40,145 bases of DNA, taken from assembly GCA_021776245.1 (NCBI GenBank), contig JAJFGF010000043.1:1-40145 (forward strand), read 5' to 3'. The position numbers and the translations under genes were made by a program. Below are positions 1 to 40,145 of this stretch, piece after piece (within the stretch, counting starts at the first letter, position 1; the number at the start of each line of letters is the position of its first letter). A model generated the notes under the pieces. The model ran no database searches. It was not told the DNA's origin and saw only the letters and a program-made list of their open reading frames with translations. This DNA is from Hyphococcus sp. (lineage in GTDB: Bacteria; Pseudomonadota; Alphaproteobacteria; Caulobacterales; Parvularculaceae).

Positions 1-261
1 CGAGTTACTCAGCTACGTTAAGCAGCAAGAGCGAACTCTTCCGAATTGTTGTCATTAGCAACTATTCAGTTTAGCCAAATAACGGAGGCAAACCGGGCAA
101 AAACATCGTCTTTACACGCTCGTCGATCCTATTTCGGCCCCGCCAAAACCTCCCGGCCCGGATCGCGGAAGAGGGGATTTGGTGGAGCCGCCGGGTACCG
201 CCCCCGGGTCCGAACCGCTTATTACACGCGTCATTTATCGCCATAGCCCGCTTGCGCGAGC
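1..261 (-). ncRNA. ssrA: Circularly permuted (two-piece) tmRNA, 3' end cut by the window edge
   Basis: tmRNA rescues stalled ribosomes and adds a degradation tag. Read on the minus strand, the acceptor piece comes first (about 261 to 180). It carries a T-arm-like hairpin (CCGGG/CCCGG around a GGCGGTA loop) and ends in GGCTCCACCA with the CCA encoded at 182-180. After a short spacer (179-142) the coding piece starts near 141 with GGGGCCGAAATAGGATCGAC, the typical tmRNA 5' half. GGGGCC pairs with GGCTCC to form the acceptor stem (one G-U pair). The tag frame runs from 59 to 18 and encodes ANDNNSEEFALAA followed by TAA; with the non-templated alanine the tag is AANDNNSEEFALAA. This order, acceptor before coding piece, is the permuted arrangement known from alphaproteobacteria. 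The 3' end of the coding piece lies beyond base 1. Exact processing sites are inferred. Confidence 0.95.
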
Positions 262-267
262 GCGCTT

Positions 268-296
268 AATATAGGCGATAGGGGTAAAGATTTGAA
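268..296 (-). promoter_or_regulatory. Probable sigma70-type promoter of ssrA
   Basis: On the minus strand TTCAAA (296-291) is followed after exactly 17 bases by TATATT (273-268). Transcription would start near 261, giving an acceptor piece of about 80 nt, the size expected for a two-piece tmRNA. The match and its placement are seen in the sequence; activity is inferred. Confidence 0.6.
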
Positions 297-406
297 GGCC
301 TTTGGGAAAACTGACGCATCATGGCTTTTGTCAACATTTTGTAACAACAATGCACTATGTGCTCTCTAGAGCCGATAAAAACTGTGATTGGGATGGGGCT
401 GCGGCG

Positions 407-646
407 ATGGACTCCGGCGATTTCAGGAAATGGCGCAAATCCCTCCATCTTTCACAAAAGGATGCAGCGAACCGGCTCGGCCTGAAGCGCCGCATGATCC
501 AATATTATGAAAAAGGCGAACGTGACGGGGAAAAAGTGAAAATCCCGTTATCGGTGCGGCTTGCCTGCTTTGCGATCAGTGAGGGGATCGCTGACTATAA
601 TGGTCCGCACCGCAAAATACTCAAAGCGCCGAACAATGAAAAATAA
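407..646 (+). CDS. Small XRE-family helix-turn-helix regulator
   Basis: A protein of 79 residues if started at ATG 407. The reading frame is open further upstream (to a TTG at 302), but that stretch overlaps the ssrA promoter and looks non-coding. ATG 350 is a second alternative; a GGGG run about 10 bases upstream supports 407. Residues about 5-35 (FRKWRKSLHLSQKDAANRLG, then KRRMIQYYEKGER) match the XRE/Cro helix-turn-helix, with LSQKDAANRLGL as helices 2-3 and IQYYEKGER as the following conserved element. No ligand or other domain is present, so it is most likely a DNA-binding repressor. Its target cannot be read from the sequence. It converges on the DUF4153 gene with a 3-bp gap. Confidence 0.75.
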   Translation: MDSGDFRKWRKSLHLSQKDAANRLGLKRRMIQYYEKGERDGEKVKIPLSVRLACFAISEGIADYNGPHRKILKAPNNEK

Positions 647-649
647 TGC

Positions 650-2161
650 TCATTCGTCGTCTGACGGCGCGTCCGGATCATCGGGACCGGTGTCAGCGCC
701 TTCGGGATTGAGCTCGAGCGTCATCGGGCCGCCATCGTCTTCGGTATCCTCGACCTCTTCAATAGCGTTAAGAATGTTCGGGTTGTTATATTCCCAATAG
801 CTTTTTGCCGCACGTGCGCGCTCAACGCCAATGCGAATTGCGCCGGCCTCCGGATGAGCGTCGAGCGCCAACATCTTGTCGAGCGCTTGCTCGCCATGCT
901 TGCCAAGCTCAAATCGCAGATAGCCAAAATCGAATTCACCCGCTGTCACGCGTTCATCGGCAAGGCGTTGATATTGGCTTTGGGCGCTGAGCGCCCAAGG
1001 GTTAAACAGCGGTGTCGCCAGCCCTATGAGTACAACAACCCAAATCCCCGCCATCAATGTGTTGAGCGGCGCCACCAAGGGCATCCATTTGCGCCCGCCC
1101 CAATTCAGCTCGGTCAGAAGACCAGCAAAACAGACGATGGAATAGGCGGCGGCGAGGCCGTTGAAAGCAAGCCCGGCAATGCGCAGGGGAGTCAGACCAT
1201 AGTCGTCTATGCGCAGAGAAAACGCGTAAAAGGCAAGACCCGCATATACCGGAAACCCGATCAAAGCGATCAGTGTTGAAATGCGCAGCCAGACGGGCGG
1301 GCGCGCACCTTCGCCGTTTTGATAGACGCCATTAAAAATCAACATCCCGGCAAAGGCGAGGCCAATCATCCACATACTTGGATAGGGGAGATCAAAAACT
1401 ACGCCCGTTCCTTTCGTCGCAAGCACAGCAAATAACGTAATAGTGGCGCCTGCTGTTATCGGCATTGCGATCCGGCAAAAAAGCAACAAGATAAAACGCA
1501 AAGCGCCGAGCACCGCCTGCTGGCCTCGCATCATTGCGATCGACAAGCCGCCAATGGCGCCGAGAAACGGAAAGATGAACCAAGGCTCCTGAAACAACTT
1601 GTTGAAAAACGCGACATCCATCGTCTTTAGGAGCGCCGCCCAGGCAAACAGCAGAATTAAGGCGAGGACGGCAAATAATATTGCGCCTGCCGCAATCAGC
1701 GGAATGGTGACCCCATGGAAAAAGACGTCTCGATAGGGTGGCGGCGCGCCCGCCTCGAGACTGGCCTTGACGAGGGTTACGAGAAGATAGGCCGCAAGCC
1801 CGCGACTGACGCCAAACCAGAAAATAGCCGGAAATCCCGACAGGTTTTTCGCATCATCGCCTGCCGCTCCGGCCATGAAATAATCCGGAATGACCAATAT
1901 CGCCGCGATCAGCGCCGCCGCGATCACGGCTTTCAGCAATCGGTTGGTTTCAGCCAATAGAAGATAGGCCGCCGCCGCCGTGACAATGAAAAACAGCACC
2001 GTAATCGGCAGCGCCTGAGCGTCACGATCATCAATCCAATTTTCGACAATACCATAGACGGCCGCGCCGGTTAGAAGGCCGACAATCAGGCCCGGCAGCG
2101 CCAATCCCTTGCCGGAATTGATGTGACCGCCATTTTCGCCGCTCGCCGCCATATGGCTCAC
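650..2161 (-). CDS. DUF4153-type polytopic inner-membrane protein
   Basis: A protein of 503 residues. It starts at GTG 2161, with an in-frame ATG three codons later as an alternative. About ten to twelve hydrophobic segments run from residue 20 to about 400. A conserved-looking block near residues 310-345 (YAFSLRIDDYGLTPLRIAG) resembles the signature of DUF4153 proteins. The last 100 residues are hydrophilic and acidic and end in a DPDAPSDDE-like tail, presumably cytoplasmic. The family has no established function, and nothing in the context (divergent from thyA, convergent with a small regulator) defines one. Confidence is high for a real membrane protein and moderate for the family name. 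Confidence 0.8.
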   Translation of the reverse strand: MSHMAASGENGGHINSGKGLALPGLIVGLLTGAAVYGIVENWIDDRDAQALPITVLFFIVTAAAAYLLLAETNRLLKAVIAAALIAAILVIPDYFMAGAAGDDAKNLSGFPAIFWFGVSRGLAAYLLVTLVKASLEAGAPPPYRDVFFHGVTIPLIAAGAILFAVLALILLFAWAALLKTMDVAFFNKLFQEPWFIFPFLGAIGGLSIAMMRGQQAVLGALRFILLLFCRIAMPITAGATITLFAVLATKGTGVVFDLPYPSMWMIGLAFAGMLIFNGVYQNGEGARPPVWLRISTLIALIGFPVYAGLAFYAFSLRIDDYGLTPLRIAGLAFNGLAAAYSIVCFAGLLTELNWGGRKWMPLVAPLNTLMAGIWVVVLIGLATPLFNPWALSAQSQYQRLADERVTAGEFDFGYLRFELGKHGEQALDKMLALDAHPEAGAIRIGVERARAAKSYWEYNNPNILNAIEEVEDTEDDGGPMTLELNPEGADTGPDDPDAPSDDE

Positions 2162-2285
2162 CGTGTTAATTTGACTATCGGGCGCGAGATCAGCCTAGCA
2201 CTCCCGGTGGTGTGGAAAAAGCTTTGCGTGACGCCCCGCGCAAGATCGTTAGACTTGAGGGCCTTAGAGGAGATTCGCGAGCTTT

Positions 2286-3080
2286 ATGCGTCAATATCTG
2301 GAGCTATTGGAGCGCGCCCTCAACGAGGGCGATGACCGTATAGAACGCACGGGCGTCGGCACGCGCGCGATTTTCGGGCATCAGATGCGGTTTGATCTTG
2401 GCAAGGGGTTTCCGCTTCTGACGACCAAAAAGCTCCATACAAAGTCCATTGTACACGAACTTTTATGGTTTCTGACGGGCGATACAAATATCAAATATCT
2501 GAAAGAAAATGGCGTTTCCATTTGGGATGAGTGGGCCGACGAGAATGGCGATCTCGGACCGGTCTATGGCCGGCAGTGGCGCTCCTGGGCGGCGCCTGAC
2601 GGGCGCGTGATCGATCAGATCGCCTGGGTCGTCGAGGAGATCAAGAAGAACCCCTATTCGCGCAGGCTTGTTGTCAGCGCCTGGAACCCGGCGGATCTGG
2701 ATCAAATGGCGTTGGCGCCGTGTCACTGCCTGTTTCAGTTTTTTGTCGCCGACGGCCGTTTGTCATGCCAGCTTTATCAGCGATCCGGCGACATATTTTT
2801 GGGCGTCCCGTTTAATATTGCATCATACGCGTTGCTGACGGAAATGCTGGCGCAGGCCTGTGATTTGAAAGCCGGGGACTTTGTGCTGACGCTTGGCGAT
2901 GCGCATCTATACGCCAACCATATGGACCAGGCGCGCGAACAACTTGGCCGCGCGCCGGGGCCATTGCCGAAACTAAAGCTAAATCCTGAAACAAAGAACA
3001 TTTTTGATTTCCGCTATGACGATATCACCATCGCAGATTATCAAGCTCAAGCTCACATCAAAGCGCGCGTGGCAGTATGA
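2286..3080 (+). CDS. thyA: Thymidylate synthase
   Basis: Converts dUMP to dTMP using 5,10-methylene-tetrahydrofolate, releasing dihydrofolate. The 264-residue length equals that of the E. coli enzyme. The active-site segment [10 protein letters not shown] places the nucleophile at Cys146. RTGVGT near residues 21-26 and [20 protein letters not shown] are the conserved dUMP- and folate-binding segments. The start ATG follows a GAGGAG at a rather long spacing of about 13 bases. The stop overlaps the next gene's start (ATGA at 3077-3080), and folA follows one gene later. This pairs dihydrofolate production with its recycling in one transcript, a common arrangement. Confidence 0.97.
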
Positions 3081-3571
3081 CGGTTGTTATTCGCAACGCG
3101 GCCCCGGGCGATGAAGTCGCGATACTGGCGTTCATCAAAGAGCTTGCCGCTTACGAAAAACTTGCCCACGAAGTCGTTGCGACAGAGATGATGTTGCGGA
3201 AATCGCTGTTTGGCGACGCGCCGAAAGTCTTTACGCTGATCGCTGAAACAGGCGGCGTTCCTTGTGGCTTTGCTCTCTATTTTTATAATTATTCGACCTT
3301 TCTCGGCCAGCACGGTCTCTATCTTGAAGATCTCTATGTTCGCGAAGATCATCGCGGTGCGGGAATTGGAAAAGCGTTGCTTGCGCAATTGGCGCAAATC
3401 GCCAGGGAAAATAATTGTGGGCGCATGGAATGGTGGGTTCTGGACTGGAATGAACCCGCCATCGCTTTTTATAAATCACTGGACGCCGAGGCGATGGATG
3501 ACTGGACGGTGTTTCGGCTTGCCGGTGATGCGTTAAAAGATCTGGCGGCGCAGGCGGCGGGGAAATCATGA
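3077..3571 (+). CDS. GNAT acetyltransferase, spermidine/diamine N-acetyltransferase-like
   Basis: A protein of 164 residues that fills almost its whole length with one GNAT fold. The acetyl-CoA pyrophosphate loop is HRGAGIG at residues 92-98, preceded by YLEDLYV on beta-4. The C-terminal part ([28 protein letters not shown], residues 121-148) resembles SSAT-type diamine acetyltransferases, where a VLDWN..A...Y..L segment is conserved. It overlaps thyA and folA by 4 bases on either side, so the three genes are co-transcribed and translationally coupled. The likely substrate is a polyamine or related amine; this is inferred from family resemblance, and a link to folate metabolism is not evident. 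Confidence 0.85.
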
Positions 3572-4077
3572 AGATAGCCCTTGTCGCCGCAGTTGCGCGT
3601 AATCGTATGATTGGCGCCGGTGGAGACCTTGCATGGCGCATTCGCGATGATTTGAAATGGTTCAAAAAAGTAACGCTTGGAAAGCCCATTATCATGGGCC
3701 GTAAAACTTATCGGTCGATCGGCAGGCCTCTGCCCGGCAGGGATAATATTGTGATCACGCGGGCCGACAATTTTGTCGTTGAGGGTGTCTTGACGGTTCG
3801 GTCCATCCCGGCAGCGCTCGATTTGGCCCGTGATTGCGCTGAGCTGCGCGGCGCCGACGAAATCTGTGTCATTGGCGGCGGGGAAATTTATGAACAAATG
3901 CTGGCCGCCGCTGATCGGATTTACCTGACGCGGGTTGCCGCCGAGATCGACGGAGATACGCTGTTTCCGGAGATTGATTCGGCCCGATGGGACGAACAGC
4001 GCCAGTTTTCATGCGAAAAAAACCATCAAAATGACTATGCTTGCGAATTTTTCATCCTCGAGCGGCGTGGTGAATAA
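3568..4077 (+). CDS. folA: Dihydrofolate reductase
   Basis: Reduces dihydrofolate to tetrahydrofolate with NADPH, regenerating the cofactor oxidised by ThyA. The protein has 169 residues. N-terminal IALVAAVARNRMIGAGGDLAW is the Met20-loop region. DDLKWFK carries the acidic active-site residue (Asp28, equivalent to E. coli Asp27). GKPIIMGRKTYRSIGRPLPGR is the NADPH/folate-binding block, and ICVIGGGEIY is the second NADPH motif. The proline of the usual PW turn is replaced (DLAWRI). It starts in an ATGA overlap with the acetyltransferase gene. Confidence 0.96.
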   Translation: MKIALVAAVARNRMIGAGGDLAWRIRDDLKWFKKVTLGKPIIMGRKTYRSIGRPLPGRDNIVITRADNFVVEGVLTVRSIPAALDLARDCAELRGADEICVIGGGEIYEQMLAAADRIYLTRVAAEIDGDTLFPEIDSARWDEQRQFSCEKNHQNDYACEFFILERRGE

Positions 4078-4249
4078 TGCGGAAAAGCGGTAATTTTATT
4101 GCCTTTTATGACGGACGATTCACCATTTTTAAGATACCGTGTTTGCAGATAACGCTTTTAGCTCCAATTGCTGTCTGCGCCGCGCTAGATTAGACGCGCT
4201 GGCGCCGAGGGTAGGCGCACCGCCAAATTGACCTTGGAGGAGGGGTGCG

Positions 4250-5452
4250 ATGAAACGTCTGGTTTCTCTTATAGCTGTCGCTGCGGTTGCGGGCGGCGTG
4301 GCGAATGCATCGGAATTCAAAACAGCCTGCACGCGCGCGAATGATGCGCGGGTCATCGAAGTGGTTTCACCCGGGCAGGTCGGAGCGGCATGTGACGTAC
4401 GTTATTTCCGGGGATCGAACCGGACGCCGACGACCCCGTTTCACGCCGATAATTCCGAAAATTTCTGCCTGCAAAAAGCAAATGAACTCGTCAATACGTT
4501 AGCAACTGCCGGCTATGATTGCGCATCCGTAGACGCTGCAGTTGTCGCCGTTGCGCCGTCTCCGCCCGCGCCGGCGGCCGACCCGGCCGTCGCCGACGTG
4601 CGACCGGTTTTGAACGCCGACCAGGAAATTGTTGAGCAAGCGGCGCAGATCGCTTCGTCCCCGGTCACAACGCCAAATGCCGCAGACCTTGCAGACGAAA
4701 TGAATGCAATCCTCTCATTGCCGGAACAAGAAACGGCGAGCCGGGGGCCCTCCAACTTAACGGACAATGCGGTTGATACGCCTGGTGGTGAGCAAAATCC
4801 TCCTGTTGTTGGGCGTATTGTCGGCGCGACGCCCGACGCACCTGCCATTGTGGCGGAAACCGCGCCGCTCGCCGCGACGCCGGTAACGCGGGCGGCGTTA
4901 CGCGACGACGTCGTTAAGTCCGGGCCGGCGGCGTCGCTGTCGACTGAAGCAACCGCAGAGCCGACGCTTGTAACGGGGCCTGCGCCCGTTGCTGCTTCGG
5001 CGTCAGCCGTCGCGCCAACGCCCGCCGTACAGCCGGCGGAAAAATCAACCAGCCGCTCGCCATTGAGAAGCGTCGAAGACATTGTGCGGGCGACGTTGCG
5101 CGCCCAGATGGCTGCGTGGAATGAAGGCAATCTGGACGCCTTTATGGAAACCTATTGGAAGGATGACGCCCTCAAATTTGTTTCCGGCGGTGAGATTACA
5201 AAAGGCTGGTCGGCGACCATGAAACGCTATCGTGAGCGCTATGCCGACGGTAATGGACTTGGTCACCTTGGGCTTGGACAAATGGATGTGCAACTTGTCA
5301 CTGATGATGTCGCCGTAGTTACCGGCCGTTTCACTCACACCAGGGATGCAGCCCCGACAAGCGGATTTTTCTCGCTGGTGATGCGCCGTGATCGCGGCGC
5401 CTGGCGAATTGTCCACGATCATACGGTCCTGGATTCTACGCCTGCGGAATAA
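4250..5452 (+). CDS. Secreted protein with C-terminal SnoaL/NTF2-like domain
   Basis: A protein of 400 residues. Residues 1-20 form a signal peptide ending near VANAS. Residues 20-90 form a small cysteine-containing module with Cys near 27, 48, 74 and 88 (ACDVRYF, then FCLQKANELV, then GYDC). A long low-complexity Ala/Pro/Thr/Val linker runs from about 95 to 275. Residues about 280-395 form a SnoaL-like/DUF4440-type cone domain (LRAQMAAWNEGNLDAFMETYW ... WRIVHDHT). A strong Shine-Dalgarno (GGAGGAGGGG) precedes the ATG. The protein is probably periplasmic; no enzymatic function can be assigned. Its last 17 bases overlap the convergent apbC gene. Confidence 0.8.
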   Translation: MKRLVSLIAVAAVAGGVANASEFKTACTRANDARVIEVVSPGQVGAACDVRYFRGSNRTPTTPFHADNSENFCLQKANELVNTLATAGYDCASVDAAVVAVAPSPPAPAADPAVADVRPVLNADQEIVEQAAQIASSPVTTPNAADLADEMNAILSLPEQETASRGPSNLTDNAVDTPGGEQNPPVVGRIVGATPDAPAIVAETAPLAATPVTRAALRDDVVKSGPAASLSTEATAEPTLVTGPAPVAASASAVAPTPAVQPAEKSTSRSPLRSVEDIVRATLRAQMAAWNEGNLDAFMETYWKDDALKFVSGGEITKGWSATMKRYRERYADGNGLGHLGLGQMDVQLVTDDVAVVTGRFTHTRDAAPTSGFFSLVMRRDRGAWRIVHDHTVLDSTPAE

Positions 5453-6521
5453 TAGCCGCAATTTTTTCGGCGATCATATTGAATGCGCTCGCGGCAGGGT
5501 GATCGCGCTGCGAAATCGGGCGGCCGTCGTCCGATGCCTGACGGAGATCTGGAAATAATGCAACGGCGCCAAGAAATGGCGCGTCCAGTTCTCGCGCGGC
5601 GCGCTCGGCCCCGCCTTCGCCAAACAGATATTGGCGCGGGCCATTTTCGTTTTCCAGCCATGCCATATTCTCGATAACGCCAATGATCGGCGTATCGGTT
5701 TTACGGAAAAGGGATACGCCGCGGCGCACGTCAGCGAGCGCCATTTCCTGCGGCGTGGAAACAATGATTGCGCCGGAAAGAAGTTTTGACTGGATGAGCG
5801 ACAAATGGGCGTCGCCGGTGCCTGGCGGCGTATCGATCAACAGGACATCAAGCGGGCCCCAATCGACATCGGATATCAATTGCCTGATCGCGCCCATCAC
5901 CATTGGTCCGCGCCAGGCGAGCGCCTGATCTTCGTCGACGAGGAGGCCGATAGACATGGCGCGAACACCGTGAGCGTCCACCGGCACGATTTTGCCGTCG
6001 CGCGTTTTTACCTTTTCAGACAGTCCGAACAGCGTAGGCAGGGATGGCCCATAAATATCGGCGTCCATCAGACCGGTTTTGAAGCCAAGCGCCGCGAGTG
6101 CGATCGCAAGATTGGCCGCCACTGTTGATTTGCCCACCCCGCCTTTGCCGGAAGCGACGGCAATAACACATTTGACATCCCTGAGGGATTCGCCGGCCTC
6201 TTCGATGCGCGGTTTGGTTTTCAGGCCAAACGGATTGCTGTGTCCTCTGGCGGATGGTTTTTGCGTGACGCCATGGGCGGTCGCGACGGCTGAAACCGAG
6301 GCGACGCCTTCAACCTGCTCTGCGGCTGCTTTGGCGGCGGCAAGGACCGATTCGCTCTGCGCGCGGCTGGTTTTGGGCAAATCGAGCGCAAACCGCACAA
6401 TCCCGGTCTCATCGGCAGCAAGGCCCTGGACGGCGCCTTCGGCGATGATATTTCCGCCGGTTTCTGGATTTATCACGCGGCCAAGCGCTGCGCGGACGCG
6501 GAAGATGAGCGGTTCAGCCAC
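5436..6521 (-). CDS. apbC: ApbC/Mrp-family iron-sulfur cluster carrier ATPase
   Basis: A 361-residue cytosolic P-loop protein that carries Fe-S clusters to apo-proteins in its family. Residues 1-85 are the MIP18/DUF59-like domain. The deviant Walker A GKGGVGKS lies at 125-132, DADIYGPSLP near 153-162 and DTPPGTGD near 230-237, all typical of Mrp. The GTG start at 6521 has a good AAGGAG upstream. The segment after VIENMAW (residues 282-300) lacks the CxxC pair that bridges the cluster in many homologues; WLENENGPRQYLFGEGG stands there instead. I believe other alphaproteobacterial Mrp proteins also lack it. A perfect hairpin (AGTGTT-GAAA-AACACT, 6536-6551) lies just upstream. Confidence 0.92.
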   Translation of the reverse strand: MAEPLIFRVRAALGRVINPETGGNIIAEGAVQGLAADETGIVRFALDLPKTSRAQSESVLAAAKAAAEQVEGVASVSAVATAHGVTQKPSARGHSNPFGLKTKPRIEEAGESLRDVKCVIAVASGKGGVGKSTVAANLAIALAALGFKTGLMDADIYGPSLPTLFGLSEKVKTRDGKIVPVDAHGVRAMSIGLLVDEDQALAWRGPMVMGAIRQLISDVDWGPLDVLLIDTPPGTGDAHLSLIQSKLLSGAIIVSTPQEMALADVRRGVSLFRKTDTPIIGVIENMAWLENENGPRQYLFGEGGAERAARELDAPFLGAVALFPDLRQASDDGRPISQRDHPAASAFNMIAEKIAAIIPQA

Positions 6522-6664
6522 GTTTACTCCTTGTTAGTGTTGAAAAACACTGATGGTGCGTTGCACCGGGCGAGATCATTGACATATATACGCACGCGCG
6601 CGCTGTCGTGCCACCGGCGATAAGCGCCGTGAAACCAACCAGCGAAAACACGAAGTGAGGCTGA

Positions 6665-7819
6665 ATGCCCTGGCAAGATAATTCTGGAAATCGCGGTCCC
6701 TGGGGCCAACCCCCACGGGGTTCCAATGGCGGATCAAATAATGGCGGCAAGGGCGGCGGCGAGCCGCCGGATTTGGAAGATATTCTGCAGGCATCGCGTC
6801 AGCGCCTGAAAAAAGTATTTCCGCGCGGCGGCCGCAATGGCGGTGGCGGCGGCGGGGTTCCGAAGTTGAACCCAACCACATTTGGTTTCATTGGGGCGGG
6901 GCTGGTTGGACTTTGGGTCTTTAGCGGAATCTATCAGGTGGCGCCCGCTGAATTGGCTGTCGTTACCACCTTCGGCAGCTATGAGACTGTCACTGGTCCG
7001 GGCCTGCACTGGCGCATTCCGTCGCCAGTGCAAGAAGTTAACAAACAGCAAGCGCTTAAAGTTCAGGAAATGCAGGTTCCAGTTGTTGAACGGCGAAGCG
7101 GCGTGCTCTCGCCGGGGCTAATGCTGACAGGTGACAAGAATATCGTCGACGTGGTTTTCACTGTACAGTGGAAGATCAAATCAAGCCTTATTCCGGAACA
7201 AGGCGAAACTATGCCGGGCGTTGCGAAGTTCGTGTTCAATATCGACGGCCCGCAGGAATTGGTGCGTATGATCGCGGAAGCTTCCATGCGCGAGATTGTC
7301 GGTCGCAATACGCTTGATTTCGTGCAGACTGAAGGTCGTCTTGAAGTCCAGGAACAAACGCAAACGCTGATGCAGACGACGCTTGATGAGTATAATGCAG
7401 GAATCCAGGTTGAAGGCGTATTGTTGACATCAACCGAACCGCCGACTGAAGAAGTGAATGAAGCTTTCCGCGATGTTCAAGCCGCCGAACAAAACCAGGC
7501 AACAGTGATCCAAAACGCGCGCCAATATACCAATAGGGTTGTGCCTGAAGCGCGCGGACAGGCCCAGCGCATATTGGAAGAAGCGGGTGCATACTCAGCC
7601 CGCGTGACCGCCGATGCGCGCGGCCAGGCCGCGCGGTTTGAAGAGATATACACGGAGTATGCAAAAGCGCCGGATGTTACGCGCCAGCGTATGTATTTGG
7701 AAACAGTAGAGCGAGTGTTAGGCGGTATGGACAAAATTATTATTGATGAAGACGCCGGCTCCGGCGTTGTGCCCTATCTGCCTTTGAATGAACTTCGCAG
7801 CCAACAGGGAGGAAATTAA
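6665..7819 (+). CDS. hflK: HflK, FtsH protease modulator subunit
   Basis: A 384-residue inner-membrane SPFH/band-7 protein. With HflC it forms the large periplasmic cage around the FtsH protease and modulates membrane-protein turnover. A Gly/Asn/Pro-rich cytoplasmic N-terminus (residues 1-68), typical of HflK, precedes one membrane segment at about 72-90 (FGFIGAGLVGLWVFSGIY). The band-7 domain follows (APAELAVVTTFG...GPGLHWRIP) and then a helical region with QAAEQNQATVIQNAR. hflC follows one base after the stop, so the two are one transcription unit. The GTGAGG before the ATG is a fair ribosome-binding site. Confidence 0.96.
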   Translation: MPWQDNSGNRGPWGQPPRGSNGGSNNGGKGGGEPPDLEDILQASRQRLKKVFPRGGRNGGGGGGVPKLNPTTFGFIGAGLVGLWVFSGIYQVAPAELAVVTTFGSYETVTGPGLHWRIPSPVQEVNKQQALKVQEMQVPVVERRSGVLSPGLMLTGDKNIVDVVFTVQWKIKSSLIPEQGETMPGVAKFVFNIDGPQELVRMIAEASMREIVGRNTLDFVQTEGRLEVQEQTQTLMQTTLDEYNAGIQVEGVLLTSTEPPTEEVNEAFRDVQAAEQNQATVIQNARQYTNRVVPEARGQAQRILEEAGAYSARVTADARGQAARFEEIYTEYAKAPDVTRQRMYLETVERVLGGMDKIIIDEDAGSGVVPYLPLNELRSQQGGN

Positions 7820-7820
7820 A

Positions 7821-8696
7821 ATGAACAAGTTTCCATTACCTATCATTGGCGCAGCGGCTTTTCTGATTTTGTTTGTCCTCGTGAATGCGGCGTTTATCGT
7901 GCCGGAGACAAGCTCAGCGCTTGTGTTTCGCTTTGGCGATCCGAAAAGCCAATACACTGAGGCCGGGCTGAAATTCAAAATGCCATTTGCGGAGAGCGTT
8001 AATTTTATTGATAAGCGCAACCGCAATTTGGAGCAGGGGCAAACGGAAATCATTGCGCGTAATCAGGAGAGGCTGATCGTTGACGCCTTTGCACGTTACC
8101 GGATTATTGATCCGCTTTTGTTCTATCAATCCGCGAGAGACGAACGCAATGGCGAACAGCTTTTGGGCCGCCAGTTTGACCGCTCCATTAAAGCGGTGCT
8201 CGGCGAGGTTACAGTCGACGAAATCATTTCAACTCAGCGGGCTGAACTTATGCGCCGTATTCGAGATCTGTTGAGCGAAAGCGCGCGCCCACTCGGCGTT
8301 GAAATCATCGATGTGAAAATTCGGCGCGCTGACTTGCCGCAGACCAACTCCGTTGCTGTGTTTCAGCGGATGATCGCCGAACGTAACCAGCTTGCACAAC
8401 AATATCGTTCGGAGGGTAATGAGCGTGCAAACCAGATCCAGGCGCAGGCTGATCGACTGGTGATTGAAATAAAGGCTGAGGCTGAAGAAGCAGCGCAAAA
8501 AATCCGCGGCGCAGCAGATGGCGAGCGCAACGCCGTTTTTGCGACCGCGTACGGCAAGGACGCTGAGTTTTTTGCCTTTTATCGTTCACTCCTGGCCTAT
8601 GAGGCGGCTCTTAAGGATGGCGAGACCACGATACTGCTCTCGCCGGACAGTGAATTTTTCCGGTATTTCAACAACTTGAAAGGCGTCCGCCGTTGA
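7821..8696 (+). CDS. hflC: HflC, FtsH protease modulator subunit
   Basis: A 291-residue partner of HflK. The start at ATG 7821 is preferred over an in-frame ATG at 7788 because AGGGAGG lies 8-14 bases upstream and the earlier start would lie inside hflK. One N-terminal membrane helix (residues 5-25) is followed by an SPFH/band-7 domain (PETSSALVFRFGDP...GLKFKMPF) and a helical stretch rich in Ala, Glu and Gln (ERANQIQAQADRLVIEIKAEAE). The C-terminal end (YRSLLAYEAALKDGETTILLSPDSEFFRYF) is the conserved HflC tail. The protein faces the periplasm with HflK. Confidence 0.96.
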   Translation: MNKFPLPIIGAAAFLILFVLVNAAFIVPETSSALVFRFGDPKSQYTEAGLKFKMPFAESVNFIDKRNRNLEQGQTEIIARNQERLIVDAFARYRIIDPLLFYQSARDERNGEQLLGRQFDRSIKAVLGEVTVDEIISTQRAELMRRIRDLLSESARPLGVEIIDVKIRRADLPQTNSVAVFQRMIAERNQLAQQYRSEGNERANQIQAQADRLVIEIKAEAEEAAQKIRGAADGERNAVFATAYGKDAEFFAFYRSLLAYEAALKDGETTILLSPDSEFFRYFNNLKGVRR

Positions 8697-8795
8697 CGGC
8701 AATACTCGGGAATGTGAGGCTTCGCGGCTTGCCGTATGGCTGTGTTGCGTTAACCTGTGGCGATTAGGGTTTAGCCGAAACAACGAGGCACAGTC

Positions 8796-10184
8796 ATGGG
8801 TGGAGTGGAACTGACGCGGATATTTGCATCAATTGCGGCGGCGGGCGCGCTGGCTTTCGCTGTCGTTGGCGCCGCTGAGGCCGCGCCGCGGGGCGCGCCG
8901 GACAGCTTTGCCGATCTTGCTGAAAGGCTGACGCCAGCGGTGGTCAATATTTCGTCGGCGCAACGCGTCAATGGCGGCCGGACTTCCGGCGAGCTGGAGC
9001 CGTTGCAGCGAAAATTTGGACGACCCGCAGTGTCTCTCGGATCGGGCTTTATCATCGATCCGTCGGGGATTGTCGTCACCAATAACCACGTCATCGATAA
9101 TGCTGACGAAATAACTGTAACCCTAAATGACGGTCGTGATTTCAAAGCGACCGTGCGCGGCCGTGACCGCGAAACAGATCTTGCGGTGTTGCAGCTCGAT
9201 GGCGGTTCGACCCGCTTTCCTTCAGTGAAATTTGGCGAACTTGACCGCGCCCGCGTTGGCGACTGGGTGATCGCCATTGGCAATCCGTTTGGGCTTGGCG
9301 GATCTGTAACGGTGGGCATCGTTTCCGCGCGCAACCGCGACATTCAGTCCGGTCAGTATGATGATTTTATTCAGACCGATGCCGCCATTAATCGTGGAAA
9401 TTCCGGCGGCCCTCTTTTTGACCTTGACGGCAATGTCGTTGGCGTCAATACGGCAATTTATTCGCAAACCGGGGGCTCTGTGGGCGTCGGCTTTTCTGTG
9501 CCGGCTGATCTGGCGCAAACAGTTGTCGAACAACTCCTCGAATTTGGCGAAACGCGGCGCGGTTGGCTGGGCGTATCGATTGACGATTTGACGCCGGAAC
9601 TTGCCGCAAGTCTCGGCTTGCGTAATTCCGAGGGCGCCCTCGTTACCGTTGTCCGGCCGAACAGTCCTGCTTCCGACGCCGGCGTCGCGGCAAATGATAT
9701 CATTGTCGAATTTAACCGCCATCCGGTGTCGACCGTACGCGATCTGACCCGTGCAGTCGCCGATACAACGATCGGCTCACGGGTGCAGATGATTGTCATG
9801 CGAGACAATAAGCGCGTTTCGCTGAATGTGACTGTCGACCGTCGCGAAACGCGGCTTTTGGCGGCAAACCCGGCGGCCCCGTTGCCGGCGAATGCGGCGC
9901 GCGGTTCCGGGCTGACATTGCAGGAGCCAACCGAGGAAATCAAACAGGCATATGGGCTGCCGCGTAATGTCGAGGGCGTTGTCGTGACTGCTGTTGATCC
10001 AGACAGCCCTGCGGCGATCGTACTTCAGCCTGGCGATATCATTCTCGAAATTGGCTGGGAGCGTATAACGCGACCGTCGGCGGCCGTCGATAAACTCGGC
10101 AAATTGCGAAACTTAAGCAGCGGTCCGGTGCAGATATATGTTCAGCGCGGCGATCTGTTGTTTTATGAGTCGCTGCGTCCCTAA
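8796..10184 (+). CDS. degP: DegP/HtrA-family periplasmic serine protease, two PDZ domains
   Basis: A 462-residue S1C (Do-type) serine protease/chaperone that degrades misfolded envelope proteins. A signal peptide covers residues 1-30 (cleavage after AEAA). The catalytic triad reads His98 (VVTNNHVID), Asp128 (RETDLAVLQ) and Ser203 (NRGNSGGPLF). PDZ1 spans about 255-345 (RRGWLGVSIDDLTPELA) and PDZ2 about 370-455. The gene follows hflC by 99 bases and may be co-transcribed, grouping two envelope proteolysis systems. Whether it corresponds functionally to DegP, DegQ or the MucD type cannot be decided by eye. Confidence 0.94.
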   Translation: MGGVELTRIFASIAAAGALAFAVVGAAEAAPRGAPDSFADLAERLTPAVVNISSAQRVNGGRTSGELEPLQRKFGRPAVSLGSGFIIDPSGIVVTNNHVIDNADEITVTLNDGRDFKATVRGRDRETDLAVLQLDGGSTRFPSVKFGELDRARVGDWVIAIGNPFGLGGSVTVGIVSARNRDIQSGQYDDFIQTDAAINRGNSGGPLFDLDGNVVGVNTAIYSQTGGSVGVGFSVPADLAQTVVEQLLEFGETRRGWLGVSIDDLTPELAASLGLRNSEGALVTVVRPNSPASDAGVAANDIIVEFNRHPVSTVRDLTRAVADTTIGSRVQMIVMRDNKRVSLNVTVDRRETRLLAANPAAPLPANAARGSGLTLQEPTEEIKQAYGLPRNVEGVVVTAVDPDSPAAIVLQPGDIILEIGWERITRPSAAVDKLGKLRNLSSGPVQIYVQRGDLLFYESLRP

Positions 10185-10203
10185 ACCGCGCACCTTGTTC
10201 GAA

Positions 10204-10255
10204 TTGAGAAAGGCGCCGGATTGGGCGGCGCCTGACGGCTTCGGGCGGCGCCGCG
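10204..10255. terminator. Possible bidirectional terminator hairpin between degP and the entericidin gene
   Basis: The short convergent gap contains GGCGCC-type inverted repeats (GGCGGCGCC ... GGCGCC around 10224-10252) that can fold into a GC-rich hairpin on either strand. There is no clear T-tract, so intrinsic termination is uncertain. Confidence 0.3.
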
Positions 10256-10259
10256 GATT

Positions 10260-10379
10260 TCAGTCGATTGCTTCGTCGATGGCTTCGCCGGTGTTCTCAA
10301 TATCGCGACCGACGCCTTTGATTGTTTCGCATGCTGATAACAAAAACAATCCTGATAAAATCAGAATAAGCGCACGCAT
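10260..10379 (-). CDS. Entericidin A/B-family small lipoprotein
   Basis: A 39-codon gene. The N-terminus MRALILILSGLFLLSAC is a lipoprotein signal with the lipobox LSAC, acylated at Cys17. The mature part is about 23 residues (CETIKGVGRDIENTGEAIDEA...), matching the entericidin pattern of C-x-T-x-x-G-x-G-x-D-I-x-x-x-G. A strong AGGAGG Shine-Dalgarno lies 5 bases before the ATG. Entericidins are small membrane lipopeptides; in enterobacteria they form an antidote/toxin-like pair linked to stationary-phase lysis, but in alphaproteobacteria single copies are common and the role is unclear. It lies 71 bases downstream of serB on the same strand and converges with degP. Confidence 0.88.
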   Translation of the reverse strand: MRALILILSGLFLLSACETIKGVGRDIENTGEAIDEAID

Positions 10380-10450
10380 AAATCCTCCTTTGTGATCGGT
10401 AAGCTGCAAACAGCTGAAAAATAGTGATTCTCATGCCCGGAAAGCAGCGG

Positions 10451-11329
10451 CTAGGTTAGTGCAAATTCTGACATTTTGACACCCTGCAAATATAAAAGTG
10501 CTGTCAGGTCGCCATGATCGATCCGCGTGTGAGCAGCCTCAGCAACCGCCGGTTTGGCGTGATAGGCAACGCCCAATCCGGCGCTCTCGAGCATCGATAG
10601 GTCATTTGCGCCGTCCCCGACAGCGAGCGTCTGGTCAAGGGCTATAGCCTTGTCCCTGGCGATGCGGTGAAGTGCGTTTTGTTTTGCGGCGCGCCCGAGT
10701 ATTGGTTCCGCAACGGCGCCGGTAAGCACACCGTCGCTAATGCATAAATCATTCGCTTGTGTGGTGTGAAAGCCTGTCGCCGCGGCGACCCGGTCGGTAA
10801 AAAACGTGAATCCGCCAGAAACAAGCGCTGTCACAGCGCCCATTTTGTTCATTGTCTGCACCAGAATGCGTGCGCCGGACGTAAGTGCGATGCGGCGCTC
10901 AAAGGTTTCCATGAGAGCGCTTTCCGGCACGCCTTTCAACATCGCGACGCGTTCTTTCAGGGCCGCCTCGAAGTCAAGCTCGCCGCGCATGGCGCGTTCA
11001 GTGATCGCGGATATTTCTGCCCGTTTACCGGCAAATTCAGCCAGTTCATCGATACATTCCTGCTGGATGATCGTTGAATCCATATCGGCGATAAGGAGTT
11101 TTTTGCGCCGGTTGTGAGCGGGCAGTATATTAATATCCACTGGAAAACCCGCCAAAGATTGGCGCGCGATATGGATCGCATCATAGTCCGTAACGGCCAG
11201 ATCATAGGCAATACCGTCGGCAAGCTCCTGGATTTCACTATTTGGAAATAAACCGCTAAGGCGCTCCCTCAACGATATTTCAATCGCCGGCGACGCAGGG
11301 TGAGCGATCATGGACAAAATATAGGCCAT
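10451..11329 (-). CDS. serB: Phosphoserine phosphatase
   Basis: The last step of serine biosynthesis: hydrolysis of L-phosphoserine. Started at ATG 11329 the protein has 292 residues. The frame stays open 44 codons further, but that would run into miaA on the other strand. The N-terminal 70 residues resemble the ACT-like part of alphaproteobacterial SerB. The HAD core starts with LLIADMDST (Asp82 nucleophile, Asp84 acid/base). TALVSGGFTFF is motif II and VGDGANDLSML the metal-binding motif. Start codons of serB and miaA are only 19 bases apart, so promoters must lie inside each other's coding regions or be shared. Confidence 0.94.
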   Translation of the reverse strand: MAYILSMIAHPASPAIEISLRERLSGLFPNSEIQELADGIAYDLAVTDYDAIHIARQSLAGFPVDINILPAHNRRKKLLIADMDSTIIQQECIDELAEFAGKRAEISAITERAMRGELDFEAALKERVAMLKGVPESALMETFERRIALTSGARILVQTMNKMGAVTALVSGGFTFFTDRVAAATGFHTTQANDLCISDGVLTGAVAEPILGRAAKQNALHRIARDKAIALDQTLAVGDGANDLSMLESAGLGVAYHAKPAVAEAAHTRIDHGDLTALLYLQGVKMSEFALT

Positions 11330-11348
11330 TCGGGTACGGAAGACTCCT

Positions 11349-12257
11349 ATGCGCGATGCACGCCTCATCTTTATCGCAGGGCCTACCGCCAGCGGCAAGT
11401 CGGCGGCTGCGATGTCGCTCGCAGAAGCCATCGGCGGTGAGATCGTCAATGCCGACGCCATGCAGGTCTATCGGGATCTGCGCATATTGACCGCGCGACC
11501 GACAAGAGCGGACGAAGCGCAAATCCCGCATCATCTCTACGGTTTTCTCGATGGCGCCGCGCCTTGTTCGGCTGGCCGATGGGCCCGCGCCGCCGCAAAA
11601 AAAATTTCTGAGATTCAAAGCCGAAAAACGCCGGTCATTGTTACGGGCGGGACCGGCCTCTATTTCCGTTCGCTTGAAGAGGGACTTTCGCCAATTCCGG
11701 AAACACCGCCAACGATTCGCGAAATGGCCGCGGCCCGACGGAAGTTCCTGGGCGCAGCGGCGTTCCGGGAAGAAGTGGTCACGCGCGATCCGGCAATGGC
11801 GCATTTGCCTGAAGGCGATGCGCAGCGATTGCAGCGCGCCTGGGAGGTTTTTGAAGCGACCGGTCGCCCGCTTTCTTATTTTCAGAACTTGCCCCGCCGT
11901 CCGCTGATTGAGGCGGCGGCGGAAAAAATCATCATCGCGCCTTCCCGCGATGCGCTTTATGCGCGCTGCGATCGGCGTGCGGCGGATATGCTGAATACTG
12001 GCGCCCTTGATGAAGTGCGCGCGTTGCTTGCACGCAATCTTGATCCTTCGCTGCCGGTCATGAAGGCCCTGGGGCCGCCGGAAATTGCTTCTTTGTTACG
12101 CGGCGAGGCGACTCGCGAAGAGACCTTGGCGGCGCTGCAACAAAATACGCGGCGTTTTGCCAAACGCCAGCTCACTTGGTTCCGTAATCAGGCGCAGGGC
12201 TGGCCGCGGGTGGAAAATGCGCCAGATGCGGCGGCGAGGCTGGCGGGCGAAACGTGA
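11349..12257 (+). CDS. miaA: tRNA dimethylallyltransferase
   Basis: Transfers a dimethylallyl group to A37 of tRNAs reading UNN codons, the first step to ms2i6A. The 302-residue protein has the P-loop GPTASGKS at 11-18 and NADAMQVYRDL at 34-44, where an acidic residue binds the substrate. Further conserved parts are RPTRADEAQIPHHLYGF and VTGGTGLYFRSLEEGL (near residues 99-114). The C-terminal QLTWFRNQ is the usual MiaA ending. The gene is divergent from serB. Family length is about 300, so it is complete. Confidence 0.95.
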   Translation: MRDARLIFIAGPTASGKSAAAMSLAEAIGGEIVNADAMQVYRDLRILTARPTRADEAQIPHHLYGFLDGAAPCSAGRWARAAAKKISEIQSRKTPVIVTGGTGLYFRSLEEGLSPIPETPPTIREMAAARRKFLGAAAFREEVVTRDPAMAHLPEGDAQRLQRAWEVFEATGRPLSYFQNLPRRPLIEAAAEKIIIAPSRDALYARCDRRAADMLNTGALDEVRALLARNLDPSLPVMKALGPPEIASLLRGEATREETLAALQQNTRRFAKRQLTWFRNQAQGWPRVENAPDAAARLAGET

Positions 12258-12362
12258 CACTCAGCGTCCGGCATTTCAGTGAATTTAGGATGCGGTTATG
12301 GTCCGGGCGCGCTATCGTAACTAAAGTCGGCGGAAATCAGTTTTCGGGAAAGGGGAATTCCA

Positions 12363-12824
12363 ATGAAAAAAACCCTGATGGCAATTTTGTGCGCCTGGGT
12401 GAGCGCAACGTCATTTGCACTGGCGGGCGCCGAGCAGGAAATGCTTGAGGCGGACCGCGCATTTGCCGCGATGGCGGCTGAAAAGGGCGCACCGGCCGCC
12501 TTCGCAGCTTTCGCTGCTGAAGACGTCAGAATGTTTCCCGGTGGAAGCCAACCCTATGCCGGCCGCGACCAAATGATCGAGGAATTTTCTGACTGGCCGG
12601 AGGGTGCAGTGCTTGAATGGTCGCCGGTTGAAGCCGTCGCTGCGCCGGGTGGCGATTTTGGATTTACCTGGGGCCGCTATATTTATACCAGCCGGAACGA
12701 GGCTGGCGAAGAAAATGTCGGGCACGGAAAATATGTCTCGGTCTGGCGCCGGGAGGCGGCCGGCGCGTGGAAGTTTGTTGCTGATATTGGCAACGCCAAT
12801 CCCGATCCGGCCGCCCCGGAGTAA
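12363..12824 (+). CDS. Small secreted SnoaL/DUF4440-like protein
   Basis: A protein of 153 residues with a signal peptide (residues 1-21, cleaved after FALAG), then a single NTF2-like domain: EMLEADRAFAAMAAEKG, FAAEDVRMFPGG, GRDQMIEEF, and a terminal WKFVADIGN strand. This layout is typical of DUF4440/SnoaL-like proteins, which have widely different or unknown functions. AAAGGGGA before the ATG is a good ribosome-binding site. It stands alone, about 105 bases after miaA. This is the second secreted cone-fold protein in the window, but it is not obviously a paralogue of the 400-residue one. Confidence 0.8.
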   Translation: MKKTLMAILCAWVSATSFALAGAEQEMLEADRAFAAMAAEKGAPAAFAAFAAEDVRMFPGGSQPYAGRDQMIEEFSDWPEGAVLEWSPVEAVAAPGGDFGFTWGRYIYTSRNEAGEENVGHGKYVSVWRREAAGAWKFVADIGNANPDPAAPE

Positions 12825-13091
12825 GCGCCCTGGGCCGTGGCGCGGGGAATGCCAAATCCCAAAACATCACTGGAATCAATAATTTCTGGCCTATCTTTTT
12901 TGACGGTAATTGGTCATGACCGATCCGGAAATCACCTGCAAATTCGAGGAACGGTGATTTGCGCTGATGTTGCAATAGATCACCGCCGGCGTTATGAAAT
13001 AACGCTTCTAGCAGGACCGTCCGGGGGTTGTGAATTTCGGTCTTAATATGGGGTCGTAACCGTGTGAGGCGCCGCCTTGCGCTTTCGAGTA
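12825..13091. other. Intergenic stretch without a recognisable gene
   Basis: Between the small SnoaL-like gene and the promoter before the VTT protein gene I see no convincing open reading frame, RNA gene or terminator. The frame of the downstream gene is open back to 13077 but does not look coding there. Confidence 0.5.
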
Positions 13092-13118
13092 TTGCAGTCC
13101 CCGGGGAGACGGCGCTCG

Positions 13119-13124
13119 TATAAT
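13119..13124 (+). promoter_or_regulatory. Candidate -10 element of the VTT-protein gene
   Basis: A perfect TATAAT lies 24 bases before ATG 13149. The only -35-like hexamer (TTGCAG, 13092-13097) is 21 bases away, longer than usual, and a CCCCGGGG palindrome (13099-13106) sits between. Transcription would begin near 13131, which supports 13149 as the true start codon. Confidence 0.4.
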
Positions 13125-13148
13125 ATAGGGTCGGGACCGGTTCAGAGT

Positions 13149-13916
13149 ATGGTCGAATTCCTGCGCCAACTTGGGCGCTTTCTCAATTCCATGGACGCCA
13201 AAGCGATAACCTCGCTGGCTGTTTCCCTGACGCTCCTGATCTTCGTCGTTCTGATGTTTCTGTTCGGCCAGCAATGGCTGCATCTCAATGAAGACGGTGC
13301 AGTGTTAACGCTTGTAGCGCGGGCGGCGGAATCGCCTTGGGCGATACTCGGGGTGATCTCGGTTTTTTCTTTGCTCGCCCTGACAGGTTTTCCCCAGATT
13401 CTGCTTTTTACCGTGACGATTATCGCTTTTGGCCCAAAAAACGGCGCGATCTATTCATGGGTCGCAACGATGGTCAGTGCGACACTGACCTTCGGTCTCG
13501 GTCACTTCCTCGGCGGACGCTGGATCCGCCGTCTCGGCGGCGATCGAGTGCACCGCAGCATCGACTTTATCGGCGGCCACGGAATTTTGGCGAGCGGGCT
13601 GGTGCGCGTTGTGCCTTCGGCGCCCTTTATCGTCGTCAACGCGGCGGCAGGGGCCGCGCATATCCCGATGTGGAAGTTCTGGACCGGCACTGGGATCGGG
13701 ATCGTGCCGAAAATCATGCTTGTCGCGTTGCTCGGCGTGATGGCCCCGGACGCCGACGTATTGAAGGAAGGCGTCAGCGGCGTTGTCGATTTCTTCACCA
13801 GCCGGGAGCCGGCCGATCTTGCTCTTGTCGCGCTTATTGTCGCCGGGTGGGTGGGCTTCCTTCTAGCCATGCGCTGGATCTACAAGCGCATCAGTCGGCG
13901 AGAGAGCGCCTATTAA
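13149..13916 (+). CDS. TVP38/TMEM64-family (VTT domain) membrane protein
   Basis: A 255-residue integral membrane protein when started at ATG 13149; the frame is open upstream to 13077, but a candidate promoter lies in that extension. The VTT/SNARE-associated domain covers residues about 65-190. GFPQILLFTVTIIAFGPKNG is the first re-entrant region, FIGGHGILASGLVRVVPSAPF the conserved R-x-x-P motif, and NAAAGAAHIPMWKFWTGTGIGIVPK the second. TM helices lie near 22-42 and 225-245. Distant DedA-like relatives act in lipid or ion movement across the inner membrane; the substrate here is unknown. Confidence 0.85.
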   Translation: MVEFLRQLGRFLNSMDAKAITSLAVSLTLLIFVVLMFLFGQQWLHLNEDGAVLTLVARAAESPWAILGVISVFSLLALTGFPQILLFTVTIIAFGPKNGAIYSWVATMVSATLTFGLGHFLGGRWIRRLGGDRVHRSIDFIGGHGILASGLVRVVPSAPFIVVNAAAGAAHIPMWKFWTGTGIGIVPKIMLVALLGVMAPDADVLKEGVSGVVDFFTSREPADLALVALIVAGWVGFLLAMRWIYKRISRRESAY

Positions 13917-14050
13917 TAGAAAGATCGTCGACATCGCGAGAATCCTGTTAACGAGTTGAGCGGTAAAGCCATATGCTGGAAGTGAAAAAGCCCAGACTTT
14001 CCAGCTTTGTTGACGATTTAGGAACGCATTAAGGATAAAAACGCGGGTAA

Positions 14051-15121
<1,071 letters not shown>

Positions 15122-15140
15122 CAGGTTTACTTAGCGAGGC

Positions 15141-16052
15141 ATGGAATTTTTAGGACAGGACAGGCGGGAAGGGCTGGGACGTAAGGCGAACTCCCGTTTT
15201 GTTTTGTTCCTGCTTATTGCTGTCTCCGTCCTGCTGCTGCTCTCCAGCCTTTATTCGGCGCAAGCTTCAGTTTTCAAAAAAGCCCGCGAAGGCGTTATTG
15301 ACGCAGCTTCGCCAGTGCTGGAGTTTTTTGCCGGTCCGATTGCTTATTTCAACGATGTCACGGGCTCCGTCTCAGACTATTTTAATGTTCTCGAACAGAA
15401 CAAGGCGCTGCGCCAGGAAAACGCCGAGCTGCGTCAGTGGATGGAACAAGCCCTTGAGCTGCGTGAAACTGTCGCCGCCTATCAAGGCCTGCAATCCTAT
15501 GCGGCGCCGCCGCAGGCTCAGCCAATCGACGCGTATGTTATTGGAGAAGCTAATGACGCCTTCGCCCGGTCGATGATCGTAAATGCAGGCCGGATCCGCA
15601 ATGTCGAATCCGGTCAGGCGGTGGTCGACGAAAAAGGCCTTGTTGGGCGCATCGTTGATACTGGCGCACATGCGTCACGGGTTTTGTTGCTGACCGATAT
15701 TCAAAGCCGGGTGCCGGTTTATATCGAAGGCGCTGATGTTGAGGGCATCCTTGTCGGTAAGACGAGAGACGATCCAACGATCAGTTTTACGGAAAGTTCG
15801 GCGCCAATAGAAGTTATACCTGGACAGCGGGTGCTGACTTCGGGGGCGGGCGGGGTCATGCCGCGCGGATTGCCGGTCGGCTTTGTTGAAGGCATGGCGG
15901 GTGACGATATCCTGATTAATCTATATACAAATTACGTGCGAACGCGTCTGGTGCGTATCATCAATTATGAATTCCCGGCCATTGGCGCGGGCGGCGCAGA
16001 AGAAGCGCCAACGCCCGTGGAATCGGACGGGCCGGCGCCGGCGGAAGGGTGA
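15141..16052 (+). CDS. mreC: Rod-shape determining protein MreC
   Basis: A 303-residue bitopic protein linking MreB to the periplasmic PBP2/RodA synthase. A cytoplasmic N-terminus of about 18 residues precedes one membrane helix at about 20-40 (FVLFLLIAVSVLLLLSSLYS). A coiled coil follows at about 85-115 (NVLEQNKALRQENAELRQWMEQALEL). The two-lobed beta domain covers 125-280, with VDEKGLVGRIVDTGAHASRVLLLTD as its signature. The C-terminal tail is Pro/Ala/Glu-rich. The gene lies 19 bases after mreB, and mreD follows 3 bases later. Confidence 0.95.
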   Translation: MEFLGQDRREGLGRKANSRFVLFLLIAVSVLLLLSSLYSAQASVFKKAREGVIDAASPVLEFFAGPIAYFNDVTGSVSDYFNVLEQNKALRQENAELRQWMEQALELRETVAAYQGLQSYAAPPQAQPIDAYVIGEANDAFARSMIVNAGRIRNVESGQAVVDEKGLVGRIVDTGAHASRVLLLTDIQSRVPVYIEGADVEGILVGKTRDDPTISFTESSAPIEVIPGQRVLTSGAGGVMPRGLPVGFVEGMAGDDILINLYTNYVRTRLVRIINYEFPAIGAGGAEEAPTPVESDGPAPAEG

Positions 16053-16055
16053 AGC

Positions 16056-16568
16056 ATGGGCTATCGCGCTGAAAACCTGCTTCGGCTTTTTAAAGCAGCG
16101 GCGCCGACATTGCTGGGAATTTTCGGCGTCATTATTCTCGCCCTGCCAGTCCGGTTATTTGAAGGCGCAATACCGACGCCGATCATCCCGCTGGTTATCG
16201 TTTTTTTCTGGTCCATTTATGGACCCAACTATCTTCCCGCGCTGAGCGTGTTTTTGATCGGCCTTTTACAGGATCTCTTAACGGGCGGTCCGCTTGGCTT
16301 GTGGGCCGGCGTTTACCTTGTGGCTCAGTTCGTCGTGATGTCGCAGAGATCATATTTCATGGGCCGCGAACAAAAAGTGGTTTGGCTGGGATTTGCCTTG
16401 GTGGCGGCGGGCGCAAGCGTTATTCTGTGGCTCGTAATGAGTTTGATGTCTGGCGTCCTTTTGCCGGCTGGCGCGCTTTTGTTTCAGATGCTCGCCACGG
16501 TTATGATCTATCCGCTGTTCGGCGTAGCGTTCGGCGAATTGCATCGTCGCGTGTTGGTGGAGGTCTAG
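16056..16568 (+). CDS. mreD: Rod-shape determining protein MreD
   Basis: A 170-residue inner-membrane protein with about five membrane helices; it belongs to the elongasome with MreC, PBP2 and RodA. Sequence conservation in the family is weak. The assignment rests on size, hydrophobic profile, the segment ALSVFLIGLLQDLLTGGPLGLWAGVYLVA (residues 66-95, containing the typical G-LxD-x-x-x-x-P-LG motif) and the position between mreC and mrdA. Confidence 0.93.
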   Translation: MGYRAENLLRLFKAAAPTLLGIFGVIILALPVRLFEGAIPTPIIPLVIVFFWSIYGPNYLPALSVFLIGLLQDLLTGGPLGLWAGVYLVAQFVVMSQRSYFMGREQKVVWLGFALVAAGASVILWLVMSLMSGVLLPAGALLFQMLATVMIYPLFGVAFGELHRRVLVEV

Positions 16569-16569
16569 G

Positions 16570-18492
16570 ATGGTGCGCGTCAATTCTCACGACCCGGAAC
16601 GCCAGGAGGTCGTCACAAGGCGCACCATGCTGCTTGGCGGTGGTTTTAGTGTGTTGATGGCCGGGATTGCCGGACGGCTATATCAGCTGCAAATTCTTGA
16701 CCACCGAAAATATGTCGATCTGGCGCAGGAAAATCAGTTCAACCGGCGCATTTTAACGCCTCTGCGTGGCGAGATCATAGATCGTTTTGGCAATGTGCTG
16801 GCGTCGAACAGGAAAAATTTCAGACTGCTTTTCATCCCGGAGCAGGCGCGCGATGTTGATGCGGCGCTTGATAAGATATCGCAAATTGTGCCGATCAATC
16901 AGGATAAGCGCGCCCGGATAATGCGGGAGATTCGCCGACGCGGAACGTTTACGCCAATCCAGATAGAAGACAATCTGTCATGGCGTGAATTTTCCAAGCT
17001 CAATTTCGAGCTTCCACATCTGGCGGGTATTTTACCTGATGTCGGCGAGACGCGAGACTACCCGTTTTCAGAAGCCTCCGCCTTTGTCATCGGCTATGTC
17101 GGCGCTGTTACTGAATCCGACCTTGATGCGGAGGAAAACGACGCGGATCGCGTGTTGCTGCGTCAGCCTGGCTTTAAGATTGGCCGGGATGGTCTTGAGC
17201 GCACTTATGAAAAGGAATTGCGCGGCGCTGCAGGCGAAATGAGTGTCAAAGTCAACGCCCATGGCCGCGTTATCGAAGAAATTCGAAATAATGCGATGCC
17301 GCCAGTACAGGGCAAAACTCTGGCGCTAACGATCGATGCAGAGTTGCAGGAAACGGCGACGAACGAACTCAAAGATGAGAGCGCCGCCGCTGTGGTGATG
17401 GACGCTGTCACCGGCGATATTCTGGTATTGGCGTCTACGCCCGCGTTTAATCCGAACGATTTTAATGTCGGCATCAACCCGACGCTTTGGAAGTCGCTCA
17501 ACCAAAGTCCCTACAAGCCGCTCTTGAACAAGCCGATCTCGGGCGTTTATCCGCCTGGTTCGACATTCAAAATTATCAGCGCAATCGCCGCGCAACAATC
17601 AGGCGTGCGCCCAAACCATACTGCGCACTGCACAGGCAAGGTCTGGTACGGCAATCGTTTTTTTCACTGCTGGAAGCGCGGCGGCCATGGCACGCTCAAC
17701 ATGAAGGGTGCGCTTAAGCATTCCTGTGACGTCTATTTTTACGAAATCGCCAAGCAATTAGAGATCGATATTCTCGGCGATGTCGCGCGTAAATTTGGAT
17801 TGGGTCAAACCTATGAATTGGGAATTTCCGGACAGCAGCGGGGCGTTGTGCCGGACCGCGCATGGAAGCGCAATTATTTTGCGGGATCGCCGGAAAACCA
17901 GCCCTGGTTTCAGGGCGAAACGCTTTCCTGCATTATCGGTCAAGGTTATGTATCGTCAACGCCGCTGCAACTGGCCGTGATGACGGCGCGGATTGCAACA
18001 GGACGGGCAGTGCGGCCGCGTTTGGTGCGCGCGGTCGGCGATCTGGTGTCGCCGACGCCGGAAGCGCCGCTGATTGATATTGACGAAAAATATATGGATG
18101 TGGTTCGCGCTGGAATGAACGCCGTTACCAATGAAGGCGGAACTGCCGCGCGGTCACGTCTTGAAGACCCCGCCTGGCAACTCGCCGGCAAGACGGGAAC
18201 CAGCCAAGTTTATCAGATAACCGCTGAGGACCGTGCGCGCGGCCTTGCAAAACCCGAGGACCTTCCATGGGAACGCCGGGATCATGCGCTTTTTGTCAGT
18301 TACATGCCTTATGAAAATCCGCGTTATGTTTGTTCGGTGGTGATTGAACACGGCATTGGCGGATCACGCGCAGCGGGTCCCAAGGCGCGCGAGATTATGC
18401 GTGCCGTGGCGGCGAAAAATCCCGCGTCAAGGCCCGCCATTGATCCGCGGAGTTTGGTTCAACGACCGATGTCAACGCGTAAGAAGGGGTAG
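16570..18492 (+). CDS. mrdA: Penicillin-binding protein 2, elongasome transpeptidase
   Basis: Cross-links peptidoglycan during cell elongation, working with the glycosyltransferase RodA. The 640-residue protein has one membrane helix (about 20-38), a pedestal domain starting with RGEIIDRFGNVLASN (66-80) and a transpeptidase domain. Active-site motifs are S331TFK334, S385CD387 and K541TGT544. A segment with Cys354, Cys367, His373 and Cys386 resembles the metal site reported for some PBP2 proteins. It starts one base after mreD and is followed after 5 bases by rodA, the usual PBP2-RodA pairing. Confidence 0.97.
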   Translation: MVRVNSHDPERQEVVTRRTMLLGGGFSVLMAGIAGRLYQLQILDHRKYVDLAQENQFNRRILTPLRGEIIDRFGNVLASNRKNFRLLFIPEQARDVDAALDKISQIVPINQDKRARIMREIRRRGTFTPIQIEDNLSWREFSKLNFELPHLAGILPDVGETRDYPFSEASAFVIGYVGAVTESDLDAEENDADRVLLRQPGFKIGRDGLERTYEKELRGAAGEMSVKVNAHGRVIEEIRNNAMPPVQGKTLALTIDAELQETATNELKDESAAAVVMDAVTGDILVLASTPAFNPNDFNVGINPTLWKSLNQSPYKPLLNKPISGVYPPGSTFKIISAIAAQQSGVRPNHTAHCTGKVWYGNRFFHCWKRGGHGTLNMKGALKHSCDVYFYEIAKQLEIDILGDVARKFGLGQTYELGISGQQRGVVPDRAWKRNYFAGSPENQPWFQGETLSCIIGQGYVSSTPLQLAVMTARIATGRAVRPRLVRAVGDLVSPTPEAPLIDIDEKYMDVVRAGMNAVTNEGGTAARSRLEDPAWQLAGKTGTSQVYQITAEDRARGLAKPEDLPWERRDHALFVSYMPYENPRYVCSVVIEHGIGGSRAAGPKAREIMRAVAAKNPASRPAIDPRSLVQRPMSTRKKG

Positions 18493-18497
18493 CAGCG

Positions 18498-19646
18498 ATG
18501 TCGTCGCTTATTCTTCCAGGACGTCAGCGCGGTCTGCGTGATCGCCTTGCGCGTCTCCATTGGCCGTTGATCATTCTATTGACGATGATCGCCGGCGCCG
18601 GCGTGATTACGCTTTATTCTGTCGCGGAGGGAAGTTGGCAGCCCTGGGCATTACGTCACGGTACGCGTTATCTCGCAGCGTTGGCGATCATGATCGTTAC
18701 AGGACTTATCGCGATTAGATACTGGATGGCGCTCGCCTATCCAATTTATTTTATTGCACTCGTCGCGCTAATCGCCGTGCCATTTTTTGGTGAAATCAAT
18801 ATGGGCGCAAGGCGATGGATTGAATTTGCTGGAGTCCAGTTTCAGCCATCCGAGGCGATGAAAATCGGCCTCATCCTGGGGCTTGCACGTTATTATCACG
18901 GGTTGCGTGCGGAACAGGTCTCGCATTTGCTCTATCTTATTCCGCCCGCGTTGATGATCGGCGCGCCGGTTGGGCTGATTTTCATGCAGCCTGATCTTGG
19001 TACGGCCCTATTGCTCGCCGCGACCGGGATCATTGTTATTTTCGTTGCGGGACTAAGCTGGCGGATCGGGTTTGCCGGTGTCGTTGGGGGCATTTCTGCA
19101 GCCTATGGCGCCTATCGGTTTGATCTTCTGCAGGATTATCAAGTCAGACGCATAACCAACTTTCTCGACCCCGACCGCGACCCGTTGGGCCAGGGCTATC
19201 ATCTGCTGCAATCAAAAATTGCGCTTGGCTCCGGCGGTTTAGACGGCCAGGGTTATATGCAAGGGGCGCAAAGCCAATTGAAGTTTTTGCCGGAAATGCA
19301 AACCGACTTCATTTTCACAATTTTTGGTGAAGAATTTGGTTTCGTCGGCGCTGTCGGTTTGTTGCTGCTGTATCTCGCAGTAATCTTAACCGGATTATCG
19401 ATCGCCATGGCGTCCAAGTCGCATTTTTCACGTTTGGCGGTGATCGGGATTGTTGTTACCTTTGCGCTGTATGTGCTGATCAATACCGGCATGGTGATGG
19501 GGTTGGCCCCCGTCGTCGGCGTGCCGCTGCCATTGGTTTCCTATGGCGGCACCGTGATGCTGACGATTATGGCTGGATTTGGCATCGTCATGAGCGCGCA
19601 TGTTCACCGCGATCAGGACGCTTATCGCTCAGGCGACATTTTATAG
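18498..19646 (+). CDS. rodA: RodA, SEDS peptidoglycan glycosyltransferase
   Basis: Polymerises lipid II into glycan strands during elongation, paired with PBP2. The 382-residue protein has about ten membrane helices. SEDS signatures are MGARRWIEFAGVQFQPSEAMKIG (loop with conserved RW and QPSE, about residues 102-124), FMQPDLGTALLL and VGVPLPLVSYGGT near the C-terminus. It is the last gene of the mre cluster; the Hpt gene converges with it at a 5-base gap and I see no intrinsic terminator between them. Confidence 0.96.
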   Translation: MSSLILPGRQRGLRDRLARLHWPLIILLTMIAGAGVITLYSVAEGSWQPWALRHGTRYLAALAIMIVTGLIAIRYWMALAYPIYFIALVALIAVPFFGEINMGARRWIEFAGVQFQPSEAMKIGLILGLARYYHGLRAEQVSHLLYLIPPALMIGAPVGLIFMQPDLGTALLLAATGIIVIFVAGLSWRIGFAGVVGGISAAYGAYRFDLLQDYQVRRITNFLDPDRDPLGQGYHLLQSKIALGSGGLDGQGYMQGAQSQLKFLPEMQTDFIFTIFGEEFGFVGAVGLLLLYLAVILTGLSIAMASKSHFSRLAVIGIVVTFALYVLINTGMVMGLAPVVGVPLPLVSYGGTVMLTIMAGFGIVMSAHVHRDQDAYRSGDIL

Positions 19647-19651
19647 CGCGC

Positions 19652-20041
19652 TTATGTTTTTGAGAGATGTTGGTGAAAGCACGCACGGACGGTTTCGTAA
19701 TCATGCATAATGTTCTGCAAATGTCCTGCGAGCTGTTCGTCATTGCCGTCTTTGCACGCCTGTTCAATCGTTGTGGCGGTGTCTGCGAGCCTGTAGGCGC
19801 CGATATTTGCCGCCGATCCCTTAACGGCATGTGCTGTTTGGGCGGCAAGCTCAAGGCTGCCCTGGGTGACCTGCGACGAAAGGGTTTCCAGCAAGGCCGT
19901 CGTTGAGCGCCAAAAAGCGTCAAGGATCTCTCTTGTGCCCTCAATGCCGGCGGCAGCGACTAACCCGTCAACCTGCTCAATGAGCAGATGCGCCTCCAGG
20001 TTGTCCTGGGGTTGGTTCAAGTCGCTCTCCACATTCCACAC
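19652..20041 (-). CDS. Hpt (histidine phosphotransfer) domain protein
   Basis: Relays phosphoryl groups between a hybrid histidine kinase and a response regulator. The Hpt four-helix bundle fills the C-terminal 110 residues. The phosphoacceptor His lies in TAHAVKGSAANIGAYRLADT, the classic H-x-x-K-G-x-x-x-x-x-G pattern. The start is uncertain. The frame is open to an ATG at 20182, but residues translated from 20042-20182 look non-coding and cover an AT-rich stretch probably carrying the promoter of the divergent transporter. GTG at 20041 or 20032 gives about 129 or 126 residues. No kinase or receiver gene is adjacent, so its partners are elsewhere. Confidence 0.8.
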   Translation of the reverse strand: MWNVESDLNQPQDNLEAHLLIEQVDGLVAAAGIEGTREILDAFWRSTTALLETLSSQVTQGSLELAAQTAHAVKGSAANIGAYRLADTATTIEQACKDGNDEQLAGHLQNIMHDYETVRACFHQHLSKT

Positions 20042-20090
20042 GGCATATTTGCCGGATTTCCGGGCCGGTTCGATGGATATGAACTGCCCC

Positions 20091-20135
20091 TTGCAAACAA
20101 TATTTGCTAACAAACGTAAAAATTTGTCTAAAATG
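20091..20135 (+). promoter_or_regulatory. AT-rich candidate promoter region of the NSS transporter
   Basis: This stretch is strikingly AT-rich. It offers TTGCAA (20091) and TTGCTA (20105) as -35 candidates and TAAAAT (20130-20135) as a -10, but the spacing from TTGCTA is 19 bases, so the precise promoter is uncertain. Confidence 0.3.
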
Positions 20136-20184
20136 CCGATAAAACCGACCAGAAAAGCTGGCGGAAACAGAGGGGTTCCCATCT

Positions 20185-21708
20185 ATGCAAGGTGCAGCAG
20201 GCGAAAATGTTCAATGGTCGTCGCGGGCGGCGTTTATTCTAGCCGCCATCGGCTCAGCCGTTGGGCTTGGCAATTTATGGCGATTTCCCTATGTCGCGGG
20301 TGAGAATGGCGGCGGGGCATTTGTATTGTTCTATGTCGTTTGCGTCATCGTCATTGGTCTCCCGGTGCTGGTGGCCGAGCTGTTTATCGGTCGCCGCGGC
20401 GGCATGTCCGCCGTCGGCAGTGTGGTCAAAATAGCCAAAGCCGAGGGGAGATCGTCCTGGTGGTCCCTGCAATCCTGGTTCGGGATGATCGGGTCCTTTG
20501 TCATCCTTACCTTTTATTCGGTGATCGCCGGCTGGGTGCTTGCCTATGTGGTGATGATCGCCGGCGATCTCCTCGCCTCGATCGGTCGCGACGGGCTTGC
20601 GGGGCTTCAGGCCGGCGCCTTTGCCGGACAGACACCGCAACAGGTGAGCGCAAAACTGACCGACCTCTTAAGCGATCCCGGCCGGATGATATTTTACCAT
20701 GGATTGTTCATGGTGTTGACGGTCGCCATTGTTGCCCGTGGCGTTAAAGGCGGCATCGAAACCGCGGTTACTTATTTGATGCCGGCGTTTTTTGTGCTTT
20801 TGCTGGTCCTGGTTGCTTATGCGTTGATTAGCGGCGATCGGGCGCAAGGGTTGGATTTTCTACTGGGCGTGCGCCTGGGTAATACCGAGCTTCCCGACGG
20901 GTCAATGCGGTACGGTCTTATTCACGGTTTAGCTGACGGTTCGGTAATTTCAGCGGCGCTTGGCCAGGCGTTTTTCTCCATCGGGCTCGGTTCCGCGTTG
21001 ATGGCGACTTACGGCGCTTACATGCGGGCCGATCAGGACTTGCCGCGTTCGGCGCGTTTGGTTGGCATCGCGGATACCGGCGTTGGCATTGTCGCCGGTC
21101 TTGCAATTTTTCCGATTGTTTTTGCGATGGGATTGGCGCCGGGCTCCGGGCCGACGCTGATGTTCCAGACATTGCCACTGGCGTTTTATGGGATGCCAGT
21201 CGGCGGCCTGTTTGGCATGATGTTTTTTGTTCTCGCTTTTTTTGCTGCGATTACGTCATCGATTGCGTTGCTTGAAACATCGACGAAATGGGTGGATGAG
21301 CAAACCAAGGCCGATCACCGTTTCAAGTCCGCAGCCATAATCGGCCTGGCGATTTTTGGCATCGGTATTTTGAATGCGTTGTCGCAGGTGCCAAAAGAAA
21401 TTGACGGGGTCCCTAACGAAACTTTTTGGAACACCTGGACGCCGTTAGGTGATTTCGCGCTTTTCCAGGGGATGGTGCTGATGGATTTCCTCAGCGCCAC
21501 AACTGACATTATCCTTCCTGTTGCGGGCTTTGTCACAGCAGTGTTTGCTGGCTGGGTCGTATCTACATCGACGGCGCGTGAGGCGATCGGGTTTAAATCC
21601 GAAAAATGGTTTACCCGCTGGCGCTTTTTGATCCGCTGGGTATGCCCGACGGGAATTTTCATTGTCATCGTTTATTCAACGATTATCGCGCCGTTCTTTT
21701 TGAACTAG
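20185..21708 (+). CDS. Neurotransmitter:sodium symporter (NSS/SNF) family transporter
   Basis: A 507-residue LeuT-fold sodium symporter, probably for an amino acid or related small amine. TM1 carries the signature IGSAVGLGNLWRFPYVAGENGGGAF (residues about 20-44), with the unwound Na+/substrate site. About eleven to twelve membrane helices follow, including ITSSIALLETSTKWVDE (TM8, serines of the Na2 site). The chloride-site and substrate residues cannot be judged by eye. It stands alone, divergent from the Hpt gene and convergent with pip at a 7-base gap. Confidence 0.92.
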   Translation: MQGAAGENVQWSSRAAFILAAIGSAVGLGNLWRFPYVAGENGGGAFVLFYVVCVIVIGLPVLVAELFIGRRGGMSAVGSVVKIAKAEGRSSWWSLQSWFGMIGSFVILTFYSVIAGWVLAYVVMIAGDLLASIGRDGLAGLQAGAFAGQTPQQVSAKLTDLLSDPGRMIFYHGLFMVLTVAIVARGVKGGIETAVTYLMPAFFVLLLVLVAYALISGDRAQGLDFLLGVRLGNTELPDGSMRYGLIHGLADGSVISAALGQAFFSIGLGSALMATYGAYMRADQDLPRSARLVGIADTGVGIVAGLAIFPIVFAMGLAPGSGPTLMFQTLPLAFYGMPVGGLFGMMFFVLAFFAAITSSIALLETSTKWVDEQTKADHRFKSAAIIGLAIFGIGILNALSQVPKEIDGVPNETFWNTWTPLGDFALFQGMVLMDFLSATTDIILPVAGFVTAVFAGWVVSTSTAREAIGFKSEKWFTRWRFLIRWVCPTGIFIVIVYSTIIAPFFLN

Positions 21709-21715
21709 ACAATTC

Positions 21716-22672
21716 TTATCGCCGCGCAAACTTATTCGTCGCGCGCACCAATGCATCGATGACGCCGGGCTCGCTTGCAGCGTGTCCGGCGTCATTGATT
21801 AGTTTGAAATCGGCTTCCGGCCAGTGCCGATGCATTTCCCAGGCGGTTTTCATCGGTGTAACCACATCATAGCGCCCTTGCACGATGACGGCAGGGATTG
21901 CGCGCACTTCGTCGAGATTGGCGATGATCTGATCGTCGCGTTCAAAGAAGCCGCCATTGATGAAATAATGACATTCGATGCGGGCAAATGCGATCGCAAA
22001 GGCATCGCTTGAAAAGCTCTGCATGCGTTCTTGCGATGGAAAAAGACTGACCGTGCCTCCTTCCCAAACACTCCAGGCTTTGGCCGCGCGCAATTGCGCA
22101 TCCGCATCGTCGCCAGTGAGGCGCTTGTAATAGGCGCTGATCATATCGCCGCGCTCCGCTTCAGGGATCGGCGCAAGATAGTCCTGCCAGGCATCAGGAT
22201 ATATCCAGCTGGCGCCTTCCTGATAAAACCACAAAAGCTCTTGACGCCGCAGCGTAAAAATACCCCGTAGAACCAGTTCAGTGCAGCGTTCAGAGTGGCG
22301 CTGGGCATAGGCAAGCGCCAATGTTGAGCCCCATGAACCGCCAAATACCTGCCAGCGCTCGACGCCAAGATGGCGGCGCAGCTTTTCCATATCTTCGACC
22401 AAGGCCCAGGTTGTGTTGTCGGTGAGCTCGGCATGAGGCCTCGATTTGCCGCAGCCGCGCTGATCGAAAATGATGATTTTGTAGCGTTTCGGGTCGAAAT
22501 AACGGCGCATTGACGGGGTTGATCCGCCGCCCGGCCCGCCATGGCACACCACGACCGGCTTTCCGTCAATGGCGCCGGAAATCTCATAATAAAGTTCATG
22601 AATATCAGATACTCGAAGCATTCCGGCGTCATGGGGCTCTATCGGCGGGAATAAATTGAGGCGATTGGTCAT
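21716..22672 (-). CDS. pip: Proline iminopeptidase
   Basis: A 318-residue S33 alpha/beta-hydrolase that removes N-terminal proline from peptides. The oxyanion-hole motif HGGPGGG lies at 44-50, DQRGCGKSRPHAEL at 70-83 and the nucleophile elbow GGSWGS at 111-116 (Ser113). The catalytic Asp is in VQGRYDVVTP and His in NDAGHAASEP near the C-terminus. Length and motifs fit the classical bacterial Pip. No signal peptide is seen, so it is cytoplasmic. The ribosome-binding site is weak. Confidence 0.94.
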   Translation of the reverse strand: MTNRLNLFPPIEPHDAGMLRVSDIHELYYEISGAIDGKPVVVCHGGPGGGSTPSMRRYFDPKRYKIIIFDQRGCGKSRPHAELTDNTTWALVEDMEKLRRHLGVERWQVFGGSWGSTLALAYAQRHSERCTELVLRGIFTLRRQELLWFYQEGASWIYPDAWQDYLAPIPEAERGDMISAYYKRLTGDDADAQLRAAKAWSVWEGGTVSLFPSQERMQSFSSDAFAIAFARIECHYFINGGFFERDDQIIANLDEVRAIPAVIVQGRYDVVTPMKTAWEMHRHWPEADFKLINDAGHAASEPGVIDALVRATNKFARR

Positions 22673-22759
22673 TTCACAGCTGACTCTTTGTGGCTATTGG
22701 GCTAAGGAACTAGAGCGTGGGGGCGTGTGTAACAAGTTTTTGTTGGGAGTCGGCGTTCT

Positions 22760-23398
22760 GTGAAACGGGGTCTGCAAATCGGCCGCAGCTTGGCGGTTGT
22801 GTTTTTACTATTATTGGGCGGCTGCGCCGTTCTTCCTCTTAAATCAGATGCGGATCTACGGGCCCCGGCGGAGCGCGATATGCTCGCTGATGCTGCGCTT
22901 GCGGTTGAAACGGCGCCGTGGCCAAAGCGGGATTCAGTCTCTTTCGTGTCGCTCCTTGGCGCCGCTGATGAAACCCGGCTGACCCGTGCGCAAGCGATCG
23001 CGATTTATCTTGACGATCTGCTCCCGACCGGCGCCCGCTTTACCCAGTTGGCTGTTGATGCGCGCGCGAATTTGCACGCTGCGGATCGATTAAATCACAT
23101 TGCGCTAAATGCAGTTTCCTCGCCGCGCCTTTCGATGAGTGACGTTGCGGCGGTTGAGGGCGCTATAAAAGCTTTGCGTGAAAATCGCCAAATCTATGTT
23201 GCTGCTGCCCGGCAGCTGGAAAAAGTCGGTGAGCCAATTGATGCACGGCAAATGGACGCTATTCGAGACGCATTCAAGATCGCTATTAAACAATTAGGCC
23301 AAACCGCTGATGCGCTTGCCGATCAGATCGAACGCGATCGATTTGAAACATATGCCGGTCCGGAACGGCCAGGCCAAAATAGATATTCAGGCACTTAG
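22760..23398 (+). CDS. Small lipoprotein of unknown function
   Basis: A protein of 212 residues from a GTG start with GGGAG 10 bases upstream. A lipoprotein signal peptide (residues 1-22) ends with the lipobox LLGGC. The mature protein is helical and hydrophilic, rich in Ala, Asp and Arg, with no Cys pairs or recognised motif. I do not recognise the family. It is followed by the MFS permease gene after 67 bases on the same strand. Confidence 0.75.
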   Translation: MKRGLQIGRSLAVVFLLLLGGCAVLPLKSDADLRAPAERDMLADAALAVETAPWPKRDSVSFVSLLGAADETRLTRAQAIAIYLDDLLPTGARFTQLAVDARANLHAADRLNHIALNAVSSPRLSMSDVAAVEGAIKALRENRQIYVAAARQLEKVGEPIDARQMDAIRDAFKIAIKQLGQTADALADQIERDRFETYAGPERPGQNRYSGT

Positions 23399-23465
23399 GG
23401 CGGTTTTTTCTTTCGATCTTGCATCAAGGCTCGACCGGAGCGTTGCGCCGCGTTAGACCGCGCCG

Positions 23466-24647
23466 ATGATTGGCGGTCATTCAAATCATCGCGCCGGCGC
23501 ATTTTATGCGCTGTTTTACGGCGGACAATTCGTGCTGCTCGGCGTCCAACTGCCGTTTTTTGCAGGCTGGCTAAACCTTCGCGGTTTTTCAACACCGGAA
23601 ATAGGATTGATCACCGGTGCAGCTTTGATCGCGCGCCTCGCCTTCGGCCCTTTTGTTGCTTATTGGGCCGACCACCAACCGGATGAACGGCGCGCGCTTC
23701 GCATTATCACCTTTTTATTCGCGATCAGCGCGATATCGCTTGTTTTTGCGCCAGGCAAGATACTGATTGCAGCGGCGACAATTATCGTAATGTGGGCGTT
23801 TGGATTGTTGGTGCCGTTGACGGACACGGCGGTGTTGCGCGCTGATCGAAACGGATATCTTCACTACGGTCAGACCCGGGCGTCGGGTTCTTTGTTCTTT
23901 CTCGCGACAACGATTATCGGCGGCGCATTACTTACGCGTCTCGGCATAAACACTGTTGTCTGGGCGATGGCGGGCGCTGCGGCATTTGCTTTTATAATGT
24001 CAATGGCATTGCCCCATGGTGTCGGCGGTCGCGGCGGGGTCAAACCTGTTTCCTGGCGCGAGGCTCCGAAACTGATCGGCAATCCGGTTTTTATTGCGGT
24101 TCTCTTTTCAGCCGGCCTGACCCAAGGCGCCCACGCGGTCTATTATGCATTTTCCTTTTTGCGCTGGCAGGAAATTGGTTACTCGGCGCAAATCATCGGC
24201 TTTCTTTGGGCGACAGGGGTCATTGCGGAAATCTTTCTTCTGACGCGGGCGCGAGGGCTGGCGCGAAAATTCAAGCCGGCAACGCTTTTGGCGATTGGCG
24301 GCGCTGCCGCAGCGCTGCGTTGGGCGATCACGGCGGTAGAGCCGGCGCTGTCGCTATTATTTGTGGTGCAGGCGTTACACGCCTTAACTTTTGCTGCGGC
24401 CTATCTTGGCAGTGTTGAATTTCTGGATCGTGCGGCGCCGCTTCGCCTCGTCAATACCGGCATGACATTGATGTCAACAACCGGCGTCGGCGCCATTACC
24501 GGATTGGCGACCGTGATTGCAGGTTTTGTGTGGAGCGCATACGGGCCGGCCGCCGCCTATCTTATGATGTCCGCTATGGGCGCCGGCGCATTTGTTATGG
24601 CGATTGTCGTCGGCCGATTATGGAGCGGCGGGCGGCTGTTTGAATGA
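23466..24647 (+). CDS. Major facilitator permease, HcaT/phenylpropionate-transporter-like
   Basis: A 393-residue protein with 12 predicted membrane helices. The N-terminal half (YALFYGGQFVLLGVQLPFFAGWLNLRGFSTPEIGLITG) resembles the MFS_1-like group that includes HcaT and nucleoside symporter-like proteins. FVAYWADHQPDERRAL (about residues 58-73) is the loop 2-3 motif A equivalent. The upstream ribosome-binding site is poor, so the exact start is uncertain. The substrate is not evident and there is no aromatic degradation gene nearby. Its end lies 4 bases from the convergent CHASE2 gene. Confidence 0.85.
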   Translation: MIGGHSNHRAGAFYALFYGGQFVLLGVQLPFFAGWLNLRGFSTPEIGLITGAALIARLAFGPFVAYWADHQPDERRALRIITFLFAISAISLVFAPGKILIAAATIIVMWAFGLLVPLTDTAVLRADRNGYLHYGQTRASGSLFFLATTIIGGALLTRLGINTVVWAMAGAAAFAFIMSMALPHGVGGRGGVKPVSWREAPKLIGNPVFIAVLFSAGLTQGAHAVYYAFSFLRWQEIGYSAQIIGFLWATGVIAEIFLLTRARGLARKFKPATLLAIGGAAAALRWAITAVEPALSLLFVVQALHALTFAAAYLGSVEFLDRAAPLRLVNTGMTLMSTTGVGAITGLATVIAGFVWSAYGPAAAYLMMSAMGAGAFVMAIVVGRLWSGGRLFE

Positions 24648-24651
24648 GCCG

Positions 24652-26904
24652 TTACATCCCGGTTGAGTGCGCGCCGTCCCAGCCATGGGGTACGCCGGTT
24701 TCCGACATCTTTTTGATACGTTCGTCGTAAATATCAAACAGCGCAATTTTTGCGCCAGGGGATTCTTTGGCCTTCTCAAGCATTTTTCGGGCGGTGACAA
24801 GGTCGCCTGAACGATAAGATGCGAGGAGTTGCCGATGAGTGTCATCAAGGGCGCGAAAACTCTTTGACGATTTGATGAACGGGTTGCCGACCAAGGCGTA
24901 GATGCTGAAAGGCCGCTCAGCATGGCGTGTACGGAGCTTGTCGAGTTCGAGATAGGCAAAATGGTGATGTGTTTCCTTGTAGACAATGTCATCGACAATC
25001 ATGGCCGGGCCGTAGATCTCAGATTGCATGCGCAAAAATGCGGCGCGATCAACAGCAGGGCCTATCGCGGAATACCGGTTATTGCGGCCATGGCCCATCG
25101 GGCCCGCGAAACAGGGGCCGGTCGCGACGCCGACAGCAAGGTGAATTTGCATGCCCCTTGTGCGGCTTGAATTTTCCAGATCCGCATTGATTTTATCCAT
25201 GCTTTCAATAAATCGCAGGGCTGCGGCGCAGCCAGCCTGGATATGATCAGCAAGCTCCATCGGAGCGTTGTAATAAGCGAAAATACGGCCGCCTTCCGCC
25301 TGATCCGCCGCGCCGCCGGTCTCAATAATCGTTTGCCGTAGATCAAGGCTTGCTGCTGCAAGCAGTTTTGTAACATCTCCGGGCAAGTTCTCCATGGTTT
25401 GAAGGTCTTCGTCGGCAAGACGAAGCTCGCAGGAAAGCACGGTGAGGTCGCGATAGACGCCGTCCAGCACTTCTTCTGCGCCGTCATCGCGGAGTTTTTT
25501 CATTGCGATCTCTGGAAGCGTGTCGTGAAAAGAGCCGCGCACTGAATCATCACGCAACACGCCGCCAATCGATTTGCCGCCAGCGACAGACAAGGCGCCG
25601 ATAAACATTGCAGCCGCTGACGGGAGCGGGTTTATCAAAAGGCCCGAAAGTGCAAACGCGGAAAAAGCAACGACCAAAAGCGCAAATGAGATGAACGCTG
25701 CAAACCCAACAGCATGCCAGAACTGTAAACGCTGCGCTGTCATGATCGCCGCGGCGCCGAACAACATCACCGCAATGGCTTCGGCATAGCCTGTCCATGT
25801 TGGGCGGCGCGGCGCCTCGCCAGCGATAATCTGCGCCGCGGCCAGCGCATGAAGCGCCGCCGGCGACATTGATCCCCGCGCTGTCGTTACGGAGGCTCCA
25901 AGTTCTCTGTCCAATCCGATCAAAATGACGGCGCCGCCAAGCTGACTGTTTGATCCTGCCCCGGCCAACACACGCGCGGCCGAGGTTGAGGGTATGGTGA
26001 GGTTTTTCGGTAGATAGAGGCGCATTGCACTCGTTTCGGACACGCGAAGGGCACGGTCTCCGATAGAGACGCTCTGAAGCGTGCGCCCCTGAGAATTTGC
26101 GGCGGACATCTTGATGGTGGTGGTAACTGTCTCCGCGCCGGCGGCGATGCGCGCGGCTTCGAGGCTTATTGCGGGCGCCGGTCTAGAGTCGAGCGACCAA
26201 ATTAACGGCGTGCGCCTGACGATGTTGTCCGCGTCCGTAGCCAGCGCGGCGACAACGGGTGGTGCGGCGCGGGCGAGTTCGGCGTTAAGGCCATATAGAT
26301 ATCTGGCTGCCGGCAAGGCAAGAAAATCGCCACCGTAATCATCGATACTGAGCCAGGCTGCGGAATTGACGTCAGTCCTCTGCAAGTCGCTTGTGCGGTT
26401 CGGGTTGAGCGGCGGCGTCAGGGAGACGCCAACGGCGCCCCTTATCTCGCTGAATGCGGTCGCGAGCCGTTCGTCAGTGCGCGGCAATAGCGCCAATTGT
26501 TGCTCCAGAGCGGCGTCGCGCGCACCTGACAGCCAGAATTCGCCGATGATCTCGGGCGATAGCGGATCGGGCGCATCGACCGGTTCGGTCAGGATAACGC
26601 CTTTGGCACCCGCGCTTGCCGCCGCCTCCACCAGTTCGGCGAGGACAGTGCGCGGCCACGGCCAGGGGCCGATCTGATCGACGCTTTCCCGGTCAATCAG
26701 AACCAGGTGAAAATCCGTTGATGCGTCGCTTGCCGCCGGTGAGATTCGCTGAAAATAGTCAAACAGAAGCTCTCGGGAGCGTGCGTCAGGCGATTGGGCC
26801 CCGGCCAGGGTTCCAAGGGCGATGGCCGCCAATGCGCCTGTGACAAGCAGGAGCGGCAGCGCAGAAAGCCATTGATATTGCGCCGTAAACACCGTCTTCG
26901 TCAC
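24652..26904 (-). CDS. CHASE2-domain receptor with degenerate class III nucleotide cyclase domain
   Basis: A 750-residue membrane receptor. One N-terminal TM lies at about 14-34 and a periplasmic CHASE2 sensor at about 45-350 (DFHLVLIDRESVDQIGPWPWPR; GGAVILIGLDRELGASVTT). Three membrane helices lie at about 371-445 and a cytoplasmic cyclase-like domain at about 484-642. In the cyclase domain key positions deviate. The first metal Asp is replaced (LTVLSCELRL, Glu493). The GD of the second metal site reads EGG (537-539). The transition-state Asn/Arg region reads IGPAVDRAAFL. It is therefore probably not an active adenylate or guanylate cyclase. GTG start with a good AGGAG. Confidence 0.85.
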   Translation of the reverse strand: MTKTVFTAQYQWLSALPLLLVTGALAAIALGTLAGAQSPDARSRELLFDYFQRISPAASDASTDFHLVLIDRESVDQIGPWPWPRTVLAELVEAAASAGAKGVILTEPVDAPDPLSPEIIGEFWLSGARDAALEQQLALLPRTDERLATAFSEIRGAVGVSLTPPLNPNRTSDLQRTDVNSAAWLSIDDYGGDFLALPAARYLYGLNAELARAAPPVVAALATDADNIVRRTPLIWSLDSRPAPAISLEAARIAAGAETVTTTIKMSAANSQGRTLQSVSIGDRALRVSETSAMRLYLPKNLTIPSTSAARVLAGAGSNSQLGGAVILIGLDRELGASVTTARGSMSPAALHALAAAQIIAGEAPRRPTWTGYAEAIAVMLFGAAAIMTAQRLQFWHAVGFAAFISFALLVVAFSAFALSGLLINPLPSAAAMFIGALSVAGGKSIGGVLRDDSVRGSFHDTLPEIAMKKLRDDGAEEVLDGVYRDLTVLSCELRLADEDLQTMENLPGDVTKLLAAASLDLRQTIIETGGAADQAEGGRIFAYYNAPMELADHIQAGCAAALRFIESMDKINADLENSSRTRGMQIHLAVGVATGPCFAGPMGHGRNNRYSAIGPAVDRAAFLRMQSEIYGPAMIVDDIVYKETHHHFAYLELDKLRTRHAERPFSIYALVGNPFIKSSKSFRALDDTHRQLLASYRSGDLVTARKMLEKAKESPGAKIALFDIYDERIKKMSETGVPHGWDGAHSTGM

Positions 26905-26992
26905 AAAAACCGTCTCCTGAAACTCTGAATGCGCCAGCGTATCACACGCTTATGCCCCGTTTTCGCACAGATCACCGCAAATTCAGGATCAT

Positions 26993-27011
26993 TTTAACAT
27001 CCTAGGTTAAA
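26993..27011. promoter_or_regulatory. Inverted repeat upstream of the MCE operon, possible operator
   Basis: TTTAAC and GTTAAA form a perfect 6-bp inverted repeat with a 7-base spacer in the 162-base divergent gap between the CHASE2 gene and the STAS-MlaE gene. The size fits a dimeric regulator site. It is not a CtrA box, which is a direct TTAA-N7-TTAA repeat. The function is inferred from position only. Confidence 0.3.
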
Positions 27012-27066
27012 CCGTAATACTGCAAGTGGTGCGCCGGAGGGCGGCGCGGTTAAGAAAGTCTTACTT

Positions 27067-28203
27067 ATGGCGGATTCGGCCGCATATTTCGACACCGATA
27101 TCAAAGACGGAATCCTGCGATTGGTCGCTCGCGGAGACTGGCGCGCCCGCAGCGTCGGGCCGATCGATTCGCGTTTACGCGATTTCGCAGATGATTCGGT
27201 CGGGCGCGATCTGGTGATCGATATGGCCGGGGTCGATCGGCTCGATACGACCGGCGCGATGATGTTGCAGCGAACATTCTTTGCTTGCGACAGCCGCTCG
27301 AGCGCGTCGAAAATTGTCGGCGCTAACGACGCCCAGCGTGCGCTGATGGAGCAAATCCAACACCATTTGGCGCCGTGCCATATTGAGCCGTTCCACCGAA
27401 ATGCTTTTGTCGCGATGTTAGAGCGTCTCGGTCAGGGCGTCCTGGACGCCTATTATGCAGCACTGGAATTAATGAGTTTTATCGGGGCGACGCTGGCGAC
27501 CTTGTGGCGCGTGATGACGCGGCCGTCACATTTCCGCTGGACGTCAACTGTTCATCATATGGAAGAAGCCGGGCTTGATGCGATCCCAATTGTGGGCCTG
27601 ATGTCATTTTTGATTGGGGCAGTTGTTGCTTTTATGGGGGCGAAAATTCTGCGCCTTTTCAACGCCGACATATTCACGGTGGAATTGGTAGGCATTGCTG
27701 TTTTGCGCGAATTTGGCGTGTTGTTGTCGGCGATCCTCATTGCCGGCCGGTCGGGCAGCGCTTTTACCGCGCAAATCGGTTCGATGAAAATCAGAGAAGA
27801 GATCGACGCGATGCGCGTTTTGGGTCTCGACCCGATGGAGGTTTTGGTTTTGCCGCGGGTGATTGCACTGGTCATCATGTTGCCGGTTATCGCCTTTATT
27901 GCGGCGTTTTTAGGGGTTGTCGGCGGCGCCCTTGTCGCCGACTCGGTGATGGATATTTCTATCGCGCTTTTTGTCGCCAGATTTGAAGAAACAATTGTTA
28001 TCAATCATTTCTGGGCGGGAATAATAAAGGCGCCTTTCTTTGCGTTCGTGATCGCCGTCATCGGCTGTTTCCAGGGCATGGAAGTTGAGGGAAGCGCCGA
28101 GTCGCTTGGTCAACGCACAACACTTTCCGTCGTGCAGGCGCTGTTTCTGGTGATTGTGATCGATGCATTCTTTGCCATGTTCTATTTGGAGATCGATTTT
28201 TGA
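27067..28203 (+). CDS. mlaE: MlaE-type lipid ABC transporter permease with N-terminal STAS domain
   Basis: The permease of an MCE-type system moving phospholipids between the membranes. Of its 378 residues, 8-105 form a STAS domain (VIDMAGVDRLDTTGAMMLQR), the job done by the separate MlaB protein in E. coli. Residues about 135-378 form the MlaE domain, with FNADIFTVELVGIAVLREFGVLLSAILIAGRSGSAFTAQIG and KIREEIDAMRVLGLDPMEVLVLPR as signatures. It is the first gene of an overlapping four-gene operon. The ribosome-binding site is weak (AAGAAAG). Confidence 0.93.
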   Translation: MADSAAYFDTDIKDGILRLVARGDWRARSVGPIDSRLRDFADDSVGRDLVIDMAGVDRLDTTGAMMLQRTFFACDSRSSASKIVGANDAQRALMEQIQHHLAPCHIEPFHRNAFVAMLERLGQGVLDAYYAALELMSFIGATLATLWRVMTRPSHFRWTSTVHHMEEAGLDAIPIVGLMSFLIGAVVAFMGAKILRLFNADIFTVELVGIAVLREFGVLLSAILIAGRSGSAFTAQIGSMKIREEIDAMRVLGLDPMEVLVLPRVIALVIMLPVIAFIAAFLGVVGGALVADSVMDISIALFVARFEETIVINHFWAGIIKAPFFAFVIAVIGCFQGMEVEGSAESLGQRTTLSVVQALFLVIVIDAFFAMFYLEIDF

Positions 28204-28988
28204 CCGCGCTCGCACAGTCCAAGAATCACGTCATCGAAGTGCAGGGGCTCACTACGCAGTTCGGTGATGTCGTTATTCATGATGATCTGAATATCAATGT
28301 CCATGACGGCGAAATCCTGGGCGTTGTCGGCGGATCGGGCACCGGAAAATCAGTGCTTATGAGGGCGATTATAGGCCTGAAACGCCCCAGCCGTGGCGTA
28401 GTGCGTGTTTTCGGCGAGGATTTTTACAATGTGAGCAAAGAGGTCCGGCTTTCTATTGAACGCAGATGGGGCGTATTGTTTCAAGGGGGCGCACTGTTCT
28501 CGTCGCTGACGGTTGCGCAAAATATCATGGCGCCGATCCGTGAACATCTCAAAATTGAAGAGGACCTCGCCAAAGACATGGCGGCGCTCAAAATTTCTAT
28601 GGTTGGCCTGGCGGCTGAAGCCGGCGCCAAATACCCGTCGGAATTATCCGGAGGTATGAAAAAACGAGCAGGTCTTGCCCGCGCCCTCGCGCTTGATCCG
28701 GAATTGGTGTTTCTCGACGAGCCAACGGCCGGCCTCGACCCTATTGGCGCCGCGAGATTTGATGAATTGATCAATTATCTCAAGGAATCCTTAGGGTTAA
28801 CCGTGTTTATGGTAACCCATGATCTCGATACGCTGCACGCGACATGTGACCGTGTTGCAGTGCTGGCTGAAAAAAGAGTGATTGCATGCGGGCCGCTGGA
28901 TGAAGTGCGGCGAACGGACCACCCCTGGGTGCAGGAATATTTCTCAGGGCCACGAGGAAGAGCGGCGTTGGCGGCGAAAGCAAGCTAG
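28200..28988 (+). CDS. mlaF: MlaF-type lipid ABC transporter ATPase
   Basis: The 262-residue ATP-binding subunit that powers the MCE lipid transporter. Walker A is GGSGTGKSV (about residues 44-52). The Q-loop is VLFQGGALFSSLTVAQNI, the ABC signature LSGGMKKRAGLARAL, and Walker B LVFLDEPTAGLDP; the H-loop is VTHDLDTL. It begins with TTG in a TTGA overlap with the permease stop, so it is translationally coupled. mlaD follows after 22 bases. Confidence 0.94.
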   Translation: MTALAQSKNHVIEVQGLTTQFGDVVIHDDLNINVHDGEILGVVGGSGTGKSVLMRAIIGLKRPSRGVVRVFGEDFYNVSKEVRLSIERRWGVLFQGGALFSSLTVAQNIMAPIREHLKIEEDLAKDMAALKISMVGLAAEAGAKYPSELSGGMKKRAGLARALALDPELVFLDEPTAGLDPIGAARFDELINYLKESLGLTVFMVTHDLDTLHATCDRVAVLAEKRVIACGPLDEVRRTDHPWVQEYFSGPRGRAALAAKAS

Positions 28989-29010
28989 GAAACGGCAAGA
29001 GTATTTCTGA

Positions 29011-29895
29011 ATGGAAACGCGGGCACATTATGTGGTGATCGGCAGCGTCGTGATGATCGTCGTTGCCGCGGCGTTCCTGTTTATTACCTGGAAAAGTCAG
29101 GAGGGGACCGATGTTGATGTATATGACATCATCTTCACTGAACGCGTCTCCGGTTTATCGGTAGGCGCTGCAGTGCGCTTTAACGGGATTCAGAAAGGAG
29201 AGGTCGATACGCTGTCGATCGACCCTGACAATCCTTCAATTGTGATTGCGCGCGTTCGTGTCGATAAAGACACGCCTGTTAAAACTGACACCAAAGCCGA
29301 ACTTGAGCTTGTGGGCTTCACCGGACTGGCGATTATTCAGTTTGTCGGCGGCAGCCCCGACGCCCCATTGCTGAAAGACGTTAGCGAGGATCGCGTACCG
29401 AAAATCCCTGCAGACACATCGGGTTTTGCCGCCTTCCTGGAAGGTTCCGGCGATGTACTGGCGCGCGCCAGTCTCCTTCTCTCCGATGACAACATAAACA
29501 ACTTTGCGAGCATTATTGAGAACGTTGAGATTATGACCGGCGCGTTTGCGGAAAACGAAAACGATATCATTGCGCTGCTCGATAACGCCCAATCGATTAG
29601 CGCCGATCTTGCTGCGATGACGTCGAAACTTGCAGAGGCCGGCGCCGTGGACGAGGTTGAATCCATTTTAAACGAATCGCACATGCTGGTCACTGATTTG
29701 CGTGGACTTGTTGACGAGAACCGTGCGTCGATTCGCTTTTTTGCAGATCAGGGACTTGGGCAGGTTGCGCCGGCGCTCGCCGAAGCAAGGCGATTGATGC
29801 AAACTCTTGATTACATGCTGCGGGAGATTGATCGTGATCCGCAGGCCTATTTCCTCGGCGAAAATGCGCCCGAATATGGAGCGGCGGAAGAATGA
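29011..29895 (+). CDS. mlaD: MlaD-type MCE-domain lipid-binding protein
   Basis: A 294-residue inner-membrane-anchored protein forming the periplasmic lipid-binding ring. An N-terminal helix lies at about 9-27 (VVIGSVVMIVVAAAFLFITW). The MCE domain covers about 38-115 (IFTERVSGLSVGAAVRFNGIQKGEVDTLSID ... GFTGLAIIQFVGG). A helical C-terminal part of about 150 residues is longer than in E. coli MlaD and resembles MCE proteins with alpha-helical tubes. Its stop overlaps the lipoprotein gene start (ATGA). Confidence 0.93.
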   Translation: METRAHYVVIGSVVMIVVAAAFLFITWKSQEGTDVDVYDIIFTERVSGLSVGAAVRFNGIQKGEVDTLSIDPDNPSIVIARVRVDKDTPVKTDTKAELELVGFTGLAIIQFVGGSPDAPLLKDVSEDRVPKIPADTSGFAAFLEGSGDVLARASLLLSDDNINNFASIIENVEIMTGAFAENENDIIALLDNAQSISADLAAMTSKLAEAGAVDEVESILNESHMLVTDLRGLVDENRASIRFFADQGLGQVAPALAEARRLMQTLDYMLREIDRDPQAYFLGENAPEYGAAEE

Positions 29896-30518
29896 TCAAG
29901 GCCACTATCCATTGGACTTTGTCGATTGCTGTTTTTCTGGCGGCGGGTTGCGTATCGCTGCTGCCGGAAACCGCGCCGCCAAAACCGCGTTACCATATCA
30001 TTGCTGCCGATGCGGTCACGCTTCAAGGGCCTTCTGTTGACTGGTCCCTCGTCGTCGCCGATCCGCGCACCACGCGAATTTATGACAGCGTTCGGATCGC
30101 CGTTTCAACAGAGCCAGGGAAAATTGAATATTTCGCGGGCGGCGAATGGGCCGATCGCGCGCCGCGCCTTTTTCAAACAGCGCTTGTTCAAACCTTTGAA
30201 GACTCCGGGCGCATTCTCGCAGTCGGCGACCGTGCGGCGCTTCCTGTTGGTGATGTTGTGCTGCAAATTGACATCCGCGCGCTGCATCTCGATGTGCGAT
30301 CACGAAGCCCTGTTTCAAGCGTGACGGTGTACACCCGCCTTACGGACGGCAAAGGGTCAATTTATGCGGCCCACCTGTTCAGCGCCTCTGAGCCGGCGCG
30401 TTCGGAACGTGCTGACGACGTTGTCGCGGCAATGAATACGGTGCTGAACGACGTCATCGCAGACATAGTCACCTGGACATATGATGAAGGTGAAAAAGCC
30501 GTCCGCGCCAAATCCTGA
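29892..30518 (+). CDS. ABC-type transport auxiliary lipoprotein (PqiC-like)
   Basis: A 208-residue lipoprotein with signal peptide and lipobox LAAGC at about residue 20, then an ABC_trans_aux/DUF330 fold. PRYHIIAADAV, IYDSVRIAVSTEPGKIEYFAGGEWADRAPRLFQTALVQTFEDSG and the later DVVLQIDIRALHLD strand match that family. Such proteins serve as outer-membrane partners of MCE transporters (PqiC type). It completes the operon; no MlaA or MlaC gene is adjacent, so the lipid path may run through this lipoprotein. Confidence 0.9.
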   Translation: MIKATIHWTLSIAVFLAAGCVSLLPETAPPKPRYHIIAADAVTLQGPSVDWSLVVADPRTTRIYDSVRIAVSTEPGKIEYFAGGEWADRAPRLFQTALVQTFEDSGRILAVGDRAALPVGDVVLQIDIRALHLDVRSRSPVSSVTVYTRLTDGKGSIYAAHLFSASEPARSERADDVVAAMNTVLNDVIADIVTWTYDEGEKAVRAKS

Positions 30519-30538
30519 ACCTTGCGGGTTCATCAGGG
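30514..30538 (+). terminator. Possible hairpin after the MCE operon
   Basis: CCTGAACC and GGTT-CAT-CAGG can pair over a TTGCG loop with a 3-base bulge just at the end of the lipoprotein gene. No T-tract follows, so it may be a weak or Rho-dependent end. Confidence 0.3.
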
Positions 30539-30581
30539 TGACCTGTTAATGGCGGCAATGCGGCGGCGTCAGCGCCAAGCC

Positions 30582-32981
30582 TTACGCAAAATACCCGACT
30601 GTTGCGCCGATCAATAAATAAACCCGCCCCAGGGGCGAGCTTAGATATTCCTCCAGCTCTTCATCAGCTGTCTCAGAGGTCGTTGCGTCTTCGAGCAGCC
30701 TTTCAAATCCCTGTAGATAGTTGTGAATGCTGATCTCGAAATCCTTATTGCGGCCCGATTCCGTTCGTATGCGCCGTTTCACGTCTGCTTCATTCAGCCT
30801 AAGCAAGCGATTTGCAAATACATTGCGGTCGCCGCGCTCGAACCGCTCCTTTAGCGCCGGCGGCGGATCGCCATAAAGTTTAATCTCAAGATCATGCGTG
30901 AAGAGCTGCAGCCGGGAAATAATTTTGATTGCATTTTCTTCAGCGCTGCGCGCTTCGGTCGGGGATTTCTTTGTTGCGGGACCCAGCTCAAGCGGCTCGG
31001 CGTCGTCGGCCGCATCGAGAATCTCACGCCAGGAAACGTCGCCTTTGTGACGGCGAGTTTCTTCCTCGGGCGCGGCCGCTTTCGTCACCGGCGGCTCTTT
31101 GCGTCGAGCGCTACTGCCGCGCGGACGGCGTTCCGCAATATCGCGCGCCAATTCGTCGAGACGCTCGCCGCCATTGGCCGCCGGGGCTTTTTTTACCGGG
31201 TCTGGCTTGGTCCGGCTCGCCTCGACCAGATTAAGCGTTGGCTGTGGTGCGGTCTGAGCAGTTGGCGCTTTTTTCTTTGCGTCGTCTTTTTCGGCGGGTC
31301 CTTTTTTCAATGCGTCTTCGGCCTTGCGCACGGTTTTTGTGTCTGGGGCGCGTTTTTGTTCCGCTGCCGGTGTTTTAGCGCGTTTGCGCTCGGCCACCTG
31401 CCGATCAGCCTCGGCCTGCATGCCGATTTGCGCCTGGGTTAGGCGGGCGGCTGCTTCCTGTTCGCTGAGCTGTGCTTCGGCAAGGCGAGACAGCCGGTCA
31501 GTCTGTGAAGCGATGGCGTCTGCGAGGCGGTTCGCCCGGCTTCGCTGGTCTTCAATCAGCGTTTCAAGGCGAGCATTTTCCTTTTCCAGTGCGGTGCGCG
31601 CTTCGACTAGCGCCCGTGCGCGCTGTTCGACCTGTCCGGCATGGGCCTTTGAGTATTTTGCGGCCTCCCCGGCGGCTTTACGTGCGCTTTCAGTGACAGC
31701 GGAAATATCTGCAGACGCCTTCGCCACGACTTCACCGCTATGGCGGGCCGCTTCTGAAACATCGGTCGCCGCCTTTGTGACTTTTGCGGCATCGGCGGCG
31801 GCGGCGTCCACCGCCTGCTTTGTTGCTTCATGAACCTTTGACGTTTCACGCACAGTCGCTTCCACAGCCGCCTCGGAGATACGTGCTGTTTCTTCCCTGG
31901 TTTTTTCAATGGCGCCATCGGCCGCAGCGCGAGCTGCCTGCGCTGTTTTGGCGACCGATGCGACGACATTCGCAGATTCGCGGGCGGCGGCCTCTGCTGC
32001 AGCTTCTGCTGATGTGTTAATGCGCCCTGTCGCCTCCATTGTTTGCGCAGCGGCGTCATTAATTGATCCAGCTGATGCGCGCATGGTCTCGTCGGTTTCA
32101 CGCAAGGCGTCGCGCAATGCCTCAAAACTCGACAACGCATTGGCCGCAGCGCCTTCAAGCCGCGTCAGGCGTTCGTCAAATTCCTGCTCCGCACGCACGG
32201 AAACCGCATCGGCGGACTGGAGCGATTCAATACTGTTTTTTGCTTTTTCGGCGATCGCTGCGGCAAATGAATCTGCCTGCGTGTTGAGGTTTTCTGTCAT
32301 TTCCATCAGTCGCGCGCGTTCATCTGCGACGCGCGTCACGGCGCCGGTCGCTTTGTGTTCGATCGCCACACCGGCGACTTCAATCGCTTCAACATGCTGG
32401 CGGATCATCGCCTCAATCGTTGCAAGCCGCGTCAGAGCGCCGTCAAGTCCTTCGTTCAAATCATGTAGATGGCCCTGTACGACGGCGCCGACAGTGCTGA
32501 CATTTTGTGCTGCGGTGAGATCCGGCGTGACAAAGCGTTGCGCAGCCTCCGCAATTGATTCCGCTGCGCTCATCATCGTCAGGGAGCGCGATAGCATATA
32601 GCCCATCAAACCGATAAGCACCGGAATGATAATCGCAAAAACCAAAGAGCTCGATTGATAGGCCTTCCACCAGATCCAGCTGTCCAATGATCCATTAAGC
32701 TCCAGATGAGCAATCCAGCTGCCTAAAGGCATGCCGACGAGGAAAACACAGGGCAGCAAAAGCGCAGTCAGGCGAGAAGCCAGCCATACCTGGCGGCTCA
32801 TAGCGTTCCAGCGTTGCTCATTTCCAAAAACCGGCCCAACGGCGTATTCGCCGCCCGCATGGGAGGTTTCACGCGATTTTGCTTCGACAATGCCTTTGAA
32901 TCGCATGCGCGGCGCCTCGTTGGCGTCGCCGCCCGGGCTGGCGCTGGCTGCCGTCTCAAATTGGTCGCGATCTTCGCTCAC
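30582..32981 (-). CDS. TipN-like membrane-anchored coiled-coil protein
   Basis: About 799 residues from GTG 32981, where AGGGA lies 8 bases upstream; the frame is open to ATG 33116, but that extension looks non-coding. Two membrane helices (numbered from GTG 32981) lie near 68-88 (RLTALLLPCVFLVGMPLGSW) and 108-130. A very long Ala/Glu/Lys-rich coiled coil follows to about 500, and then a basic Pro/Lys/Ala linker. A compact C-terminal domain of about 135 residues ends the protein (AIKIISRLQLFTHDLEIKLYG, RLLRLNEADVKRRI, FERLLEDA, LSSPLGRVYLLIG). This architecture recalls the Caulobacter polarity factor TipN. No motif proves it, so the name is a hypothesis. The gene is divergent from the ion channel. 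Confidence 0.7.
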   Translation of the reverse strand: MSEDRDQFETAASASPGGDANEAPRMRFKGIVEAKSRETSHAGGEYAVGPVFGNEQRWNAMSRQVWLASRLTALLLPCVFLVGMPLGSWIAHLELNGSLDSWIWWKAYQSSSLVFAIIIPVLIGLMGYMLSRSLTMMSAAESIAEAAQRFVTPDLTAAQNVSTVGAVVQGHLHDLNEGLDGALTRLATIEAMIRQHVEAIEVAGVAIEHKATGAVTRVADERARLMEMTENLNTQADSFAAAIAEKAKNSIESLQSADAVSVRAEQEFDERLTRLEGAAANALSSFEALRDALRETDETMRASAGSINDAAAQTMEATGRINTSAEAAAEAAARESANVVASVAKTAQAARAAADGAIEKTREETARISEAAVEATVRETSKVHEATKQAVDAAAADAAKVTKAATDVSEAARHSGEVVAKASADISAVTESARKAAGEAAKYSKAHAGQVEQRARALVEARTALEKENARLETLIEDQRSRANRLADAIASQTDRLSRLAEAQLSEQEAAARLTQAQIGMQAEADRQVAERKRAKTPAAEQKRAPDTKTVRKAEDALKKGPAEKDDAKKKAPTAQTAPQPTLNLVEASRTKPDPVKKAPAANGGERLDELARDIAERRPRGSSARRKEPPVTKAAAPEEETRRHKGDVSWREILDAADDAEPLELGPATKKSPTEARSAEENAIKIISRLQLFTHDLEIKLYGDPPPALKERFERGDRNVFANRLLRLNEADVKRRIRTESGRNKDFEISIHNYLQGFERLLEDATTSETADEELEEYLSSPLGRVYLLIGATVGYFA

Positions 32982-33183
32982 GCAGGCATCCCTGTCCTGA
33001 AAGGCTTTCGCATAGCGGATTTTTAAAGGCGCGCCAATTGATTCGGGCTTTCTTTCGGCCCTGACCGGGATCAAACTTTCGGTAAAGTTTTGGCGCAAAC
33101 AACTGGCGTGCGGCATTCTTTCAGGCCAAGAATCCCTCTAGCAGAGGGCGGATTGAAATTTCCCCTCTGGCGGAGAGCGCCCT

Positions 33184-33990
33184 ATGACCGCCGCCCCTCA
33201 ATCGGCAGGCCCAACGCGATTGCAACGCTTTGTTGAAGAACCATGGTTTCAGGGCCTGGTGTTTGGGTTGATTATCGCCAATGCGCTGATCCTGGGCGCG
33301 GAGACTTTTGATGAAATCAACGCCGCAACCGGAACGTGGCTGGGCGTTGCCGACCGTCTGATCATCTACGCTTTTTTGGCGGAGATCGGCCTGCGCATCA
33401 CGGCCTACCGGGCCGATTTTTTTAAAAACGGCTGGAACCTGTTTGATTTCGTGGTGATCTTGATATCACTTTTGGCGGCGACGTCGGGGCTCGGGGCATT
33501 GCGGGCGTTCCGGGTGTTGCGGATTTTGCGTGTTATCACGGTCATTCCGCGTATGCGGGTTGTCGTTTCAGCCTTGCTTGACGCAATTCCCGGCATTGCC
33601 TCAGTCGGCGTGGTGCTGGCATTGATCATTTATGTTTTTGCGGTGATTGGCGCCAGTCTTTATGGCGCCGCACACCCGGCGCTTTTTGGTGATGTATTCC
33701 AGGCGATGTATACGCTTTTTCAGATCATGACGCTGGAAGGCTGGCCTGACATAGCCGCGACTGTAAAAGAGACCCATCCGCGATCATGGGCCTTTTTTCT
33801 TTCCTTTGTTCTGATTGCGACATTCACGATGCTCAACCTGTTTGTGGCAATAGTCGTGCGGGTGGTGGAGGAAGATTCCGACACATTGTTCGAAGATCTT
33901 TTGAAAAATCAGCAGGTGTTGCGCGAGGATGTGTCCGAACTCCGGCGCGACGTCGCCGAAATAGCACGAAATCTGGCTGGAAAACGCTAG
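33184..33990 (+). CDS. Voltage-gated cation channel of the bacterial Nav/Cav type
   Basis: A 268-residue single-domain, six-helix channel that would assemble as a tetramer. The S4 voltage sensor carries Arg107, 110, 113 and 116 (ALRAFRVLRILR). S2 has Glu67 and S3 has NLFDF (Asp88). The pore segment has the filter T183-L-E-G-W-P-D189. The S6 helix is FFLSFVLIATFTMLNLFVAIVV. A C-terminal coiled coil (residues about 235-265, heptad-like LLKNQQVLREDVSELRRDVAEI) fits tetramerisation. Gly after Glu and Asp at the seventh position are unlike the classical TLESW sodium filter, so Ca2+ permeation is plausible. Confidence 0.9.
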   Translation: MTAAPQSAGPTRLQRFVEEPWFQGLVFGLIIANALILGAETFDEINAATGTWLGVADRLIIYAFLAEIGLRITAYRADFFKNGWNLFDFVVILISLLAATSGLGALRAFRVLRILRVITVIPRMRVVVSALLDAIPGIASVGVVLALIIYVFAVIGASLYGAAHPALFGDVFQAMYTLFQIMTLEGWPDIAATVKETHPRSWAFFLSFVLIATFTMLNLFVAIVVRVVEEDSDTLFEDLLKNQQVLREDVSELRRDVAEIARNLAGKR

Positions 33991-34072
33991 ATACGTGCAT
34001 TCCTTGCCGTTGTGTCGACGGCGGCGTATTTGATCGCAGACGTAAAATAACAAGCACCGGGAGACGAGGCCA

Positions 34073-35245
34073 ATGCGGTCCAACAGCCATGCTTTTATGA
34101 AGTTTGACCTTGATCCGATGATTGAGGAAATGCGTGATGTTGTTGCGCGTTGGGTGGCGGAGCGACTGGCGCCGCGTGCGGCCGAAATCGACGAGAAAAA
34201 CCTTTTTCCCCGCGATTTGTGGCCGGAGCTTGGCCAACTCGGCGTGTTGGGGGTTACGGCCGACGAAGAATTTGGCGGTGCCGGCTTGGGTTATGTCGCT
34301 CATTGCGTCGTCATGGAGGAAATCTCGCGCGGGTCCGGCGCTGTTGGTTTGTCCTATGGCGCTCATTCCAATCTTTGCGTCAACCAAATCAATCTGAACG
34401 GTTCCAAAGAACAAAAAGCGAAATATCTGCCGAAATTGATCTCTGGCGAGCATCTCGGCGCTCTGGCGATGTCGGAACCCGGTTCCGGATCTGACGTTGT
34501 GTCGATGAAACTAAAAGCTGAGAAAAAAGGTGATCGCTATATTCTCAATGGCAGCAAGATGTGGATCACCAATGGTCCAGGCGCCGATACAGTGGCGGTC
34601 TATGCTAAAACGGAACCAGCGGCCGGGCCGCGCGGCATCACCGCTTTTATTGTCGAAAAAGGAACGAAAGGATTCTCGACGGCGCAAAAGCTCGACAAGC
34701 TTGGCATGCGCGGCTCCGACACCTCGGAACTTGTTTTTGAAGATTGCGAAGTGCCCGAGGAAAACCTCCTTGGCGAGCTTAACAACGGCGTCCGCGTGCT
34801 GATGTCGGGGCTCGATTATGAGCGCACTGTTCTTGCCGCCGGGTCACTTGGCATAATGCAGGCATGCCTTGATGTTGTCATTCCGTATGTTCATGACCGC
34901 GAGCAATTTGGCAAACCGATCGGCTCGTTTCAGCTGGTGCAGGGCAAGCTCGCTGACATGTACACGACGACCAACGCTTGCAAATCTTACGTTTATCAGG
35001 TCGCCAAAGCCTGCGATCGCGGCGAGACCACGCGTCAGGATGCGGCGGGCTGCATTCTTTATGCAGCGGAAAAAGCGACCCAGGTCGCGCTTGACGCAAT
35101 TCAGCTCCTTGGCGGCAATGGTTATATTAATGAATACCCCACAGGACGTCTTTTGCGCGACGCCAAGCTCTATGAGATTGGCGCGGGAACCTCGGAAATC
35201 CGCCGCATGCTGATTGGCCGGGAGCTGTTTGAAAAAACGGCTTAA
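34073..35245 (+). CDS. ivd: Isovaleryl-CoA dehydrogenase
   Basis: The FAD enzyme of leucine breakdown that oxidises isovaleryl-CoA to 3-methylcrotonyl-CoA. The 390-residue protein has the acyl-CoA dehydrogenase signatures [20 protein letters not shown] (about 130-149) and [19 protein letters not shown] at the C-terminus. The catalytic base is Glu250 in [11 protein letters not shown], the position characteristic of isovaleryl-CoA rather than short-chain dehydrogenases. Strong GGGAG...GAGG precedes the ATG. The other leucine-degradation genes (methylcrotonyl-CoA carboxylase, hydratase) are not in the window, so it stands alone. Confidence 0.92.
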
Positions 35246-35318
35246 TATGGGATTTGCGCAGGCCCATTAATTTGCTAAGCGGTCTGACTGGACAATTTAA
35301 CTCGTCGCCGGAGGCCCG

Positions 35319-36041
35319 ATGGCTGCGACCCGCAAAACCTTCCGGCTGAATCCCGGGGACCGATTGACGTGGCGCTATGATGTCCGGGAACGGGTCGGCG
35401 CAGGCGCCGAAGGCGAAGTCTATAAAATCCGGGAAAAAGCAACCGGCCTGACGCGAGCGGCCAAGCTTTATTTCAAAAACAGCAAAAACACGGCAAAGAC
35501 CTTTGCGCGATATGCCCGCAAGCTTGATGCTTTGCGCGATTGCGACATCGTTGTTAAATATCTTCACGCGGAAGAACTATGGATTAGCGACGAGTTTGTT
35601 AATTGTTTGATCAGCGAATATTTCGACGGCGTCGTCCTCGACGATTTGATCAAGGAATATCGCGGTCGCCGATTGCCTGCTTTTGAGGCGCTCAGCCTGA
35701 TTTACAATCTGACGCTGGGCATTGAGGAAATCCATGCGCGTCGGCATTTTCACGGCGATCTCCATGGTGGGAACATATTTGTTGAGCGCCGCGGCGTATC
35801 CTTTCAGCTTCGAACGATTGATTTCCACGATTGGGGCCGGCCTGCCGCTGAAGAGCGGCGCGCTGACATCCTTGCCGTTGTGCGGCTGTTATATGACATC
35901 GCGGGCGGGCGCGCGCTCTATCGGAAACAGCCTCATGCAATAAAAGATATTTGCCTCGGTTTGCGCTCAGATCTGATCCTGCGAAAGTTTCCAACGATCT
36001 TTCACTTGAGAGCGCATCTGGAAACATTTGAGTGGGAATAA
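35319..36041 (+). CDS. Small protein-kinase-like protein
   Basis: A 240-residue protein with a complete kinase-type layout. The glycine-rich loop GAGAEGEVYK lies at 27-36 and the ATP-binding lysine at Lys49 (RAAKLYF). The hinge region is LISEYFDG. The catalytic loop is HFHGDLHGGNIF (Asp147, Asn152) and the DFG equivalent IDFHDWG (Asp168). HGDLHGGN is more typical of atypical and lipopolysaccharide-kinase-like members than of Hanks-type HRDLKPEN. Key ATP and metal residues are present, so it may be active. GGAGG precedes the ATG. The next gene (TfoX-N) starts in the stop codon (TAATG), so the pair is coupled. Confidence 0.8.
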   Translation: MAATRKTFRLNPGDRLTWRYDVRERVGAGAEGEVYKIREKATGLTRAAKLYFKNSKNTAKTFARYARKLDALRDCDIVVKYLHAEELWISDEFVNCLISEYFDGVVLDDLIKEYRGRRLPAFEALSLIYNLTLGIEEIHARRHFHGDLHGGNIFVERRGVSFQLRTIDFHDWGRPAAEERRADILAVVRLLYDIAGGRALYRKQPHAIKDICLGLRSDLILRKFPTIFHLRAHLETFEWE

Positions 36042-36382
36042 TGGCGAAACAATACCGGCCCTATGATGAGTATCTCAAGCGCGCCCAAACCCTGCTGAGC
36101 GCTTATAGGGAAAATATTGTTTTCAAGCCCGTGTTCGGGGCGGCGGCGGCATATAGCGACGGCGCGATCTTCATGACCGTTGGCATGTTTGGCGTTGCGC
36201 TTAAATTACCCGTGGAACAATCTGCGCATTTGATGGCGGAAAAAGACGGTGCTCCGCTGAAATATTTCGAAAAAGGTTATGTCAAAAAGGGTTATGTGGT
36301 TCTTTCCGATGCGACGCTGGCGGACGCCAAAGCCCTCAGGGCATTGATTGTGCAAAGCATGGAATATTGTCGGCAGTCTTAA
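36041..36382 (+). CDS. TfoX N-terminal-domain protein
   Basis: A 113-residue protein starting at ATG 36041, overlapping the kinase stop by one base. It resembles the TfoX/Sxy N-terminal domain: PVFGAAAAYSDGAIFMTVGMFGVALKLP near residues 28-55 and YFEKGYVKKGYVVLSDATL near 70-90. In gammaproteobacteria TfoX promotes competence gene expression, but stand-alone N-terminal-domain proteins elsewhere are of unknown function. Its last four bases overlap the end of the convergent antiporter gene. Confidence 0.78.
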   Translation: MAKQYRPYDEYLKRAQTLLSAYRENIVFKPVFGAAAAYSDGAIFMTVGMFGVALKLPVEQSAHLMAEKDGAPLKYFEKGYVKKGYVVLSDATLADAKALRALIVQSMEYCRQS

Positions 36383-37587
36383 TTTGCGAATAATGCGCGC
36401 TTCTTCGCTACGGCAGTTTCTTTGAGGAAGGTTTTGACCAGCGGCCGGGCGGTAAGCCGCGCCGCGATAACGCCAAAGGCGATGGCAAGGGCGCCGACGG
36501 TAAGAACGGCGTCCTGGGCGACAATTGACGTTGCGTCGAATAGTGAAATCAAAAATAGCGCGGATGCCGCTCCCGGGGCGCCGCCAAACCAGGCAAGGAA
36601 CATCTGACTTTCTTTTGGCAGCGTGGTTTTCTTCAGTGAGGCGAGCCTTGGTCCGGCGCGCATCACGGTAACGGCGGCGAGGGCAAATACGATTGACAAA
36701 AGATCCGCCTGCAGGATTCTCGGGGCCAGCAAAACGCCAAACGCGAAATAGGCAATCGGCGCCACATTGCGCTCGATAAGCCGTCGCAGGCGCACACGGG
36801 TAGTGACCAGCGAGTTTGACTGTTCGCCCCAAAGGAGGCCTGCGGCTGCCGCCGCGATTACTGGATGTGCGCCGAGAATTGGCGCCAGCAGGAACGCGGT
36901 CGCGCCCGCCAAAATTGGCAGAAAGCCGGTTTTCTGCGCAGTTTTGAATCGGTTGCCGAAAACCGCCGCCGCGAGGCCAAGGCATCCGCCGAGGGCGAAA
37001 CCGATCAAGAGGCCTCTGCTCGCTTCAAAGAGCGGCGTCACTAATGGCATTCCCTGGGGCGCGGCACTGGCGGTCGCCTCAAGCAAAATGGCGACTGGCA
37101 GGCCAAGAGCAAGAATTGCCGCGCTCTCAAGCCGGACGGCCGCCTTGATAGTGGCGTGCGCTGGCGCATCGGTCACCGCCCGCCGGTCGAACGCGGCGCC
37201 ATTAAGGGTCAGCGCGCCGGCCAGCAGCATTGCAGCGCTCAGGGGCAGTTGCGGTACAAGAATAAAAGCGGCGAGTCCGCAAACGATCAAAAACAGCGGG
37301 GCGCCGCCAATCGTTAGCCGGAAAGACGCGGGGCAGACACTGGCCAGACGTGAGACGCGGAATTGGCATGCTGCGGCAAAAGCCAACGCTGCAAGCAATG
37401 CGTCGGCGCCTGCGGCAACCCATTCCGACGGCATAAAGGGGCCGCCGAAGACGCGGTAAACCAACGATGCGCCAGCCCCGGCAGCCAGCATCAACGCCGG
37501 CGCGCGTGCGGCGGCGCTGACGATTTTCGCCTTGGTCAGAATCCAGAATGTAACGGCGCATAAAGCCGCCGCGATTACAAAAGCCAT
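36379..37587 (-). CDS. CPA-type cation:proton antiporter-like membrane protein, degenerate
   Basis: A 402-residue protein with about 12 membrane helices laid out like a Na+/H+ exchanger core. GALTLNGAAFDRRAV (residues 124-138) occupies the place of the TDP-containing helix, and AVRLESAAILALGLPVAIL (150-168) that of the ES-x-x-ND helix. WFGGAPGAASALFLISL (near 340) resembles the late G-R-G segment. The ion-binding Asp residues (TDP, ND) are not seen, and the C-terminal regulatory domain is absent. It may have lost transport activity or changed substrate. There is a long AT-rich gap upstream. Confidence 0.65.
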   Translation of the reverse strand: MAFVIAAALCAVTFWILTKAKIVSAAARAPALMLAAGAGASLVYRVFGGPFMPSEWVAAGADALLAALAFAAACQFRVSRLASVCPASFRLTIGGAPLFLIVCGLAAFILVPQLPLSAAMLLAGALTLNGAAFDRRAVTDAPAHATIKAAVRLESAAILALGLPVAILLEATASAAPQGMPLVTPLFEASRGLLIGFALGGCLGLAAAVFGNRFKTAQKTGFLPILAGATAFLLAPILGAHPVIAAAAAGLLWGEQSNSLVTTRVRLRRLIERNVAPIAYFAFGVLLAPRILQADLLSIVFALAAVTVMRAGPRLASLKKTTLPKESQMFLAWFGGAPGAASALFLISLFDATSIVAQDAVLTVGALAIAFGVIAARLTARPLVKTFLKETAVAKKRALFAN

Positions 37588-37708
37588 ATAGTTTTTATTT
37601 TACCGCTATTGCCAATCGACGCTTTTCATCAGCACCGAATCACTCATTCGCAACCGTGAGTTGATCCGTCGTTAATTGCAAATTGATTTTTGGAGAGGGA
37701 TCAACCGC

Positions 37709-37831
37709 ATGCGGCATATTTTTCGTTGGTTACTTACCTGCGCCCCGGGCCGCGGCGCGCCGTCATTACGATGTTATAATAAAACACACTGGTCGCGCGG
37801 CTTGTGTCGCGTCTGCGGGCGCCTTGATTGA
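37709..37831 (+). CDS. Possible 40-residue Cys-rich small protein (doubtful)
   Basis: An ORF from ATG 37709 with GAGAGGG about 11 bases upstream. Its product starts MRHIFRWLLTCAPGRG and ends LCRVCGRLD, containing four Cys with a terminal C-x-x-C. It overlaps the extended -10 promoter proposed for thiO, there is no homologue I recognise, and codon use gives no clear support. It may simply be leader sequence. Confidence 0.2.
   Translation: MRHIFRWLLTCAPGRGAPSLRCYNKTHWSRGLCRVCGRLD
37772..37780 (+). promoter_or_regulatory. Extended -10 promoter upstream of thiO
   Basis: TGTTATAAT is a perfect extended -10 (TGN-TATAAT). No good -35 is found at 17 bases, as is usual for extended -10 promoters. 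Transcription would start near 37787, leaving a leader of about 150 bases before thiO. Confidence 0.45.
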
Positions 37832-37859
37832 GGAACGCAATACAAAAATCAATACCATC

Positions 37860-37920
37860 GGCGCGGGGTATCTTTCATCGCCGCAGTCACTGACAATCAA
37901 TTCGTAACTATTGCCGCGCC
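37860..37920 (+). other. Inverted repeat in the thiO leader
   Basis: GGCGCGG (37860-37866) and CCGCGCC (37914-37920) can pair over a 47-base loop, closing a structure that ends 18 bases before the first thiO start. It does not match a riboswitch class I know. Confidence 0.3.
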
Positions 37921-37938
37921 GGGTGGTTTAAAAAGGGC

Positions 37939-39105
37939 GTGGCCGGCGCCATTCTCCGGCGGTTTTATAAGAGTATTAATTTGACAAGGACGGGTTTTGA
38001 CATAGCGATCGTTGGCGGAGGGATCATCGGCCTCACGCTTGCGCGCGCCTTGCGAAAGGAACACGCCGATGTAGCGGTTATCGACGCCGGCGCACAGATC
38101 CCGCCCGCCACGAATGCTGCTGCGGGAATGTTAGCGCCTTCCTTTGAAGGCGCCATTGCGTGTGAAGATGCGCTTTACGCATTCGGTGCGCGAAGCTTGG
38201 GCATGTGGCAAGAATTTGCCGCCGATCTACAGGACGAATCGGGATTTTCGATTGACTACCGCGCCGACGGCATTTTGGGCGTTGCGTTTGAAGAGGCGCA
38301 GGCGCGTCGGCTTGCGATGGAAGCTGAGGCGCTCAATGCACGTGGCGGCGCCGTCGAATTACTGAGCGGCAATGAAGCGCGCCGATTGGAACCCGCTTTG
38401 TCAGAAAAAGTCGCCGTCACACTACACGCCAAACATGATGCGCAGGTTGATCCGCGCAAAACAATCCTTGCGTTGCGCGCTGCGCTTGCCGGAAATGTTG
38501 AACAGTTATCGGCTCATCGGGTTGAATGCGCGGTGCGCAACAATTCTGTTTATTCAATTACCCTGGACAACGGCGACTATGTCGAGGCGGTGCGCCTTGT
38601 GATCGCCAGCGGCGCCGCGGCCGGGGCGCTGATCAAGGGTTTGCCGCCGCCGCCGGTCTACCCGGTGAAGGGTGAGGCGGCCGCATTCGCGATGCCAGAG
38701 GGCGATTTTCGGCGCGTGGTTCGAGCGCCCGGCGCTTATCTCTGTCCGAAAATGGGCGGACGGCTGGTCCTCGGGGCGACAGAGCGAGACGGTTGCAGCG
38801 ATTATGAGGTCGATGACGCGGCAATCGCCGCCATGGTTGCAAACGGCGCTGCGGCTGTGCCCGCCATCGCCGGTTACCGTGAGATCGAGCGCTGGGCGGG
38901 GTTGCGACCTGCGACGCCGGACGGCGCGCCAATCCTTGGCCACGACTGCCGTGGGCCTGACGGCGTGTTTCTGGCGCTCGGCCATTACCGCAACGGCATT
39001 TTGCTGGCGCCTGCCAGCGCTGCCGCGCTCGCGGGTGAAATCCTGGGACACGGTCCGGCGGCAGAAATAGCGGCATTCCGGCCTGAACGGTTTGCTCAAG
39101 CGTAA
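37939..39105 (+). CDS. thiO: Glycine oxidase ThiO / FAD-dependent D-amino-acid oxidase family
   Basis: Oxidises glycine to dehydroglycine (iminoacetate) for the thiazole moiety of thiamine in ThiO-type family members. The 388-residue protein starts at GTG 37939; TTG 37981 with AAGAG upstream is an alternative giving 374 residues. The FAD-binding GxGxxG is IVGGGIIG at about 24-31 and TNAAAGMLAP is the second FAD contact. A conserved stretch is GRLVLGATER and the C-terminal RPATPDGAPILGHD ... LALGHYRNGILLAPASA matches ThiO. No thiS, thiG or thiE gene is adjacent, so a broader amine oxidase role cannot be excluded. Confidence 0.82.
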   Translation: MAGAILRRFYKSINLTRTGFDIAIVGGGIIGLTLARALRKEHADVAVIDAGAQIPPATNAAAGMLAPSFEGAIACEDALYAFGARSLGMWQEFAADLQDESGFSIDYRADGILGVAFEEAQARRLAMEAEALNARGGAVELLSGNEARRLEPALSEKVAVTLHAKHDAQVDPRKTILALRAALAGNVEQLSAHRVECAVRNNSVYSITLDNGDYVEAVRLVIASGAAAGALIKGLPPPPVYPVKGEAAAFAMPEGDFRRVVRAPGAYLCPKMGGRLVLGATERDGCSDYEVDDAAIAAMVANGAAAVPAIAGYREIERWAGLRPATPDGAPILGHDCRGPDGVFLALGHYRNGILLAPASAAALAGEILGHGPAAEIAAFRPERFAQA

Positions 39106-39174
39106 TATGGTTAGCGCTTTATTGACGTCTGCGACGCAGGATGGGCCGGGGAGAGCTTCCCTGAAGGCAAAATC

Positions 39175-40011
39175 ATGGTTTCTGAAATCACCGCAGCCCA
39201 TGGAACCCCACAAGTGGTGTCTGCACTCAAGCGCGCCAGCGCATCCACCGGCGCTGGATTTGATTTTTTGATGAAGATGGCGGTGCGCGAAAGCAGCCTC
39301 GATCCATCGGCAAAAGCAGAGACGTCCAGCGCTGCGGGGCTTTTTCAGTTCATCGAGCAGACCTGGCTGGGCGCCGTCAAGCAATATGGCGACCGGCACG
39401 GTCTCGCCGATTTTTCCAAAGACATTACCCGCAATGCATCAGGGAGATTTTCGGTTGCAGATGCTGCGCGCCAGAATGAAATTCTAAATCTGCGTTTTGA
39501 CGCCAGTATTTCCGGCGCGATGGCAGGTGAGCTTTCAAACGCGAACGCGGCCTATCTTCAGTCCAAAATTGGCCGGGCCGCCTCGTCAGCTGACCTTTAT
39601 ACGGCGCATTTTTTGGGGCCGGCTGGCGCCGTGAAGCTGCTATCGGCCGCTGCAAACACTAAAGCCGCCGATATTTTGCCGCAGGCCGCGCGCGCCAACG
39701 CCAATGTGTTTTACGACGGCGCTCGCGCGAAAACCGTTGGCGAGGTCATTGGTTCCATCGCCCATACGATGGGGGCCGCCGCAAAGGCGCATAATGTGGC
39801 GCCGCCGACAGAACAAACAGGCCGGCCGGAAGGTGCATTGAAACCACAACGGCGTTTCGCATTTCAGTCGCCATCTCCGGTGAAAACGCCGACCACGGCC
39901 GCAACGTTTTCGTCGTCTCGTTTTGCGACAATGGCTTATTCAATCATGCAGGCGCTCGATCCGATGCATCTTGCGTCCGGCCGCGATGACAATTCTGCCA
40001 ATAAGCGCTAG
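39175..40011 (+). CDS. Lytic transglycosylase (SLT) domain protein without signal peptide
   Basis: A 278-residue protein. The SLT domain covers about 15-185, with catalytic Glu39 in VRESSLDPSAKAETSSAAGLFQFIEQTW (the ES-x-x-x-x-x-x-S-x-G-x-x-Q pattern). YLQSKIGRAASSADLYTAHFLGPAGAVKLL is a later conserved element. There is no obvious signal peptide, so export must use a specialised route such as the flagellar or pilus apparatus, or none. The C-terminal 80 residues are Pro/Ser/Thr-rich and low-complexity. Its stop codon TAG (40009-40011) lies directly at the putative left end of the IS element, so the C-terminus may have been altered by that insertion. Confidence 0.8.
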   Translation: MVSEITAAHGTPQVVSALKRASASTGAGFDFLMKMAVRESSLDPSAKAETSSAAGLFQFIEQTWLGAVKQYGDRHGLADFSKDITRNASGRFSVADAARQNEILNLRFDASISGAMAGELSNANAAYLQSKIGRAASSADLYTAHFLGPAGAVKLLSAAANTKAADILPQAARANANVFYDGARAKTVGEVIGSIAHTMGAAAKAHNVAPPTEQTGRPEGALKPQRRFAFQSPSPVKTPTTAATFSSSRFATMAYSIMQALDPMHLASGRDDNSANKR

Positions 40012-40145
40012 AGCATTTCGCGTTCGAATAGAGTCGACAGGGATTCCCTGGGCTTGCGAAGTGTGATTCCTGCTTGTCAGGAGGTTCGCCATGCCAAAGA
40101 GCTATTCACTTGATCTTCGCACCCGCGTTCATGCGTTTGTCGAAG
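40009..40145 (+). mobile_element. Left end of an IS630-family insertion sequence, truncated by the window
   Basis: IS630/Tc1-type elements insert at TA and duplicate it. TA at 40009-40010 is followed by GAGCATTTCGCGTTCGAA, which I take as the terminal sequence, and the transposase begins at 40091. In between are a CAGGG-ATT-CCCTG palindrome (40038-40050) and a second GATTCC copy (40065-40070), plausible transposase-binding repeats. The other end and inverted repeat are outside the window. Confidence 0.65.
40091..40145 (+). CDS. IS630-family transposase, N-terminal fragment (continues past the window)
   Basis: The 18 visible residues, MPKSYSLDLRTRVHAFVE, match the start of IS630-family transposases (M-P-x-x-Y-S-x-D-L-R-x-R-V), the beginning of the helix-turn-helix DNA-binding domain. 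A CAGGAGG Shine-Dalgarno lies upstream. The DDE catalytic part is not visible, so intactness cannot be judged. Confidence 0.8.
   Translation, partial: MPKSYSLDLRTRVHAFVE

Follow-up and report, generated by a model that had tools for sequence, protein, structure and literature searches.

A TLEGWPD voltage-gated channel in the Parvularculaceae, a candidate native calcium channel of NavAb-like sequence

CavMr of Meiothermus ruber is the one native bacterial calcium channel characterised so far, and a 2026 paper describes it as the only identified prokaryotic Cav (PMC12919392). This single-domain voltage-gated channel carries the filter TLEGWVD, in which the Gly at position 4 was reported to be the main determinant of selectivity: a PCa/PNa of 218 is given for the wild type, 12 for G4S and 8 for G4D (PMC7041947). 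The other filter mutants reported there include D7M, with a ratio of 144, and V6T, with a ratio of 40 and loss of monovalent selectivity. The same study gives a PCa/PNa of 0.31 for NavPp, which became calcium-preferring with D4G (about 41) and reached 215 with the CavMr filter, and it reports that two of four related channels gave no current (PMC7041947). CavMr also has an extension of its outer loop (L6) with a disulphide (PMC10120453). For NavAb, the values reported in PMC12919392 are a PCa/PNa below 0.01 and a PLi/PNa of 2.18 for S178G, which introduces Gly4 alone, and an approximately tenfold preference for Ca2+ in the three measurable constructs carrying M181A, S178G-M181A included; this preference was present even without Gly4, and the mutants were unselective among monovalents. 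A 2023 review counts a one-domain channel as calcium-selective when Gly follows the acidic residue of its filter.

The channel and its filter

The window, which is the whole stretch of 40,145 nucleotides analysed here, contains an open reading frame at 33184..33990 on the forward strand that encodes a single-domain voltage-gated cation channel of 268 residues. Residues 20-230 match Pfam Ion_trans (E 2.4e-46), and the protein has the features of the BacNav superfamily, namely six transmembrane segments of the Ion_trans type, an S4 with four arginines, a pore built of P1 helix, filter and P2 helix, and a length within about 260-300 residues. A chance or spurious frame was rejected on the Pfam match, the orthologues in the genus and the conserved filter. 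Only one other protein of the host genome matches Ion_trans, a potassium-type channel with the filter TVGYGD (locus L002, 1417-2625) whose C-terminal extension resembles, by eye, a cyclic nucleotide binding region.

The earlier note on this DNA, made from its letters alone, had described an alphaproteobacterial channel with an intact S4, and both statements hold: the host belongs to the Parvularculaceae, and the four S4 arginines R107, R110, R113 and R116 (33502..33531, +) stand three residues apart and align, by way of an Arcobacter relative (L195), with NavAb R99, R102, R105 and R108. In NavAb these four are gating arginines of S4. In the same alignment F64, E67 and D88 are the kept counterparts of NavAb F56, E59 and D80.

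Secondary structure assigned by DSSP on an AlphaFold2 model places the P1 pore helix at residues 171-182 (33694..33729, +) and the P2 helix at residues 187-197 (33742..33774, +). Between P1 and P2 the filter TLEGWPD, read from the translation and the genus alignment, occupies residues 183-189, exactly where it had been placed (33730..33750, +). P2 begins at W187 in the model, such that Asp189 lies in its first turn, at the outer mouth. S6 and a long C-terminal extension (residues 201-267; 33784..33984, +) are modelled as a single helix, and by analogy with NavAb and NavMs the C-terminal part is likely a tetrameric coiled coil.

The pairing of Gly4 with Asp7 for which the channel was singled out is confirmed, and the numbering of the Asp depends on the comparison. 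Aligned with repeat I of human Cav3 or with channels of the TLEDWTD type, the filter is gapless and Asp189 is position 7, as had been claimed; against NavAb-like channels MAFFT opens a gap that falls at Met181, and Asp189 then faces Gly182. To compare spacing, residues were counted from the filter Thr to a mark in S6 taken as the presumable counterpart of NaChBac G229 and CavMr G240. The count is 39 in this channel, against 40 in TLESWSM channels, and 39 is shared with the seven TLEDWTD channels measured. Position 6 is occupied by Pro188, a residue missing from the earlier account and found also in repeat III of human Cav2.2 (TGEGWP). Among the open-access papers searched, none contained TLEGWPD, nor TLEGWAD, TLEGWAE, TLEGWPE or LEGWPD; TLEGWVD occurred in two.

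Distribution and ancestry of the filter types

Orthologues at 64% identity or more are present in 22 of 28 genomes of the genus, the host's own counted, and any channel match in 24 of 28. All 22 orthologues carry TLEGWPD, and residues 182-191 are identical throughout; because the filter also stands at the filter position of its homologues, chance is not an issue. In pairwise comparisons with eight relatives dN/dS lies between 0.09 and 0.20, and dS exceeds 1 in every pair. The orthologue of one genome (G017) carries an internal stop codon. Four genus genomes encode a TLESWSM channel, which in two of them is the sole type (G020 and G021) and in two others stands beside TLEGWPD (G019, loci L022 and L027; G022, loci L020 and L028). 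Two filter types in one genome would be expected if their jobs differ, which favours a calcium role for TLEGWPD, and G019 and G022 offer natural pairs for a direct comparison of Ca2+ and Na+ selectivity. A match is present in 40 of the 62 genomes of the family, and the 42 sequences divide into TLEGWPD (27), TLEGWAE (4), TLEGWRE (3), TLEGWRD (3), TLEGWAD (1) and TLESWSM (4).

A survey of 386 alphaproteobacterial genomes found matches in 116, at 128 places including the host channel. All 127 other filters were read: 28 have Gly-Trp at positions 4-5, 75 are TLESW and 24 are of other kinds. The 28 comprise 18 TLEGW filters, nine with Asp3 and one doubtful match, RINGW. An Asp or Glu at position 7 or 8 accompanies TLEGW in 18 of 18 cases, none with Met7, whereas TLESW has an acid there in none of 75 and Met7 in 71, the remaining four carrying Thr, His, His and Val. 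With the Asp3 filters and RINGW included, the acid is present in 25 of the 28 Gly4 filters (the exceptions are L306, L307 and L311). Outside the survey, a Sulfuritalea metagenome-assembled genome encodes TLEGWAM followed by Glu8 (L185), so that Met7 and Gly4 can co-occur, a point against the calcium reading. A contig scan that required TLE in the filter returned at least 80 loci and was not used for frequencies.

Other filter types were met alongside these. Eight loci (L148-L150, L153-L155, L301 and L305) from small alphaproteobacterial genomes of 1.2-1.6 Mb read TLSSWE(Q/T/N), with Ser in place of the high-field Glu3 and an acid at position 6. Outside the class, in a survey of the phylum, loci L238-L260 of family f182 carry TLEDWTD channels, a filter identical to that of NavPp and to a published ancestral prediction; the sole TLESWTS among the 23 f182 sequences fetched is L243.

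Trees were built from 79 rows, and from 68 after the removal of 11 that were distant or long-branched; the rows were hand-picked for filter diversity and include other classes and phyla, such that counts of switches do not represent a random sample. On the 68-row tree, built without the filter columns, placing the 41 Gly4 rows in one clade is rejected (p 2.3e-5). A single clade of all 18 TLESW rows is rejected as well, at p 4.4e-5, or at 0.012 once L182 is removed. Both filter types therefore recur across this tree of hand-picked rows. Parsimony counts ten changes of filter type on those rows. Independent pairs on well-supported branches number two (p 0.5), or three on the 68-row tree (p 0.25), all in one direction and too few to weigh; the clade tests are the sounder evidence.

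By overall similarity the channel is nearer to NavAb-like channels than to TLEDWTD channels: NavMs scores 198 bits and NavAb about 182, and the TLEDWTD channel L141 has 34% identity. In the 68-row tree, too, the channel falls on the NavAb side, and a branch with 100/100 support separates it from nine rows of the TLEDWTD type. These nine were picked as proxies for NavPp and CavMr by their NavPp-like filter, eight being EDWTD and one L243. A tree constrained to group the channel's family with them is nonetheless not rejected (AU p 0.374); on a quick tree the same constraint gives 0.566, the constrained tree even scoring 5.4 log units better than the quick tree itself. Two TFEDWTD rows (L264 and L266), both later dropped, joined L153 in a group next to the other TLEDWTD rows rather than within them.

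A conserved slot beside a large divergent gene

The channel gene stands back to back with a large gene (30582..33116, -) whose product of 844 residues is probably, by eye, a coiled coil. The divergent arrangement described in the earlier note is correct; its label of a polarity-type protein finds no support in Pfam or NCBIfam, neither of which matches the product. The last ~130 residues of this protein are its best conserved part in distant members. At two loci (L016 and L029) the channel seems to be fused to a long N-terminal part, but this part was taken for an open frame read antisense across the coiled-coil gene, and the fusion was rejected. Beyond the large gene lies a lipid transport operon of the Mla type (27067-30518, +), made up of MlaE with an N-terminal STAS domain, an ATPase, MlaD and an auxiliary lipoprotein, and then a CHASE2 protein with a weak C-terminal guanylate cyclase match (24652-26904, -), which recurs at this position in many loci of the family. 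Past the channel in the opposite direction comes a Na+/H+ exchanger gene (36379..37587, -; PF00999, 9.9e-15) accompanied by an FAD oxidoreductase; between channel and exchanger lie genes for an acyl-CoA dehydrogenase and a kinase-like protein, both variably present among relatives.

In a comparison that sought the 14 genes of the window alone, such that other genes may intervene, the large gene lies on the same side of the channel and in the same orientation in 20 of 20 family loci, and the exchanger lies on the other side in 19 (the exception is L282). At four loci of other families (L159, L161, L173 and L177) none of these neighbours surrounds the channel. Ten genomes chosen for having no orthologue in the channel search all keep the large gene, with the channel missing from the slot, and seven keep the exchanger. 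The large gene occurs in 57 of the 62 genomes of the family, which makes the slot look old and the channel an occasional occupant of it. Functional coupling between the two is unsupported, the neighbour being so widespread and staying in the ten genomes examined that lack the channel.

Viral, plasmid and mobile origins of the channel were considered and rejected. Although 151 pattern matches were found in viral contigs, none encodes a relative; the 39 plasmid records matched are all below 60% identity; and the gene occupies a place conserved across the family.

Ion selectivity and comparison with known channels

Four copies of the gene product would assemble into a voltage-gated cation channel, a homotetramer in which depolarisation would move the four-arginine S4 and open the S6 bundle. 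Ions would then pass a ring of four Glu185. At the mouth, Gly186 would remove the Ser side chain, and the channel lacks the Met that helps NavAb to exclude divalents, the first turn of P2 bearing Asp189 in its stead. Ca2+ would thereby be admitted, and probably preferred over Na+. The combination of Gly4 and a missing Met181 predicts Ca2+ permeation whichever scaffold is taken as the reference, and its strength may depend on Pro6, which lies outside the published mutants cited.

It is probable, if by no great measure, that the protein is a native Ca2+-permeable voltage-gated channel that probably prefers Ca2+. A calcium-selective channel is likely, judging from its filter and from the behaviour of characterised relatives, but its selectivity may fall short of the CavMr grade. 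The filter is that of CavMr except at position 6; Gly4 has the effects described for CavMr and NavPp, and Ca2+ preference appears in the NavAb M181A constructs; the 2023 review would class such a channel as calcium-selective; and both the acid that accompanies Gly4 (18 of 18 TLEGW filters, against 0 of 75 TLESW) and the conservation of filter and sensor in the genus point the same way. Weighing against it are the lack of any paper on TLEGWPD among those searched, the exclusion of Ca2+ by NavAb S178G, the calcium preference of M181A without Gly4 and its loss of monovalent selectivity, the lowered selectivity of CavMr V6T, which is altered at the very position where this channel has Pro, the missing loop extension, and the silence of two of the four relatives in the CavMr study.

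The strongest competitor, a real possibility that is nonetheless less probable than a calcium channel, is a poorly selective cation channel with a modest preference for Ca2+, in which Gly4 and the missing Met181 would make the filter wider but create no true calcium site. Such behaviour is what the M181A mutants display (PMC12919392), CavMr V6T is reported to act similarly (PMC7041947), and the overall sequence here is NavAb-like; the identity of all seven filter residues across the genus and the regular co-occurrence of Gly4 and an acid suggest instead a tuned filter. A Na+ channel blocked by external Ca2+, whose mouth acids hold the ion and do not pass it, would resemble NavPp, which likewise has an acid at position 7 and whose ratio is 0.31, but NavPp has Asp4, and exchanging that residue for Gly made it calcium-preferring (41.4; PMC7041947), which leaves this account improbable. 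Least credible is a monovalent channel favouring Li+ and Na+, in which Gly4 within a NavAb-type pore excludes Ca2+: S178G does precisely this (PMC12919392), yet that mutant retains the Met181 that is absent here, and adding M181A admits Ca2+.

A wider proposal builds on the preferred reading of a calcium-permeable channel and is offered tentatively, with a probability clearly lower than that of the reading itself. Native voltage-gated calcium channels would be common in Alphaproteobacteria and of repeated origin, coupled changes turning a sodium pore (Ser4, Met7) into a calcium pore (Gly4, acid at 7 or 8) or the reverse; some species would keep both, and TLEGWPD, its scaffold NavAb-like and free of the CavMr loop, would be the main form of the Parvularculaceae. 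If the channel does select calcium, it would be a second prokaryotic Cav and, being NavAb-like and without the loop, would reveal the least that a homotetrameric calcium filter requires. A recurrent two-site switch would also allow ideas on how selectivity for Ca2+ or Na+ arose to be put to the test.

How the channel relates to each of the described systems differs with the feature compared. Its filter is closest to that of CavMr, down to the residue numbers 183-189, with Gly4 and an acid at position 7 in both and Pro in place of Val at position 6 as the sole difference; in CavMr this Val is required for full selectivity. By the numbering of the CavMr paper 57 residues separate the filter Thr from G240, against 39 here, and residues 183-222 contain no Cys; the channel, compared by published filter and numbering, thus appears to be without the L6 extension and its disulphide. 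The predicted fold and the sensor residues are those of NavAb and NavMs, which among single-domain proteins gave the best full-length matches in both sequence and structure searches (at most 41-42% identity in Foldseek), with the proviso that structural matches carry no ion information. A canonical NavAb-like sodium filter, TLESW with Met7 as in TLESWSM, is not what is found, the channel having Gly4, Pro6 and an acid near position 7 and lacking Met181. The top Foldseek match, 5klb, is CavAb, an engineered NavAb with the filter TLDDWSD; the likeness to it proposed at the outset is real with respect to Asp7, but CavAb owes its selectivity to charge added at positions 3, 4 and 7 where the channel has Glu3 and Gly4, and the comparison is the weaker one because CavMr already has Asp7 and does without it, D7M still being strongly calcium-selective. 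NavPp and other TLEDWTD channels ('AnclNav' by filter) share the 39-residue spacing and the acid at position 7 and differ in carrying Asp4. Repeat I of eukaryotic Cav3 (TLEGWVD or TLEGWVE; TLEGWVD in human Cav3.1 and Cav3.2) aligns to the filter without a gap, and whereas a eukaryotic Cav joins four different repeats in one chain, the bacterial channel would assemble from four identical subunits.
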